Under the pieces are notes generated by a model. It saw nothing but the letters and a program-made list of their open reading frames with translations, did not search any database and was not told the origin of the DNA. DNA of 64,000 nt from assembly GCF_014280435.1 (NCBI RefSeq), contig NZ_CP060388.1, positions 3,814,001 through 3,878,000 on the forward strand. The letters run 5' to 3'. The DNA is from Sphingobium sp. KCTC 72723. GTDB taxonomy: Bacteria; Pseudomonadota; Alphaproteobacteria; Sphingomonadales; Sphingomonadaceae. Position 1 is the stretch's first letter. Each line of letters opens with the position of its first letter. Position numbers and translations under genes: made by a program. Shown piece by piece: positions 1-64,000 of this stretch.

Positions 1-1
1 A

Positions 2-154
2 GCGCGCGACACGATCGAGGAAGTGATCGAACCTTACCTCATCCAGCTCGGCCTCATCGCCCGCACCGCGCGCGGCCGCTGCCTCAATGGTCCCGGCTGG
101 AAGCATCTGGGCCTCAATCCGCCGCAGGACGGGCAGGACGGCCTGTTCGACTGA
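2..154 (+). CDS. ruvB: Holliday junction branch-migration helicase RuvB, C-terminal end only
   Basis: Only the last 50 codons lie in the window; the gene starts upstream of position 1. The translation contains [20 protein letters not shown] followed by RGR, the conserved winged-helix (domain III) signature of RuvB, which binds DNA at the junction, and ends with GLFD before TGA. RuvB is the hexameric AAA+ motor that drives branch migration with RuvA in recombinational repair. The ATPase core is not visible here. Confidence 0.9.
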
Positions 155-252
155 AGTTCCAGAAAAGCATGGCCGCTACGGCATGGCGCGGCTATAGCTG
201 GCCCATGAGCCAGGCGCACGACAGATGCGCCAGAACACGCAGGAGTCGAGCC

Positions 253-2031
253 TTGAGGGCCATCGAGACATTTCCCAACCTCGTCACCATGTTCTTCACC
301 CGCGCGGGTGAAAAGGGCGACGCGCCCTTCCTCTGGCGCAAGAGCGACGGCGCATGGCATTCGCTTAGCTGGGCGCAGGTCGCGCAACAGGTCGCCTCCC
401 TCTCCAAGGCGCTAAAGGCGCAGGGGCTGAAACCGGGCGATCCGGTCATGCTGGTCAGCGAAAACCGCCCGGAATTCTGCATCGCCGACCTTGCCATCAT
501 GGCGGCGGGCTGCATCACCGTGCCGACCTACACGACCAACACCACGCGCGATCATCAGCATATCCTGACCGACAGCGGCGCGCGCGCCGTCATCGTCTCG
601 ACCGCGAAACTGGCGACTGCGCTGATGCCTGCGGTCGTCCGCTCGCAGGCCGCCTTCGTCATCGGCATGGAGCCGTTGCGCGGCACGCAGGGGCAGATCG
701 CCTGCCATCTGTGGGACAACATCATCGCCGCCCATCCCGCCGATCCCGCCGCCTGCGCCGCCGCGCAGACCGCGACCCGCAACGATCAGGCCTGCATCAT
801 CTACACCAGCGGCACCGGCGGCGCCCCGCGCGGCGTGATGCAGCATCATGGCGCGATCCTGATCAACGCGCAGGGCGCAGGCACCATCGTGGCGGAGGAT
901 TTCGGCTGGGATGACGAAGTGTTCCTCTCCTTCCTCCCCCTCTCCCACGCCTATGAACATAGCGGCGGGCAATTCCTGCCGATGCTGCTCGGCGGGCAGA
1001 TCTATTATTCGGAAGGGCTGGAAAAACTCGCCAGCAATATCGAGGAGACGCGCCCCACCATCATGGTGGTCGTCCCCCGCCTGTTCGAAGTGCTGCGCGC
1101 CCGCATCATGAAGTCGATCGAAAAGCAGGGCAAATTCCCGACCTGGCTGATGGGGCAGGCGCTGCGCATCGCCGCGAAGGAACAGCAGGGCAGGGGATCG
1201 GTCCTCGATCGCCCCTTGAAGGTGCTCCTCGCCCGCACCCTCATCCCCAAAATCCGCGCCCGCTTCGGTGGCCGGTTGAAGGCGCTGGTGTCAGGCGGCG
1301 CGCCGCTCAACCCCGATGTCGGCCTGTTCTTCGACGCGATGGGCCTGACCCTGTTGCAAGGCTATGGCCAGACGGAGGCCGGACCCGTGGTCAGTTGCAA
1401 CCGCCCCCGCGCGGGCATCGCCATGGACACGGTCGGCCCGCCGCTCGACGGGGTGGAGGTCAAAATCGCCGAAGATGGCGAAATCCTCGTGCGCGGCGAA
1501 CTGGTCATGCACGGCTATTGGCGCAATCCGGCCGAAACCGAAAAGGTGCTGAAAGGCGGCTGGCTCCACACCGGCGACATCGGCGAATTCGATGCAAAGG
1601 GCCGCATCCGCATCACCGACCGCAAGAAAGACCTGATCGTCAATGACAAGGGCGACAATGTCTCGCCGCAAAAGGTCGAAGGGATGCTGACGCTCCAGAA
1701 TGAGATCGGCCAGGCCATGGTCCATGGCGACCGCCGCCCCTATCTGGTCGGCCTGATCGTCCCCGATGCCGAATGGACCCGCGAATGGGCGCAGGACAAG
1801 GGCATCGCGGTGGCCGACGCGCCCGCTGATCCCGCCTATATGGGGGCGCTGCGTGCGGCGGTCGACCGGGTCAATGCCGACCTGTCAGTGATCGAACGGG
1901 TCCGCCGCTTCATCCTGGCCGACGAACCCTTCGCCATCGACAATGAGGAAATGACCCCGTCGATGAAGATCCGACGCCATGTCATCCGCAAACGCTATGC
2001 CGACCGGATGGACGCGCTCTACAAGGGATGA
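253..2031 (+). CDS. Long-chain fatty-acid--CoA ligase (AMP-binding family)
   Basis: An adenylate-forming enzyme expected to activate a fatty acid with ATP and couple it to CoA. The P-loop-like motif IIYTSGTGGAPRGV, the A5 motif LLQGYGQTEAGP, the HTGDIG motif and the ITDRKKDLIV motif with its hinge lysine region are present in the usual order. About 592 aa, normal for the FadD15-like long-chain branch. I choose TTG at 253 because AGGAG lies 7 nt upstream (241-245) and the protein then opens at the conserved start RAIETFPNL; an ATG at 169 in frame would add 28 unconserved residues. The stop overlaps the next gene (ATGA), implying co-transcription with the metallo-beta-lactamase. Exact substrate is not determined. 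Confidence 0.85.
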   Translation: MRAIETFPNLVTMFFTRAGEKGDAPFLWRKSDGAWHSLSWAQVAQQVASLSKALKAQGLKPGDPVMLVSENRPEFCIADLAIMAAGCITVPTYTTNTTRDHQHILTDSGARAVIVSTAKLATALMPAVVRSQAAFVIGMEPLRGTQGQIACHLWDNIIAAHPADPAACAAAQTATRNDQACIIYTSGTGGAPRGVMQHHGAILINAQGAGTIVAEDFGWDDEVFLSFLPLSHAYEHSGGQFLPMLLGGQIYYSEGLEKLASNIEETRPTIMVVVPRLFEVLRARIMKSIEKQGKFPTWLMGQALRIAAKEQQGRGSVLDRPLKVLLARTLIPKIRARFGGRLKALVSGGAPLNPDVGLFFDAMGLTLLQGYGQTEAGPVVSCNRPRAGIAMDTVGPPLDGVEVKIAEDGEILVRGELVMHGYWRNPAETEKVLKGGWLHTGDIGEFDAKGRIRITDRKKDLIVNDKGDNVSPQKVEGMLTLQNEIGQAMVHGDRRPYLVGLIVPDAEWTREWAQDKGIAVADAPADPAYMGALRAAVDRVNADLSVIERVRRFILADEPFAIDNEEMTPSMKIRRHVIRKRYADRMDALYKG

Positions 2032-2948
2032 GGGGATTGATTCTGCGACATATCATACTGGCCCTGACGGCGCTCGCCGCTGCCACCACGTCGCCCGCTG
2101 CCGCGCGGACAAGCGGCCCGGCCAGCATCGCGGATCATCAGCGCCAGTGCGCGGGCAAGGATGGCTGGAGCGATCCCGCCCCGCCGGTCCGCATCTTCGC
2201 CAATGTCTATGACGTGGGCAGTTGCGGCATCGCCGTTTTGCTGGTCGCCGGTCCCAAAGGGCATGTCCTGATCGACGGGGCGACGGCGCAGGCCGTGCCG
2301 TCGATCCTGCGCAATATCGAACGACTGGGCCTGGCGCTGTCCGACGTCAAATATCTGCTCTCCACGCATGAGCATATCGACCATGCCGGTGGCCTGCACG
2401 CCCTTCAGCAGCGCGCTGGCGCGACCCTGATCGCATCGGCCGCCGCCCGCCCCCTGCTGGAAAGCGGCGTCCCGGCCAGCGACGATCCACAGCGCGGCGG
2501 CATCCCCGGTTTCACCGGCGCGCGCGTCGGCCGCGTCGTCAAGGATGGCGAAATCGTCACGCTGGGTTCGCTGCGCCTGACCGCCCATCTGACGCCCGGC
2601 CATTCGCCCGGCGGCACCAGCTGGTCATGGACATCCTGCGCGGGCCGCTCCTGCCACGCCATCGTCTATGCCGACAGCCTCAGCGCCGTATCGGCGGACG
2701 GCTACCGCTTTACCGATCATCCCGCCTATGTCGCCCGCCTGCGCGCCAGCATCGCCAAGGTCGCAGGCCTACGCTGCGATCTGGTCATCAGCCCGCACCC
2801 GTCCGCCAGCAACCTCTACGAACGCCTTGCGGGCAAAGCCCCGCTGGTCGACGCCAAAGGCTGCGCCACCTACGCCGCCGCCGCGCGCAAACGGCTGGAC
2901 GACCGGCTGGCCAGCGAAGCCGCTACGCCCCAAAAACCTGCCGGTTAG
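2028..2948 (+). CDS. Subclass B3 metallo-beta-lactamase
   Basis: A predicted exported zinc hydrolase of 306 aa with an N-terminal signal peptide (hydrophobic stretch IILALTALAAATT, then an AAA cleavage region). The zinc motif HEHIDH (residues about 114-119) is followed by a His in TPGHSPG (about residue 196) and a His in VISPHPSASNL, which is the B3 arrangement; the Cys of B1 enzymes is absent. B3 enzymes open the beta-lactam ring, including carbapenems, in the periplasm. The start codon overlaps the stop of the upstream acyl-CoA ligase by 4 nt. Whether it acts on beta-lactams or on another ester or lactam cannot be read from sequence, as the superfamily is catalytically broad. Confidence 0.82.
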   Translation: MRGLILRHIILALTALAAATTSPAAARTSGPASIADHQRQCAGKDGWSDPAPPVRIFANVYDVGSCGIAVLLVAGPKGHVLIDGATAQAVPSILRNIERLGLALSDVKYLLSTHEHIDHAGGLHALQQRAGATLIASAAARPLLESGVPASDDPQRGGIPGFTGARVGRVVKDGEIVTLGSLRLTAHLTPGHSPGGTSWSWTSCAGRSCHAIVYADSLSAVSADGYRFTDHPAYVARLRASIAKVAGLRCDLVISPHPSASNLYERLAGKAPLVDAKGCATYAAAARKRLDDRLASEAATPQKPAG

Positions 2949-2977
2949 AGCTTGATGACATCAGCCTGACCCGCTCC

Positions 2978-3046
2978 GTCATTGCGAGCGCAGCGAAGCA
3001 ATCCATGTGGCGCTACTATGGATTGCTTCGCTGCGCTCGCAATGAC
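2978..3046. repeat. Dispersed palindromic repeat, copy 1
   Basis: Two perfectly complementary 28-nt arms (2978-3005 and 3019-3046) are separated by 13 nt. The arms begin GTCATTGCGAGCGCAGCGAA. The same arm pair occurs again at 63887-63954 with a different loop, so this is a family of mobile or REP-like palindromes. It sits just downstream of the metallo-beta-lactamase gene and could also work as a transcript-end hairpin, although no T-run follows. Confidence 0.9.
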
Positions 3047-3108
3047 GATTCAGTATGAAGTCATCCCGCTCTGGAATCTCGCCGATCCTCCCCTTGCAGG
3101 GCAGGGTT

Positions 3109-4779
3109 TGTTCCTGCTAATTAGAAAAGTCCCTATTTCCGCCAGATAGAAATGTCACTGCCTGATGCAGCAGGGGCTGCGCGGAACCCTTCCAGCTTGT
3201 GCAGCGTAGCCCCTGCTGGTGCGCTGATCTGGCGATGGCAGAGCCCCGGACCCGCTGCTCTGCAGTGGGCTCCGTCACACGGGCTCGAGCAAACGCTGCG
3301 CAGCTTCGATCGGGCTGAGCCGGGGAAGGGGGGGACGGCCCCGCTTGCGCTTGACCGGTGCGCCTTCCTGCGGCTGCGGGGGCGGGAACATGTGTGCGCC
3401 CTGGGATCTTCGGCACGGCTCGTTGTTGTTGCGCTTCCTCGGCGGCAACATCTCTTGCATCGCCTTGGCCATCGCCAGCGCCGCATCGAGATGCTTGTTC
3501 TCAACTATCGCCGCCTGATTTACCTGCCGGATCTTGTCGAACACCCGGTAGGGCAGGACGTGTTCCTCGTGACGTATCTCGAGCCGGCCGTCAGGATACT
3601 CGCAGACATCGACCCGCTTGCCCGCCAGCGGTCGGCTGACCTGCGTAGGTTCGAGGATGATCAGCGCCTTGTTGTAATGCAGCGTCAGCGCCTGCGTCAC
3701 CGTACGCTGCTCGCGCCAGACCATCTCGGCCTTGAGATCGTCATGCGGGGCAAGGGGGCGATGCACATCGCGCGGATCGAACGGCGCCTTGGCGAACCGC
3801 TGGTTGTGGCGCGCCATATAGCCCGGCAGGAAGGCGTTGGCCTCGGCAATCGTCGATATGCCATCGAGCCGCATCGCCTTGACCAGGCGGTCTTGCAACG
3901 TCCCGTTGGCGCGCTCGACCCGGCCCTTGGCCTGCGGCGAGTTGGCGCAAATGATCTCAATGTTGAGCGCTTCCAGCGCCCGGCCGAAGTGCGTCATGCC
4001 ATCGCCCTTGGCCGAGGCTGTGTTGTTCCGAAACACGCCGTGCTTGTCCGAGTAGATCGCCACCGGCTTGCCGTGTGCCTCGATATAAGCGGTCATTGCA
4101 TCCATGTAGGCGAACGTGTTCTCGCTCTCGACCATCCTGAGGTGCATCAGCTCGCTGGTCGCATCGTCGATGAAAACCAGCAGCGTGCACTGCGGTCCGC
4201 GATTCTCGAACCACCAGTGCTTCGAGCCATCGACCTGGATCAGCTCGCCGCGACAATCGCGGCGGTAGCGGGGCTGATAGGGTCGCGGGCGACGAGCATC
4301 GCGATCCTTCCACAGACCAGCTTCAATCATCAGTTTGCGCAGCGTCTCGTGCGAAATGGTGATCTGGTGCCGCTCGGCCAGATACTCGGTCGCCAGGGTC
4401 GGTCCGAAATCGGCGTAGTGCTCACGCACCAAGGCAATGACCCGCTGACGAAAGGCGTCGCTGTGACGCCGGTTGCTGGGGCGACCACGCCGCCGGGAAA
4501 CAAGACCTTCGGGGCCCTCGGCCCGCAAACGAAGGAGCAATCGGCCGACCTGACGACGCGTCAATCCCAGAAGCGTCGCCGCATCTTCGACCCGCAGTTC
4601 GCGGCGCGTCACCCGAAGCAGCGTATCATACCGCGAAAGCTCGCCACGGTTCATGGCCACCACCGTCATAAGCGCATCCTCCACAGCAGAGGATGACCAT
4701 GCCACCACGGACCGCGACCACCCATTGCAATGGGACATCTCTATTTTGCGGGATGGGACATTTCTACTTTGCGCTTACA
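3109..4779. mobile_element. Complete insertion sequence (IS481/ISNCY-like), 1671 bp with 5-bp target duplication
   Basis: Both ends begin with TGT read inwards and align over about 26 nt (17 identical), sharing TAGAAA.GTCCC; a second internal copy of the motif (TAGARATGTC) lies about 25 nt further in on each side. The element is flanked by GGGTT on the left (3104-3108) and GGGTT on the right (4780-4784), a direct target duplication. It carries one transposase gene on the minus strand. The target is a palindromic repeat whose other half lies at 4780-4953. The intact duplication indicates insertion without later rearrangement. Confidence 0.8.
3275..4669 (-). CDS. IS transposase with HTH and DDE integrase core (IS481/ISNCY type)
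   Basis: 464 aa. The N-terminal third is a helix-turn-helix (VEDAATLLGLTRRQVGRLLL), followed by a second HTH-like stretch and an rve-type integrase core with Asp in LIQVDGSKHWWF, Asp in AIYSDKHGVF and Glu in the KGRVERANGTLQDR region. The C-terminus is basic, as is common for these enzymes. Start chosen at ATG 4669 because GGAGG lies 8 nt upstream; an in-frame ATG further upstream (4738) has no ribosome site and would start close to the IS end. The gene is intact, so the element may still be mobile. Family naming between IS481 and ISNCY is uncertain. Confidence 0.85.
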   Translation of the reverse strand: MTVVAMNRGELSRYDTLLRVTRRELRVEDAATLLGLTRRQVGRLLLRLRAEGPEGLVSRRRGRPSNRRHSDAFRQRVIALVREHYADFGPTLATEYLAERHQITISHETLRKLMIEAGLWKDRDARRPRPYQPRYRRDCRGELIQVDGSKHWWFENRGPQCTLLVFIDDATSELMHLRMVESENTFAYMDAMTAYIEAHGKPVAIYSDKHGVFRNNTASAKGDGMTHFGRALEALNIEIICANSPQAKGRVERANGTLQDRLVKAMRLDGISTIAEANAFLPGYMARHNQRFAKAPFDPRDVHRPLAPHDDLKAEMVWREQRTVTQALTLHYNKALIILEPTQVSRPLAGKRVDVCEYPDGRLEIRHEEHVLPYRVFDKIRQVNQAAIVENKHLDAALAMAKAMQEMLPPRKRNNNEPCRRSQGAHMFPPPQPQEGAPVKRKRGRPPLPRLSPIEAAQRLLEPV

Positions 4780-4953
4780 GGGTTATCGCATATGAAAAAA
4801 TCTTATGTTTAATCGTCATGCTGAACTCGTTTCAGCATCCATTTCTCGTCACGAACAGCGGCTTTTCGGGCACGATGGATTCTGAAATAAATTCAGGATG
4901 ACGTTGTAGGGATGAAGAAAAGTCATATGCGATAGCCCTGCCTTGCAGGGGAG
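4780..4953. repeat. Nested palindromic repeat split by the IS insertion
   Basis: Inner arms 4814-4842 and 4875-4903 (left begins CGTCATGCTGAACTCG, right ends CAGGATGACG) are imperfect inverted repeats. Outer arms 4780-4795 and 4923-4938 (TTATCGCATATGA and its complement) are nearly perfect. The outermost arm at 4936-4953 (CCCTGCCTTGCAGGGGAG) has its partner at 3088-3106, on the far side of the IS, which shows the IS landed within the left arm. A GC-rich inverted stretch (GGAGGGGTGT...ACACCCCTCC) follows up to about 5013. I see no gene in 4780-5045. Confidence 0.8.
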
Positions 4954-5045
4954 GTGGCATCGCGTAGCGATGACGGAGGGGTGTTACCCTCTCGACAGGG
5001 GGACACCCCTCCGTCTGGCTTGCAGCGTCAAGACGCTATCGCCCC

Positions 5046-5447
5046 TCACTTCCCCGGCGCACGATAAGGCACGAAGTCCCCCAGCGCGCAGGCGCCTGTC
5101 GTTACCCCCGTCATCAAATTGGCGCTGGTGGTAAAATCGCCCCGGCACAGCTGCGACCCGTAACTGCGCACGATCATCGTGTCGCCATAGGTCAGCCCGT
5201 TGCAACTGCCGATCAGGTCGTTGCGATAGACCAGCTTGCGGCTGACCCGGTAGAGCAGCACGCCATTGCTCACCACCGTCAGGCTGGTCTGCGATTCCCG
5301 GTTGATGCAGCTTACTTTCTTGCCCGCCACCTTGCCCGCCAGCGCCTTGTCCAGCGTGGCGACCTGCTTGTCGGTCAGGGGTTTGGGTTCATAGCTGCCG
5401 GTGCAACCCGCCAGCAGCAACGGCGTCAGACAGATCCAGGCACGCAT
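5046..5447 (-). CDS. Small predicted lipoprotein of unknown function
   Basis: 133 aa starting MRAWICLTPLLLAGCTG: a short hydrophobic signal and an LLAGC lipobox, so the mature protein should be lipidated on Cys and anchored in the inner or outer membrane. The mature part has four cysteines (VSCINRE, GSCNGL, QLCRGD, GACALG) that could form disulfides in the periplasm. An upstream GTG (5450) directly precedes the chosen ATG and is an equally possible start; GGAGA lies a few bases upstream. No family is recognised. Similar small Cys-rich lipoproteins are common in sphingomonads. Confidence 0.75.
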   Translation of the reverse strand: MRAWICLTPLLLAGCTGSYEPKPLTDKQVATLDKALAGKVAGKKVSCINRESQTSLTVVSNGVLLYRVSRKLVYRNDLIGSCNGLTYGDTMIVRSYGSQLCRGDFTTSANLMTGVTTGACALGDFVPYRAPGK

Positions 5448-5499
5448 CACGGCTCTCCAATCACTCTGCCCCTAAAACGGCAGCATAGGCTATTTTCCG

Positions 5500-6234
5500 T
5501 CAAGCCGCATCCTTGGCCGCACGCCGCTGCGCCAATTGCGCCACGTCGCGCGCCCGCATGAAGATATTGGTGTCCCGCTCCAGCGCGATCGTCGTCGGCA
5601 CCGTCGCCTCGCCCCGCGCCCGCGCCGCTTCCACCGCCACCACTCGCGCGGCCAGCGCATCATTGTCCGGCTCCACCGTCACCGCGAACCGGCCGTTGGA
5701 AAGCGTATATTCATGCGCGCAATAGACGCTCGTTTCGCCCGGCAAAGCGCCCAGCCGCGCCATATTGTCGAACATCTGCGCCGCCGTCCCCTCGAACAAA
5801 CGCCCGCATCCCATCGCAAACAGCGTGTCGCCGACGAACAGGATAGCATCGTCCGCCAGATGATAGGCGATATGCCCGGCGGTATGCGCAGGCACCTCCA
5901 TCACCGTCGCAACATGGGAGCCGATCCGCACCGCATCGCCTTCGCCCACCATCCGGTCGAGCGTGCCGATCTTCGCCGCCTCCGCCGCCGGGCCAGTGAT
6001 GACGCACCCGCCCCATGCCTCTGCCGCCGCCTTGATCGCCGCATTGCCCCCGACATGGTCGCCATGCCAGTGCGTGTTCCAGATCTGGCCGATCGTCCAT
6101 CCCCGCGCCTGCGCCACTGCCAGCACCGGATCGGCCACCGCGGGGTCGATCACCACCGTCTCGCCACTGACGTCATCATGCATCAACCAGACATAATTGT
6201 CGGACAGCACGGGAATGCGGACCACTTCGATCAT
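5500..6234 (-). CDS. gloB: Hydroxyacylglutathione hydrolase (glyoxalase II)
   Basis: 244 aa metallo-beta-lactamase-fold enzyme that hydrolyses S-lactoylglutathione to D-lactate and glutathione, the second step of methylglyoxal detoxification. The binuclear metal motif THWHGDHVGG is near residue 58, further ligands sit in PAHTAGHIAYH and FVGDTLFAMGCGR (bridging Asp), and YCAHEYT provides the late His. The family C-terminal part with the glutathione-binding R.RD..QLAQRR stretch is present. Start ATG 6234 gives the canonical MIEVVRIPVLSDNY opening. It lies 5 nt after the glyoxalase I gene on the same strand, so both glyoxalase steps are probably one transcript. Confidence 0.92.
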   Translation of the reverse strand: MIEVVRIPVLSDNYVWLMHDDVSGETVVIDPAVADPVLAVAQARGWTIGQIWNTHWHGDHVGGNAAIKAAAEAWGGCVITGPAAEAAKIGTLDRMVGEGDAVRIGSHVATVMEVPAHTAGHIAYHLADDAILFVGDTLFAMGCGRLFEGTAAQMFDNMARLGALPGETSVYCAHEYTLSNGRFAVTVEPDNDALAARVVAVEAARARGEATVPTTIALERDTNIFMRARDVAQLAQRRAAKDAA

Positions 6235-6239
6235 GGCGC

Positions 6240-6674
6240 TTACCAGACGCCTGTGTTGGGCATCGACGCCCAGGGTTCGGCCGGGTCCAGCCGCCCGTCC
6301 TGCAACAGTTCGATCGAAATGCCGTCGGGCGTCCGCACGAACGCCATATGCCCGTCGCGCGGCGGCCGGTTGATCGTAACCCCTGCGTCCACCAACCGCT
6401 GGCAAGTGGCATAGATATTTTCGACCTGGTAGGCGATATGGCCGAAATTACGCCCGCCATCATAGCTTTCCGCCGCGCTGCCATCGCTCTGCGGCCAGTT
6501 ATAGGTCAGCTCGACCTGCGCATCCTCGTCACCCGGTGCAGCAAGATAAACGAGCGTGAAGCGCCCCTGCTCGCTGGAAAACCGCTTGACCTCTTTCAGC
6601 CCCAGCAGGTCGAAAAAGGCGATCGTCGCATCGACATCAGTGACACGGATCATGGAGTGCAGGAATTTGGGCAA
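6240..6674 (-). CDS. gloA: Lactoylglutathione lyase (glyoxalase I)
   Basis: 144 aa VOC-fold enzyme converting the methylglyoxal-glutathione hemithioacetal to S-lactoylglutathione. The four metal ligands expected in the family are visible: His in FLHSMIRV, Glu in VELTYNWP, His in GHIAYQVEN and Glu in ISIELLQ. The length matches the short Ni-type bacterial GloA. It precedes gloB with a 5-nt gap, making a two-gene detoxification operon. Confidence 0.93.
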   Translation of the reverse strand: MPKFLHSMIRVTDVDATIAFFDLLGLKEVKRFSSEQGRFTLVYLAAPGDEDAQVELTYNWPQSDGSAAESYDGGRNFGHIAYQVENIYATCQRLVDAGVTINRPPRDGHMAFVRTPDGISIELLQDGRLDPAEPWASMPNTGVW

Positions 6675-6777
6675 GTCTCTCTCCGTTCGTCGCCATAAAG
6701 CAACGGTTCATCTCAGGAGTGGCAGGGCAGTCCTATAGATAAGCACGCGCATCAACCGAAGGAAGAGGGCAAAGCCA

Positions 6778-7484
6778 ATGGCGATGGAAATGCGGGACAG
6801 GATCATGCTGGGCAGCGCGGCGCTGCTGGCGCTGGGCATGGTCAGCGGCGTCTATCTGCTGGGCGACGGCCTCAAGCGCGCCAAAGCCGCCGACCGCTCT
6901 GTCACCGTGCGCGGCCTCGCCGAAAAGGATGTGACCGCAGACCTTGCCACCTGGTCGATCAGCTATGCCGCCACCGGCAACGACCTGCCGACCGTGCGCG
7001 CTGACATCGACGGCAACACCCGCGAATTGAAAGCCTATTTCGCCAGTTTGGGTTTCAAACCCGAAGCACTGACCCCGGTGGGCGCGGGCGTGAACCAGTG
7101 GATCAACAATGGCGTCAATACCATCACCATCACCCAGCGGATGCTGCTGCGCACCACTGACATCGCGCGCGCCCAGCGCGCCGTGGCGCAGCAATTCGAC
7201 CTCGTCCGGCGCGGCGTGACGTTACAGGAAGGGTCGGGGATGCGGTACAGCTTCACTGGCCTCAACGCCTTCAAACCGCCGATGGTCGCCGCCGCCACCC
7301 GCGACGCCCGCTCTGCCGCCGAACAATTTGCCAAGGACAGCGGTTCAGCCGTGGGCGGCATCAAAAGCGCGACCCAGGGCTATTTTTGATCGAGCCGCGT
7401 GATGGCGAAGGCGGCGAAGGCGCAGGCGACACGCCTTACAAAAAAGTGCGCGTCGTCACTACGGTGGATTTCTACCTTAATTAA
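6778..7484 (+). pseudogene. SIMPL-domain (DUF541) periplasmic protein with a single-base frameshift
   Basis: Residues 1-203 read in one frame: an N-terminal membrane anchor or signal (GSAALLALGMVSGVYLLG), then the SIMPL domain ending SATQGYF before a TGA at 7387-7389. The missing family C-terminus (LIEPRDGEGGEGAGDT, then YKKVRVVTTVDFYLN) is present in the next frame and stops at 7484. The total length is one base short of a whole number of codons, and the join falls at a T5 run (7383-7387), so one T appears lost. This may be a true mutation, a homopolymer sequencing error, or slippage; only the last beta-strand would be lost. Function of the family is poorly defined (cell envelope, oxidative stress). 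Confidence 0.8.
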
Positions 7485-7599
7485 CAATGGCTTAAATATT
7501 TAGCCTGCTAAGTATTTTCACCACTTATCGCCGCATATGTCCATCTTGCTGTCTACTTTAGCGCAGCGATGATGGACAGGCTGGTCCCTGGCGAAACCG

Positions 7600-7845
7600 T
7601 CAGCAGCGACCACGCCGGCGTTCACGCCTGGAACAACGATCGTCATTGTCGCCAATGACTGCGCCGGCCGCGCCACCGATGACCGCGCCTTCGGCTGTGC
7701 CAAGTCCCGTCACGCTGCCCACCACCGCGCCGCCCGCGCCACCGATCAGCCCGCCGCGCGTCGCGCCGCGTGAACAGGCCGTCGTCGCCGTCGCTGCCAC
7801 GACCAGCAGGCCGACCGCCGCATATTTTTTCCACTGCATATTCAT
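7600..7845 (-). CDS. Small glycine-zipper outer-membrane-type lipoprotein
   Basis: 81 aa. The N-terminus (KKYAAVGLLVVAATATTACS) is a lipoprotein signal with Cys at the cleavage site. The mature part is a glycine zipper (GGLIGGAGGAVVGSVTGLGT, then AVIGGAAGAVIG), a motif that packs two helices in membranes and is common in small stress-induced envelope proteins. The tail is basic and ends in Cys (RRERRRGRC). Either of two close ATG codons (7845 or 7839) could be the start. Specific role unknown. Confidence 0.7.
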   Translation of the reverse strand: MNMQWKKYAAVGLLVVAATATTACSRGATRGGLIGGAGGAVVGSVTGLGTAEGAVIGGAAGAVIGDNDDRCSRRERRRGRC

Positions 7846-7934
7846 GCCACTGCGTCCTTTTTCTCTATCCCGCTACAGTCAGGCGAACGGGCAGATGGCG
7901 TGGCGAGTTCCGTTACAAAGTCTTGCTGGCGGCG

Positions 7935-8810
7935 CTAACCCGCTGTCTTGCTGGCGGGCAGGCGCGACAGATTGTCCGCCGCCGCCTTGCCAGCGGGCGC
8001 GTCCGGGGCCAGCCGCACCGCCCGCGTCCAGGCGGACCGGGCAATATCCTCATGCCCCGTCAGCACCGCGATATTGCCTTCCTCCAGCGCTACCGAAGCA
8101 TCGTCGGGCGACAATTGCACCGACCGCGCGATATGCGCCTGCGCCAGCGGCAACTCGCCCGACCGCCGCGCCAGCGTCGCCGACAACAGCCAGCCCAGCG
8201 GATCCCTGGGCGCCTGCTCCAGCGCCACGTCGATCGAATCCCGCGCACCCGCCCCATCGCCCAGCGCCACCAGCGCCCGCGCCCGGTCCAGATGCACTTC
8301 GCCCTTCTCCAGTCCGTCGGGCAAGCCGCGCGCCAGCGCCGCGTCGAACTCGTCCCGCGCCTTGGCCGCATCCCCGCTGGCCAGCGCAGCATTGCCCGCC
8401 TGCGCCCACAGCCTTGCGCTCTGCGCCATCTCGCCGCTGCGCTCGGCCTCTTCGGCCGCCTGCTGGAACGCGACGATGGCGGGCGTCCACCGCTCCGCCC
8501 GCGCATAGGCAAAGCCCATGCAATGGCGCGCGTAAAAACTCCCCCCCTCGATCCGCCATTTCTGCGCAAAGGCGACCCCGGCGTCCGGCGATTCGATTGC
8601 CTGATCCAGGCACGCCTGAAACGGCGCGGCATATTTGGCAGGGACGGGGATCCGCCCATCCTCCCGCGCGGGTGCCGCTGCCTTCGCCGGAACCGCCGCC
8701 GCCGCAGCAGCGCGCTCCTCCTGCTTCTGCTTGGCGCTGCGGTTCATCACCGCCTCTATTTCCGGGTCATAGGCCTGGGCCAGCAGCAGCATGGGCAGGA
8801 AAAAGGGCAT
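7935..8810 (-). CDS. Tetratricopeptide-repeat protein, exported
   Basis: 291 aa with a short N-terminal hydrophobic start (MPFFLPMLLLAQAY), an Ala/Lys-rich linker, then repeated helix pairs typical of TPRs, for example ARLWAQAGNAALASGDAAKA, GWLLSATLARRSGELPLAQA and VALEEGNIAVLTGHEDIA. These form a superhelical protein-binding surface, probably periplasmic. Its ATG shares one base with the stop codon of the upstream alpha/beta hydrolase (TGATG), so translation is likely coupled. Partner and function unknown. Confidence 0.75.
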   Translation of the reverse strand: MPFFLPMLLLAQAYDPEIEAVMNRSAKQKQEERAAAAAAVPAKAAAPAREDGRIPVPAKYAAPFQACLDQAIESPDAGVAFAQKWRIEGGSFYARHCMGFAYARAERWTPAIVAFQQAAEEAERSGEMAQSARLWAQAGNAALASGDAAKARDEFDAALARGLPDGLEKGEVHLDRARALVALGDGAGARDSIDVALEQAPRDPLGWLLSATLARRSGELPLAQAHIARSVQLSPDDASVALEEGNIAVLTGHEDIARSAWTRAVRLAPDAPAGKAAADNLSRLPASKTAG

Positions 8811-9565
8811 CAGATACTGTCCAGCAATAGGGCGACGGTGCGGATCAGCAGGGCGATGTCGCCGTCGCGGGAAAGGCGGTGGTCGCCGTCCTTAATCAGC
8901 ACCATCTGCACATCGGATGAACGCAGCCGCGCCGCCGTCCGCACCGCAATCTCCCACGGCACATCATCATCGGCCTGCCCGTGCAACAGCCGCACGGGGC
9001 AATCGATCGCAATCTCCCCGTCCAGCAACCGCAACGCCTGCCCCGACTGCCAGAAACCCAGCGTCGTCACATAGGGCTGGTCGCCATAGGGTGTCGGCTC
9101 CTCGATCCGCCCCTCGGTCGCCAGCAGCGCCTTGTCTGCATCGGTAAAGCCCCACGCGGTAAAGTCGGGTGCCGCCGCAATGCCCACGATCCCCGCGACC
9201 CGCTCCGGCCGCGCCAGCGCTACCAGCAGCGCCAGCCATCCCCCCATGGACGATCCCACCAGCAACACCGGCCCCTCGACCAGCCGGTCGATCGCCAGCA
9301 GCACATCGTCGCGCCAACTGGCCAGCGTGCCGTCCGCAAACCGCCCCTCGCTCGCCCCGTTGCCCGCATAGTCCATCCGCACCACGGCCCGCCCCTGCGC
9401 CGCCGCCCATGCGTCGAGCGCGATCGCCTTGCTCCCCTCCATGTCCGACATATAGCCAGGCAGGAAGATCAGCGTCGGCCCGGTCCCGCTGCGCTGGCGA
9501 ACGGCCAGCCGCAATCCATCAGGCCGGACAAGCCATTGCAGCGGCTGGGGATTGGAAAGGGTCAT
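8810..9565 (-). CDS. Alpha/beta hydrolase
   Basis: 251 aa serine hydrolase. The oxyanion region is FLPGYMSDMEGSKA, the nucleophile elbow is VGSSMGGW (Ser about 98), the acidic residue is probably in LLHGQADDDVPWE and the catalytic His in IKDGDHRLSRDGD. The layout resembles the carboxylesterase/palmitoyl-thioesterase-like group that includes mammalian ABHD10; substrate cannot be inferred. No signal peptide, so cytoplasmic. First gene of a two-gene unit with the TPR protein. Confidence 0.82.
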   Translation of the reverse strand: MTLSNPQPLQWLVRPDGLRLAVRQRSGTGPTLIFLPGYMSDMEGSKAIALDAWAAAQGRAVVRMDYAGNGASEGRFADGTLASWRDDVLLAIDRLVEGPVLLVGSSMGGWLALLVALARPERVAGIVGIAAAPDFTAWGFTDADKALLATEGRIEEPTPYGDQPYVTTLGFWQSGQALRLLDGEIAIDCPVRLLHGQADDDVPWEIAVRTAARLRSSDVQMVLIKDGDHRLSRDGDIALLIRTVALLLDSI

Positions 9566-9694
9566 GACCGGAACATCCTCATGGCAAACAGCGCAGCAGC
9601 GCCCTTAGACCGCTTTTGCCCGAAACCGGAAAAAATATGCACCCATGCGTTGACAGCCCCCAGACCAGCGGCTAGTTGCGCGCTCCTACCCCGT

Positions 9695-9781
9695 GCCCAG
9701 ATGGCGGAATTGGTAGACGCACCAGCTTCAGGTGCTGGCGATCGCAAGGTCGTGGAGGTTCGAGTCCTCTTCTGGGCACCA
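9695..9781 (+). tRNA. tRNA-Leu (anticodon CAG)
   Basis: Acceptor strands GCCCAGA (9695-9701) and TCTGGGC (9771-9777) pair perfectly, followed by A and an encoded CCA ending at 9781. The anticodon loop TTCAGGT gives CAG, flanked by ACCAGC/GCTGGC stems. The long variable arm expected for class II leucine tRNA is present and the T-loop reads TTCGAGTCC. An integrase gene begins 178 nt downstream, and the 3' end of this tRNA is the likely attachment site. Confidence 0.95.
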
Positions 9782-9958
9782 ATACTGGCTCTGGCAGCGT
9801 CCAGATAAGTCCAGTAAGCGGCTGGTTTCACAGCATTTCTTGACCGAAGATCGCCAGACACCGTCCGGCGAAATCCGGCTAAGGGCAACAGCAGCGACCA
9901 CAAGATGTTGCTCTTTTTGTTGCCCTCGGATCGACCCGGCCTTGCTGGGAAAACGACC

Positions 9959-11188
9959 ATGCTGACCTACATCCAGATCAATGCCGCCAAGCCGAGAGAG
10001 AAGGCTTGGACCCTGAGCGATTCTCAGAGCCTCTATCTTGTCATCCAGCCGAACGGTTCGAAGCTATGGCGCTTCAACTACCGTTTTCTGGACAAGCAGA
10101 AGAAGCTTCATCTCGGGGGGTGGCCAACCATAAGCCTCGCGGAGGCGCGTGTCCGGCGCGACGAAGCCAAGAAGAAGATTGCCGAGGGGATCGATCCGGC
10201 GCTGGAGAAAAAGCGCGCGAGGATCGCCGCCAAATATGCCGCGGCCAATACTTTCGAGGCGGTGGCGGAGGAATGGCTCGTCAAATGCGAGCGCGACGGC
10301 CTCGCGCCCGTGACTATCGACAAGATTCGCTGGTTGCTTGCCAAGGCCTATCCATTGATCGGCACCATCCCGATCGCGCAGATCACGCCGCATGAGGCGC
10401 TCGCCGTCCTTCGCAAGGTCGAGGCGACCGGGGCCTATGAGAGCGCGCGGCGCATGCGTAGTGTGCTCAGCCGGGTGTTCCGTTACGGCGTTGCGACCGT
10501 GCGGTGTGACAAGGACGTCGCAGCAGACCTGCGCGGTGCGATCGCCGCGCCTAAGGTGAAGCATTTCGCTGCAATCACCAAGCCGTCGGAAGTCGGCCAG
10601 CTGTTGCGTGCCATCGACGGATATCGCGGGCACAAGGTCACGATCATGGCGATGCGCCTGTCCCCGCACGTGCTGCTCCGCCCGGGAGAACTGAGACAGG
10701 CAGAGTGGACCGACATCGATTTCGACGAGGCGATCTGGTTCATTCCGGCGGAGCGGATGAAAATGCGGCGGCCGCACCGCGTGCCGTTGTCGCGGCAGGT
10801 GATCGCGATGCTGAAAGAACTCCACGAGCACACGCACTGGTGGAAATATCTGTTCCCGTGCCTCGGCAAGCCGCGCAAGGCCATGTCAGAGAATGCCGTC
10901 AACCAGGGCCTTCGCAAGCTCGGCTATACGACCGACCAGATGACCGCGCACGGCTTCCGGGCAATGGCCGCCACGTTGCTCAACGAAATGGGGCAGTGGA
11001 ATCCTGATGCGATCGAGCGCCAACTGGCGCACGTCGATACCAATCAGGTCCGGCGCGCTTATGCGCGTGGCGAATATTGGGATGAGCGCGTGGAAATGAT
11101 GCAGCACTGGTCGGACTATCTGGATCGGCTGCGGGATGGTGGAACGGTGCTGCGCCCAGACTTCAAAGCCGCACGCGCAATAGGTTGA
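9959..11188 (+). CDS. Tyrosine-type site-specific integrase (P4-like)
   Basis: 409 aa. The N-terminal DUF4102-type arm-binding domain is clear (LSDSQSLYLVIQPNGSKLWR, then LHLGGWPTISLAEARVRRDE), followed by a SAM-like core-binding domain and the catalytic domain. The catalytic set reads Arg in HVLLRPGELRQAEW, His-x-x-Arg in TAHGFRAMAATLL, His in QLAHVDTN and Tyr in RRAYARGEYWDERVEMM. Start ATG 9959 fits the family opening (MLTYIQINAAKPREKAW). It follows tRNA-Leu directly, as expected for an integrated island. The gene looks intact, although the cargo that follows is mostly degraded. Confidence 0.88.
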   Translation: MLTYIQINAAKPREKAWTLSDSQSLYLVIQPNGSKLWRFNYRFLDKQKKLHLGGWPTISLAEARVRRDEAKKKIAEGIDPALEKKRARIAAKYAAANTFEAVAEEWLVKCERDGLAPVTIDKIRWLLAKAYPLIGTIPIAQITPHEALAVLRKVEATGAYESARRMRSVLSRVFRYGVATVRCDKDVAADLRGAIAAPKVKHFAAITKPSEVGQLLRAIDGYRGHKVTIMAMRLSPHVLLRPGELRQAEWTDIDFDEAIWFIPAERMKMRRPHRVPLSRQVIAMLKELHEHTHWWKYLFPCLGKPRKAMSENAVNQGLRKLGYTTDQMTAHGFRAMAATLLNEMGQWNPDAIERQLAHVDTNQVRRAYARGEYWDERVEMMQHWSDYLDRLRDGGTVLRPDFKAARAIG

Positions 11189-11324
11189 TCGTCAGCCCAT
11201 CGCATTGTCGACACTAAGACGTGGCGGAGCCTCGCTTCGCCACGTCGTGCCGCCGCCCCATCAGCAGGCCGAGTGGCCGTCATTCCTGCTTGGAACTGCG
11301 ATCGCAGGCAGCTATGATCGCGTT

Positions 11325-11672
11325 ATGTTCCTTTCGTCGTCCCGTCCTGTCCTTAGCGATCCGACAGCCCTTTGCGCGCCCGCAGTCGATCCAGACGCCC
11401 TCGATTTCGTGGCGGTCGACGTTGAGACCGCATGCGGACGCGTTAGCAGCATCTGCCAGATCGGAATCGTCGGCTTCCGCGGGGGCGAGATTGCGTTTGA
11501 ATATGAGACGCTGATCAAGACGACCACGGTTCTCGCGGTCTGCGCTGAAGAGCCTTTCGGCTATGTCCGCTACGACGCGCAATTCCGCAAAGCGCAAGAG
11601 TTGCAGGACCAGGGCAGCGGCATCGAGATTCTGAGCGCCGCCGCGCTCGCGTCGCGCTGCTCCGGCTTCTGA
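11325..11672 (+). pseudogene. Truncated DnaQ-like 3'-5' exonuclease
   Basis: The first ~60 codons carry the start of a DEDD exonuclease, DFVAVDVETACGRVSSICQI then GIVGFRGGEIAFEYETLI, with the DxE metal-binding motif (VDVET). After about position 11510 the similarity to the expected fold (the next helix and ExoII motif) stops and the frame runs on through unrelated sequence to a TGA at 11672. It is therefore an N-terminal fragment, probably broken by a deletion or insertion. The sequence 11510-11690 has no gene I can recognise in any frame. Confidence 0.6.
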
Positions 11673-11695
11673 ACACGACCCGGCCACCGACCCCA

Positions 11696-12873
11696 GTGAC
11701 CCTCAGCCTCTCGCAAAAGCAGGTCCGACGTATCGTGCTCGCATCGCAGGGTTCGGCCAGCGCGAGCTGCCGCAAGCCAGCGCTTTGCAGCTTCGACGCA
11801 CCCATGACCGGCTCGGGCTGTTCCAGATCGACAGCTTCAATGTCCTCACCCGGGCGCATTATCTTCCCGCCTTTTCGCGGATTGGGAATTACGATCCCGC
11901 CTTGCTCGAACGCGATGCCTGGGGCCCCAAGCGTCAGCGTCGCATGTTCGAATATTGGGCGCACGAAGCATCGCTGCTGCCGCTCGATCTCCACCCGAAT
12001 CCGCGCTGGCGGATGGCCAAGGCTGAACGCGGCGAAGCGGGCTATGTCGGCCTTCGACGCTTCGCGACCGAGCGCCGCGCCGAAGCCGACGCGATCCTGG
12101 ATCGAATCAGGATCGATGGCCCGCTCACCGCCGCCGCCTTCGAGGACGGCAAGAGCAGGAGCGGCTGGTGGGACTGGAGCCATACCAAACATGCCCTCGA
12201 ATGGCTGTTCTGGGCCGACTTCATCACCACCGCAACGCGGCGCGGCAGCTTTGCGCGGGTCTATGACCTGCCTGAGCGGGTCATCCCGCAGGCTATCCGA
12301 GACCTTCCGACGCCCGACGCCGCCACGGCGCAGCGTCATCTGATCGACCGCAGCGCCCGCGCAATGGGCGTGGCGACTGCCTCTGACCTGCGCGACTAAT
12401 TTCTGCTCAAGCCCAACGAGGGCGACCACGCCATTGCCGCGCTCGCCGAACAGGGCAGCTTCGTGCCTGTCAAGGTCCAGGGCTGGAACCAGAAAGCCTG
12501 GATGCACCGCGACGCAAAGCTCCCACGCCCTCGCCAGGGCGCTGCGCTGCTCGCACCATTCGATCCGCTGATCTGGGAACGCAGCCGCGCCGAGCGGCTG
12601 TTCGGCTTCCATTATCGGATCGAGATCTATGTGCCGCAGGACAAGCGCACCCATGGCTATTATGTACTGCCGTTCCTGCTCGACGAGGCACTGGTCGGGC
12701 GCGTCGATCTCAAGGCCGACCGCCAGGCTGGCGTGCTGCGCGCACACCGCATCGCGCTCGAACCCAACGCTCCGCCCGAAACGGTGGAACGGCTGACGAT
12801 CGAACTCGACCGGATGGCCATCTGGCTGGGGCTGGCGTCGGTCAGCGTCGGCGAGATGGTCCAGGCGAGTTGA
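11696..12873 (+). pseudogene. Broken YcaQ-type winged-helix DNA glycosylase gene
   Basis: YcaQ/AlkX-family proteins are HTH_42 winged-helix glycosylases that unhook DNA interstrand crosslinks. The reading starts VTLSLSQKQVRRIVLASQG at GTG 11696, then loses one base near 11751 and continues in another frame as FGQRELPQASALQLRRTHDR, LGLFQIDSFNVLTRAHYLPA and so on. A TAA at 12397-12399 replaces the Tyr expected in the motif LRDYF.LKP, after which the same frame continues to GEMVQAS and a stop at 12873. Two independent lesions make a true pseudogene more likely than sequencing error. Confidence 0.8.
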
Positions 12874-13001
12874 TAGTCCGGCCCTATTCCTTCACCTTTG
12901 CTGGCATTCCACTGTCCCGGCACCGCTCTCCCGCACTTGGAAGTTCGCGCGCCGGTCCCCATATCGGGGAAGCAATTCCACAGCGACAAACGAGATCACG
13001 C

Positions 13002-13268
13002 ATGGCCAATGGCTGGGCGCCCGATGGCGCCGTTCAGGAGCAGATCGACGACAGCATCAAGGATGCTCTTGATGCGGCGCGCAGTCGCCTGCCGAGTGGC
13101 GAAAGCTTCGAGGACTGCGAAGTGTGCGGTGAAGAAATCCCCAAGAAGCGTCGCGAGGCGCTGCCGGGTGCGCGCACCTGCGTTGCTTGTCAGAGCGAAC
13201 GCGACCGCGCGTATGTAGCCTTCGGCGCGATCAACCGCCGGGGCAGCAAGGATAGTCAACTGCGCTGA
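13002..13268 (+). CDS. DksA/TraR C4-type zinc-finger protein (YbiI-like)
   Basis: 88 aa. The N-terminus MANGWAPDGAVQEQIDDSIK and the C-terminus NRRGSKDSQLR match the E. coli YbiI pattern as I remember it, and the zinc finger is CEVCGEEIPKKRREALPGAR followed by TCVACQ (C-x2-C, 17 residues, C-x2-C). This family is a short relative of DksA that may reach the RNA polymerase secondary channel, but it lacks the long coiled coil. ATG 13002 chosen over a longer in-frame start because the conserved protein begins here. Unlike the two genes before it, it appears intact. Confidence 0.85.
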   Translation: MANGWAPDGAVQEQIDDSIKDALDAARSRLPSGESFEDCEVCGEEIPKKRREALPGARTCVACQSERDRAYVAFGAINRRGSKDSQLR

Positions 13269-13693
13269 TGCGTCACGCGGCCGGTCCCCCTGGTCCCGTC
13301 GCCGGTCGCGTCGGCCAGTTCCGCTCAAGAAGGCATTTTCGGGAATAGGCCATAGGTCGGTCCAGAGCGGACCAAAGCGCGTATGTCCAAAAATGCTGCT
13401 GCCCTGCATGACAGGTTCGCAGCGTAGCATTAGGTGTAGCGCGACGATTACGGTGTCCGGTCGGCGTCAATTTTGATGGCCGATAGGTGGCCGCGCCGGT
13501 TGGTGAATTCTGGCTACCATTTGCTGTTGCGAGGAGCAACCGTCGAGCGACAATTACGACGCTGGGTAATTGTCGCTGGCGCTGGCCGGAAGCGAGGGTT
13601 TGAAGCGCATGGGATGGTTGGCATGTAATTGCCGCTGGCGACAATTACCCGTTGCCTCAGCAAGGGTGCTCCCGAGCGCGAAGCCAGCGACAA

Positions 13694-14503
13694 TTATGAT
13701 GGCCGGTCCGGGGCGCCATTGGGCGGGTCGTAATCGCCGGCGTTGATGCGGGCGACGGCGGAACGCTTGCGGTAGCTTTCGCCGTTCATCTCGATGATGG
13801 TCGAGTGGTGCACGAGGCGGTCGATCGCGGCGACAGTCATGGCGGGATCAGGGAAGACGTTGTCCCATGCCGAAAATGGCTGGTTGGCGGTAATGGCGAG
13901 CGAGTGGCGTTCGTAGCGGTGGGCGATGAGCTCGAACAAGGCGCTGGTCTCGACCTGGTCCTTGCGGACGTAGGACAGATCGTCGAGCACGATGAGATCG
14001 AACTTGTCGAGCTTGTCGAGCATGGCGGGCAGGCTGAGGTCGCGGCGCGCGGACTGGAGCTTCTGGACCATGTCGGTGGTGGAGCAGAACAGGACGCGCC
14101 GCCCCGTGTCGATGAGGGCATGGCCAATGGCGGCAACTGCGTGCGTCTTGCCGGTCCCACTCTGGCCGAACAGCAGCAGGTTGCCGCCGTTCTCGATCCA
14201 GTCGTCACCGGCGGCGAGGGACAAGAGGTGCGGTTTGCGGATGCCGGGGGCGGCGTCGAAATCGAAGGTGGCGAAGGTCTTGCCTGCGGGCAAGCCGGAC
14301 TGGTCGCGATGGCGCTGGATGCGCCGGGAGGAGCGATCAGCCATCTCGATCTCGAGAAGCGAGGCCAGCAGGTTGGCGGCCGGCCAGCCATCGCGATCGG
14401 CGGTGTCGGTGAGGCGCTTCCAGTTGCGGTTGATGCTCGGCAGGCGCAAGGCCTTCAGCAGGGTAGGCAGTACGGCGGCGGCCTGATCCTTGGTGCGGGT
14501 CAT
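13694..14503 (-). CDS. istB: IS21 transposition helper ATPase IstB
   Basis: 269 aa AAA+ ATPase that assembles on target DNA and activates IstA. Walker A is GQSGTGKTHA and Walker B LIVLDDLSYV, followed by sensor motif AITANQPFSAW. The N-terminal helical region (LPTLLKALRLPSINRNWKRL) is the usual IstB start. The gene begins within the stop codon of istA (1-nt overlap), the normal coupled arrangement. Confidence 0.9.
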   Translation of the reverse strand: MTRTKDQAAAVLPTLLKALRLPSINRNWKRLTDTADRDGWPAANLLASLLEIEMADRSSRRIQRHRDQSGLPAGKTFATFDFDAAPGIRKPHLLSLAAGDDWIENGGNLLLFGQSGTGKTHAVAAIGHALIDTGRRVLFCSTTDMVQKLQSARRDLSLPAMLDKLDKFDLIVLDDLSYVRKDQVETSALFELIAHRYERHSLAITANQPFSAWDNVFPDPAMTVAAIDRLVHHSTIIEMNGESYRKRSAVARINAGDYDPPNGAPDRPS

Positions 14504-16008
14504 CAGTGCACCTCCCCGCTGGCGATCAGGCTGTTGTAGCTGTGCAGATCGGGTGGCGGGATAGCGACATCGCGCTGCGATCTTGCGGTTGGCAGGAACT
14601 CGTCCCTGAGGCTCTCGACATCGGGCAAGCGCCCGCTGTCGAGAGCCTCATCGATCCGCCGGGCCAGCACGTCGACACAGTCGCCCCTGGCGGCGATATC
14701 GAGCAGCGCGACGGCATCGCGGCAGGCCTGCCGTCCATCGAGTTGGGCATCGAAGGCTTGCCAGGCCCGCCGGTAGGCGTGATCGGGGAAGAGGGCTTCG
14801 CGGTAGACGAGGTTGCGCAGTGCACCGGGCTTGCGGCGCAGGTTACCGATCATGTGCCGGAAATCGATGCTATGCCCCCGGTGGGGATGACTGATCCGCA
14901 CACGCGGCGTGGACATTACCCTGTCCGGGCCGAGGAAGAGCTCGATGCGATCGTCAAAGAGATGCGCGTTGAGGCGCCGTCCGACGAGGCGGGAAGGCAC
15001 CGAATAGGTAACCCGATCGATGGCGACGGTGCCGTTGCGGGTGACATCGACGGTGACCATGGCGAAATCGGTGGTTCGCCTTGCGGGCAGCGCCTTGAGT
15101 ACCCTGCGTTCTGCATCGATGCGCGCAGCATGCCGCCGGTTCTGTCTGGCGACCTGCGCCTCAACGAACTCGCGCCAGGCCTCGATGCTGACGAAATCGC
15201 GGCTGCCCCGCCGGCGTAAGGCCTGATCGAGCCGTCGCTTGAGATGGGCATGGGGACCTTCGATCGATCCGTTCTCGTGCGCCTCGCCGCGGTTGTTGCG
15301 GGTAGCAAGCATGCGGTAATGACGACACAGCTCGTCATAGCTTCGGGTGAAATCCCGCTGCGCATCGGCGTCGAGGTTTTTGTAGGCGGCTGACAGGGAA
15401 TCGCTGCGGTGTTCGGCCGGCGCACCGCCCAGCTTCCACAACGCATCCTGCAGGTGCTCCGAAAGGGCGGCAAAGCTCTCCCCGCCCAGCACGACAGCCG
15501 CATGCTCCCAGCCACTCGCCGCCAAGCGGAAGTGGTAGAGGCGATAGGCCAGGGTCTCGCCGGCAACAGTGACCTTGAGACTGTCGCATACCGTGAAATC
15601 CGACAGGCCCTGCCGACCGGGCTCATGATGCTGCGGGAAGAAGATCTCCTTCTCGCCGCCGTGCAGTGCCCGCCAGCGGGCGATCCGGCGTTCCAGTGTT
15701 CGTCGTATCGCATCGGGAACAGCATCCTCGCCGAACTCGTCCTGGAGCGTCTCGAAGACCGTGACGGCAATGATACCGTCGATCTGGAGCAACTCCTCTA
15801 TACGTGGCCAGAATGGCTCGAGCGGATCGGCGCGGGTGCGCCAGTGGCGCTCCTTCTTCTTCTGGGACGGAAGCTGCGGATCGTTCTCGATCCGGCGTGC
15901 GCTGCGTTCGCTGATACCGGCCTTGGCAGCCGCGACGGCCTGGGTGTGTTGGCGACGATGGGTCATGAAGAGAAATACCTGCTGATCGGAAATGTGGTGG
16001 CCCGGCAT
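14503..16008 (-). CDS. istA: IS21 transposase IstA
   Basis: 501 aa. It opens MPGHHISDQQVFLFMTHRRQ with an HTH segment (TQAVAAAKAGISERSARRIE), then a DDE core; the Glu region is probably NRGEAHENGSIEGPHAHLKR and the C-terminal domain has the YSVPSRLVGRRL beta strand typical of IstA. ATG 16008 chosen because the upstream extension (to 16164) is low-complexity and unconserved. It is the catalytic subunit that cuts and joins element ends; IstB follows directly. It appears intact. Confidence 0.88.
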   Translation of the reverse strand: MPGHHISDQQVFLFMTHRRQHTQAVAAAKAGISERSARRIENDPQLPSQKKKERHWRTRADPLEPFWPRIEELLQIDGIIAVTVFETLQDEFGEDAVPDAIRRTLERRIARWRALHGGEKEIFFPQHHEPGRQGLSDFTVCDSLKVTVAGETLAYRLYHFRLAASGWEHAAVVLGGESFAALSEHLQDALWKLGGAPAEHRSDSLSAAYKNLDADAQRDFTRSYDELCRHYRMLATRNNRGEAHENGSIEGPHAHLKRRLDQALRRRGSRDFVSIEAWREFVEAQVARQNRRHAARIDAERRVLKALPARRTTDFAMVTVDVTRNGTVAIDRVTYSVPSRLVGRRLNAHLFDDRIELFLGPDRVMSTPRVRISHPHRGHSIDFRHMIGNLRRKPGALRNLVYREALFPDHAYRRAWQAFDAQLDGRQACRDAVALLDIAARGDCVDVLARRIDEALDSGRLPDVESLRDEFLPTARSQRDVAIPPPDLHSYNSLIASGEVH

Positions 16009-16537
16009 CGCAAACCCATCGCTCGTTGTTCGATGAGTGTTCCGATACCACCGCCCGCCACAGCCCCGATCTGCCCCCCGAAAGAAGGGGAAAAAGATCG
16101 CCACCGGTTGTCTGGTCCGCTCTCCGGTCGGGGCTGCGCCCCTCCCTACGATCAGACCAGACAACCGATCCTACCGGCCATCATAGTCGCCGCTCAACCG
16201 GCCATCGTAGTTGTCGCCGCGCAATTAGGCATGCCATCATAGATGAGCGATTTTGCACCCGGTCGATCAAAGCTTCAAAGTGATGGAAATGATCGACATG
16301 GCGGGCATGGAAATCCCCTCTTTATAACGGTCATTCTCCCCAATTGACGGAACTGGGGTGTCAATCGGCGTCCAAACGGGACCCACTATCGGCGTGCAAA
16401 AGGGAACCACCTTGCGGCGTTGCGCTGGGGTTGATGCCGGGCGCGGATTTCGCGCTGGCGCTGGCGTAGGGAGGGCGTAGCCCGACCGGAGGCAGCGCCA
16501 GCGCGAAGCAATTTTTATGGGGGCTTTTGAGGCTGGG

Positions 16538-17266
16538 TCAGTTGCGGTGTTTGAAGCGCCAGCTGTCGTTGCCGGTCTCGATGATATCGCAATGGTGGGT
16601 GGTGCGATCGAGCAACGCGGTGGTCATTTTGGGATCGCCGAACACCGTGGGCCATTCGCCGAATGCCAGGTTGGTGGTGATGATCACTGAGGTCTTTTCG
16701 TAGAGTTTGCTCATCAGGTGGAACAGCAACTGGCCGCCGGAGCGAGCAAACGGCAGATAACCCAGTTCATCAAGCACGACGAGTTCGATGCGGCTGAGTT
16801 GGGCAGCGAGTGCGCCGGCCTTGCCGATGCGCGCCTCATCCTCGAGCCGGGTGACCAGATCAACGGTGTTAAAGTAGCGGCCACGGGCGCCTGCGCGCAC
16901 GACGCTGGCGGCAATGGCGATTGCCAAGTGAGTCTTGCCGGTTCCGGTGCCGCCAACCAGTACGATATTGCGCCTGCCGGGCAGGAATGATCCGGCGTGC
17001 AGCGCGCGGACCAGTTCCTCGTTGATAGGCGTACCGTCGAACACGAACGCATCAAGATCCTTGATCACCGGCAGTTTGGCCGCACTCATGCGGTAGCGGA
17101 TCGAGGCGGCGTGACGGTGGGCGGCTTCGGCGCGCAGCAGATCGGTCAGGATCTCGGGCGTGGTGCGCTGGCGTTGCACGCCAGTGGTTACCGCCTCATC
17201 GAACGCGCTGGCCATTCCCTTGAGGCCCAGCGCGCGCATGGCGTCGATCATCTCATGCCGCTGCAT
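16538..17266 (-). CDS. istB: IS21 transposition helper ATPase IstB
   Basis: 242 aa from ATG 17266 (GAGG a few bases upstream), with a longer start at 17287 possible. Walker A is [10 protein letters not shown], Walker [11 protein letters not shown], and the C-terminal part has the conserved [20 protein letters not shown] stretch. It overlaps the end of istA by 14 nt. This copy belongs to a different IstB branch from the one at 13.7-14.5 kb, as the proteins share only general motifs, so the two elements are independent arrivals. Confidence 0.9.
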
Positions 17267-18767
17267 TGTGGCCTCGCACCGTATCATAGATCGCGCAATC
17301 GGCGCGGGGCGGATGCTTGAGCTTGAGGTCGACCACCACGCTCATTGGCTGATCTGCTGGCGGTTCGCGGCGGCGCGCCAGAATATTGAGGATCACCTCG
17401 TCGCTGGCAGCGCCGGTATCGAACGCTTCGCCGATGGCGGCCTCGACAGCCTCCAGCCCATCGGTGGATATGGCAGCAAGCACGCGGACAAAACGGCGAT
17501 CGGCTTCGTCCCCACTGCCCAGCTTGCGCCGCAACCGGGCCAGCGCTGGTGGCAGCGCCCAGTCAAGGAATGGTGCGCCGTTGCGCAGGGCGCCGGGTTT
17601 GTGCACCAGCACCGGCAGATAGTGCCATGGATCGTAAATCGTGCGGTCGCGCCCAAAGCAGCGCGGGTGTTCGGCGACGATCTCGTCCCCCAAGCGGACT
17701 ATGATCCGGTCGGCATAGGCGCGCACCTGAACCGCACGGCGCACCGTCCGCGCCGCCACAGAATAGCGGTTGCGGTCAAAGCTGATCAGGCATGTGCCGG
17801 TGACCGCGTGGCTCGTCTCGTGAAAGCCGTCGAACGGCGACAGCATCGGTTGCAGTACGGGCCGTTCGGCCTCCAGCGCCTGCGCGACAGTCATGTCCTT
17901 TTGCTCGGGATGCGCGTGCATCGCGGCCCAGCGCAGACATTCTGCCTCAAGCCACCCGTTCAGTTCCTCGATGCTGGCGAACTTCAGCCGAGGCTGGAAA
18001 AAGCGGCCGCGGATCGTCTGGACCTGGTTCTCGACTTGCCCCTTCTCCCAGCCTGCCGCTGGCGAACAGGCGGTCGGCTCGACCATATAATGATCGGCCA
18101 TGACCAAAAACCGGCGGTTGAACACGCGCTCCTTGCCAACAAAGACCGTCGTCACCGCGGTCTTCATGTTGTCGTAGATGCCGCGCAACGGCACCCCGCC
18201 GAAGAACGCAAAGCCGCGGGCATGGGCGTCGAACACCATCTCTTGCGTCTCACGCGGATAGGCTCGCACATACACGGCCCGCGACGCGCATAGCCGCATG
18301 TGCGCTACCTTCACGCGCATCGGCTTGCCTGCGATCTCTACATCCTCGTGGCTCCAGTCGAACTGGTATGCCTCGCCCGGCTTGAACAGCAGCGGAATGA
18401 ACGCGGGCACGTCGCCGCCGGGATCCTTGCGTCGGCCATCCGCCCAGCGCCGGGCGTAGCGCCGCACTGCATCATACGAACCCTCGAACCCTTCTCGCAG
18501 CAGCAGATCGTAGATCCGCGTCATCCGCAGCCGGTCACGCCGATGCCGCGCTTCGTTCTCGCTCAGCAGCGTATCGAGCTGCTCCTGAAAGGGTCCGATC
18601 CGAGGCAGCGGCTGAACCGTGCGATGATAGTCAAACGCACCTTCCAGAGCATTGATCGCCTTGCGCACCACCTTGCGTGACAGCCGCAGATCCCGCGCGA
18701 TCTCCCTGATCGCCTTGCCACCTGCGTGCTCGCGCCTGATCCGTACAACTGTCTCCACCACCAACAT
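17253..18767 (-). CDS. istA: IS21 transposase IstA
   Basis: 504 aa. An N-terminal HTH ([20 protein letters not shown]) is followed by the DDE core: Asp in [13 protein letters not shown], Asp in [11 protein letters not shown] and Glu in [11 protein letters not shown]. The C-terminal domain contains the [20 protein letters not shown] strand. The gene is uninterrupted and the element has both ends, so it is potentially active. Confidence 0.9.
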
Positions 18768-18879
18768 CCCGATCTCGCCACCTGAAAAACCAGGCTGCTG
18801 TCTAAACCATCGGAATGGTGGTTCCCTTTTGGACGCCGATCACCCCGCTAACCGGGTCCTTTTTGCACGCCGATCCACA

Positions 18880-18935
18880 CGCTGCGCGTCGTAAGTGAAG
18901 TTGGGCCAGTCGGGTTGCTGCCAGTTCCAACGCAT
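18880..18935 (-). pseudogene. First codons of a Fic-family gene, truncated by IS21 element 2
   Basis: On the minus strand from ATG 18935 the sequence reads MRWNWQQPDWPNFTYDAQR and then runs into the TGT end of the IS21 element. W.WQQPDWP.F.YD is the characteristic opening of DUF4172-containing Fic proteins (AMP-transferase family). A good ribosome site (AAAGGTGA) and a small inverted repeat (CGATAG...CTATCG) precede it, so the expression signals survive. The rest of the gene is not found on the other side of the IS. Confidence 0.6.
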
Positions 18936-19199
18936 GATCGATAGGTCACCTTTCTATCGATCAAAATATCGCAAAATTTGATTTATAAAAGTTCTTTTTA
19001 TCGCTCAGTTTTGAGCGCGTCAGTCGCGCTGCAGTTCGCTCGGGCAAGTGGGTCATGCATCCCGTTTCGCGTCGTTGGGCGATACACAAGCCGAGCAATC
19101 CATGCGTTCGGTTTCAAAGGGCATCACCAGGGTTTCAAGAGAATCCTTGAGGTTTCCCCTCTCCAGAATCCTGCCATCTCCATCTTGTCCGGCCCAAAA

Positions 19200-19253
19200 T
19201 TTGTCAGAAAAATACATTATGAATCTGACAAATAAGCTTTGCAATCTGTCAGA
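19200..19253. promoter_or_regulatory. Cluster of TCTGACA-type inverted repeats (operator-like)
   Basis: TTTGTCAGA (19200-19208) and TCTGACAAA (19224-19232) form perfect 9-nt arms around a 15-nt AT-rich centre, and a further self-complementary TCTG.CAGA copy lies at 19245-19253. The spacing of roughly two helical turns looks like a dimeric repressor site or recombinase subsite. No adjacent gene remains intact, so the role is inference only. Confidence 0.4.
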
Positions 19254-19514
19254 CCGCGATGCCGTCCTCGCAACCGTCGAAGCGCTCCAGCGCTCGTTGA
19301 ACCAGCCGGCCGCATGATCATCACGCCAGCATTGCTCTGTCGATATCACCCACACCGCGCCTTGCTCTCCGGAACGCGCGAAGCGTAAAGAGCGCGTCGA
19401 CGAAGCTCCTTTGGGAATGGTCGCCACGTTCACCTTGTCATGCGCAGCCATTAGGTTTTTCTGCTGCACGATTTTTAGGTTTTCAGGTTTGGCGGGTGCG
19501 ATGATCCCCCTCAG

Positions 19515-19546
19515 TTGTCCGAAATATGTAGCCATATTTCGGACAA
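19515..19546. repeat. Perfect 14-nt inverted repeat with 4-nt loop
   Basis: TTGTCCGAAATATG (19515-19528) and its exact complement CATATTTCGGACAA (19533-19546) flank TAGC. It would form a strong hairpin or bind a dimeric protein. There is no T-run after it, so a simple terminator is unlikely. Possible operator, recombination site or element end. Confidence 0.6.
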
Positions 19547-19853
19547 TCCAATGCCCAGACAGATACGATCCGTTCGTCGCTTTATGTCCAGCGTCCGAAT
19601 GATCTTGGATTTTATGCCATGAATATACCATGAGCCTATTTGGGTCATAAAATTGAGGCTATTGCTCGACGCATGGAAGCTCGTCGCGCGCGCATGGTCC
19701 AGAATTGGCTGGCGCTCGAGCCGGGCCTGAGCCGAGCGTCCATGCACATCCAGCCTTTTCCACGAATACAGATCGTGCTAATGATGCCATCGGCGAATTC
19801 GCAAGTCTATGATTTGATTGCGAAATCAATCGCTTAGGTCGCCCGGCCGAAAG

Positions 19854-19867
19854 CTCTTCTGGCACCA
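19854..19867. other. Candidate degenerate attachment site (attR-like)
   Basis: CTCTTCTGGCACCA here matches the tRNA-Leu 3' end CTCTTCTGGGCACCA (9767-9781) apart from one missing G. A P4-like integrase sits beside that tRNA, so this could mark the far end of a ~10-kb island (9.77-19.87 kb). The match is short and imperfect, so chance similarity is possible. Confidence 0.3.
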
Positions 19868-19895
19868 TTTACCCCTTCGGTGGGGTATCCCAAAA

Positions 19896-19920
19896 TCATC
19901 GACAAAATGACGGAAATCCG
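19896..19920 (-). other. Remnant of CRISPR leader-like sequence (copy A)
   Basis: TCATC..CAAAATGACG..AAT.C on the plus strand here is also found at 25536-25558, directly downstream of cas2 in the other CRISPR locus. In this copy it directly follows the cas1 fragment, which implies that the rest of cas1 and all of cas2 were deleted. No repeats remain on its far side. Confidence 0.5.
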
Positions 19921-20004
19921 CCATTCTGTCCTTGATTTTGCCCTGTGGCGTCGAAGCGGGTTTCGGGCCATTCGGCCAATGATCGGCAAAACCCATTGCC
20001 GCTG

Positions 20005-20089
20005 GACCGCGCCGCAGGACGATCAGGAAACCGCGCAAGGCCGAAAGACGGCGACCGTCGTGGATTGCGATATCCACGATCCGGCCCAC
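20005..20089 (-). pseudogene. cas1 N-terminal remnant (CRISPR copy A)
   Basis: The minus strand reads GRIVDIAIHDGRRLSALRGF then LIV, close to the start of the intact Cas1 at 25.9-26.8 kb (DRIVDIATDGRHLSALRGFL). Similarity ends after about 28 codons, where a deletion joins it to leader-like sequence. The first codon is now GTG. It starts 24 nt after the cas9 stop, nearly the same spacing as between the cas9 fossil and cas1 in copy B, which shows the original order cas9-cas1. Confidence 0.8.
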
Positions 20090-20113
20090 CTGCGTTTCCC
20101 GCCCTGGTTCGGT

Positions 20114-23100
20114 TCAGGTCCGTTTGCGGGTCTTGCGGCGCGCGGTGCGCGCGGGGAAGCCGGGGTCAAGGACGCGGCCGATTTCGTCGATCCGCACCTG
20201 ACGCGCCTTGGCTTTTTTCAGCCCGCCACAGGTCGGTGCAAAATATTTGAACGGATCTTCATCTCTGGGCGTGGCATCGCGCCGTTTAAGGTCGCCGGAC
20301 TCCTGCGGCTCAACCAGCGTGATTTGCCCGTTCTGGCCAAATTTCACGACGCGCATCAATTTACGCGCTTCCCCGTCGCGCTCGATCGCCAGCAGGTCAT
20401 TCTGGTGCAGACTCAGTACCTTGCGTGCAACAGGATTGGCGGCGCGGACGGCCGATGCCCAGCCGGGCTGATGCGCGTCGAAAGTGGAAACAACCTCCGC
20501 CTGCCAACTGCCGTCCTTCATTTCCCACACATCATAACGATAGTTGGAATCGCCCTTATAACCCTTGTAGACGCGGCCTTCCTTGTCGCGGATCGGGATG
20601 ACGGTCAGCGGCTCGACCATGCGCAGGCGGCGGATGCCGGGATAGGCGTGCCATTCCCGGTCGCCAAACTCGGCCACCGCCTTTTCCAACGCCTTGCCCT
20701 CCAGTCCGTCGAGATGCCGGTAGAGCGCAGCTTTCAGGTCCGCGTCGCGCACCTTGTCGATGTCGGCCAGCTTTTTGATGTTGGTGATCGGCACCCGGCG
20801 CACGACGATGCTGTTGCCCTTGGCGTCGCTTTCCCCGGTCAGGCCATAGGCGGTGTCATTGTGCAACCGCCCGGCAGTTGCGTCCTTGCCCTTGGGCAGC
20901 CCCGCCTTGGACGCGGTGCCATGGTCGGTACGGTGGCTGACGATGATGGCGTTGACCACGCGGCGCAGATCGTCGCGGAAACTCTCCCAAGGCGGCGGAA
21001 TGATGATCCGCTCGCGTCCCTCTGCGCCTTCTTCGCCCGATGCTTTGGCGATCTGCATCAACAGCTTGCGATCAACCAGCGCGACCACGGCGGCGTCGAT
21101 CGCATGATGGCGATGGTCGAGGCGGTTCTTGGGCTGGTCCGCCCCGCCACCGAAATTATGGTCGGGCAACAGGTCGTTGAGACCCCATTTGCGCCGCACC
21201 ATTTCGGTCAGCCGCCCCGGCGACACCCACACATGACCGCTGCCTTCGCCCTTGTCGGGATAAAGGATGGACAGATATTCGCGGGCCAGACGGGAAAGAT
21301 ATTGGGTATCGACCAGATGGCGGGCGAGGAAACCCTCTTCACTCTTGAACGTCTCCATCGCGTCCGGCTCGAACCGCCAGCGCTTGTTGCGCGGCAATTG
21401 CGCGGCGCGGGCGGCGATGGCGTCCCATTGGCCGGTGTGACCCCAGGCTTCATAAGGGGACTGTTTTCGCTTCACCCGATTGGCTTCGCGGGTGCAGACA
21501 ATCTTGTTGCCGTTGCTGTCGTCCAGCGTCGCGGTGAAGGGCAGGATATGGTCGATCTCGACCGCAGCGGAAAACAGCATGTCGATGGAAATCTGTTGCC
21601 CGCTATAGATGCAGCGCCGGTCGAGAACATTGGCCGGGTTCAGTTCTTCCCACAATTTCAGCAGCGCGCGGTTGGCCCCTGAATCGCGCTGGCCGATCGC
21701 CAGCAGCTTTTCGGATCGCTTTTCGGCGGCGATGCGAATGTCATTATTCTCCTTGTTGCGCCGCTTCTTGTCATCATCGGTCAGCTTCAGTTCGCGCGCC
21801 AGTTCGATCGCGATTTCAGCCGGCGGGCCATAGGCGCGGATCAGCGCATTGACGACGCGGCGCAACTGGTTGAGGCCGATATGCACGGTGGGGTTGGTCA
21901 GGCGACCGACCCGCATTTCCTCCGCATCGGATGGTTCTCCCGTCCCCGGCATGATGTGCCGTTCCAGCGCGACGCCATAATAGGGCAGCGCGTCATGGAC
22001 CACGCCATCGCGAAAATCGCTATGATGGCCAAGCCCGGCCAACTCCACCGCCTCGCTATAGACGATGACTCGCCCGTCCTTCTCGCCATCGCGCAGCGCG
22101 TCGATCAGCCTGCGCGTCGCGCTGTCGCCAAAGCGGCCATAGCCTGCGGGCAAATGGGCGTTCGCCACTGCCTTTGCCTGTTCCGGCGTCAGATCATAGG
22201 TCGCGCCGACCCAGGCGCGGAAATCCGCATCCTCAGTCTCGCTCTCGACCGCTTCGAGCCGTTCGATGACAGCCCATTGTTCGTCGGGTGAGAGGTGGAC
22301 CCAGCGGTTGCCGAACCGGGTTTTGCCGCCCATCAGCGCGGCGACTTCATCGCCTTTCAATTCGGTCCGATTCTCGCTCTCCTTGTTGAACCGCGCGTCC
22401 GGGTCCAGCTTCAGCGTCTTGCGCAGGCTCTCGAAACGGACCTTTGCCTTGTCCTTGAGTTTCAGCAGCAGCAGGTCGCGCTGCTCATGCGTCAGCCGCT
22501 GCGCCTTCTCGCCCGCGCGCACCAGCATCAGCGCATTGATTTCCTCCAGCAGGCGGCGGCGCTGGAACAGGGGGTGCGCCTTGGGCAGGCGGGCGTCGGT
22601 GGAAATGAGGGTGCATTTGCCGATCTGTGGCGCGCGCAACGGGCGCTGGTGAAAGACGATCTCGAACAGGCGTTGGTAGACGTCGGGCGTCAGCATATCG
22701 AAATGATGCGGTGCCTGCGCTTCCCAGATCGCCTCGAACTCCGCCTCCAACTGCGCCCGGCCGGGATAGAAATCATAGCCGTCGCCCTTGGCCCCTTCGC
22801 CGCTTTCGGGGCGCAGGCGGGTGCGGACGCTGGGGATGGCGTTGGGATCGGTGGCTTCCAGGCGGCGCATGTGGAGGAACTCGCCGAAGGTCCGCGCGCC
22901 CTTCTCTTTCATCTTCTCTTCGAGCCGACCGACCCCGACGGCAATCTTGCCCGCATCGTCGTCGGCCTTGCGGTCCGCCTTGCGATTGCTCTTGAACCCG
23001 CGCCGCTGATTGATGTGGAACAGCGCGCGACCCAGATGATGCAGTGGCAGCGCCTCATCCAGCGCACGAGCGCGCAATGCGTAGGGATCGAGTTGCTCCA

Positions 23101-23404
23101 GCGCCTTGCGTTCGGCCGCATCGGCCGGGGACAGTCCATCAGCGGTCAGATATTTCAGGAGGGCGCGCTGGCGCTGCTGAAACCGGTCCCGCCGCCGCCG
23201 CATCGCCCGCGCATCGCGTCGATCCACGGCGAGGGACGCGCCGGATTTGGGATCGCGACCGTCACTGAAGATGCGGGAACCGGCGGCAAGGATGGCGACG
23301 GGTTCGTAACGGTCGCCATCCTTATGCAACGCGATGGCCGCCCACCCCAGCGAATTGGCACCCAGGTCAGCGCCCAGGCGCCAGATTTTACGATCGTTGG
23401 CCAT
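20114..23404 (-). CDS. cas9: CRISPR-associated endonuclease Cas9, type II-C
   Basis: 1096 aa, in the II-C size range and with no gaps. RuvC-I is IWRLGADLGANSLGW (Asp13), followed by an Arg-rich bridge helix (about 60-82), recognition lobe, RuvC-II IAIELARELK (Glu534), an HNH domain with CIYSGQQISI and VEIDHILPF (Asp618, His619) plus NGNKIVCTRE, and RuvC-III RLDHRHHAIDAA (His767, Asp770). The C-terminal domain ends in a basic tail. All catalytic residues are present, so it should cut both strands of guide-matched DNA. ATG 23404 chosen; a TTG at 23434 is in frame but less likely. A tracrRNA diverges 133 nt upstream; downstream cas1 is only a fragment, so adaptation must depend on the second locus. 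Confidence 0.95.
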   Translation of the reverse strand: MANDRKIWRLGADLGANSLGWAAIALHKDGDRYEPVAILAAGSRIFSDGRDPKSGASLAVDRRDARAMRRRRDRFQQRQRALLKYLTADGLSPADAAERKALEQLDPYALRARALDEALPLHHLGRALFHINQRRGFKSNRKADRKADDDAGKIAVGVGRLEEKMKEKGARTFGEFLHMRRLEATDPNAIPSVRTRLRPESGEGAKGDGYDFYPGRAQLEAEFEAIWEAQAPHHFDMLTPDVYQRLFEIVFHQRPLRAPQIGKCTLISTDARLPKAHPLFQRRRLLEEINALMLVRAGEKAQRLTHEQRDLLLLKLKDKAKVRFESLRKTLKLDPDARFNKESENRTELKGDEVAALMGGKTRFGNRWVHLSPDEQWAVIERLEAVESETEDADFRAWVGATYDLTPEQAKAVANAHLPAGYGRFGDSATRRLIDALRDGEKDGRVIVYSEAVELAGLGHHSDFRDGVVHDALPYYGVALERHIMPGTGEPSDAEEMRVGRLTNPTVHIGLNQLRRVVNALIRAYGPPAEIAIELARELKLTDDDKKRRNKENNDIRIAAEKRSEKLLAIGQRDSGANRALLKLWEELNPANVLDRRCIYSGQQISIDMLFSAAVEIDHILPFTATLDDSNGNKIVCTREANRVKRKQSPYEAWGHTGQWDAIAARAAQLPRNKRWRFEPDAMETFKSEEGFLARHLVDTQYLSRLAREYLSILYPDKGEGSGHVWVSPGRLTEMVRRKWGLNDLLPDHNFGGGADQPKNRLDHRHHAIDAAVVALVDRKLLMQIAKASGEEGAEGRERIIIPPPWESFRDDLRRVVNAIIVSHRTDHGTASKAGLPKGKDATAGRLHNDTAYGLTGESDAKGNSIVVRRVPITNIKKLADIDKVRDADLKAALYRHLDGLEGKALEKAVAEFGDREWHAYPGIRRLRMVEPLTVIPIRDKEGRVYKGYKGDSNYRYDVWEMKDGSWQAEVVSTFDAHQPGWASAVRAANPVARKVLSLHQNDLLAIERDGEARKLMRVVKFGQNGQITLVEPQESGDLKRRDATPRDEDPFKYFAPTCGGLKKAKARQVRIDEIGRVLDPGFPARTARRKTRKRT

Positions 23405-23502
23405 GCTGCCTACCCCACCCCTTTGACGAGCCAAATGGGGCAGAGAGAGAGCATAAGGTCAAGCGCAATCCAGTATCGAAATGAACCAGTCAGCCGACCC
23501 GC

Positions 23503-23530
23503 TTGACGACTATTTTTCCATTGCTATACT
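23503..23530 (+). promoter_or_regulatory. Predicted sigma-70 promoter of tracrRNA
   Basis: TTGACG (-35, 23503-23508) and TATACT (-10, 23525-23530) are separated by 16 nt. Initiation about 7 nt downstream would place the first base right before the anti-repeat at 23538. It reads away from cas9. Confidence 0.7.
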
Positions 23531-23536
23531 CGCCAC

Positions 23537-23613
23537 TCAGAGATCGCGGTCTGGCGGCTAACAAGCAGCTATTTTGCACCAGATAAGGGCGACGCTCCGG
23601 CGTCGCCTTTTTT
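23537..23613 (+). ncRNA. tracrRNA for the type II-C system
   Basis: The anti-repeat (23538-23562) is complementary to the first 24 nt of the CRISPR repeat at 24.99-25.49 kb: I count 21 Watson-Crick pairs, 3 G:U pairs, one single-base bulge and no mismatch. The 3' tail is only about 51 nt and ends in a GC-rich hairpin with a T-run. RNase III processing of this duplex would yield the guide bound by Cas9. A sigma-70 promoter ends 7 nt upstream. A second, broken copy lies at 27641-27676. Confidence 0.88.
23588..23613 (+). terminator. Intrinsic terminator of tracrRNA
   Basis: GGCGACGC (23588-23595) pairs with GCGTCGCC around a TCCG tetraloop, followed by six T residues. In II-C tracrRNAs this hairpin is part of the mature RNA. 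Confidence 0.88.
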
Positions 23614-23687
23614 GTGCCTGTTGGCTCTGCCGCGCCAGCCCCACTGATGGCCATCGCGCGGGGCATAAGGCACGAAACAGGCGTCTG

Positions 23688-24515
23688 ATGGCGAGCGAAC
23701 TTTTTCTCATGGCGGCATCAGGGCCGCGCCGCCGGGGCTATGATCCCATGGCGCTGCACCTGTCTCAGGGTGTCGGCCTGTGCCATATCGAGGGATGGCA
23801 ATATCATGGCTTCATAGTGGCGGATGATCCGGCGGATTACGGCATCGCGCCCCTGCTGGCACAGCGCATCGCGACATGGTCAGCCCATTATCGCCAATTT
23901 GAGGAAGGGCTATATGCCGACTGGACGCCCCAGCATTGCCGTGGCTTCGACATCCAACGGCATAATCGCGAAGGGCTGGCCATAGCGCACGCGATCGTCG
24001 CGACTATTTCCGGTAGCCGACAACTCTGCTTTCGGCCCGTCAAGCGCCGGGGAGCCTATCACCACTCCTACCTGGCCGAACAATCGAGCCATCTGTCGAA
24101 TGCCCGCCTGCCACCCGATCAGGGCGGGCCGCCGCGCCCGGCTTATTATGATGATAGCCGCGATCCGGCAAAATGGGTGCGCGTGATGGGCGATTATAGC
24201 AGCACCGGCATCTGGCACTGGCAGGGCTATGAAATGGACCCGGACGATCTGCCCGTCCCTGCCGACATCAAGGCCCGCCTGGCCAGTTGGGCAGCCCGTT
24301 ATCACGGCGCCCACGATAGTTGGCGCGATGGCGACGCGGATAATTTTGCAGCCTTGCAAGAAGACGACCGCTATCTGCGCGCCTATAGCGACGAAGGCTT
24401 GAGCCTTGCCCGCGCGATCAAGGCTTGCCTGCCCGACTGGACAGTCGTTTATTTTGACGAGGATTTGTCGGCCCGTCATGCCATCCGCGCCCGTTTCATG
24501 TTCGAAATTATGTGA
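23688..24515 (+). CDS. Unrecognised protein with two tandem related halves, inside the CRISPR region
   Basis: 275 aa, soluble, no signal or membrane segment. Two halves align with each other: CHIEGWQYHGFIVADDPADY...APLLAQRIATWSAHY...REGLAIAHAIVATI and GIWHWQGYEMDPDDLPVPAD...IKARLASWAARYH...DEGLSLARAIKACLPDWTVVYFDE. The shared pattern is a W-x-G-Y/H strand, an LA.WAA.Y helix and an EGL.LA.AI helix. Single-domain proteins with the EGL.LARA...LPDWTVVYFDE ending are, from memory, scattered in proteobacteria without known function. ATG 23688 chosen as the first start after the tracrRNA terminator. Codon use looks like the neighbours. A role in CRISPR biology is unproven; it may simply have inserted between the two loci. 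Confidence 0.65.
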   Translation: MASELFLMAASGPRRRGYDPMALHLSQGVGLCHIEGWQYHGFIVADDPADYGIAPLLAQRIATWSAHYRQFEEGLYADWTPQHCRGFDIQRHNREGLAIAHAIVATISGSRQLCFRPVKRRGAYHHSYLAEQSSHLSNARLPPDQGGPPRPAYYDDSRDPAKWVRVMGDYSSTGIWHWQGYEMDPDDLPVPADIKARLASWAARYHGAHDSWRDGDADNFAALQEDDRYLRAYSDEGLSLARAIKACLPDWTVVYFDEDLSARHAIRARFMFEIM

Positions 24516-24990
24516 AACAGGCCCAGGCCACCCCTCCGCCATCTTGAACGACATATGGCAATGATCGGCAGAATATCCTTCGATTGCCTTGCCGGATCCT
24601 GTCATAAACGCACTCGATGATGGGCGCATCGCCTAAACGCGCACCATCGGTTCAACTCTATCCACTCTTTTGCCGGCGGGAATGACCGGGTCAGCCGGTT
24701 GACGAGCCATGCGATCGCGCATCGGGCCGAGGACGGCGCATGGCCTGGGGCGAGGCTTCGCGCACTATAAACCAGCGGAAGGCGGATGTTGCATAGCCTG
24801 ACGGGTGAGGGGCTGCTGGCGTTGGGCAGGGCGAAGCGGCCGGCCTGCGTTTCCCCGCGCGCAGGCTGGAGACGCTGCTTCCCCGGCTTTACTCGGACAT
24901 GGGGTGGGCGGAGTTGAGTTGAGCAGACGACAGGATGAGTGGATTGAAATGAGCGCCAGATGAGCATGGCGCGATCAATGTCAAACATGA
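24516..24990. other. 475 nt without a supported gene before the CRISPR array
   Basis: No frame here carries convincing family features. Plus-strand fragments such as SLTGEGLLALGRAKR (near 24.80 kb) and RFPARRLETLLPRLYSDMGW (near 24.85 kb, another frame) look like pieces of one decayed coding sequence with frameshifts and stops. I could not identify it. Confidence 0.45.
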
Positions 24991-25487
24991 GCAATCGCTG
25001 GACCGTGATCTCTGAACGGCTATGATCAGCACGATCACCGTGCGGGGGACGCAGCAGTTGCCGCTGGACCGTGATCTCTGAACGGCTATGATGAGGCCCC
25101 GCCCAACTGTGCGCTTGCCCGCGTTGCCGCTGGACCGTGATCTCTGAACGGCTATGATAGCTTGGTGTACGCGCCCTCCACCAGCGAGTTGCCGCTGGAC
25201 CGTGATCTCTGAACGGCTATGATCATCGCAAACATCTGCGCGACCGGCGTGGAGTTGCCGCTGGACCGTGATCTCTGAACGGCTATGATACGCGCGTCAG
25301 ATAACGACTGCCGCCTGCTGTTGCCGCTGGACCGTGATCTCTGAACGGCTATGATTCAGCGCGCGACGATCATGGTTGATTATATGTTGCCGCTGGACCG
25401 TGATCTCTGAACGGCTATGATTCTGTCAGGCGACGGGTCGAACAAGCCCTTGTTGCCGCTGGACCGTGATCTCTGAACGGCTATGAT
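24991..25487 (+). CRISPR. CRISPR array, 8 repeats of 36 nt and 7 spacers of 29-30 nt
   Basis: Repeats start at 24991, 25057, 25123, 25188, 25254, 25320, 25386 and 25452. The unit begins GTTGCCGCTGGACC and ends CTGAACGGCTATGAT. Repeats 2-8 are identical; repeat 1 differs at positions 2-5 only (GCAATCGCTGG). Spacers are 30 nt except the third (29 nt), and I see no duplicated spacer. Orientation is set by tracrRNA pairing: crRNA is read on the plus strand, towards cas2, as in other II-C loci. The repeat ends in TATGAT, resembling the -10 box that II-C repeats such as that of Neisseria use to start a transcript in each repeat. That repeat 1 keeps its 3' half but not its 5' half fits this. Confidence 0.97.
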
Positions 25488-25559
25488 GGATGGGTTGTTA
25501 TCTCGTTGAACCACAACGACATATCGGCCCATCCATCATCACCAAAATGACGCGAATCG
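25488..25559 (-). promoter_or_regulatory. cas2-array junction, candidate leader
   Basis: 72 nt between the last repeat and the cas2 stop. Part of it (25536-25558) is conserved beside the cas1 remnant of the other locus (19896-19920), which supports a functional leader or adaptation signal. It also holds an inverted pair (GGATGGG near the repeat, CCCATCC at 25529-25535). The identical repeats lie on this side and the degenerate repeat on the far side, consistent with new spacers entering here. Confidence 0.5.
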
Positions 25560-25898
25560 TTAGAACAGGGCGAGTTGATCGGGGTTTTTGCGTTGCCGTT
25601 TTCGGCGCTGGCCTGAATATCGCACGATATTTTCATATTGCCGGTCCGTGAAGCTGAGGATGTGGACGTCGCCCCGGTCGGGCAGATTGGCTTCGACCCG
25701 GCGCATATAGGTTTCGAACTGTTCCTTGCCGTTGCAGAAACGAGCATAGACGGAAAACTGGCTTTTTTCAAATCCCTCGTCGAGCAGGAATTCGCGGAAT
25801 TTGGTGGCGGCACGGGCCTGTTCCTTGCTGGTGACGGGCAGGTCGAACATCACGAAAATCCACATCAGTTGATATCCGCTCAATTGGGTGGCGCTCAT
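25560..25898 (-). CDS. cas2: CRISPR-associated protein Cas2
   Basis: 112 aa. Ferredoxin-like start MWIFVMFDLPVTSKEQARAA, then FREFLLDEGFEKSQFSVYAR and VHILSFTDRQYENIV, the normal II-C Cas2 layout; it ends NPDQLALF. Cas2 bridges two Cas1 dimers in the spacer-integration complex. The first ATG (25898) overlaps the cas1 stop by 4 nt (ATGA); an internal Met 11 codons later is a second possible start. It is the last gene before the array and intact. Confidence 0.94.
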   Translation of the reverse strand: MSATQLSGYQLMWIFVMFDLPVTSKEQARAATKFREFLLDEGFEKSQFSVYARFCNGKEQFETYMRRVEANLPDRGDVHILSFTDRQYENIVRYSGQRRKRQRKNPDQLALF

Positions 25899-26818
25899 GC
25901 CAGCAGCGCGTCCAGCCCGGCCAGTTCGAGAGCAGAGGGCGGCGTGGGCATCACCAGATCGGCCGACTGACCGCTCTGAAAAGCACGGGCCAGCGACTGG
26001 GCTGCGCGGTTGGCAGCGCCTGCGACCGTCGTCGTGCCATCGGCACCGGGCAGGTCGAGCGCGATCAGCCCGGCAAAGGCGCGCTTGGCTTCGGGCGTGA
26101 CGGTTTGCGCGCCACGCGCGACCAGGCGCAGCGTCAACGCATCGACCAGCGGGCGAAAGGGTTCGATCAGGTCGTCGGCCAGCGCCATGGCATTGGTCCG
26201 GTTGGCATGATGCACGCCGATCGACGGGTGCAGGCCGGACGCCACGACTGCGCGCGCGCAAAGCGATCGCAACACGGTATAGCCATAGTTGAGCAGGGCG
26301 TTGACGCCGTCGGCATCGCGATCGCGGCGGAAATCCTGGCCCATCAGCAACGGCCAGTAGCGCCGGGCCGCCTGTGCCTCGACATTGTCGGGATCACCCG
26401 ACCCCACGCGCCGCGCTAGAAGGTCAAACGCGCTGGCGGACACGCCATTGGCTTCCAGCACGGCGGCCTGCCAGCGGATCTTGGCGATGACGATGCGGCG
26501 CCACAATTGCTTGGACAGCGGCTTGCCGGCCTCCCACTGCGCGCGCATCCGGGCGTTCTGGGCATGATGGCCGTCCAGCGGCAGGCAGATGGCGACCGGG
26601 GCGTGGTTGCTGCCGCACAACAGCATCACCGCGCCCCGCCGCGCCAGCGCGACGATGAGGTTGGTGGACCAGGTAACGCCATGGGCGTGGACGATCACGG
26701 CGCTGACATCGTCCAGCGGGACGCGGCCCACTTCTTCGCGATCTTGCGAGACGATGAGGAAGCCGCGCAGGGCGGAAAGATGACGGCCATCGGTAGCGAT
26801 ATCGACGATCCGGTCCAT
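25895..26818 (-). CDS. cas1: CRISPR-associated endonuclease Cas1
   Basis: 307 aa integrase of the adaptation complex. Beta-rich N-terminal domain (MDRIVDIATDGRHLSALRGF), then helical catalytic domain with Glu about 147 (DNVEAQAARRYWP), His about 203 (HPSIGVHHANR) and acidic residues 215-219 (LADDLIEPFRP), the expected metal set. It starts 22 nt after the cas9 fossil stop and overlaps cas2. Intact, in contrast to the ~28-codon remnant beside the complete cas9, so this is the only usable Cas1 seen in the window. Confidence 0.95.
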   Translation of the reverse strand: MDRIVDIATDGRHLSALRGFLIVSQDREEVGRVPLDDVSAVIVHAHGVTWSTNLIVALARRGAVMLLCGSNHAPVAICLPLDGHHAQNARMRAQWEAGKPLSKQLWRRIVIAKIRWQAAVLEANGVSASAFDLLARRVGSGDPDNVEAQAARRYWPLLMGQDFRRDRDADGVNALLNYGYTVLRSLCARAVVASGLHPSIGVHHANRTNAMALADDLIEPFRPLVDALTLRLVARGAQTVTPEAKRAFAGLIALDLPGADGTTTVAGAANRAAQSLARAFQSGQSADLVMPTPPSALELAGLDALLA

Positions 26819-26840
26819 TTTTCCGCGCGCTTCGCTTGGC

Positions 26841-27578
26841 TCAGGTCCGCTTGAGTGGCTTGCACCGGGCGGTGCGGGCGGTGCGGGCGGTGTGGGCGGG
26901 GAAGCCGGGGGCGAGGACGCGGCCGCGTTCGTCGATGCGCACCTGCCGCGCCCTCCAGGCCTTGAGCATGTTGGCGGTCGGGTGAGGGTGTGGGCCGGTG
27001 CGGATGCGCCAAAGGCGCATTGCAAGACAGGCACTCAGTATCTTTCGCGCGGTCGGGCCGGCGATGCGAACGGCCGACTGCCATTGGGGATGATGGGCAT
27101 CATATATTGACACAATTTCGCTTACCCACTTCTCGTCCGGCAATTCCCACATATCGTAACGATAGTTGGAATCGCCCCAACAGCCCCTGAAGACAGGTCC
27201 ATTTCGGTCGCGTATCGGAATGAAGGTCAGTGGTTCGAGCAAGCGGACATGGCGGATATGGGGATAGGGCCGCGATACCAGATCGAAACATTGCGGGATT
27301 GCCCGTTCAGACGCCTCGCTGCCCAATCCTTCGCAATGGCGACCGAACCGCACATCCTCCGTATCGGATGCTTCTACTGGGCTTTCGCAATGGGGTAGCG
27401 CCTCGTCCAGGCACGGGCGCGCAAGGCGTAGGGATTATAACCATCGCTGAAGATGCGGGACACCGGCAGCCAAAATGCCGTTCAGCGCGCTGCTTTCGCG
27501 ACATCTACACAATTCGACCGTAACCCAGCACAGCGAATAAGCGCTGAAATCTGCGCCCTATCGCCAGATTCTAGTCAT
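26841..27578 (-). pseudogene. Internally deleted cas9 fossil (CRISPR copy B)
   Basis: From ATG 27578 the minus strand reads MTRIWR, a TAG stop, then GADFSAYSLCWVT, aligning with the RuvC-I start of the intact Cas9 (RKIWRLGADLGANSLGW). Then come short pieces matching SRIFSDG, PYALRARA and DEALPH, joined by deletions and frameshifts, and a direct jump to the C-terminal domain (VRLLEPLTFIPIRDRNG, GDSNYRYDMWELPDE) and tail (RQVRIDERGRVLAPGFPAH). HNH, RuvC-II and RuvC-III are gone. The C-terminal part is clearly diverged from the intact protein, so this is an old paralogue, not a recent duplicate. A dispersed repeat has inserted at 26973-27032. Confidence 0.9.
26973..27032. repeat. Dispersed repeat unit inserted in the cas9 fossil
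   Basis: GGCGGTCGGGTG, GGGCCGGTGCGG and an ATGCGCC...GGCGCAT hairpin followed by AGACAGGC occur here in the same order as in one half of the large palindrome at 46808-46970. The unit lies where the fossil protein reads through RIRTGPHPHPTANM, residues with no counterpart in the intact Cas9. Confidence 0.75.
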
Positions 27579-27640
27579 CTGGGTCCAGTCCGGTTCAGGC
27601 CTGCATTGAGGACATCAAACGGTCCTTGAACCAGCCATGT

Positions 27641-27676
27641 CAGATAAGGGAGATGCTCCGGCGTCGCCATTTTTGT
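27641..27676 (+). pseudogene. tracrRNA 3'-end remnant (CRISPR copy B)
   Basis: CAGATAAGGG..ATGCTCCGGCGTCGCC then A and five T match the 3' end of the intact tracrRNA (23580-23613), with one hairpin arm mutated. The promoter and anti-repeat are missing: the distance from the cas9 start codon to the hairpin is roughly 110 nt shorter than in copy A, consistent with a deletion. It diverges from the cas9 fossil exactly as tracrRNA does in copy A. Confidence 0.75.
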
Positions 27677-27715
27677 GTCCGGTCGAATATGCCCTATGCT
27701 GTTCGACCGCCGCGT

Positions 27716-28279
27716 TCAAAGCTTGCCATATTTCGCTTCGAAGCCCGCAATATCCCCGGCGGCCAGATATTTGGCCTGATCGATCCACTGGTCGCGGACG
27801 GGCCGCCCCTTGAAGGTGCCGAGTTTGGTGTCGATCGTGGCGAGATCCGTGTCGGTCCAGGCGGCGATCTGGGCGTAGCGGGTGATGCCCAGTTCGATCA
27901 GCAGCGTGCGCAATTTCGGCCCGACGCCCTTGAGGCGAAGCAGGTCATCGCCTGCGTCCGGTGCGGCTGTAGCGGCAGGGGAAATGGGAGTGGCCGTCGG
28001 TTCGGGCGCAGATGCAATGGCCACAGGCGCGATCGGCTCGACGACCAGCGCTTCTACGACCACTGGTTCCACGATCACGACTGGCTCTACGGCAACAGGT
28101 TCGACGACCACAGGCATTGCAGCGACGGGCGCAACCGGCTGTGCGGCCCCGACCGGCATTTCGCGGGTGTCGCTCTCCGCCGCTTTCCCGCCCCGGCCCG
28201 AAAGCAGGAAGATAAGGCCGATGACGACCAGCAAGCCTATGAGCAGCCACAGGCCATAGTCCATGAAGAATTCCTGCAT
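27716..28279 (-). CDS. Membrane-anchored helix-hairpin-helix protein
   Basis: 187 aa. One N-terminal membrane segment (YGLWLLIGLLVVIGLIFLLS), a long Pro/Val/Glu-rich linker (residues ~45-105 with repeated VVVEP units), then a C-terminal HhH domain (DDLLRLKGVGPKLRTLLIEL...ITRYAQIAAW) ending in a WIDQAKYLAAG stretch. The same HhH module occurs at the ends of NADH dehydrogenase subunit E-like and ribosomal-protein-like fusions in alphaproteobacteria and may bind nucleic acid or protein. Function unknown. The linker is low complexity, so length should vary between strains. Confidence 0.75.
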   Translation of the reverse strand: MQEFFMDYGLWLLIGLLVVIGLIFLLSGRGGKAAESDTREMPVGAAQPVAPVAAMPVVVEPVAVEPVVIVEPVVVEALVVEPIAPVAIASAPEPTATPISPAATAAPDAGDDLLRLKGVGPKLRTLLIELGITRYAQIAAWTDTDLATIDTKLGTFKGRPVRDQWIDQAKYLAAGDIAGFEAKYGKL

Positions 28280-28361
28280 CGCGCGTCGCCTCCGTGAATA
28301 TGTCGCTGCTATTTAGGGGCGCACTGGCCTTTGTCGCAAGATGCCAGTGCTTTTCCGTCGT

Positions 28362-29639
28362 TCAGGCGCTTTCGCGCGCGACTTCGCGCCAGCCAATGTC
28401 GCGGCGGCAAAAGCCGGTGGGAAAGTCGATCGCATCGACCGCGGCATAGGCCGCTGCCTGCGCCGCACCAACGCTGTCGCCGGTTGCCGTCACGTTAAGG
28501 ACGCGCCCGCCATTGGCGACCAGCGCGCCGTCCTGTTCCGCTGTGCCTGCATGAAATATGATTGCGCCACGCGCCTGCGCTGCGTCGATCCCGCCGATCG
28601 TGCCGCCTTTTTCGGGCGTGCCGGGATAGCCGTTGGCGGCCATGACGATGGTGAGCGCCGTGCGATCGGCCAGTTCGACCGGACCCTGATCCGCCAATGT
28701 CCCCTGCGCCACGCTGAGCAGCAGTTCCACCAGATCGCCGTCGAAACGCATCATCAGCACCTGACATTCCGGGTCGCCGAAGCGGGCATTATATTCGATC
28801 AGTTTCGGTCCCTGATCGGTCAGCATCAATCCGGCATAGAGGACGCCCGAATAGGGCATCCCTTCGGCCGCCATTGTCGCGACCGTGGGCTTGATGATCG
28901 TTTCGATCACCTGGGCTTCAAGCGCCGGAGTCAGTACCAGGGCGGGGCTGTAAGCGCCCATGCCGCCGGTATTGGGTCCGGTATCGCCATCGCCGACGCG
29001 CTTGTGGTCCTGCGCCGATCCGAAGGACAGGATCGCCGTACCGTCGGTCAGCGCGAAGAAACTGGCTTCTTCCCCGGTCATAAATTCTTCCAGCACCACT
29101 TCCTCGCCCGCCGCACCGAACGCGCCGGAAAACATGACATCAAGCGCATCGAGCGCTTCGTCGCGGGTTTCGGCAATGATCACGCCCTTGCCCGCGGCCA
29201 GCCCGTCGGCCTTGATGACGACCGGCAGCGTGAAGTCGTCCAGCGCGGCGATCGCCCCGTCCTTCGACGTCACGCGGACATAGGCGGCGGTCGGGATGTT
29301 GGCGCGCTGGCACAAATCCTTGGTGAAACCCTTGGACCCTTCGAGTTGCGCGGCTTTCTTGTTCGGGCCGAACACCGGCACGCCCATGGTGCGCAGATTG
29401 TCGGCCAGCCCATCGACCAGCGGCGCTTCCGGGCCGATGACGACCAGGCCGATCGAGTGGCGGGTGCAGAAATCCAGCACCATGCGATGATCGGTCGCGT
29501 CGAGGTCGACCAATGTCGCGTGCTGGGCTATGCCGGGGTTGCCAGATGCCGCGTAGAGCGTATCGAGCCGGGGCGATTGGGCCAGCTTCCACGCCAGCGC
29601 ATGTTCGCGGCCACCGCCGCCAAGCAAAAGGATGTTCAT
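28362..29639 (-). CDS. purD: Phosphoribosylamine--glycine ligase
   Basis: 425 aa ATP-grasp enzyme of purine synthesis, joining 5-phosphoribosylamine and glycine to form GAR. It begins [19 protein letters not shown], and shows the ATP-grasp stretch [18 protein letters not shown], the signature GMGAYSPA and metal-binding [15 protein letters not shown] 29639 gives the conserved start; 29648 would add three residues. It is divergent from xseA, and the two start regions abut, so they must share a very compact promoter region or overlapping leaders. Confidence 0.95.
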
Positions 29640-31143
29640 GTCGCCCATGTCCCCGGATTTCGATGCCTATGACAGTTCGGGCCGCCTGTTAGCGGAGGAA
29701 CGCGCGGGCGACAACGCACCGCCGCTGTCGGTCAGCGAATTGTCGGGCCTGTTGAAGCGCACGGTCGAGGATCGCTTCGGCCATGTCCGGCTGCGCGGCG
29801 AAATTTCCGGGTTCAAGCGCGCCGCGTCGGGGCATCTCTATCTGGCGCTGAAGGACGATAGTGCGGTTATCGACGGGGTGATGTGGAAGGGCGGAGCGCA
29901 ACGGCTGGCCTTTGCGCCGCAGGACGGGGTGGAAGTGATCGCCACCGGCAAGCTGACCACTTACCCCGGCCGGTCCAAATATCAGATCGTGATCGAACGG
30001 ATGGAGTTGGCGGGCGAAGGCGCGCTGATGGCGCTGCTGGAGAAATTGAAGGCGAAACTGGCGGGCGAGGGACTGTTCGCGGCGGAGCGGAAGAAGCCGT
30101 TGCCCTTCCTGCCGCGCACGATCGGCGTGGTGACGTCGCCGACCGGGGCAGTGATCCGTGACATTCTCCACCGTCTGGCCGACCGCTGCCCCACCAATGT
30201 GCTGGTGTGGCCGGTGCTGGTGCAGGGACAGGGCGCGGCGGAGCAGATTGCGCGGGCGGTGCGCGGCTTCAGCGAGATGGACGATAGCGGGCCGGTGCCA
30301 CGCCCCGATTTGGTGATCGTGGCGCGGGGCGGCGGGTCGATCGAGGATCTGTGGAGTTTCAACGAGGAAATCGTGGTGCGGGCGGTGGCCGATTGCACCA
30401 TTCCGATCATATCGGCGGTCGGGCATGAAACGGATACGACCCTGTGCGATCATGCCGCCGACCGGCGCGCGCCGACACCTACGGCTGCGGCGGAAATGGC
30501 GGTGCCGGTGCGGGCCGAACTGCTGGCGACGATCGCGGAAATGGGCCTGCGTGCCGGACGGGCGGTGCGACGCGGGGCAGGGCAGGCGCGGGAGCGGCTT
30601 GACATGCAGGCGCGGTTGATGCCGACGCCCGACATGCTGCTGGCCCCGCAGCGGCAGCGGGTGGACCAATTGTCCGACGCGCTGGCAAGCGGGCTGCGCC
30701 ACCGGATTGCCGACGCGCGCGCGCATCTGGGGCAGGTGGGCGGGGCGCTGCGCCCTTCATTGCTGCGGCAGCAACTGGCGCGGGCAACCGAGCGGCTGGA
30801 CAGGTTGCGGCCACGGCCCGATTATCTGGCGCGGGCGCTGTTTGATCGGGCGACGGCGTTCGACCGGGTATCGCGCCATTTCGCGTCGCTTGACCCCGAC
30901 CTGCCGCTGGCGCGGGGCTATGCGCGGGTGATGGCGCAGGGACGGCTGGTCCAGTCGGTCGCGGCGGCGCAGGCGGCAGGCGCGGTGACGCTGCATTTCA
31001 AGGACGGGACTGTGGATGCGGCCGTCGGCCATGGTGGCGCGCCGCTTGAGAAGCCCGATCCTGCCGCTATATCAATGGCGCCCCGCCCGGCGCGCAAACC
31101 GCGCGGGGCGGACGAAACGCCGCAGCAGGATTTGTTTTCCTGA
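29638..31143 (+). CDS. xseA: Exodeoxyribonuclease VII large subunit
   Basis: About 501 aa. An N-terminal OB-fold ([20 protein letters not shown]...[20 protein letters not shown]) precedes the catalytic domain with the family motif [14 protein letters not shown] and [16 protein letters not shown], then a coiled-coil region and C-terminal strand. With XseB it degrades single-stranded DNA. Start ATG 29638 is favoured by AAAAGG 6 nt upstream; 29632 and 29647 are alternatives. xseB is not in the window. It leads a probable run into DUF2093 and the M23 peptidase genes. Confidence 0.93.
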
Positions 31144-31163
31144 GCTGATGAAAGGTCCGGCCC

Positions 31164-31367
31164 ATGCTCATGTCCAACAGCGATCGCGTCGCGCGGCTCC
31201 ACTATCTGCCCTATAGTTTTCGCGTGTTGCAGGCGGGCGACCATGTCCTGTGCGCGGTAACGGGGCAGCGGATCGCGCTGGAGGATCTGCGCTATTGGAG
31301 CATTGCGCGACAGGAACCCTATGCCAGCGCGCAGGCATCGGTGCAGGCGGAATTGAAGGGCAAATGA
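31164..31367 (+). CDS. DUF2093 family protein
   Basis: 67 aa matching the compact alphaproteobacterial DUF2093 pattern: ARLHYLPYSFRVLQAGDHVL, CAVTG.RI.LE.LRYWS, RQE.YA. No known function. It sits 20 nt after xseA and its stop overlaps the start of the M23 peptidase by 4 nt, so it is probably part of that transcript. Confidence 0.88.
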   Translation: MLMSNSDRVARLHYLPYSFRVLQAGDHVLCAVTGQRIALEDLRYWSIARQEPYASAQASVQAELKGK

Positions 31368-32206
31368 GGGGTTGGGCGGCGGCGGGGCTGCTGGTTCTGT
31401 CGGCAGGGCTGGTGTCCGCCGCGCCACCGACTAACCCGAACGATCTCACGCTGTCGGGTGCGATGACGCAGGGCGGCGTAGCGACGGGCGTGGTGCCTTT
31501 CGGCACCGTGGCGTTGCAGCTGGGCGGTCAACCGGTGCCGGTCGATGCCGACCGCCATTTCCTGATCGCGTTCGATCGCGATGCGGGGCCGACCACCATT
31601 TTGGTGGCGCGATTGGCCGACGGGCGCAGGGTCGAGCGCGCATTGACGATCACCCCGCGCGCCTGGCGGATTGAACGGATCAACGCGCCGATGCGCCCGA
31701 CCAAAAGTAGCGAGGCGTTTCTGGCGTTGCGCAAGCCCGAACTGGAGGCGATCGCGGCGGCGCGCGCAGTGCGGACCGATGCGCAGGGGTGGCGGCAGGC
31801 ATTCATATGGCCGCGCGTCGGGCGGATTTCCGGCCTGTTCGGGTCGCAGCGCGTCTATCAGGGGCAACCGGGTGCCTATCATGGCGGGGTGGATGTGGCG
31901 GGCGCGACCGGTGTGCCGGTGGTGGCCCCGGCGCAGGGCGTCGTCATACTGGCGGCGACGGACAAACCCTTCACGCTGGAGGGGCATTTGCTGATGATCG
32001 ACCATGGCCATGGCCTGTCCAGCGCATTCCTGCATCTCTCGCGGATCGACGTGAAGGTCGGGCAGGCTGTTGCGCAAGGGCAACGCATCGGTGCGGTGGG
32101 TGCGACGGGCCGGGCGACTGGCCCGCATCTGCATTGGGGGATGAAGTGGAACGACGCGCGAATCGACCCGATCCTGCTCGTCGGGCCGATGCCGCAGGGC
32201 GCTTGA
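31364..32206 (+). CDS. M23-family peptidoglycan metallopeptidase
   Basis: 280 aa with a signal peptide (MRGWAAAGLLVLSAGLVSAA). The LytM domain in the C-terminal half has the zinc ligands in YHGGVDVAGATGVPV (His, Asp) and GPHLHWGMKWN (HxH), all present, so it is probably an active endopeptidase rather than a degenerate LytM factor. It would cut peptide crosslinks in the periplasm during growth or division. ATG overlaps the DUF2093 stop (ATGA). Confidence 0.9.
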   Translation: MRGWAAAGLLVLSAGLVSAAPPTNPNDLTLSGAMTQGGVATGVVPFGTVALQLGGQPVPVDADRHFLIAFDRDAGPTTILVARLADGRRVERALTITPRAWRIERINAPMRPTKSSEAFLALRKPELEAIAAARAVRTDAQGWRQAFIWPRVGRISGLFGSQRVYQGQPGAYHGGVDVAGATGVPVVAPAQGVVILAATDKPFTLEGHLLMIDHGHGLSSAFLHLSRIDVKVGQAVAQGQRIGAVGATGRATGPHLHWGMKWNDARIDPILLVGPMPQGA

Positions 32207-32207
32207 T

Positions 32208-32768
32208 TCAGCCTACCCGTTTCATCCGCACGGCTCGCCCGCCATCGACCTTGCCCATGAAACTGCCCATCGCGGCGCGTTTCAGTTCGATGTCCTGGCC
32301 CACTTTCGGATTGCCCGCGACGATCGCTTCGGTCGTGATCCATTGCGCGCCATCGTCCAGCCCGATCTGCCACTTGCCGTAGCCGAGGCTGCGGACGGAC
32401 GCGATCTTTGCCGTGATCTGGCTGAAGCCATCCTCCTGCCGATCCTTTTGATCGTCACCGTCCGCTCCGCCCAGAAAGGGGAGTTTGGGGAAGGAGAAGC
32501 CAAACAGGGTCTTGCGTGTCTTGCTCAACTCGCCCTTGTCCAGCACCACCACTTCATCGCGCTGCGCGGCCGCCTCCATCGCGCCAACCTGTCGATCGAA
32601 GCAGGCGAGGCGCTGGGCATTGTCGGCAATCGCGCGGCATTGCAGCAGGTCGGTGAAAATCTCCGGCCGGGGCTGCTGCCGTTTGGGCGCGGCATGAACT
32701 GGCTGGAGGAAAAGACAGAGCGTAATGGTCGCGGAAACTGTCATAAAAGGTGCGCGCTTGATCGTCAT
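32208..32768 (-). CDS. Exported protein of unknown function
   Basis: 186 aa from ATG 32768. Hydrophobic signal (FMTVSATITLCLFLQPVHAA) with likely cleavage at HAA. The mature part has CRAIADNAQRLACFDRQVG, a Cys-containing helix found in several small exported sphingomonad proteins, then a beta-rich tail (ITAKIASVRSLGYGKWQIGL...GAQWITTEAI). No family function known to me. Convergent with the M23 peptidase, with one base between the stop codons. Confidence 0.7.
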   Translation of the reverse strand: MTIKRAPFMTVSATITLCLFLQPVHAAPKRQQPRPEIFTDLLQCRAIADNAQRLACFDRQVGAMEAAAQRDEVVVLDKGELSKTRKTLFGFSFPKLPFLGGADGDDQKDRQEDGFSQITAKIASVRSLGYGKWQIGLDDGAQWITTEAIVAGNPKVGQDIELKRAAMGSFMGKVDGGRAVRMKRVG

Positions 32769-33164
32769 GGGGCGTCTCTCCGGCTGTGTGGCGCGTTTGT
32801 CGCAGATAGCAGCACCCCACGGAAGCAACGTCAATAAGGGGCCGCAGCGGCTTTGGGCGCACCCGCTACGCCACAATCGGTCGACTGTTGCAGATAGGGC
32901 AGCATCATAAGTGCATCATATTGCAATTCAGTGAAATTATCTTGCTAAACAGGCGTAAAACAGCCCTCGGCAAACCTTGTTGCATTTATGATACAGGCCG
33001 CGTCAAAAAGCGGTGAGCCGCCCTTTCGCACGCTTTACAGCAGCCCGCGCCCCGCGCAGTTTCGCCCCATCCATATGGGGGGATCGCTGTCGGGCACCAT
33101 GTCCCCCCGTAGGTACATTATAGTGGCAGGCCATCTGCCAGCCTCCAGAGCAAGGGACTGGACC
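32769..33164. other. 396-nt intergenic region upstream of the TonB receptor
   Basis: No gene seen. It is AT-richer around 32900-32960 and should contain the divergent promoters for the exported protein and the TonB-dependent receptor, including a long leader for the latter. I could not identify a riboswitch or a clear operator. Confidence 0.5.
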
Positions 33165-36100
33165 GTGAAGACATTTTCCAAGAGGGCACTTTTGCGTGCC
33201 AGCGTCGCACCGGCGATTCTGGGCGCGTCGCTGATCGCGACCGCCGCATTCGCACAGGACGCGCCGCAGGCCGCCGACGCCGAAGTTGGTGACACCATCA
33301 TCGTCACCGGCTCGCTGATCAAGAACCCCAATCTGGCGCGTTCGACCCCGGTTACGGCGACCACCGCCGACCAGATCGAACTGAAGCAGAACAACACCGC
33401 CGAAGAAATTCTGCGCGAAATTCCCGGTATCGTTCCCAGCGTGGGTTCGGCCGTCAACAACGGCAATGGCGGCGCTTCGTTCGTCAACCTGCGCGGCTTG
33501 GGTTCCAACCGCAACATCGTGCTGATCGACGGCAACCGCGTGGTTCCCGCCGAACTGAACGGCCGCTTCGATCTTAACAACATCCCGCTCGCGCTGATCG
33601 ACCGTGTCGACGTGCTGACCGGCGGTGCGTCCACCACCTATGGCGCCGACGCCATTTCGGGTGTCGTCAACTTCGTTACCAAGTCCGACTTTGCCGGTCT
33701 GGAAGCGAACATCGCTAACCAGCTTACCGAAGAAGGTGACGGTCATTATGTCCGTGCCGACCTTACCATCGGTGCGAACTTCGATGACGGTCGCGGCAAC
33801 GTGGTATTCTCGGTGGGCTATCAGCAGTCCGACCCGGTTTATCAGGGCGATCGCCCCTTCGCGGCCTTCTCGATCGATTCCTTCACCGGCGCAAATGGCG
33901 GTTCCGGCACATCGACCCCGTCGCGCTTCACCAACGTCAACACCACGGGTGCGGACTCGATCACCACGGGTTGCGGCCTGGCCGGTCAGATCGCCTGCAA
34001 CACCGTGCAGGGCAACCGTCAGGTGACGGCTGCTGGCGGTGGCTTCCGTGGCACCTCGGCTTTCGACGCTTATAACTTCAACCCGTTCAACATCTTCCAG
34101 ACGCCGTTTGAGCGTTTCAACATGTATGGCGCTGGCCGTTATGAAGTCAGCGACGCGGTAGAAGTCTATACGCGCGGGATCTTCTCGAAGAACACCGTCA
34201 GCACCATCATCGCACCGTCGGGCACCTTCGGTATCTCGGTCGTGGTTCCGCTCAGCAATCCTTATCTGTCGGCTGCACAGCGTAACGCCTTCTGCGCGTT
34301 CGACACCAATCCGGGCGTCGGCTACACCGCGCGCTTCACGCCTGAACAGTGTGCTGCTGCCGCCACCGCACAGCCGCTGAATGCTGACGGCACCGTGAAC
34401 GCCAACTACCGCACCGTCACGACCGCGCTGTCGCGTCGTGCGACCGAACTGGGTCCGCGCATCTCGGACTTCACCACCACCTTCTTCGATTATCGCATCG
34501 GCGCGCGTGGCGGTATCACCGACTCGATCGACTGGGATCTGTCGGGTAGCTATGGCGAATCCGAAAACATCCAGACCCAGCAGGGCTACTGGCTGAACTC
34601 GCGCGTCCGTCAGGCGCTGCTGGCGACCAACACCGCCACCTGCCTGAACGACACCAATGGCTGCGTCCCGCTCAACGTGTTCGGTCCTGACGGCTCGATC
34701 ACTGCCGCGCAAAACGCATTCCTGACCGCCAACAGCCAGGTCGCGACCAAGACGTCGCTGGCGCAGGTCAAAGGCACCGTCAGCGGTGACTTCGGCGTTG
34801 CGTCGCCCTTCGGTACGGACAGCGTCGCTTTCGCGGTCGGTGGCGAATATCGCAAATATGGTGCCAGCCAAGAATCCGATCTGCTGTCGCAGTCGGGCGA
34901 TCTGGGCGGTGCCGGTGGTGCGGCTCCGAACATCGACGGCGGTTACGACGTCTATGAAGCCTATGGCGAAATCATCCTGCCGCTGGTGCAGGACAAGCCC
35001 TTCTTCCAGGATCTGACGGTCGAAGCGGGCATTCGCTATTCCGACTATGGGGTGCAGGGTGCGGCCGGTTACAACACCACCACCTGGAAGGTTGCAGGCA
35101 ACTGGACCCCGGTTGATGGCATCAAGTTCCGTGGCAACTATTCGCGCGCCGTTCGTGCGCCGAACATCGCGGAACTGTTTGCACCGGTGAACACCACGCT
35201 GACCAACCTGGACAGCGATCCCTGCGCCGGCGCAGCGCCGACCCAGAACGCAAACCTGGGTGCGGTCTGTATCGCTCAGGGTGCGCCTGCTGCGCTGCTC
35301 GGTTCGATCATTAACGATCCGGCAGGTCAGGTGAACTCCACCGGCGGCGGTAACCTCGCTCTCGGCCCGGAAAAGTCGAACAGCTGGGGTCTGGGTGTGT
35401 CCCTGCAGCCTGCTGCTCTGCCCGGCTTCAGCCTGACGGTCGATTATTACAACATCAAGATTTCGGGTGCGATCACCAACCCGACGCCTGATGACGTAAT
35501 TTCGGCCTGCTTCGACAACATCACCGCTGCCAGCGCCTCCAGCGCGGCTTGCACCGGTATCCGCCGTGACCCGGCGACCGGCGCACTGTTTGGTGAGCCT
35601 TCGGTTGTTGGCGGCCTGCCCCAGACGCTGTCGAACCTCGGCAAGCTGGCGACGGACGGCATCGACGTTCAGTTGAACTACAATAAGGATGTGAGCTTCG
35701 CCACCTGGGCGCTGACCGCGAACGGCAACTGGACGAACAGCTCGACGTTCCAGGCGACCCCGACTTCGATCAACCGCGAATGCGTTGGCCTCTATTCGGT
35801 CAACTGTGCGTCGATCCAGCCGGAGTTCAGCTGGTCGGTGCGGAACACGCTGCAGTTCAAGTCGTTCGACGTATCGCTGCTGTGGCGCTACATCGACGGC
35901 GTGAAGTATGAAGACGGTGACGCCTTCGTCGGCACGCTGAACGGCAAGCAGGTGGACTTCAACACCATTCCGGCCGAACATTATTTCGACCTGACCGGTC
36001 GTTTCCATGTGTCGGACGAAGTGACCATCACAATGACGGTGCAGAACCTGCTGGACAACCAGCCAAAGGTTGTCGGCAACTCCATCGGCAACACCAGCTA

Positions 36101-36179
36101 CAACAGCGGCAACGTCTATCCGTCGACCTACGACGCGCTGGGCCGCCGTTACACCGTGGCTGCCAAGCTGCGCTTCTGA
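33165..36179 (+). CDS. TonB-dependent outer-membrane receptor
   Basis: 1004 aa from GTG 33165, with AAGGGA upstream and a clear signal peptide (KTFSKRALLRASVAPAILGA...AFAQ). A TonB box-like segment DTIIVTGS precedes the plug (LRGLGSNRNIVLIDGNRVVP, DRVDVLTGGASTTYGADAIS), then a long beta-barrel ending RRYTVAAKLRF with terminal Phe. No STN signalling domain. Codons here are strongly biased to C-ending and GGT forms, suggesting high expression. An in-frame extension to 32988 is not conserved. The next two genes (sulfotransferase and TPR/aspartyl-hydroxylase) accompany receptors like this in sphingomonads and Caulobacter relatives. Substrate unknown. Confidence 0.92.
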   Translation: MKTFSKRALLRASVAPAILGASLIATAAFAQDAPQAADAEVGDTIIVTGSLIKNPNLARSTPVTATTADQIELKQNNTAEEILREIPGIVPSVGSAVNNGNGGASFVNLRGLGSNRNIVLIDGNRVVPAELNGRFDLNNIPLALIDRVDVLTGGASTTYGADAISGVVNFVTKSDFAGLEANIANQLTEEGDGHYVRADLTIGANFDDGRGNVVFSVGYQQSDPVYQGDRPFAAFSIDSFTGANGGSGTSTPSRFTNVNTTGADSITTGCGLAGQIACNTVQGNRQVTAAGGGFRGTSAFDAYNFNPFNIFQTPFERFNMYGAGRYEVSDAVEVYTRGIFSKNTVSTIIAPSGTFGISVVVPLSNPYLSAAQRNAFCAFDTNPGVGYTARFTPEQCAAAATAQPLNADGTVNANYRTVTTALSRRATELGPRISDFTTTFFDYRIGARGGITDSIDWDLSGSYGESENIQTQQGYWLNSRVRQALLATNTATCLNDTNGCVPLNVFGPDGSITAAQNAFLTANSQVATKTSLAQVKGTVSGDFGVASPFGTDSVAFAVGGEYRKYGASQESDLLSQSGDLGGAGGAAPNIDGGYDVYEAYGEIILPLVQDKPFFQDLTVEAGIRYSDYGVQGAAGYNTTTWKVAGNWTPVDGIKFRGNYSRAVRAPNIAELFAPVNTTLTNLDSDPCAGAAPTQNANLGAVCIAQGAPAALLGSIINDPAGQVNSTGGGNLALGPEKSNSWGLGVSLQPAALPGFSLTVDYYNIKISGAITNPTPDDVISACFDNITAASASSAACTGIRRDPATGALFGEPSVVGGLPQTLSNLGKLATDGIDVQLNYNKDVSFATWALTANGNWTNSSTFQATPTSINRECVGLYSVNCASIQPEFSWSVRNTLQFKSFDVSLLWRYIDGVKYEDGDAFVGTLNGKQVDFNTIPAEHYFDLTGRFHVSDEVTITMTVQNLLDNQPKVVGNSIGNTSYNSGNVYPSTYDALGRRYTVAAKLRF

Positions 36180-36206
36180 TCCTTTCGATCAGGCAAGAAA
36201 AAGGAA

Positions 36207-36235
36207 GGGGCCGGTGGCGACACCGGCCCCTTTTT
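36207..36235 (+). terminator. Intrinsic terminator after the TonB receptor
   Basis: GGGGCCGGTG (36207-36216) pairs perfectly with CACCGGCCCC around GCGA, followed by TTTTT. It lies 28 nt after the receptor stop. Confidence 0.9.
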
Positions 36236-36296
36236 CATGGGACTATATAAACGGCGGGATGGGAAGGCGGCGATCATGCCCACCTGCTCGTTACTC

Positions 36297-37349
36297 TCAG
36301 GGCAGCAGCGGGCGGGGCAATGTTTCGTCTATGCCGACATTCTGCGCGATCTGGCGCGCCCATATGGCGACCTTGCCAATTTCCTCGGCATGAAGGTCCA
36401 GCCCTTGCCGAGCGTCGCGGGCGCGTTGCCCGGCGGTGAAGTCTGCGCCATTCTTGGCGTCGCGGGCGAATACCGGGCCGGTAACAATGTCCTCGATTGC
36501 TGCGCTGTCCAGCGCCAGCCCGAACAGTGTCGTCAGTGCGGCCAGACTCTCGCGTGGCCGGGCCATCAGCAATCTACTGTCCAGCGTGTTGACCCTCGCG
36601 CCCAACCGATCGCACAGCCCTTGAAACTGATGGTGCTGCGCCAGCCACCCGGCGGCCGCGACCTGAATATCGGTAAGCCCCAGATAGTCGTCAGGGACGA
36701 TGCCCAGAGGTGCCAGCATCCCTTCGCGCAGCAGTTTGCCAAACAGATCGCGTACCCACAGCCGCCCCCACATCCCCTTGCGCGCGATCGAGGCTAGATA
36801 GGCGTCGAGCGGGGCGTGGAGAAGGAGCGCGCGTGCATCGGGGCGCAGGCCCATGATCGCAGGAATCAGCGGGTTGATGAGGTTGGAAGGCTTGACGATC
36901 ACTGCTTCGCCGGGGGCAAAGGGGCGAGCGAGCAGGCGCAGCCCTTCATCCAGAACCCGCGCCACATCCGCTCCCTTCGCGCCGCGATGCCGCCAGCCGA
37001 CAATGTCGTTGAGCAGCACGGGTTCCTTCAGCCCCATCGCAATGCCCGGCAAGTCGAATATAGCGGCCAGCAAGGTGGAGCAGCAATAAGCGGAATGGAA
37101 AAGGAAATGGACCGATGCGGGCGGCGACGCGAGCGCCACGCCCTCGCTGCGGCGCACGACCAGCGGGGTCGCCGATTGCGGCAGATATTCGTCGATCAGG
37201 AAAGGAATGGTCGCGTGATGGGCGCGGGGGGCGTTGACCATGTGAAAGGCGTCATGCCCCGGATCGTAGCGATGCGCCAGCCAGTCGGCGCTGGCCATGA
37301 CGGTGGCGATAGGCGGGAAAGGCACGGGCATGACGGCAAGCTTTCGCAT
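36297..37349 (-). CDS. Sulfotransferase-like P-loop protein
   Basis: 350 aa. The 5'-phosphosulfate-binding-type loop is probably FLFHSAYCCSTLLAA (about residue 90), and the ALLLHAPLDAYLASIAR segment resembles the 3'-phosphate-binding strand and helix of bacterial sulfotransferases. The rest is poorly conserved. In related clusters this gene lies with a TonB receptor and a TPR/aspartyl-hydroxylase, suggesting a shared modification or uptake task. It points away from the aspartyl-hydroxylase gene (divergent, about 90 nt apart). Sulfation activity is inferred only. Confidence 0.65.
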   Translation of the reverse strand: MRKLAVMPVPFPPIATVMASADWLAHRYDPGHDAFHMVNAPRAHHATIPFLIDEYLPQSATPLVVRRSEGVALASPPASVHFLFHSAYCCSTLLAAIFDLPGIAMGLKEPVLLNDIVGWRHRGAKGADVARVLDEGLRLLARPFAPGEAVIVKPSNLINPLIPAIMGLRPDARALLLHAPLDAYLASIARKGMWGRLWVRDLFGKLLREGMLAPLGIVPDDYLGLTDIQVAAAGWLAQHHQFQGLCDRLGARVNTLDSRLLMARPRESLAALTTLFGLALDSAAIEDIVTGPVFARDAKNGADFTAGQRARDARQGLDLHAEEIGKVAIWARQIAQNVGIDETLPRPLLP

Positions 37350-37441
37350 GGTCGCCAGCGCCGCACAAGCTGCCCCAATAGCTTCGCTTGCCAGTCGGCG
37401 CGCATCTGTTAGCGATGGAGAATAGAAAGCTGGGGGGCTTT

Positions 37442-38722
37442 ATGGATCAGACGGACGCGCGGTTGTTGCAACAGGCAGGGGAGGCGCGGCGGCAGGGCCG
37501 GGTGGCAGACGCGCAAGCGGCTTTGGCGCAAGTGATTGCGCGCCATCCGGGAGAACCACAGGCGTTGAACATGCTGGGGTTGATTGCGCTGGACGGGCGC
37601 GATTTTGCAACGGCAGCGGGACATTTTGAGGCAGCGGCGCAGGCCGATCCGGGGGAAGCGGCACTGTGGATGAACGTGGCGTCGGCGCAGCGCGGGTTGG
37701 CCGATGCGGCGGGCGAGCGGGCGGCGCTGGACCGGGCGCTGGCAATCGACCAGCGCAACCTGATGGCGCAGGTTCGTATGGCGCAGTTGCAGCAACGATT
37801 GGGTGAGGAACGCGAAGCGGCCGATAGCTGGGGCAAGGTGCTGGCGCTGGCGGCGGGGCTGACCGATATACCTGCGCCGCTGGCGCAAACGCTGGCGGAC
37901 GCGCGACAGTTTGTCAGCGATCATAAGGCGCATTTCGCTGCGTTTGTCGAGGCAGGCGTGGCCGCACCGCTGGCCAGCGCCGATCCGGTGTCGCAGCGCC
38001 GGTTCCAGGCCTGTCTGGACCGGGAGTTCGGGCGGCGCACGATCCACCAGAATCACTGTTCCGGGCTGCATTATCCCTTCCTTCCCGCCGACGAATATTT
38101 CGATCGCCAGCATTTCCCGTGGATGGACGCGCTGGAGGCGCAGACCGATGCGATCCGGGCGGAGTTTCTGGCGATGGTGGCCCGCGATGGCGGAAGCATA
38201 CGCCCCTATGTTCGGCAGGATGCGGGAACGCCGCAAAACAAGTGGACGGCGCTGGATGGATCGTTGGACTGGGGCGCTGCGTTCCTGTGGGAATATGGCG
38301 TGCGCAACGAAGCGGTGTGCGCGGCTTGCCCGCAGACGGTCGCTGCGCTGGAGGCGTTGCCCCGCGCGGACATTCCGGGGCGAGCGCCGTCGGCCTTCTT
38401 TTCGCTGCTCAAGCCCCGGAGCCATATTCCCGCGCATACGGGCGTCACCAACACCCGCGCCATCGTGCATTTGCCGCTGATAGTGCCGCCCGGTTGCATT
38501 TTTCGTGTAGGCGACGAAACGCGGGCATGGGAAGAAGGCGCGGCCTTCGCCTTTGACGATACGATAGACCATGAGGCGTGGAACGAGTCCGATCATCTGC
38601 GCGTCGTGTTGATATTCGACATATGGAACCCGCATTTGTCGCTTGCGGAGCAGATGTTATTGAAGCAATTCTATGCCACGGCCGATGCGAGCAAGACGAA
38701 CGACGTTTTTCCGCGCATCTGA
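37442..38722 (+). CDS. TPR protein fused to an aspartyl/asparaginyl beta-hydroxylase domain
   Basis: 426 aa. Residues 1-150 are tetratricopeptide repeats (AQAALAQVIARHPGEPQALN, MLGLIALDGRDFATAAGHFE). The C-terminal ~200 residues are the cupin-like AspH domain: HIPAHTGVTNTRAIVHLPL, GCIFRVGDETRAWEEGAA and DDTIDHEAWNESDHLRVVLI, with the HxG...H...R pattern of the 2-oxoglutarate/Fe(II) dioxygenases. The usual substrate of this domain is Asp or Asn in EGF-like modules; the bacterial target is unknown. GGGGGG precedes ATG 37442. Context is the TonB receptor cluster. Confidence 0.82.
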   Translation: MDQTDARLLQQAGEARRQGRVADAQAALAQVIARHPGEPQALNMLGLIALDGRDFATAAGHFEAAAQADPGEAALWMNVASAQRGLADAAGERAALDRALAIDQRNLMAQVRMAQLQQRLGEEREAADSWGKVLALAAGLTDIPAPLAQTLADARQFVSDHKAHFAAFVEAGVAAPLASADPVSQRRFQACLDREFGRRTIHQNHCSGLHYPFLPADEYFDRQHFPWMDALEAQTDAIRAEFLAMVARDGGSIRPYVRQDAGTPQNKWTALDGSLDWGAAFLWEYGVRNEAVCAACPQTVAALEALPRADIPGRAPSAFFSLLKPRSHIPAHTGVTNTRAIVHLPLIVPPGCIFRVGDETRAWEEGAAFAFDDTIDHEAWNESDHLRVVLIFDIWNPHLSLAEQMLLKQFYATADASKTNDVFPRI

Positions 38723-38785
38723 TCGACGGCATGGCGTTAACCCGGTGATGCGGGGCGCTGTCGTCGCCTTTCTGGGAGATTATCA

Positions 38786-39043
38786 GTGCAGTTATTCAAG
38801 GCAGTCATGGCGTCCGGCCTGATCATGATAGCGCTTCCTGCGCTGGCGCAGGATGGGTCGAAGCTGGACCGGAACGATCCCAATGCGGTGCGGTGCAAGC
38901 GGTTCCAGGTGACGGGATCGCTGGTGAAGAAGGAGCGGGTCTGCAAGACCAACGCCGAATGGCGCACGCTGACCGAACAGCAGAACCGGGATGCCGACGA
39001 TCTGATCACGCGCAGCCGGGCGGGAATGAACCCGAACGGGTGA
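38786..39043 (+). CDS. Small exported protein of unknown function
   Basis: 85 aa with an N-terminal signal (FKAVMASGLIMIALPALAQD). The mature part has VRCKRFQVTGSLVKKERVCK, a two-Cys segment likely disulfide-linked, and RNDPNAVRC...NAEWRT. Sphingomonads carry several such short CK...TGS...KKERVC.T proteins; function unknown. It follows the TPR/AspH gene after 63 nt in the same direction. Confidence 0.75.
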   Translation: MQLFKAVMASGLIMIALPALAQDGSKLDRNDPNAVRCKRFQVTGSLVKKERVCKTNAEWRTLTEQQNRDADDLITRSRAGMNPNG

Positions 39044-39061
39044 TGCGGTGAGGTGGAGAAT

Positions 39062-39090
39062 CGTCACCCCGGATCAAGTCCGGGGTGACG
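39062..39090. repeat. Short perfect palindrome between convergent genes
   Basis: CGTCACCCCGGA (39062-39073) and TCCGGGGTGACG (39079-39090) flank a 5-nt loop. It lies between the small exported protein and the end of clpB. Of the REP-like type common in these genomes; it could attenuate both converging transcripts. Confidence 0.8.
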
Positions 39091-39125
39091 ACAAGGGGGA
39101 AGCATTGCCCCCCCCAGCCAGCTGT

Positions 39126-41705
<2,580 letters not shown>

Positions 41706-41792
41706 AAGATGCCCTTCGTATAACTGCCCCTCATGTGGTGTTGCCCAAAGGCCACACAAGGGGCGATACGCAATTTCCGCAATGGATTGGGG

Positions 41793-43415
41793 TCAGCGTG
41801 GCGCGGGTGCTTTGGGCTGGTCCCCGGCGAAGGCGTCACCGAAGAAATCGTGGGCATACCAGCGTGGCGCTTCCGCCGCGTCGGCGATTTCACGCGCGAT
41901 GGCGTAATTGACGCGGGCGAATTTGGCCGCGGCGTTCCAGTCGAAGGGCAGATCGACCTGATCGGATGGTTGGTGATAGTTGGTCTTGAGGAAATGTTCG
42001 AACGCGGCTTTCCCCGGCCCCGCAAAGCCGGTCATCAGGAATACCGACGGCACACCTTCCTGCACGAAACGATAATGGTCCGATCGGGTGAACAATCCTT
42101 CGGCAGGGAGCGGATCGGGCGAGAGAGTGACGCCTGCGGCCCTGGCGGCGCGGTCCACGATCGGGCCAAGGGTCGAATGTTCCGCGCCGAACGCGACGAC
42201 ATCGGCAAAATCATAGGTCAGGATCGGCATGTCGAGATTGACGACGCCGACCAGCTTGCCGCCAGCGGGCAGCACCGGGTTCTTCGCCAGATATTGCGAG
42301 CCGAGCAGCCCGTCCTCCTCCGCCGTGACCGCTGCGAACACGATGGAGCGTTTGGGGCGTGCGCCGCCTTGCGCAAATGCCCTGGCGACGGCCAGCATGG
42401 TGGCGGTGCCGGACGCATTGTCCATCGCGCCATTATAGATTTTGTCCGCGCCCTTCGCGCTGTCCTTGACCCCATTATGGTCGAGATGGGCCATCAGCAG
42501 CACATATTCATGGGCGAGCGCCGGGTCTGACCCCGGCAACACCGCCAGCACATTGGCCGATGGCGCGGTGCGGACGGTGCTGGCGCGTTCCAGCGTGACG
42601 AGCGGCTTGAGCGCGAAGCCTTTGGGGCGGCCGCCCTTCTTCGCGGCTTCTTTCATGATCGCCGCCAGCGTGCGGCCCGATCCGGCCAGCAGGGCGTCGG
42701 CGGCCGGGCCGTTGACCGAGGCGCTGCCGCGAATGGCGGGGGTGCGGACATAGGGCTGACCCTGCGCGTCGAGCCAGCTGACGACGGGATCATTGCTGCG
42801 GTCGCGCAGTTTTTCCCAGGGCATCCGGGCCAGCAGGCTGGGGCTGGGGATGGTGATGAGGCCGATCGCGCCTGCCTTTTGCGCGGCCAGCCCTTTTTCG
42901 GCGGCAAGATGCGCGCCGACTTCGCTGGGCATCCCGACCGGCGAGCCGGACAGGACGACGGCATATTTTCCGCGCAGGTCGAGGCCGGCATAATCGTCGA
43001 TCTTTTCCCGGTCCGATTGCAGGCCATAGCCGACGAATATTGCTTGGGCGGCGATGCTTTGTTTCGTTTCGCGACCAAAGCCGGAAATGGCGACTTCGCC
43101 GCCATTGGCGAAGCGCTGCCCGCCGATGGTGAGGGCGGCAGGCGTGGCTTTGTCGAGGTCAGCCAGCGCCAGCGTGACCGGTTGATACCAGCTGTCCTTC
43201 ACGGCCTGTTGCAGGCCGAGCGCGGTGAAGCGGGCCGCGACGAAGCGGGCGGCAATGTCATAGCCGCGCGTCCCGGCGTCGCGCCCCTCCAGCAGGTCGT
43301 CGGACAGGAATGTGATGTCGGACCGGATCGCATCGGGCGAAAAGGTCGCTTCCTGCGCCAGCGCGGGGGCGGAGAGGGCAAGCAGGGAAGCGAGGACGGG
43401 CAGGCGGCGGAACAT
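41793..43415 (-). CDS. Exported M28-family zinc aminopeptidase with PA domain
   Basis: 540 aa, signal peptide ending ALSAPALAQ. A protease-associated insert (about 130-260, YAGLDLRGKYAVVLSGSPVG) precedes the M28 catalytic part with zinc and catalytic residues in LLMAHLDHNG, YNGAMDNASGTA, AVTAEEDGLLGSQYL, VVNLDMP and a late His in TNYHQPSDQV. It would remove N-terminal residues from peptides in the periplasm. It is divergent from the M16 peptidase gene (about 150 nt between starts), so the two may be co-regulated. Confidence 0.9.
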   Translation of the reverse strand: MFRRLPVLASLLALSAPALAQEATFSPDAIRSDITFLSDDLLEGRDAGTRGYDIAARFVAARFTALGLQQAVKDSWYQPVTLALADLDKATPAALTIGGQRFANGGEVAISGFGRETKQSIAAQAIFVGYGLQSDREKIDDYAGLDLRGKYAVVLSGSPVGMPSEVGAHLAAEKGLAAQKAGAIGLITIPSPSLLARMPWEKLRDRSNDPVVSWLDAQGQPYVRTPAIRGSASVNGPAADALLAGSGRTLAAIMKEAAKKGGRPKGFALKPLVTLERASTVRTAPSANVLAVLPGSDPALAHEYVLLMAHLDHNGVKDSAKGADKIYNGAMDNASGTATMLAVARAFAQGGARPKRSIVFAAVTAEEDGLLGSQYLAKNPVLPAGGKLVGVVNLDMPILTYDFADVVAFGAEHSTLGPIVDRAARAAGVTLSPDPLPAEGLFTRSDHYRFVQEGVPSVFLMTGFAGPGKAAFEHFLKTNYHQPSDQVDLPFDWNAAAKFARVNYAIAREIADAAEAPRWYAHDFFGDAFAGDQPKAPAPR

Positions 43416-43564
43416 GGTAACCCTTTGCAGTGCATGATCGCACGGAACCTATCGCGGTCCTTCGCGCTGTCCAGCCTGATGCGTATTGCGCTGCTAAAAC
43501 GCCCCGCTATTCTACTGCCATCCATGGGCCGTCCGGTCCGCCCGCTTTTGCCAGAGGCCAGTTC

Positions 43565-46432
43565 ATGATCCAGTCCCATTTGTCGCGCCGCCTGCCCCTG
43601 CTGATCGGCCTGTCCGCGCTGGCGATGACGCCGGTGACGCAGGCGGTGGCGCAGAGCGCGCCTGCCGCCGCCAAGCCTGCGCCGCTGTCCAGCCTGGTGT
43701 CGGCGGTCGACATTCCCTACGAACAGTTCACGCTGAAAAATGGCCTGCGCGTCATTGTCCATACCGACCGCAAGGCGCCGGTGGTGGCGGTGTCGATCTG
43801 GTATCATGTCGGGTCGCGGCATGAGCCGGTGGGCAAGACCGGCTTTGCCCATCTGTTCGAACATCTGATGTTCTATGGTTCGGAAAATGCCGATGGGCCG
43901 TTTTTCGGGCGGCTGGAAGATATTGGCGCGACCGACTGGAACGGGACGACATGGTTCGACCGCACCAATTATTTCGAAACAGTGCCGACCGGCGCGCTCG
44001 ACCGGGCGCTGTTTCTGGAATCCGACCGGATGGGCCATTTGCTGGGGGCAGTGACGCAGACGAAACTGGATGCCCAGCGCGGCGTGGTGCAGAATGAAAA
44101 GCGGATGGGGGAGAATGAACCCTATGGGCTGGTCGAATATGCGCAGCTCGACGCGATGCTGCCCGCTGGCCACCCCTATCGCCATTCCACCATCGGGTCG
44201 ATGGCGGACCTGAACGCCGCCAGCCTTGCCGACGTGCAAAGCTGGTTCAAGACCCATTATGGCCCGAATAATGCCGTGCTGGTGCTGGCAGGCGATATCG
44301 ACGTGCCGACCGCGAAGAAGAAGGTGGAACGCTGGTTCGGCAATATCGCCGCTGGCCCGGCACCGCAGGATATGGATGCGACTGTCCCGACGCTCGACAA
44401 GGATGTCGAGAAGGTGATGAAGGATAATGTCGCGGCGACCCGCCTCTATCGCAACTGGATCGTGCCGGGCGTCAATGGCCCGGATCTGGCGGCGCTCGAT
44501 CTGGCGCTGTCGGTATTTGGCGGGCTGGGTTCCTCGCGCCTCTATTCGACGCTGGTGCGCGATGAGAAGGTGGCGGTGGGCGTGAAGGCCAGCGTCCAGC
44601 CGTTCGAGAAATTGAGCATGGCGGAGATTACCGTCGACGTGAAGCCGGGGCAGGATGCCGTGGCGGTGGGCAAGCGGCTCGACGCGCTGCTGGCCGATTA
44701 TCTGGCCAAGGGGCCGAGCGCCGACGAGGTGCAGCGCGCCGCGACGCAGCAGGTGGCAGGCACGATTTCCGGGCTGGAGCAGGTGGGCGGCTTTACTGGC
44801 AAGGCGGTGACGCTGGCCGAGGGCGCAGTCTATTCGGGCGACCCGGAGAAATATCGCAAGGATCTGGCCGCTTATGCTGCCGCGACCCCGGCGCAGGTCG
44901 GCGACGCTGCGCGCAAATGGCTGGGGCGGCCCGTGTTCAGGCTGACCGTTGCGCCGGGCGAGCGGTCGGCGGCGGACAATGCGCTGGCGGGCAATGCGAC
45001 GATGAAGCCTGCTTATTTCCGTGATCCCGAAGCCGCCGCGCCTGCCGCCGGAACCCCGCCCAAGCCGACGAAGATTGCCGAGCCGCCGATCGAGCCGGTC
45101 GCGGATCTGGATTTCCCCACGGTGGAACATGCCACGCTGAAGAACGGGATAAAGGTGGCGTTCGCGCGGCGGGCGACCGTGCCGACGGTGCGGGTGTCGG
45201 TGGCGTTCGATGCGGGTAACGCCGCCGATGACCGCGCCAAGCTTGGCACGGCGGCGCTGACCACGGCGTTGCTGGACGAGGGGACCAAGACGCGCAGTTC
45301 GCTGGAAATTGCGCAGGAGCAGGAGCGGCTGGGCGCGGCGGTGAGCGCGGGCAACAGCATGGACCGGACCACGGTGGGGCTGTTCGCGCTCAAGCCCAAT
45401 CTGGATGCGTCGCTGGGCCTGCTGGCCGATGTGGTGCGCAACCCCGCCTTTGCGCCAAGCGAGGTCGAGCGGTTGCGCGGGCAGATGCTGACCCGGATCG
45501 CCGCGGAAAAGACCGAGCCGATGGCGATCGCACAGCGCATGTTGCCGCCCTTGCTATACGGAAAGGCGCATCCCTATGGCATCCCGTTTACCGGGTCGGG
45601 CACGGAAAGCGGGGTGAAGGCGGTGACGCGGGCCGATCTGGTAGCGTTCCATGACGGCTGGCTGCGGCCCGACAATGCGAAGATATTCGTGACCGGCGAC
45701 ACCAGCATGGCGCAGTTGCTGCCGCTGCTGGAAAAGCGGTTCGGCGACTGGACCGCGCCTGCCGCGCCCAAGGGGGTGAAGCAATATCGCATGGACCGGA
45801 TGGCGCGCCCGGCGCGGATCATCCTGATCGACAAGCCGCAAAGCCCGCAGTCGATGATTTTGGCGGGCGTGCTGACGAGCAAAAAGGGGACCGACAATCC
45901 GGTGACGCTCCAGTCCGCCAATGAGGTTCTGGGCGGCAGCACCACGTCGCGGCTGACCATGGACCTGCGTGAAGCCAAGGGGTGGGCCTATGGCGCCGGG
46001 ACGTCGCTGCCCGGTGTCAAGGACACGATCCCGCTGCTGGTCTATGCCCCGGTGCAGACCGACAAGACCGGCGAATCCATCATCGCGGCGCGGCAGGACA
46101 TCAAGGATTTCCTGACGACCAAGGGGACGAGCGAGGCCGAACGCAACCAGACGATCAACGGGCAGATATTGTCGCTGCCGGGCAGTTTCGAGACCTCCTC
46201 CGACCTGCTGGGCGCGATGATGCGCAACGACCTGATCGGCCGGGCGGATGATTTCTATGAGACGCTGCCCAAGATTTACCGGGCGATGACGGCGGCCGAT
46301 TTCGACAAGGCGGCGCGTGAGGCTATCAATGCCGACGGGCTGATCTGGGTCGTAGTCGGCGATGCCAAGCTGGTGCGCCCACAGCTTGACGCGGTGGGTT
46401 CGCCGGTGGAAACAGGCACATTGGCTGATTGA
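43565..46432 (+). CDS. Exported M16-family zinc metallopeptidase (two-domain)
   Basis: 955 aa with signal peptide (LPLLIGLSALAMTPVTQAVA). The N-terminal half carries the inverted zinc motif FAHLFEHLMFYGSE (HxxEH) and the downstream Glu in QNEKRMGENEP; the C-terminal half is the degenerate M16 partner (VEHATLKNGIKVAFARRATV) with the paired chamber fold. Two fused halves make a clam-shell protease for peptides. ATG 43565 chosen because it starts the signal peptide and has AGAGG upstream. Confidence 0.9.
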   Translation: MIQSHLSRRLPLLIGLSALAMTPVTQAVAQSAPAAAKPAPLSSLVSAVDIPYEQFTLKNGLRVIVHTDRKAPVVAVSIWYHVGSRHEPVGKTGFAHLFEHLMFYGSENADGPFFGRLEDIGATDWNGTTWFDRTNYFETVPTGALDRALFLESDRMGHLLGAVTQTKLDAQRGVVQNEKRMGENEPYGLVEYAQLDAMLPAGHPYRHSTIGSMADLNAASLADVQSWFKTHYGPNNAVLVLAGDIDVPTAKKKVERWFGNIAAGPAPQDMDATVPTLDKDVEKVMKDNVAATRLYRNWIVPGVNGPDLAALDLALSVFGGLGSSRLYSTLVRDEKVAVGVKASVQPFEKLSMAEITVDVKPGQDAVAVGKRLDALLADYLAKGPSADEVQRAATQQVAGTISGLEQVGGFTGKAVTLAEGAVYSGDPEKYRKDLAAYAAATPAQVGDAARKWLGRPVFRLTVAPGERSAADNALAGNATMKPAYFRDPEAAAPAAGTPPKPTKIAEPPIEPVADLDFPTVEHATLKNGIKVAFARRATVPTVRVSVAFDAGNAADDRAKLGTAALTTALLDEGTKTRSSLEIAQEQERLGAAVSAGNSMDRTTVGLFALKPNLDASLGLLADVVRNPAFAPSEVERLRGQMLTRIAAEKTEPMAIAQRMLPPLLYGKAHPYGIPFTGSGTESGVKAVTRADLVAFHDGWLRPDNAKIFVTGDTSMAQLLPLLEKRFGDWTAPAAPKGVKQYRMDRMARPARIILIDKPQSPQSMILAGVLTSKKGTDNPVTLQSANEVLGGSTTSRLTMDLREAKGWAYGAGTSLPGVKDTIPLLVYAPVQTDKTGESIIAARQDIKDFLTTKGTSEAERNQTINGQILSLPGSFETSSDLLGAMMRNDLIGRADDFYETLPKIYRAMTAADFDKAAREAINADGLIWVVVGDAKLVRPQLDAVGSPVETGTLAD

Positions 46433-46456
46433 CGGCCACGTAAAGGAGTGAATGTA

Positions 46457-46759
46457 ATGGCAAATGTCGATGGCGCTTATGATTGCGTCGCCAAGACGCC
46501 GATGGGCGACCAGAAGGGCGTGTTCACCGTCGTTAGCAGCGGGGAGCGGTTCAACGGCACCTTCGCCGGGATGATGGGATCGCTGGACGTGGTCGATGGC
46601 AAGGTCGCGGGCGATATGCTGACCTGGAAGATGGAAATGACCATGCCGATGCCAATGACGCTGGAGTGCGAAGCGACGGTGAGCGGCGACGCGATCACCG
46701 GCACGATGCAGCTTGGCGCGTTCGGCGCGTCGGCGTTCAACGGCACGCGGCGGGCCTGA
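46457..46759 (+). CDS. Small conserved protein of unknown function
   Basis: 100 aa from ATG 46457, preceded by AAGGAG at 8 nt; a GTG at 46448 is a weaker start. The sequence is a repeat-poor beta-rich fold (DGAYDCVAKTPMGDQKGVFT, GTFAGMMGSLDVVDGKVAG, ITGTMQLGAFGASAFNGTRR), cytoplasmic, resembling short one-domain proteins annotated as hypothetical in sphingomonads. It follows the M16 peptidase by 24 nt, so it is probably co-transcribed. Confidence 0.75.
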   Translation: MANVDGAYDCVAKTPMGDQKGVFTVVSSGERFNGTFAGMMGSLDVVDGKVAGDMLTWKMEMTMPMPMTLECEATVSGDAITGTMQLGAFGASAFNGTRRA

Positions 46760-46767
46760 TATGATGC

Positions 46768-46795
46768 AGGGTCCGGGTGCGCCCCGGACCCTTTC
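46768..46795 (+). terminator. Probable intrinsic terminator
   Basis: AGGGTCCGGG (46768-46777) pairs with CCCGGACCCT around TGCGC, followed by a short TTC run. It lies 8 nt after the small protein gene. Confidence 0.65.
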
Positions 46796-46807
46796 AGAGT
46801 TTGTTTT

Positions 46808-46970
46808 GAAATGCGCCTTTGGCGCATCCGCACCGGCCTTCAAACGAGGCACGTGACTCGTTTGAACCCCACCCGACCGCCCATTCAGGATACACATAGT
46901 GGGCGGTCGGGTGGGGGTGAGGGCCGGTGCGGTAACCGAAATGCGCTCTTTCGCGCATTTCGAGACAGGC
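46808..46970. repeat. Large nested palindrome (~163 nt), dispersed element
   Basis: Outer arms: GAAATGCGCC...CCGCACCGGCC on the left and GGCCGGTGCGG...GCGCATTTC on the right. Middle arms: CCCCACCCGACCGCCCA (46867-46883) and TGGGCGGTCGGGTGGGG (46900-46916). A separate hairpin CAAACGAG...CTCGTTTG (46841-46864) is nested in the left half. One half of the element recurs in the cas9 fossil (26973-27032). It has no gene and looks like a miniature, non-autonomous element. Confidence 0.8.
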
Positions 46971-47008
46971 GCTAAGTAGACAACGACAGAGACATAGACT
47001 CGCCCTCT

Positions 47009-47040
47009 TGCATTTTTTCGTTAGTTAGCTATCTAACGAA
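47009..47040 (+). promoter_or_regulatory. Promoter and MarR-type operator of the efflux operon
   Basis: A palindrome TTCGTTAG (47017-47024) / CTAACGAA (47033-47040) ends one base before the marR ATG (47042). A plausible promoter overlaps it: TTGCAT (47009-47014), 16 nt, TATCTA (47031-47036). Transcription would then start at or just before the ATG, giving a leaderless mRNA that the MarR protein represses by covering the -10 region. Confidence 0.6.
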
Positions 47041-47041
47041 A

Positions 47042-47491
47042 ATGCCTCTTTCCGATCCCAAGCGCGCGCTGGCGCATTATATGGCCCCGGTGGCGCGCGG
47101 ATGGCGTGGCCTTGCCGATGCGACGCTGGCGCAGTTCGGCGTGTCGAACAGTGCGGCATGGTGCCTGATCCATATCGACCGGATCGGTCCCGAAGTGCGA
47201 CAGGCGGCGCTGGCGCAATCGCTGGACATCAGCCAGCCGTCGCTGGTGCGCACACTGGACCAGTTGCAGGCGGGCGGGCTGATCGCGCGCAAGGCGGACC
47301 CGGAGGACAAGCGGTCCAACCATATCCTGCTGACCCCGGCGGGGCAGGAGCTGGTTGGGCGGATCGAGGCGGAACTGGACGCGCTGCGCAACGCCATGCT
47401 GGACGGGATTCCCGAACCGGCGATCGAGATCATGGTCGAAGTGCTGGACCTGCTGAGCCGCCGGATCGCCGAGCGCCGCAACGCGCCATGA
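47042..47491 (+). CDS. MarR-family transcriptional regulator
   Basis: 149 aa. The winged HTH is AALAQSLDISQPSLVRTLDQ, LQAGGLIARKADPEDKRSNH; the DPEDKRSN wing loop is diagnostic for MarR. Flanking helices form the dimer interface. It probably represses its own operon through the TTCGTTAG palindrome immediately upstream and releases on binding an aromatic acid or similar ligand. It overlaps the next gene by 4 nt. Confidence 0.92.
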   Translation: MPLSDPKRALAHYMAPVARGWRGLADATLAQFGVSNSAAWCLIHIDRIGPEVRQAALAQSLDISQPSLVRTLDQLQAGGLIARKADPEDKRSNHILLTPAGQELVGRIEAELDALRNAMLDGIPEPAIEIMVEVLDLLSRRIAERRNAP

Positions 47492-49539
47492 GCGAGCGGT
47501 TCGGATTACCCGCCGCGCTGTTTTCCTTGAAATGTTACGGCGCGGCGATGCTGGCGCTCTATGTGGCGTTCAGTATCGGGCTGGAGCGGCCCTATTGGGC
47601 GTTCCTGACCAGCTATATCGTCGCGCAACCGCTGGCGGGCGCGGTGATCAGCAAGGCGGTGTTCCGGGTGATCGGCACGCTGGTAGGGGCGATGTTCGCC
47701 GTCGCCATCGTGCCGCCGCTGGTCAATGCGCCCGAATTGCTGTCGCTGGCGATGGCGGGATGGCTGGCGCTGTGCGTGTTCGTGTCGCTGCTCGACCGGA
47801 CGCCGCGATCCTATATGTTCGTGCTGGCGGGCTATACTGCCTGTCTGATCGTGTTTCCCGATGTCGATATGCCGCAGGAAATCTTCAATGTGGCCGCTTT
47901 GCGGGTGCAGGAAATCATCATCGGCATTGCGTGCGGCAGCCTGGTCCATGGCGTGGTGCTGCCGGGGTCGATCAGCAGCGTACTGCTGGCGCGGGTGGAA
48001 GCGATGCTGCGCGATGCCGAACGCTGGTCGCGCGACGCGATTGCGACGGATCCGGTCGTGGGGCTGGATGCGGAACGGCGGCGGCTGGCGCAGGATATTA
48101 CCGAATTGCACCAGATGTCGGTGCATCTGCCGTTCGACATCAGTCGGCTGGCCCCGCGCGTGCGGACGGTGCGGGCGTTGCAGGATCAGTTGTCGATGCT
48201 GTTGCCGCTGGGCGCAGCGGTGGAGGACCGGCTGGCGCAGTTGAAGGCGGCGCATGGTGGGAGCGTGCCGGAAGCGGTCGAAACGCTGATCGCCGATGTG
48301 CGCGACTGGCTGGATTCGCCGGTGGTGGACCATGCCACGCGCGCAGCGCGGGCGCAGGGGTTGATCGACCGCTGCGCAGCGCTGGAACCCGAAGCGGCCC
48401 CGGCGATGGGATGGGCCGACATGTTGCGCCTGAGCCTCCACGCGCGGCTGGCGACATTGGTGGCGGTGCATCGCGATTGCCGCGACCTGGCCGACCAGAT
48501 GGCGACGCATAGCCGGGCTGCGGTGACGCCGCGCGTGGGCGCATTGCTGGAGGGGCGGCGCAACCGCGAACTGCATCGCGACTATGGCGGCGCGGCGCGT
48601 GGTGCGTTCGGCGCGTTCCTGACCGTGGTTTTGGGCTGCGCGCTGTGGATTGGCAGCGGGTGGAAGGATGGCGGGACCGCCGTGATGCTGGCCGGAGTGT
48701 TCCTGGCGCTGTTTTCGGCAGTGGACAATCCGATTGCGCCGCTCAAAGGCTTCATGATCGGGACGATCGCGGCGTCGGCGCTGGGCGCGCTCTATGGCTA
48801 TGCGATCATGCCCCGGCTGGATGGGTTTGCGATGCTGGCGGCGGCCTATGCGCCCGCGCTGCTGCTGCTCGGCACGATGATGGCGTCGCCGCGCTGGGCC
48901 GGGATCGCGCTGCCGACGCTGCTGGGGCTGGGCAGCCCGGTGCTGCTGTCGGATCATTATATCAGCGCCTTTGCCAGCTATGCCAATGGCGCGGTGGCGC
49001 AGATCGTCGGCATATGGTTTGCGATCATCATGGCCGGGCTGTTGCAGTCGGCAGGGGTCGAGCGGGCGATCCGCCGGACGATCCGCGCGGGGTGGGCCGA
49101 CATTGCCAATCGCGCGACGTCCATGTCGCCACCGGACCTGCGCGGATGGATCAACCGGATGCTGGACCGGATCGCCTTGCTTGCGCCGCGCCTCGCAGCG
49201 ACGCGCGGCGACGGGGGGAAGCCGCTTTACGATGCGCTGCGCGATTTGCGGACCGGGGTGGCGATCGGCGAATTGCGGCAGTTGCGCATCGACCTGGCCC
49301 CTGACCGGGGCGTGCCGCTGACGCAGGTGCTGCACGGGGTGAGCCGCCATTATCGCGCGCTGGACCCGGATGCGCCCGCGCCCGCCGAACCGGCGTTGCT
49401 TAACGATATCGACGCGGCGATCGACGATCTGGCGGTGCATCCGGCGCGGGACGTGCGGCGCGCGGCGGTGCTGGCGCTGGTGAGTTTGCGGCGCAACCTG
49501 TTTGCCGATGCCGCGCCGTATCAAAGGGTGACGTCATGA
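47488..49539 (+). CDS. FUSC/AaeB-type aromatic acid exporter, inner-membrane protein
   Basis: 683 aa. Two sets of membrane helices: N-terminal (ALFSLKCYGAAMLALYVAFS, AFLTSYIVAQPLAGAVISKA, LIVFPDVDMPQEIFNVAALR) and a second around 350-520 (FLTVVLGCALWIG, VFLALFSAVDNPIAPLKGFM), joined by a cytoplasmic helical region. This repeated layout is the fusaric-acid-resistance/AaeB fold. With the DUF1656 and HlyD-type genes it forms a tripartite efflux pump for hydroxylated aromatic carboxylates. ATG 47488 overlaps marR (ATGA). Confidence 0.9.
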   Translation: MSERFGLPAALFSLKCYGAAMLALYVAFSIGLERPYWAFLTSYIVAQPLAGAVISKAVFRVIGTLVGAMFAVAIVPPLVNAPELLSLAMAGWLALCVFVSLLDRTPRSYMFVLAGYTACLIVFPDVDMPQEIFNVAALRVQEIIIGIACGSLVHGVVLPGSISSVLLARVEAMLRDAERWSRDAIATDPVVGLDAERRRLAQDITELHQMSVHLPFDISRLAPRVRTVRALQDQLSMLLPLGAAVEDRLAQLKAAHGGSVPEAVETLIADVRDWLDSPVVDHATRAARAQGLIDRCAALEPEAAPAMGWADMLRLSLHARLATLVAVHRDCRDLADQMATHSRAAVTPRVGALLEGRRNRELHRDYGGAARGAFGAFLTVVLGCALWIGSGWKDGGTAVMLAGVFLALFSAVDNPIAPLKGFMIGTIAASALGALYGYAIMPRLDGFAMLAAAYAPALLLLGTMMASPRWAGIALPTLLGLGSPVLLSDHYISAFASYANGAVAQIVGIWFAIIMAGLLQSAGVERAIRRTIRAGWADIANRATSMSPPDLRGWINRMLDRIALLAPRLAATRGDGGKPLYDALRDLRTGVAIGELRQLRIDLAPDRGVPLTQVLHGVSRHYRALDPDAPAPAEPALLNDIDAAIDDLAVHPARDVRRAAVLALVSLRRNLFADAAPYQRVTS

Positions 49540-49751
49540 CCGGAGAAATCGCGCTGGGCGGGGTTTATGTGCCGACGCTGTTGCTGCTGGCGCTGTTGGC
49601 GCTGGCGCTGACCTGGGGGCTGACGCGGCTGATCGCGATGCTCGGCCTCTATCGCTTCCTTGCCTATCGCGCGGCCGTGGACCTTGGCCTGTTCGTGCTG
49701 ATTTTGGGCGCCTTGTCCTTCCTTTTTCCCCAAACCGGATATTCGCTATGA
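49536..49751 (+). CDS. DUF1656 (AaeX-like) small membrane protein
   Basis: 71 aa with two hydrophobic segments (LLLLALLALALTWGLTRLI and AVDLGLFVLILGALSFLF) and a G.Y.P start motif. In E. coli the counterpart AaeX is encoded between the regulator and the AaeA/AaeB pump. Overlaps both neighbours by 4 nt, so it is tightly co-translated. Confidence 0.9.
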   Translation: MTGEIALGGVYVPTLLLLALLALALTWGLTRLIAMLGLYRFLAYRAAVDLGLFVLILGALSFLFPQTGYSL

Positions 49752-50647
49752 ACCGCCTGCCCGCTGCGTTGTTGCGCAGCCTTGCCACCATATTGATCGT
49801 CGTTGCCGCTGTGGTCGTGGCGATATGGATGTGGACCCATTATGAGCGCAGCCCCTGGACCCGCGACGGGCGGGTGCGGGCCGATGTGGTGCGAGTGACG
49901 CCGGACATAAGCGGCCTCGTCACCTCCGTCGCGGTGCGCGACAATCAGCGGGTGAAGGCGGGCGACCTGCTGTTCGTGATCGACACGCCGCGATACCATC
50001 TGGCGCTGGAACAGGCGCGGTCGCAAATTGCCAGCGCGCAGGCGGTGCTGGGACAGGCGCGGCGGGAGGCGCGGCGCGACCTGGCGCTGGGCGATCTGGT
50101 GGCGGCGGAAACCCATGAGCAAAATGTCGCCAAGGTGGAGACGGCGCAGGCGGCGCTGACCGAAGCGATGAGCGCGCGCGAGGGTGCGGCGCTGAATTTG
50201 CAACGCACGCGGGTGGTGGCGTCGGTCAATGGCGTGGTGACGAACCTGGACCTGCATCCGGGCGATTATGTCGGCGCGGGGACGCAGGCCATGGCGCTGA
50301 TCGACGGGGATTCGATCCGCGTGGAAGGCTATTTCGAGGAAACCAAGCTGGGGTCGATCTGCGTCGGTGCGCCAGTGACGGTGCGGTTGATGGGCGAGGC
50401 GCAGGATTTGCACGGGCGTGTCGAGAGCATTGCGTTCGGCATCAATGACGACAGTCGCAGCAATGCGGGCAATCTGCTCCCCTCGGTCGAGCCGACCTTT
50501 TCCTGGGTGCGATTGGCGCAACGGATTCCGGTGCGGGTCAGGCTGGAGAAAGTGCCGGTGGGGATGCGGTTGATCAGCGGACGGACGGTGACGGTGACGG
50601 TGCAGCCGCAGGATAAGGCGAAGGCGGGGGCGTGTCGCCATGGGTAA
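49748..50647 (+). CDS. HlyD/AaeA-type membrane-fusion (periplasmic adaptor) protein
   Basis: 299 aa, one N-terminal membrane anchor (LATILIVVAAVVVAIWMW), a barrel-sandwich half (RADVVRVTPDISGLVTSVAV, DNQRVKAGDLLFVID), a helical hairpin (about 80-130) and the second lipoyl half (VNGVVTNLDLHPGDYVGAGT). It links the FUSC pump to the outer-membrane channel. Overlaps DUF1656 by 4 nt and the outer-membrane factor by 8 nt. Confidence 0.92.
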   Translation: MNRLPAALLRSLATILIVVAAVVVAIWMWTHYERSPWTRDGRVRADVVRVTPDISGLVTSVAVRDNQRVKAGDLLFVIDTPRYHLALEQARSQIASAQAVLGQARREARRDLALGDLVAAETHEQNVAKVETAQAALTEAMSAREGAALNLQRTRVVASVNGVVTNLDLHPGDYVGAGTQAMALIDGDSIRVEGYFEETKLGSICVGAPVTVRLMGEAQDLHGRVESIAFGINDDSRSNAGNLLPSVEPTFSWVRLAQRIPVRVRLEKVPVGMRLISGRTVTVTVQPQDKAKAGACRHG

Positions 50648-52079
50648 GCGCTGGGCTGCGCCCCTACTGGCGCTGGCATTGTCGGCGTGCGCGACGGCGG
50701 GGCCGGATTATCGACCGCCAGACGGGGGCGTGGCGACGTCTGCGGTGGCGAAGGGGGCGTTTCATTCGGCGCAGGGAAGCGGCTTTTCGCAAAGTCCGCT
50801 GCCTGACCATTGGTGGCGGCTTTATGATGATCCGACGCTGGACGGGCTGGTCGAGCAGGCGCTGGCCGCCAATGCGGACCTGCGGGTGGCGGACGCCAAT
50901 CTGGCGCGGGCGCAGACGGTGTTGGACGAGGCGCAGGCGGGGCGGGCGATCAGCACCGACATTAGTGGGGGCGAGACGCTGTCGCGGCCATCGGGGGTCG
51001 CGCAGCATCTGCCGGGATCGGTCAGCTATGATCTGGGGTTGAGCGCGGCCTATCCGCTGGACCTGAAAGGGCGGATAAAGCGCGCGATCGAGGCGGGCGC
51101 GGCGGATGTGGAGGCGAGCGTTGCGGCGCGCGACTATGTGCGGGTCAGCGTCGCGGCGGCGACGGCGCGGGCCTATGCGCAGGTGTGCGCGGCCAATTAT
51201 GCGCTGGCGGTGAACCGGCAGGTGGTGGGGTTGCAGGGCGATACGCTGAATGCCACGCGGCGGCTGGCCAGGGGCGGGCGCGGGACGGCGTTCGACGTGA
51301 GCCGGGCGCAGGCGGCGGTGGATGCCAGCGCGGCGGCGCTGCCGGCCTTCGTCGCGCAGCGGCAGAATGGGCTATATTTGCTGGCGACATTGCTGGGCCG
51401 CGCGCCGGGCGATTATCCGCCTGGGGTGGAAAGTTGCGCGGCGCTACCGGCGCTGGGCGCGGCGATGCCGGTGGGGGATGGCGCGGCGCTGATCGCGCGG
51501 CGGCCCGACATCAGGCAGGCGGAGCGGCAGATTGCTGGGGATAGCGCGCGGCTGGGCGTGGCGATGGCGGACCTCTATCCGCAGGTCAGCATCGGCGGGT
51601 CGGTGGGACTGTCGGGGCCGCTCAAGGATTTCGGTAACGGGTCGGCCTTTGGGTTTAGTCTGGGGCCGTTGCTCAGTTGGTCCTTTCCCAACCGGCCAGT
51701 GGTGCGGGCGCGGATCGCGCAGGGGGATGCGCAGTTGCGCGGACGGATCGCCGGGTTCGATGGGGCGGTGCTGGAAGCGTTGCGGCAGGTCGAAAGCGCG
51801 CTGGAAAGCTATCGCCGCGATGCTGAACGGGCGGCGGCGCTGGACCGGGCGCGCGACAGTGCGGCGGTGTCGGCCGGGCAGGCGGGCAAGCTGTTCCGCT
51901 TTGGCCGGGGGGATTTCCTGTCGCTGCTGGATGCGCAGCGGAGCCTGGCCAGTGCCGAGGTCAGCGCGGCGAGCGCGCGGGCGCAACTGGTGCAGGACCA
52001 GATTGCGGTGTTCCTGGCGCTGGGCGGGGGATGGACGTCAGCCGATGGCGTCGACCAGCCTGCGGGGAACGCGCAATAG
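50640..52079 (+). CDS. NodT-family efflux outer-membrane lipoprotein
   Basis: 479 aa TolC/OprM-type channel. The signal ends in a lipobox (LLALALSACAT), and two OEP repeats follow, with typical motifs LRVADANLARAQTVLDEAQA, GLSAAYPLDLKGRI and ISIGG.VGLSG-like strands, plus RRPDIRQAERQIAGDSARLG. It completes the pump as the outer-membrane exit duct. Its last 42 nt overlap the convergent GH43-like gene. The four-gene operon plus regulator can therefore build a complete trans-envelope exporter. Confidence 0.92.
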   Translation: MGKRWAAPLLALALSACATAGPDYRPPDGGVATSAVAKGAFHSAQGSGFSQSPLPDHWWRLYDDPTLDGLVEQALAANADLRVADANLARAQTVLDEAQAGRAISTDISGGETLSRPSGVAQHLPGSVSYDLGLSAAYPLDLKGRIKRAIEAGAADVEASVAARDYVRVSVAAATARAYAQVCAANYALAVNRQVVGLQGDTLNATRRLARGGRGTAFDVSRAQAAVDASAAALPAFVAQRQNGLYLLATLLGRAPGDYPPGVESCAALPALGAAMPVGDGAALIARRPDIRQAERQIAGDSARLGVAMADLYPQVSIGGSVGLSGPLKDFGNGSAFGFSLGPLLSWSFPNRPVVRARIAQGDAQLRGRIAGFDGAVLEALRQVESALESYRRDAERAAALDRARDSAAVSAGQAGKLFRFGRGDFLSLLDAQRSLASAEVSAASARAQLVQDQIAVFLALGGGWTSADGVDQPAGNAQ

Positions 52080-52973
52080 CGATCCGTGGCGGGCGCCGGG
52101 CGGCAGGGTGAGGCGGGCGCTGACATCCTGCCATGTCACCATGTCGCGGGTGGACGCCGCGCCCCATCGGCCATCCTTATACATGTCATAATAGCAGATC
52201 AGCGCGTCGCCGATCCGCGCGGTCATTGGTCCTTCGACCCAGCCGGGCGAAAAGGGGGAGGAGAGCGGGCCGAAGGGACCGGACGGGCCGGGCGCAGGGG
52301 CGCTGCGCAGCCATTTGCGCGGCGGGGCGAGCGTCTCATCCTTGACGATCAGGTGCAGGCTGCCGTCCGGGGCATGGGCAAAGCTGCCGTCGATGACGCT
52401 GAAGCCGGGGTCGTAGAGAGGCTGCGGGGCCGAGAAGGCGCGGAAGTCGCGCGTGGTGGCGGACCAGAGGCGATGGTTATAGTCTGACTCTGACGTGCCT
52501 GCGGTTTCCATGTAGCGGCCTGTCACGGTGCTGGACCAGAAAATCATCCAGTGGCGGGCGCGGGGGTCGTAGATCGCTTCGGGCGCCCAGCAATTGCGGG
52601 TGCCGGGGATGGTCGCCATGACCGGGATCGCCTGTTGCGGCGACCAGTGGATCAGGTCGGCGCTGGTGGCGTGGCCGATCGTCACGCCTTCCCATGCGGT
52701 GGTCCAGAGCAGATGATAGGTCGCGCCGTCGCGGAACAGGAAGGGGTCGCGCAGCAGTTTTTTCTCGCCCACTTGCGGGACCAGCAGGCTGCGGCCCTGC
52801 GCGAGGGTGCGGAAAGTGAAGCCGTCGTCGCTGGTGGCGAGTTTGAGGCCGTCCGCCTCACCCTTGCCAGTGATGAAATAGGCAAAGACCAGCGGGTCGG
52901 TGGTGGCGGGCCGGGTAGCGCAGGCGGTCAGGGTCAGCGCGCCTGCCCCCGCCACGAAATCGCGTCGGTTCAT
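52038..52973 (-). CDS. GH43-like beta-propeller glycosidase, exported
   Basis: 311 aa with a Tat/lipoprotein-type signal (MNRRDFVAGAGALTLTACAT). Propeller motifs: LRDPFLFRDGATYHLLWTT, ATSADLIHWSPQQAIPVM, NCWAPEAIYDPRARHWMIFW and FSVIDGSFAHAPDGSLHLIV, with acidic residues at the expected strand ends. GH43 enzymes remove arabinose or xylose side groups. The family is diverse, so substrate is inferred from context (RG-I side chains). Last gene of the minus-strand pectin unit; its stop region overlaps the convergent efflux gene by 42 nt and its start overlaps the GH53 stop. Confidence 0.7.
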   Translation of the reverse strand: MNRRDFVAGAGALTLTACATRPATTDPLVFAYFITGKGEADGLKLATSDDGFTFRTLAQGRSLLVPQVGEKKLLRDPFLFRDGATYHLLWTTAWEGVTIGHATSADLIHWSPQQAIPVMATIPGTRNCWAPEAIYDPRARHWMIFWSSTVTGRYMETAGTSESDYNHRLWSATTRDFRAFSAPQPLYDPGFSVIDGSFAHAPDGSLHLIVKDETLAPPRKWLRSAPAPGPSGPFGPLSSPFSPGWVEGPMTARIGDALICYYDMYKDGRWGAASTRDMVTWQDVSARLTLPPGARHGSLLRVPRRLVDAIG

Positions 52974-54184
52974 GGATTATAATCCCGCGCCATCTGGCCG
53001 TAGAGGTCGAGCAGGGGGTTAGCGATATAGTCGCCGCCTTCGCCCATCGGGCCGGTGGGGGCAGGCTTTGGCGCGGGGGGTGCGCCGGTGGCGAGGCCGC
53101 CGGGGGCTTCGGCGCTGTTGATGCCTTGAGACAGAAGATCGGGCTTGCCGCCGCCGCCTGCATTTTTGCCCTCGCGGTCGAACAATGCTTCCTGATGGCG
53201 GATCGGTTCCCAGATGAACGTCCCCCAGCCGCGCCTGTCGGGCAGGGCGTGGACCAGATCGTTGAGGTAGCGTTTGCGGCTGGAATATTCGGCGACCAGC
53301 AGCCCTTTGCCCGGATAGCGTTTGAGGAACTGGTCGAAGGTCGTCGCCCAGTCGCCCTGCGCGCGCTGCTGGTAGCAGGAGAAGCCGATCACGTCGAAAT
53401 CGACGTTGCGGGCGACCAGCGCGTCAGTCCATTCGCGCACGATCGGCCAGTGGCGGCCCAGATGATTGTGGAGTTGAATCGCGATTGCGGGTTCGGCACG
53501 GCGCGCGCCCGCTATGCCTGCGCGCAGCAGGGCGGCGAAAGCGTCGAAGCCGCCCACGGCGCCGACTTTTGCATGGTTCGCGTCGGTGACGGGGTTGCCG
53601 GTGGGGGTGGACAGCTTCACCCGGCCATGGGGCCACAATATGCCGAAGGTGGTTTCGTTGCCGATCACGGCCATATCGACCGGCGCGCCGCCCGCGCGCA
53701 TCGCGGCGAGCGTGTCATGGGTGTGGGCTTCGACGGCTTTGGCGAGTTGGGGCAGGTCATAGCCCGCCCAGGCTGCGGGGACGCCCTGATGCTCCGGGTC
53801 GGCCCATGTGTCGCTATAGTGGAAACTCAGCACCAGATAGAGGCCCGCGTCGCGGATGCGGCGGCCCAGTTTGATCGTCTGGGCAAGGCCCGCCCATGCC
53901 TTGTCGGGTTCGCGCCTGGAATAGCCCTTGGCCGGATCGACGAAGATGCGCAGGCGGATGGCGTTGAACCCGGCGTCGCGCAGCAGGATGATTGGGTCTT
54001 TGCGTTCATCCTTGACGAAGAAGCGCGCGCCCGCCGCTTCATCTTCGGGAATCCAGCTGATGTCCGCGCCGATGAGATAGGGACCGGGGCGTGCGCCGGT
54101 CTTTTTCGGCGCTGCGAGGGCAGGCGTGGTCAGGAGCGGCAGGGCAGCGAGGCCAAGCGTGGCGCGGCGGGTCAGGGCAGTCAT
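52970..54184 (-). CDS. GH53 endo-beta-1,4-galactanase
   Basis: 404 aa with a signal peptide (RRATLGLAALPLLTTPALAA). GH53 fold motifs: YLIGADISWIPEDEAAGARF, FNAIRLRIFVDPAKGY, SFHYSDTWADPEHQ, the acid/base Glu in AVIGNETTFGILWP and the nucleophile Glu in LLVAEYSSRKR. It cuts the beta-1,4-galactan side chains of rhamnogalacturonan I. ATG 54184 overlaps the beta-galactosidase stop (ATGA). A Gly/Pro-rich tail (about 340-385) follows the domain. Confidence 0.92.
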   Translation of the reverse strand: MTALTRRATLGLAALPLLTTPALAAPKKTGARPGPYLIGADISWIPEDEAAGARFFVKDERKDPIILLRDAGFNAIRLRIFVDPAKGYSRREPDKAWAGLAQTIKLGRRIRDAGLYLVLSFHYSDTWADPEHQGVPAAWAGYDLPQLAKAVEAHTHDTLAAMRAGGAPVDMAVIGNETTFGILWPHGRVKLSTPTGNPVTDANHAKVGAVGGFDAFAALLRAGIAGARRAEPAIAIQLHNHLGRHWPIVREWTDALVARNVDFDVIGFSCYQQRAQGDWATTFDQFLKRYPGKGLLVAEYSSRKRYLNDLVHALPDRRGWGTFIWEPIRHQEALFDREGKNAGGGGKPDLLSQGINSAEAPGGLATGAPPAPKPAPTGPMGEGGDYIANPLLDLYGQMARDYNP

Positions 54185-56574
54185 GCGCGGATCTCCAGCT
54201 GATATTCGGGGATGAGGCGGATGGTCAGCAGGTCGGCGACCTGATCTGCTTTGGGCAGTTTCGCGCGGGCGCTGGCGTCCAGATAGATGGGCGCGTCGGC
54301 GCGCAGCGGCAGGATGGTCAGCGTCCATGGCCGCCCCAGCCGGTCGGCAAAGCGTTTGAGGCCGATGCGCCAGACGCGGCCGTCCCAATAGGCGTCGTCC
54401 AGCATGTCGATGCCGTCGAACAGGCGGCCAATGTCGCCGCGCCAGTCGAGTTCGAGATAGGCGTCGCCGGTGGCGAGCGCATCCTTTGGCGGGGTGAAGG
54501 TGAAGGCGGCGGCGGCACGATGCGCTTCGGGCAGGGGCTGCATCGCGGCATTGGCGGGGCCGCCGATGGCGATGGGGGGTGCTTCACCGGCTTTGCGGCT
54601 TTGGGTAAAGGGCAGGACGGTGGAGGCCGGGCCTTTGGCGGTGGCGCTGCCGCTGGTGCCGGGGACGATGCTGTAGCGGAAGGCGGGATTGCCGCGCTGG
54701 CGCAGGATGAGGGCGGCGGGCGCGAAGATCGTGTCGGCGGCAGTCAGGATCAGGCGGCGCTGGCCATCATGGTCGCCGACCCAGAGGGTGCGGGCGGACG
54801 CCTGATCCAGCAGCAGGAGGCGGACGCGGCGGCCATCGGGACCAGTGACGGTCAGCAGCCGGTCAGGGGATGGCGGGACATAGGCGATGACGCGGCCATT
54901 GTCGGCGCGCGATGACGCGGAGAGGCGCGTGCCGGACGGGAAGGCGAGTTCGACCGGGCCGGGGGCCGTGGCGATCAGCACATGGACCGGGCCGTCGGCA
55001 TCGGTCAGGCGAGTGACGGGCTGGGCGGTGGCCCAATCGAGCCGCACGCCGTCCAGATCCATGCCGATCGGCCAGAAGAAGCTGTCGCCCGGCGCGATGG
55101 TGACCGGGCGGACGGGCAGAGTGACGGGGCCGTTGGGCAGTTGGACCGTGAATTGCGTGCCGGGGTGGGCGGCTGTGTCATATTGGCGGACATGGTTGTT
55201 GACGAACAGGAAGCCGCTGTCGCCTTGCGCCCGGACCGACCAGCGCAGGCTGTGCAGGTCGTCCTTGTCCTTTGGCAGGCGGGCGGGGGCGTGGACGGTC
55301 ATGGCGGCGAGGCGATCGCCATAGGCGGCCAGAAAATAATGGAGCGGGCGGAGCGCGGCGCTGACCGGGTTCACTTCGCCATATTGGCCGATCGGCGCCT
55401 GAAAATCATAGCCGATGATGGGGCAGTCATTATAGCCGCCTGAACGCTGGGTTTCTTCCAATGTGCGGCCATGGGCCAGCGGGTTCGCGCCGCCGTGGAA
55501 CATATAATAGCCCAGCAGATTGACGCCGGACCCGACCTGCGTGGTGACGGCGGCGGCGACATCCTTGGGGTCCAGCAAGGGGCGGCGGCGATACATGACC
55601 GGGACGCCGCCGCCATATTCCGCGCCCAGAAAGGGCGTGTCGTCCATGTCGCTGTCGGCGTCGCCGCGCCGGTTGTTGCGAGTCTGCGCGCCCAGATCGC
55701 CGCTGACCCTGCTGTCGAAGCGGAAGAGGTAATTTTCCTTGGGCGGCAGGGGCGTGGTCTTTGCCGACCATGGCTCGTCGGGATAGCCGCCATGGACGGG
55801 GACGACTGCGCCCTTGGGGTAAAGCGTCTGGTCCCAGCCGGTGACGGTGTAGAGCGGGACGTCATAGCCGATGGCCAGCGCCAGTTGCTTGAGCGCGGCG
55901 ATATGGGCGCGGCCCTGCCCCGGCCCGTCGAGATTATATTCATTTTCGATCTGCATCCCGACGATCGGGCCGCCATCCTTCCACATCTGGCCTTTCACCT
56001 GATCGTAGAGGCTGCGCCAGAAGCGGTCGACCTGTGCCATATAGGCCGGGTCGTTGCTGCGCGGGCTGGTGGCGGAGACGATCCAGTCGGGGATGCCGCC
56101 AAAGCGCGCTTCGGCATGGCCCCATGGGCCGGGGCGCAGGAAGAAAAGCAGGCCGTTGGCGTCGCACAGCCGGACGAAGCGGGCAATGTCGCGGTCGCCG
56201 GTCCAGTCGATACGGCCCGGTTCCAGTTCGACATGGTTCCACAATATATAGGATGCGACGATGGTGATGCCCGCCGCCTTCATCTTGCGCAATTCCTCTT
56301 CCCAATAGGCGGCGGGGAAGCGGGTGAAGTGAAATTCGCCCATGACCGGCAGCCAGGGCTGGCCATCGCGGGTGAGGGTGCGGTTGGTGATGCCGATGCT
56401 GCCGTGCGGGCCAGTGGCGGTCCCCATGCGGAGGTGGCCGCTTTTGAGCGGTAGGCCGGGGTTGCGCGCGTCGAGGCTGAGGGGTGCGGACGTGGCGGCG
56501 CTGGCGGGGAGGGCGAGGCCCAGCGTGGCAAGGCCGGTGGCAGTGAGCGCGGCGCGCCTGTCGATGTCGGGCAT
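54181..56574 (-). CDS. GH35 beta-galactosidase, exported
   Basis: 797 aa with a Tat-like signal (DRRAALTATGLATLGLALPA). The GH35 core shows GEFHFTRFPAAYWEEELRKM, the acid/base region IVGMQIENEYNLDG and the nucleophile in FLGAEYGGGVPV. Beta-sandwich domains follow to the C-terminus. It should release galactose from the galacto-oligosaccharides made by the neighbouring GH53 enzyme. Start of a co-translated pair with GH53. Confidence 0.92.
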   Translation of the reverse strand: MPDIDRRAALTATGLATLGLALPASAATSAPLSLDARNPGLPLKSGHLRMGTATGPHGSIGITNRTLTRDGQPWLPVMGEFHFTRFPAAYWEEELRKMKAAGITIVASYILWNHVELEPGRIDWTGDRDIARFVRLCDANGLLFFLRPGPWGHAEARFGGIPDWIVSATSPRSNDPAYMAQVDRFWRSLYDQVKGQMWKDGGPIVGMQIENEYNLDGPGQGRAHIAALKQLALAIGYDVPLYTVTGWDQTLYPKGAVVPVHGGYPDEPWSAKTTPLPPKENYLFRFDSRVSGDLGAQTRNNRRGDADSDMDDTPFLGAEYGGGVPVMYRRRPLLDPKDVAAAVTTQVGSGVNLLGYYMFHGGANPLAHGRTLEETQRSGGYNDCPIIGYDFQAPIGQYGEVNPVSAALRPLHYFLAAYGDRLAAMTVHAPARLPKDKDDLHSLRWSVRAQGDSGFLFVNNHVRQYDTAAHPGTQFTVQLPNGPVTLPVRPVTIAPGDSFFWPIGMDLDGVRLDWATAQPVTRLTDADGPVHVLIATAPGPVELAFPSGTRLSASSRADNGRVIAYVPPSPDRLLTVTGPDGRRVRLLLLDQASARTLWVGDHDGQRRLILTAADTIFAPAALILRQRGNPAFRYSIVPGTSGSATAKGPASTVLPFTQSRKAGEAPPIAIGGPANAAMQPLPEAHRAAAAFTFTPPKDALATGDAYLELDWRGDIGRLFDGIDMLDDAYWDGRVWRIGLKRFADRLGRPWTLTILPLRADAPIYLDASARAKLPKADQVADLLTIRLIPEYQLEIRA

Positions 56575-56634
56575 CCATCCTCCTGTTGTGTGGACGGGGG
56601 GCTTTGCGCCCTCTCCGTTCGGTCGGTCGGTGTT

Positions 56635-57390
56635 TTACCGCGCGAGCCATCCGCCATCGACGGCGAGGGTGTGGCCGTGGATGTAGCTGGCGGCGCTGGA
56701 GGCGAGGAACACCGCCGCGCCGCCGATGTCGGACGGGTCGCCCCAGCGGCCAGCGGGGATGCGTTCCTGAATCTGGCGGTTGCGGGTCTCGTCGGCTTGC
56801 AGTGCGGCGGTGTTGTTGGTGGCGATATAGCCGGGCGCGATCGCGTTGACGTTGATGCCCCTGGCCGACCATTCGTTGGCCAGCAGCTTGGTCAGGCCCG
56901 CGACGCCGCTTTTCGACGCGGTGTAGCTGGGGACGCGGATGCCGCCTTGGAAGGACAGGAGCGAGGCGATGTTGACGATCTTGCCGCTGCCTTGCGCGAT
57001 CATGTGGCGACCCGCCGCCTGGCAGAGGAAGAACAGCACTTTGAGATTGGTGTCGATCACCGCGTCCCAGTCTTCTTCCGTGAAGTCCACGCTGTCGGCG
57101 CGGCGGATGATCCCGGCATTGTTGACGAGGATGTCGAGGCCGCCCAGCGTCTCCAGCGTTTCATCGACGACGCGCTGGACGGGTTCGATGGTGGAGAGGT
57201 CAGCGGATATGATCTGCGCCCGGCGGCCCAATGCGCGGACTTTCTCCACCGTTTCGGTCGCGGGCGTCCGGCCCACGGCGGCGATGTCCGCGCCTGCCTG
57301 TGCCAGCGAGAGCGCGATGGCTTGCCCGATGCCAGTGTTCGCGCCGGTGACGATGGCGACTTTGCCGGAAAGGTCGAAGGGGTTGGTCAT
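56635..57390 (-). CDS. kduD: 2-dehydro-3-deoxy-D-gluconate 5-dehydrogenase KduD
   Basis: 251 aa SDR: TGANTGIGQAIALSLA (NAD-binding), NNAG motif in DILVNNAGIIRRADSVDFTE, Ser and catalytic SYTASKSGVAGLTK (Tyr-x-x-x-Lys). The pattern FTEEDWDAVIDTNLKVLFFL and the IPAGRWGDPSDIGGAAVFL tail fit KduD. It reduces 2,5-diketo-3-deoxygluconate to KDG, the step after KduI. ATG 57390 starts MTNPFDLSGKVAIVTG. It follows kduI. Confidence 0.88.
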   Translation of the reverse strand: MTNPFDLSGKVAIVTGANTGIGQAIALSLAQAGADIAAVGRTPATETVEKVRALGRRAQIISADLSTIEPVQRVVDETLETLGGLDILVNNAGIIRRADSVDFTEEDWDAVIDTNLKVLFFLCQAAGRHMIAQGSGKIVNIASLLSFQGGIRVPSYTASKSGVAGLTKLLANEWSARGINVNAIAPGYIATNNTAALQADETRNRQIQERIPAGRWGDPSDIGGAAVFLASSAASYIHGHTLAVDGGWLAR

Positions 57391-57474
57391 GTCTTGGCTC
57401 CGCTGTCGTGCGGGGGGCTGGCGTCGCAAGCCCACCCCCGGCCCCTCCCGCAGACGGGAAGGGAGAAGGCTCGG

Positions 57475-58314
57475 TCAGGCCAGCTGGCAGATGTCCAGCA
57501 CGTTCATGTCGGTATAGTCCTGATTCTCGCCCGCCATTGCCCAGATGAAGGCATAGGCTTTGGTGCCGGACCCCATATGGATCGACCAGGGGGGCGAGAT
57601 TACGGCTTCCTCATTGGCCATGACGATGTGACGCATCGCGTCGCCTTCGCCCATATAGTGGAAGACGCGGTCGGCGGGACCGTCCAGCTCGAAGTAGAAA
57701 TAGATCTCGCTGCGCCGCTCGTGAATATGCGGCGGCATGGTGTTCCAGACGCTGCCGGGTTTCAGGACGGTGAGGCCCATGACCAGTTGCGCGCTGTCGC
57801 AGATGCCGGGGATGACCAGCTGGAAAATGGTGCGTTCGTTGGATTCTTCGAGGGAGCCGCGTTCCAGCGTGGTCGCGTCGGCCAGCGAGATGAGGCGGGT
57901 GGTGAACGCCTTGTGCGCGGGGCAGGAGGCGAGATAGAAGCGCGCGCCTGCGCCGGAAAAGACCACGTCCTTGGCGCCCATGGTGACGTAGAGGCAATCC
58001 TTGTTGCCCAGCGTGAAGGCTTCGCCATCGACGGTGACGGTGCCAGTGACGCCGGACACATTGACGATCGCCAGTTCGCGCCGTTCGAGGAAGGGGTGGC
58101 CCGCAGCGGAGGCCGGTTCGCTCTGGGCAGGCAGCGCAACGGGCGCGTCCACGACCGCGACGCCGCCGATGACGAAGCGTTCGGCATGGGTGTAGTTCAG
58201 CACGCACTCGCCATCGCGGAACAGCCCGCCGATCAGATAGCGATCGCGCAACTCATCATTGCTCACACATTCCATCATGTCGGGGTGTGTCGCGTAATAG
58301 GTCTTGTCGAACAT
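57475..58314 (-). CDS. kduI: 5-dehydro-4-deoxy-D-glucuronate isomerase KduI
   Basis: 279 aa cupin isomerase. Typical opening [20 protein letters not shown], and metal ligands in [20 protein letters not shown] (His, His, Glu) and [13 protein letters not shown] (His). It converts 4-deoxy-5-ketouronate, from unsaturated uronates released by lyases, into 2,5-diketo-3-deoxygluconate for KduD. It indicates the host can use lyase-type pectin products; no lyase gene is in this window. Confidence 0.93.
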
Positions 58315-58412
58315 CGGACGTCTCCAGTGGGGCGTTTGCGCCCCTTATAGCGGCCGATGGCGTGAAAGGAATAGTTTATTCCCTGAATGTGGAATGATGG
58401 TCCGACATGCGG

Positions 58413-59039
58413 TTATATATCTGCAAGCAATATGACGTGAAGGAAGCGGGGACCGTGCGCGCCCCGGACATAGGTGCCTTCGATATCGGTAGTGCCGGAC
58501 ACGCCGGTGATCCAGTAATGGGCGCGCGGTTGCGGGCCGGGCAGGGGTGCGTCCTCCAGATGGGCGGCGATGTCGCGGGACGGCAGCAGGACGATGTGGT
58601 GGAGGGTCAGGAAATTGGGCAGCATCGGCGCAATGGGGCTGGTTTCGAAGATCAGCGATCCGGTTTCGGCGATGCCTTTGCGTGCGATGGCCAGCGTGGC
58701 GGCTTCGTCGGGCGCGGCGTTGGCGTGCAGGGTGAAGGCGGACCAGTCGCAGGCCGTCAGGCGCGGGTCGGGCGGGCAGCATAGCGCCAGCGGTTCGTTC
58801 TGGTCGGTCAGGTAGCGGGCAATGGCAGCGGGCAGATCGGCGATGCTGGCGATGCGGTCATGGCTGGCGTTGACGCTGGGCAAGGCGAGGCGGGCGAGAA
58901 ATTCGGATTCGAGGTTGGCGGGGTTCACCGCAGGGCGTTCGGGCGTGCCGAGCAGGGCGGTGGCTTGGTTAAGAGAAGGCGCGGGGCTTTTGAGGCGGGC
59001 GAGGATCGCCCCCCTGCTATCCAATGCATGGGCGCTCAT
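58413..59039 (-). CDS. lutC: L-lactate utilisation protein LutC (LUD domain)
   Basis: 208 aa LUD-domain protein. Motifs: SRGAILARLKSPAP start, ARKGIAETGSLIFETSPIAP and HHIVLLPSRDIAAHL, ending GAHGPRFLHVILLADI. LutC is the third part of the LutABC complex that oxidises L-lactate to pyruvate. The ATG overlaps the lutB stop by 4 nt. Confidence 0.88.
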   Translation of the reverse strand: MSAHALDSRGAILARLKSPAPSLNQATALLGTPERPAVNPANLESEFLARLALPSVNASHDRIASIADLPAAIARYLTDQNEPLALCCPPDPRLTACDWSAFTLHANAAPDEAATLAIARKGIAETGSLIFETSPIAPMLPNFLTLHHIVLLPSRDIAAHLEDAPLPGPQPRAHYWITGVSGTTDIEGTYVRGAHGPRFLHVILLADI

Positions 59040-60430
59040 TTGCGCTGCTCCTGCTGATATTGGGCCATGAAGCTGCGCGCGGCGGGTTTTGGCAGATCGC
59101 GATGTTTCGTCCATCCGCCTGCGAAAGGCAGGCTGGCGATCCAGCCGGTGCGGCCGATCAGCCGGATCGCCCGGATGGCGATAGCCGTGCCGAGCCGATA
59201 AAGCGCCGGGCGCGTGGCAGCGAAGGCCCAGAGGCCCAACCCCCAGCGCATCGAGGTCGGCTCCAGCCCTTCGCGCCAGCTTTTCTCGCGCCAGCCCTTG
59301 AGCAGGGTGGGGAGGGGGATTTTGACCGGGCAGACCTCCTGACATTTGCCGTTGAGGGTGCAGGCATGGGCAAGGTCGCGGGTCGCGGCGAGGCCGTCGA
59401 GCGCGGGGGTGAGGACCGCGCCCATTGGCCCCGGATAGGTGCCGCCATAGGCATGGCCGCCGATCTGGCGGAACACGACGCAATGGTTCATGCACGCGCC
59501 GCAACGGATGCAGCGCAGCATTTCGGCCAGCCCTTCATCGCGCATTTTGGTGCGGCCATTGTCGACCAGAACGATGTGCATTTCCTCCGGCCCGTCGCGG
59601 TCGCCGGGGCGTTTGGGGCCGGTGTAGAAAGTGGTATATTGGGTGAGCGCCGCGCCGGTGGCGGAGCGGGCCAGCATCCGCAGCATGTGAATGGCGTGGG
59701 GCATGGACGGCACGATCTTTTCGATCCCCGCCGTCACGATATGCACGCGCGGGGGGACGAGCGAGAGTTCGGCATTGCCCTCATTAGTGACGGTGCAGAC
59801 TGCGCCTGTGTCCGCGATCAGGAAGTTCGCGCCCGATATGCCGACATCCGCGCCCAGCATCTTGGCCCGCAGTTCGCGCCGGGCGCTCTGGGCCATGGCG
59901 GCGATGGTTTCTTCTTTGTGGGGGTTGGCATGTTTTGCGCGGAACAGGGCGGACACCTGCTCGCGGGTCTTGTGCATGGCGGGCCAGATGATGTGCGAGG
60001 GGCGCTCGTCGGCCAGTTGGATGATATGTTCGGCCAAGTCGGTTTCGACCCGGACGATCCCGGCTTCCTCCAGCGCGTGGGGCAGGCCGATTTCCTCCCC
60101 CAGCATGGATTTGGAGCGGGCGACGCTCTTTGCGCCTGCCGCCTTGCAGAGGGCGATGACGATGGCGCAGGCTTCGTCGGCGGTCTGCGCCCAATGGACC
60201 TGCGCGCCCGCCGCGATGGCGCTGGCTTCGAATTGTTCAAGATAGGGGCCGAGATGGGCGATCACATGATCCTTGATCGCGGCGGCGCGGGTGCGGGCGG
60301 CTTCGAAATCAGGGAAGGCGTCGATGGCGATGGCGCGCTTGGCCTCCGAAGTCCCGGCGGTGCGTTCGACCGCGATTTTCAGGATCGGATCGGCGAGCGC
60401 GGCGTCGGCGCGTTCTGTAAAGCCGCTCAT
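59036..60430 (-). CDS. lutB: L-lactate oxidation iron-sulfur protein LutB
   Basis: 464 aa. N-terminal LUD-like part (SKSMLGEEIGLPHALEEAGI, ISGANFLIADTGAVCTVTNE) and two 4Fe-4S motifs, CIRCGACMNHC and the late C...C...CP (CTLNGKCQEVCP), as in LldF/LutB. It transfers electrons from lactate oxidation. Overlaps lutA and lutC by 4 nt each, so LutABC is made as a unit. Confidence 0.93.
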   Translation of the reverse strand: MSGFTERADAALADPILKIAVERTAGTSEAKRAIAIDAFPDFEAARTRAAAIKDHVIAHLGPYLEQFEASAIAAGAQVHWAQTADEACAIVIALCKAAGAKSVARSKSMLGEEIGLPHALEEAGIVRVETDLAEHIIQLADERPSHIIWPAMHKTREQVSALFRAKHANPHKEETIAAMAQSARRELRAKMLGADVGISGANFLIADTGAVCTVTNEGNAELSLVPPRVHIVTAGIEKIVPSMPHAIHMLRMLARSATGAALTQYTTFYTGPKRPGDRDGPEEMHIVLVDNGRTKMRDEGLAEMLRCIRCGACMNHCVVFRQIGGHAYGGTYPGPMGAVLTPALDGLAATRDLAHACTLNGKCQEVCPVKIPLPTLLKGWREKSWREGLEPTSMRWGLGLWAFAATRPALYRLGTAIAIRAIRLIGRTGWIASLPFAGGWTKHRDLPKPAARSFMAQYQQEQRK

Positions 60431-61182
60431 GCTTCCTCGCCGATCGCCGGGCCGTCACCCATGCCCGCGATCAGTTCGATCGCGTGGAAGGCGCGGATTT
60501 TGGAGCCGTCGCGGTGGAGTTTGCCCGCCATGTTCATCAGGCAACCGAGGTCGCCCGCCAGCAGCAGGTCCGCGCCGGTGGATTGAATCGCGGCGGCTTT
60601 TTCTCCCACGATGGCGTTGGAAATGGCGGGATATTTGACGCAGAAGGTGCCACCAAAGCCACAACAGGTTTCCGCGCCCGCCAGCGGTGCCATCGACAGG
60701 CCGTCAATGGCCTTGAGCAGGCGGCGGGGCTGCGCCTTGATGCCCAGTTCGCGCAGGCCGGAGCAACTGTCATGATAGGTGGCGGTGGCGGGCAGGCTTA
60801 CGCCTTCGGGTTTCCAGCCGCAGACTTCATCCAGATAGGCCATGACCTCGAACGTCTTTTCGGCGACCGCCTGCGCGCGGGGCAGCCAGTCCGGGTCATG
60901 CTCGAACAGTTCGGGATAGTGGCAGCGGATCGTCCCGGCGCAGGAGCCGGAGGGGACGACTATCGCTTCATAAGGTTCGAGTGCAGTGATGGTCTGCTTT
61001 GCGAGGGCAATTGCATGGTCGCGGTCGCCGCTGTTGAGGGCGGGCTGGCCGCAGCAGGTCTGCCCCTGTGGCACGACGACGGTGCAGCCTGCCGCTTCGA
61101 GGGCGCGGATGGTGGCGAAGCCGATGCGCGGGCGCATGACATCGACCAGGCAGGTGACGAACAGGGCGACGTTCTGGGTCAT
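60427..61182 (-). CDS. lutA: L-lactate utilisation protein LutA (CCG domain)
   Basis: 251 aa with two cysteine-rich CCG motifs, PQGQTCCGQPALNSGDRDHA and AGAETCCGFGGTFCVKYPAI, plus SGSCAGTIRCHY and YHDSCSGLRELGI. These ligate non-cubane iron-sulfur clusters as in heterodisulfide-reductase type oxidoreductases. ATG 61182 overlaps the stop of the upstream esterase gene (ATGA). Confidence 0.93.
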   Translation of the reverse strand: MTQNVALFVTCLVDVMRPRIGFATIRALEAAGCTVVVPQGQTCCGQPALNSGDRDHAIALAKQTITALEPYEAIVVPSGSCAGTIRCHYPELFEHDPDWLPRAQAVAEKTFEVMAYLDEVCGWKPEGVSLPATATYHDSCSGLRELGIKAQPRRLLKAIDGLSMAPLAGAETCCGFGGTFCVKYPAISNAIVGEKAAAIQSTGADLLLAGDLGCLMNMAGKLHRDGSKIRAFHAIELIAGMGDGPAIGEEA

Positions 61183-62159
61183 AGGCCGTGGCGCTTTGCG
61201 AAATTCAGGAAAAGGTCGGGCCATGGCACGGGCGCAGCGGGCGGGGCGACGAGGCCGAAGCCGTGGCCGCCATTTTCGAACAGGTGGCATTCGGCCGCTA
61301 TGCCCTTGGCGCGCAGGGCGGCGAGCATGGCGAGACTGTTTTCGGGCGGCACCGCCTTGTCATCCAGCGCGTGGGCGAGAAACACCGGGGGCGTTTCCGC
61401 GCTGACATTCTGATCGAGCGAGAGGCCACGCATCCGTTCCGGCGTCGGGTTGGGGCCGAGCAACTGGGTGCGCGAGCCGGTGTGGACGAAGGCACCCTCC
61501 ATCTGGATGACGGGGTAGATATAGGCGGCGATCGCGGCTTTGATCGGTTCCCGGTCGGTGGCGTCGATGGGCGTATAGGCTGGCGCAGGGGGGCGGCTGG
61601 TGAGCCAGGCGGCGAGGTGGCCACCGGCGGAAAAGCCCATCACGCCGATGCGGTTTGCGTCATATTTCTCACGCGGGGCGAGCGCGCGGACGATGCGCAG
61701 GGCGCGCTGGGCATCCTGTAGCGGCGCTTCCGCCCCGGCGGTCCAGCCATCGGCGGGCAGCCGGTAGAGCAGGGAGTAGCAGGTGTAGCCCGCCTGCGCG
61801 AAACGGCGGGCGATATTATAGCCTTCATGGCCGATGGCGACGCGGGTGTAGCCGCCGCCGGGGATGAGCAGGATCGCCGCGCCATTGGGTTTCGCGCCGA
61901 CATCTTTGGGCCGCAGCAGCGTGAGCGTGGGTGTGACGACATGGGCGAATACGCCATCGTCCGGGGTGCTTTCGGGGCGGCGGAGGGATTCGACTTCCTG
62001 CACCGTAACATGTTCGCCGCCCGGCGCTTTGCCGGGCCAGATCGGGAAACGCTCGAACCCCTGCGGCAGGGGGAAGCTTTGCGCCAGCGCAGGGGCCGCG
62101 AGCGTTGCGGACGCGAGGGTTCCGGCGATAAGCGTGCGGCGGTCGATGGGGAGCGTCAT
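61179..62159 (-). CDS. Exported alpha/beta-hydrolase esterase (acetyl-esterase-like)
   Basis: 326 aa with a Tat-like signal (DRRTLIAGTLASATLAAPAL). Motifs: AAILLIPGGGYTRVAIGHEG (oxyanion), GVMGFSAGGHLAAWL (Ser nucleophile), VFLAHALDDKAVPPENS (Asp) and ENGGHGFGLV (His). This fits the BD-FAE/acetyl-xylan-esterase-like group often found with pectin and xylan genes. It starts within the stop codon of the RG acetylesterase gene, so deacetylation of pectin oligosaccharides is the likely role. Confidence 0.82.
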   Translation of the reverse strand: MTLPIDRRTLIAGTLASATLAAPALAQSFPLPQGFERFPIWPGKAPGGEHVTVQEVESLRRPESTPDDGVFAHVVTPTLTLLRPKDVGAKPNGAAILLIPGGGYTRVAIGHEGYNIARRFAQAGYTCYSLLYRLPADGWTAGAEAPLQDAQRALRIVRALAPREKYDANRIGVMGFSAGGHLAAWLTSRPPAPAYTPIDATDREPIKAAIAAYIYPVIQMEGAFVHTGSRTQLLGPNPTPERMRGLSLDQNVSAETPPVFLAHALDDKAVPPENSLAMLAALRAKGIAAECHLFENGGHGFGLVAPPAAPVPWPDLFLNFAKRHGL

Positions 62160-62953
62160 TGGCAATCCGTCCTTCCAAGCGGGCTGGTGCGGGTCAGGGC
62201 CGGGCGAGGGTCGGCTATTTTGGCGGCGATGGGAAGGGCGAGGGATTTCAGGCCAGCGGCGACCAGATCGGCCATTTGCCGCGCGCCCAGCTCGCTGAAA
62301 TGGGTGTCGTCGCTGATGCCTTTGGGGAAGGCGGCGATAGCGTCCTGCGCGCTGTAATGGAGATAGAGCGATTTTGACGCTTGCGGCCCGGCGCGGTCGA
62401 GCCAGGCGCGCGAGCGCGATTCCAGGTCGATCAGCGGCGTGGCGGTGATGGTCGCAAGGTCGCGCATGACGGCAGACCATGCGGGATAATCGGCGATGGC
62501 GTGGCCGTTTGGCCCGAAGTTGCGCCGCGCAACCGGGGTGACGAGGACGGGGATGCCGCCGGCGATCCGCACGTCGCGGATGAAACGCAGCAGATTGTCG
62601 CGATAGTCGGTCTGCGCGGGCGCCCAGCGTTCGGGTTTAGCGCGCGCCTGATCGTTATGGCCGAACTGGATCAGCACCGTGTCGCCCGGCATAATGTCGG
62701 CGCGCAGCCGGTCCCAGCGCCCTTCGGCCAGAAAGCTGCGGGTGGAGCGGCCCCCCATGGCGTGGTTGAGGATGCGCACGTCGGGGGCCACGGCGCAGCG
62801 CAGCATCGTCCCCCAGCCGGTTTGCGGATAGCGGGCCGGGGCATAATCGGCAGCGGTGGAATCGCTGGCGATCAGGATGGTGTCGCCGGGGCGCGTGGCG
62901 TGTGCCGGGGTGGTGAGGAGGAGGGCGGCGAATGGCAAGATGGCGCGCTTCAT
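62156..62953 (-). CDS. Rhamnogalacturonan acetylesterase (SGNH hydrolase)
   Basis: 265 aa with signal peptide (KRAILPFAALLLTTPAHA). SGNH blocks: LIASDSTAADYAP (Ser, block I), NHAMGGRSTRSF (Gly), LIQFGHNDQ (Asn) and DDTHFSELGARQ (Asp-His). This arrangement is the RGAE type, removing acetyl groups from galacturonate in the RG-I backbone. It is co-translated with the next esterase. Confidence 0.88.
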   Translation of the reverse strand: MKRAILPFAALLLTTPAHATRPGDTILIASDSTAADYAPARYPQTGWGTMLRCAVAPDVRILNHAMGGRSTRSFLAEGRWDRLRADIMPGDTVLIQFGHNDQARAKPERWAPAQTDYRDNLLRFIRDVRIAGGIPVLVTPVARRNFGPNGHAIADYPAWSAVMRDLATITATPLIDLESRSRAWLDRAGPQASKSLYLHYSAQDAIAAFPKGISDDTHFSELGARQMADLVAAGLKSLALPIAAKIADPRPALTRTSPLGRTDCQ

Positions 62954-62969
62954 TTGCCTACCTCTTGGT

Positions 62970-63057
62970 CGTCATTTCCGCGCAGGCGGAAATCCATCTC
63001 CCGGCCTTGCGGCTGGTGAGATGGCGGGAGATGGATCCCCGCCTTCGCGGGGATGAC
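62970..63057. repeat. Palindromic repeat in the pectin locus
   Basis: The left arm begins GTCATTTCCGCGCAGGCGGA (62970 on) and the right arm ends CGCCTTCGCGGGGATGAC (63057). They are imperfectly complementary over about 31 nt, with a loop rich in GGC. A dispersed GTCAT.CC.GCG palindrome family common in these genomes; it sits between the RGAE and rhamnose dehydrogenase genes and could form a stem in that transcript. Confidence 0.75.
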
Positions 63058-63074
63058 GGGGGTAGGTCGGGGCA

Positions 63075-63839
63075 TCACTGCAAATTCACATACATGCCGC
63101 CGTCCACCAGCAGCGCCGCGCCAGTGACATAGGCGGCCATGTCCGACGCCAGAAAGACGATCGGCCCGGCCAGATCTTCGGGTGCGCCGAGGCGGCCCAG
63201 CGGCACGCGCTTTTCCATATATTCGCGCTTTTCGACGTCGGCCAGATCATCCTTGTTGATTTCCGTGAGGATGGTGCCGGGCAGGACGCTGTTGCAGCGG
63301 ATGTTGTGCTTGCCCAGCGCGATGGCGGTGGACTGCATCAGCGAATGAACGCCTGCTTTGGTGGGGGTGTAATGCGTCTGATATTCGCCGCCGACCAGCG
63401 CGGAGATGGAGGAGACGGCGACGATGGAGCCGCCATGGCCCTGTTTCACCATCTGCTGCGCGGCGGCCTGCACCATGAAGTAAGCGCCGTGCAGGTTCAC
63501 CTTGAAGGTGCGTTCCACCACATCGACCGGCATGTCGAGAAAGGCGTGGAAGGGGCAGATGCCCGCATTGCTGACCATCACGTCGACCTTGCCAAAGGCG
63601 TCCACGGCGTGGGCCACGAAGTCCTGCGCGGTTTGCGGGTCGGCGACGTCGCCCTTTATCGCGATGGCGCGCTGGCCCAGCGCCTCGATCTCCGCGACGC
63701 AGCTGGCGGCGGGACCGTCGCTATTGGCGTAGTTGATCGCGACATTGGCGCCATGCTGCGCGGCACCGATGGCGGCGGCGCGGCCGATGCCAGTCGATGC
63801 GCCAGTGACGAGGACGGTTTTGCCTTCAAGCAGTTTCAT
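63075..63839 (-). CDS. Probable L-rhamnose 1-dehydrogenase (SDR)
   Basis: 254 aa SDR: TGASTGIGRAAAIGAAQHGA, NAG in VMVSNAGICPFHAFLDMP, active-site HYTPTKAGVHSLMQSTAIAL (Tyr-x-x-x-Lys) and FLASDMAAYVTGAALLVDGG. The stretch NAGICPFHAFLDMP and THYTPTKAG match, from memory, the NAD(P)-dependent L-rhamnose dehydrogenase of Azotobacter and Sphingomonas. It would start the non-phosphorylated L-rhamnose route. It opens the minus-strand pectin unit. An alternative is another sugar dehydrogenase of the same family. Confidence 0.78.
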   Translation of the reverse strand: MKLLEGKTVLVTGASTGIGRAAAIGAAQHGANVAINYANSDGPAASCVAEIEALGQRAIAIKGDVADPQTAQDFVAHAVDAFGKVDVMVSNAGICPFHAFLDMPVDVVERTFKVNLHGAYFMVQAAAQQMVKQGHGGSIVAVSSISALVGGEYQTHYTPTKAGVHSLMQSTAIALGKHNIRCNSVLPGTILTEINKDDLADVEKREYMEKRVPLGRLGAPEDLAGPIVFLASDMAAYVTGAALLVDGGMYVNLQ

Positions 63840-63886
63840 GGGGTGGGGGTTCCTGTGTTCAAAGGGTTTAACAGTTCACACCGTTC

Positions 63887-63954
63887 GTCATTGCGAGCGC
63901 AGCGAAGCAATCCATTGTCGCTCCGGTGGATTGCTTCGCTGCGCTCGCAATGAC
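63887..63954. repeat. Dispersed palindromic repeat, copy 2
   Basis: Arms 63887-63914 and 63927-63954 are identical in sequence and order to those at 2978-3046; only the 12-nt loop differs. It lies upstream of the rhamnose dehydrogenase start. The window ends without a further complete gene. Confidence 0.9.
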
Positions 63955-64000
63955 GATCCAAGGCTCGATCATCTCACTTACCGTCGCCCTGCACGGCGGG

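Follow-up and report, generated by a model that had tools for sequence, protein, structure and literature searches.

The window analyzed here, a stretch of 64,000 nt (G000:C1:3814001-3878000) from a genome of 4.43 Mb in two contigs, contains two type II-C CRISPR loci, arranged head-to-tail between a side with a tRNA-Leu, an integrase and IS21-like genes (9.7-18.8 kb) and a block of conserved genes (Table 1). Copy A consists of a tracrRNA, cas9, 72 nt of cas1 and a relic of an array repeat, while copy B consists of the terminator stub of a tracrRNA, a cas9 fossil, cas1, cas2, a leader and an array. The gene order is the same in both copies, as had been stated in an earlier note on this DNA; the spacing, which the note also gave as equal, is obscured by the deletions. 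All cas genes of both copies are encoded on the minus strand in the order of II-C systems, and tracrRNA-A and the crRNAs on the plus strand. This structure of the two loci can be regarded as nearly certain. The product of the gene between the copies gave no Pfam, NCBIfam or PADLOC match, and ten relatives of this gene were found with identities of 39-98%.

Table 1. Features of the two CRISPR copies and their surroundings (positions within the window)
Feature	Position	Strand	Remarks
tRNA-Leu and adjoining phage-type integrase	9695-11188		with IS21-like genes, to 18.8 kb
Array-repeat relic of copy A	19996-20011	-	16 nt, repeat positions 20-35, just behind the cas1 remnant
cas1-A 5' remnant	20018-20089	-	first 72 nt, 24 codons
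cas9-A	20114-23404	-	open, 1096 aa, II-C type
tracrRNA-A	23503-23616	+	promoter motif, anti-repeat, terminator hairpin
tracrRNA-A promoter motif	23503-23530	+	TTGACG-16-TATACT, motif scan
tracrRNA-A anti-repeat	~23532-23558	+	sequence match to repeat
tracrRNA-A terminator hairpin	~23587-23613	+	read from the sequence; outside the 7 sites listed by the scan
Conserved gene between the copies	23688-24515	+	275 aa; membership in the CRISPR system unsupported
Array B	24996-25487	+	8 repeats (36 nt each, the one farthest from the leader truncated) and 7 spacers
Leader B	25488-25562	-	inverted repeat 25483-25508/25514-25539
cas2-B	25563-25898	-	intact
cas1-B	25898-26818	-	intact, type II Cas1
cas9-B fossil	26844-27584	-	collinear pieces, big internal deletions, REP-like insert
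REP-like palindromic insert in the fossil	~26967-27029
tracrRNA-B stub	27641-27677	+	terminator alone, 92% to tracrRNA-A
Conserved block right of the CRISPR region	from ~27.71 kb		HHH-like protein, purD, xseA

Copy A was said in the earlier note to keep cas9 and the tracrRNA, and both are indeed complete in their parts. Cas9-A matches the NCBIfam family Cas9 TIGR01865 (E 2.3e-175) as well as HNH_4 and RuvC_III, and the residues which we take to be catalytic (RuvC-I D, RuvC-II E, HNH D-H...N and RuvC-III H..D) align with those of solved Cas9 chains. The closest proteins are P0012 (91%), P0013 (87%) and P0014 (86%). With respect to what copy A has lost, the same note was correct for most of cas1 and all of cas2. 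The loss of the array, however, is incomplete, as a 16-nt relic of a repeat (CGCGGTCCAGCGGCAA) had been overlooked. This relic matches repeat positions 20-35 exactly, lies a few bases past cas1 codon 24 and is found by a repeat-profile search (nhmmer E 4.7e-5), and the only other exact matches of its 14-nt core in the window are those in array B. The simplest account of copy A is a single deletion, which would have reached from cas1 codon 24 into a repeat of its own array and thereby removed the rest of cas1, cas2, the leader and the array. At the edge of the relic there is a G where array B has an A, which is consistent with array A having had G at this place; its use as independent proof was rejected, as the base lies at the deletion junction and may derive from cas1. 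A candidate leader remnant at 19895-19918, which falls within a hairpin, matches leader B at 20 of 24 positions and exceeds 2000 mononucleotide shuffles. Only one of five leaders of relatives scored there above its own 300 shuffles, four did not, and a profile of the cas2 end and leader built from 15 loci gave no match at this place.

Copy B keeps cas1, cas2 and the array, and its cas9 has been gutted, both in line with the earlier description. The fossil spans 0.74 kb (cas9-A: 3.3 kb), with pieces collinear to cas9-A at 26883-26952, 27033-27268, 27338-27375, 27394-27435, 27440-27470 and ~27524-27573, and an alignment suggested at the time as a check shows that the remnants of cas9 and cas1 do align to the intact genes. 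The 29-nt core of the REP-like insert occurs at one other place in the genome with three mismatches, and a longer relative of the insert is located in the window at 46802-46932. That tracrRNA-B lacks promoter and anti-repeat holds as well: a global alignment shows that copy B is shorter by roughly 120 nt between the cas9 start and the terminator, compared with the anti-repeat and promoter of copy A, and a repeat profile gave no match for an anti-repeat in this interval. The terminator stem, as read from the sequence, is also shortened. The operon of cas1-B and cas2-B has lost its upstream end, and no minus-strand promoter was listed by the motif scan upstream of cas1-B. One derived base is common to all eight array repeats, which would be expected if the array has been maintained, and the 3′ end of each of them carries a promoter-like motif (TGGACC-16-TATGAT) by consensus match alone. 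The scan found 13 promoter-like sites, eight of them in the array repeats, where 2.4 would be expected. A promoter within each repeat is known from Neisseria. The repeat motifs thus suggest that array B may need neither a leader promoter nor the old operon. The inverted repeat of leader B takes in the first bases of the first repeat and may act as a terminator that separates the array from cas2; the leaders of relatives differ in sequence but contain, by eye, a similar palindrome.

Searches of the genome itself yielded cas9-A and the fossil but no further cas9, one match each for cas1 and cas2, and for the tracrRNA the full copy in A and the stub in B. A search for the 20-nt core of the repeat that allowed three mismatches gave eight places in array B, tracrRNA-A and one chance-like site. 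As no other cas9, cas1, cas2, tracrRNA or matching repeat is found in the genome, array B is the only source of guides seen for Cas9-A. The assignment to type II is based on a Cas9 with RuvC and HNH domains in copy A and on the anti-repeat of the predicted tracrRNA-A, which is complementary to repeat B with one wobble in the core. The cas4 family, the presence of which would indicate II-B, had no match in the genome and matches in nine of 14 control genomes. The csn2 family, indicative of II-A, also gave no match in the genome, but likewise none in the 14 control genomes; an NCBIfam scan of four proteins found no csn2 among them. Cas1-B is a type II Cas1, as is characteristic of II-C, scoring 232.4 bits against TIGR03639 cas1_NMENI (cutoff 120). 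The one-locus layout, which is the typical arrangement of II-C and not its definition, is absent, with cas9 and tracrRNA lying in copy A and cas1, cas2 and array in copy B.

Two adjacent, incomplete loci could in principle be the product of an assembly in which two contigs or strains were wrongly joined, a concern raised in the earlier note. Similarity to relatives begins at 27.71-27.72 kb, directly behind the tracrRNA-B stub, in all 12 relatives fetched for comparison, and the sequence which adjoins the conserved block in G085 is found in the present genome (G000) at a distance of 48 kb and in inverse orientation. A rearrangement breakpoint therefore coincides with the right edge of the CRISPR region, which fits a wrong join. 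Yet the genome consists of two contigs with a completeness of 100 and a contamination of 0.32, and the deletions and REP-like insert of the fossil resemble ordinary decay, so that an assembly error is hardly credible. From the tRNA-Leu and integrase leftwards, the orientation is opposite to that in relatives, and one of the breakpoints (27713) lies at this edge. In a search for island boundaries, the end of the tRNA-Leu did not recur as a long copy within the window.

Within the genus, cas9 was found in 20 of 94 genomes and falls into two lineages, with identities to cas9-A of about 71-82% (lineage 1) and about 47-53% (lineage 2). Full-length cas9-A branches close to the base of lineage 1, and the fossil also groups with this lineage (support 84/84; best tblastn scores). 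Over the columns covered by the fossil, its nearest loci are L032, L036, L035 and L040 (68-69% DNA identity; 67% to cas9-A), whereas cas9-A is nearest to L033, L037 and L029 (77-78%). Same order, same orientation and adjacency are what would be expected from a tandem duplication of one locus whose copies diverged later. However, besides the different nearest loci, a tree in which cas9-A is sister to the fossil is rejected at a cost of 16.4 log-likelihood units (AU p 0.0258; 466 columns, with the fossil on a long branch and most forks weakly supported). A recent duplication, already doubted in the earlier note, is rejected by this test, and an older one is very improbable. Copies A and B belong to one lineage but are of separate descent.

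The surviving genes are under constraint, each with a median omega (NG86) slightly above that among relatives: 0.172 (10 pairs) versus 0.130 (45 pairs) for cas9-A, 0.098 (9 pairs) versus 0.071 (36 pairs) for cas1-B and 0.052 (10 pairs) versus 0.031 (45 pairs) for cas2-B. The age of the cas9 fossil was roughly estimated, from excess change at codon positions 1 and 2, as ~0.236 neutral changes per site. Neutral copies of cas9-A simulated to this age contained on average 16.5 stops and none of 300 was free of stops; at a quarter of this age two of 300 were. For the shorter cas1 and cas2 the same simulation is a weak test, as 12 and 27 of 300 neutral copies, respectively, remained free of stops. 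The absence of stops in cas9-A indicates that selection kept this gene after cas9-B had died, and for cas9-A the simulation is decisive under its assumptions. The earlier proposal that selection kept one copy of each part is supported by these values. Alternatively, both copies might be dead or dying, with two separate histories of decay having left complementary remains by chance. Decayed loci are common in the genus: a single, broken locus is present in at least four of the 19 other cas9-bearing genomes (G041, G046, G078 and G052). The raised omega values would fit as well. That an old fossil stands beside a cas9-A with neither stop nor frameshift, and that the survivors form exactly one full set of parts, makes such a coincidence unlikely in our view.

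Whether the split parts fit each other can be judged from the pairing of tracrRNA-A with repeat B. The predicted duplex has -52.5 kcal/mol. Native pairs of 21 related loci were predicted at -35.7 to -56.4 kcal/mol, and all but one of them are weaker than this duplex (for L026 and L045 the repeat, 32 and 40 nt in length, was taken from two copies). An even more stable duplex (-59.1) is predicted for tracrRNA-A and the commonest lineage-1 repeat. Repeat B has an A opposite a G of tracrRNA-A, giving a G-U wobble in the RNA core. In all 15 lineage-1-type loci (13 of lineage 1 plus L026 and L047; the anti-repeat of L040 was taken from another contig, L048) the 15-nt anti-repeat core equals the locus's own repeat, L026 and L047 having a matched change in both. 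Five of six lineage-2 and outgroup loci differ from their own pair somewhere within the same 15 nt, so imperfect cores exist elsewhere too. From these predictions, pairing of tracrRNA-A with repeat B appears about as good as that of native pairs.

A Cas9 with its tracrRNA is used for gene regulation in Francisella. Cas9-A and tracrRNA-A could accordingly be retained for an array-independent use, with copy B being a passive relic of adaptation. The loss of Cas9-A's own array and the missing upstream end of the cas1-B/cas2-B operon would agree with such a use, as would the result of the spacer searches: array B had no match in phages, and of eight plasmid records at E <= 1 none was convincing as a target, the two best adjoining cas9 genes and being taken as other CRISPR arrays and the remaining ones being short or weak. 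Exact 23-25-nt cores of four of the seven spacers each gave zero matches in viral contigs, and against the fetched loci of relatives the spacers showed, the array itself aside, matches of chance length alone. Intact cas1-B and cas2-B with low omega, eight uniform repeats and the favorable predicted pairing speak against a mere relic, and we consider array-free use improbable.

The two half-decayed loci thus probably represent one hybrid, presumably working system, rebuilt by complementary decay as the earlier note had proposed. In a Sphingobium-like chromosome, two type II-C loci that share a lineage but differ in descent would have become head-to-tail neighbors. Copy B would then have lost its effector module (cas9 and tracrRNA) by stepwise decay, and the complementary pattern may need just two histories, this decay and the one deletion in copy A. 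Cas9-A and tracrRNA-A would load crRNAs from array B, transcribed from the promoters inside the repeats, and Cas1-B and Cas2-B could extend the array. The deletion, the crRNA-B/tracrRNA-A pairing and the repeat promoters are what we infer from the sequence, and the joint function of A and B is a prediction. No description of two II-C loci with complementary decay was found among the matches listed from an open-access library, judged by their titles and the beginnings of their abstracts.

Elsewhere in the genus, a second locus of the cas9-A lineage was seen in none of the 19 other cas9-bearing genomes. G041 has, on a different contig, a further but distant cas9 (28% identical), and in G063 cas9 is split over two contigs. 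Around 23 fetched loci (4-20 kb each) no extra cas fragments were found besides one split cas2. Of 397 genomes drawn from across the family, 33 gave a match and none other had two adjacent copies among the best two candidates per genome, a depth at which a second copy could be missed. The lesions of the broken loci comprise a stop in cas9 (G041), a deletion from cas9 into cas1 (G046) and a frameshift in cas1 (G052). The cas2 of G078 is split by an insertion of ~1.3 kb (L029 12745-14067). On the plasmid NZ_CP016453.1 of Sphingobium sp. RAC03 (629429-631735; L041, the same locus as in G046) the deletion fuses cas9 at codon ~755 with cas1 at codon ~223. This shortened gene carries a Cas9 annotation, and another short array is located ~1.2 kb past the first.

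A chimeric II-C locus is present in G077 (L047 8240-8380 and 8649-14169). It combines a lineage-2 cas9 (support 100/100) with cas1, cas2 and array of lineage 1, which shows that modules of these systems are exchanged within the genus. Its cas1 stands next to cas1-B in the protein tree (90/90), while the DNA tree gives no decision, and its tracrRNA is 90% like tracrRNA-A, but flipped, with a degenerate repeat beside it. Lineage-1 cas1, cas2 and array and the similar tracrRNA are shared with the window; the single compact locus, the lineage-2 cas9 and the flipped tracrRNA are not. It is conceivable, although we propose it only tentatively, that the window represents such an exchange half-way, in which adjacent related loci each drop the module that the other keeps and a hybrid of mixed descent results. 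Clearance of the debris from a split hybrid would yield a compact chimera like the one in G077. If this is true, chimeric CRISPR systems could arise through complementary decay as well as through direct recombination. The shuffling of modules is a central theme in the evolution of CRISPR, but how modules swap partners is seldom seen under way, and the locus would offer a natural, testable intermediate. It also bears on the questions whether Cas9 and tracrRNA can use the array of another locus whose repeat matches imperfectly, and whether a single immune system spread over two decayed loci can be maintained by selection.

Among known systems, the ordinary single-locus II-C systems of the genus (e.g., L030, L032-L037 and L039) are among the most similar, sharing the protein families and the order of tracrRNA, cas9, cas1, cas2, leader and 36-nt repeats with ~30-nt spacers. 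Each of them is one complete locus whose anti-repeat core equals its own repeat, whereas the window has a split set and a wobble in the core. CRISPR1 and CRISPR2 of Enterococcus faecalis are of subtype II-A. There, according to PMC5491264, the orphan array CRISPR2 is served by the Cas9 of CRISPR1, the arrays having identical repeats at different chromosomal sites; the use of another locus's array by a Cas9 is the likeness, which for the window is proposed from sequence. In the window, both loci are incomplete and adjacent, and the repeat match is imperfect. The II-C locus of Flavobacterium columnare is complete. Its Cas1 is used in trans by a VI-B array, as given in PMC8092290, so that, as proposed here, an array relies on the adaptation genes of a different locus, although two different CRISPR types are involved in that species. 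In a review of module shuffling (PMC6452270), effector and adaptation modules of different descent combine by in situ exchange and module recombination, while the window points to adjacency followed by complementary decay.
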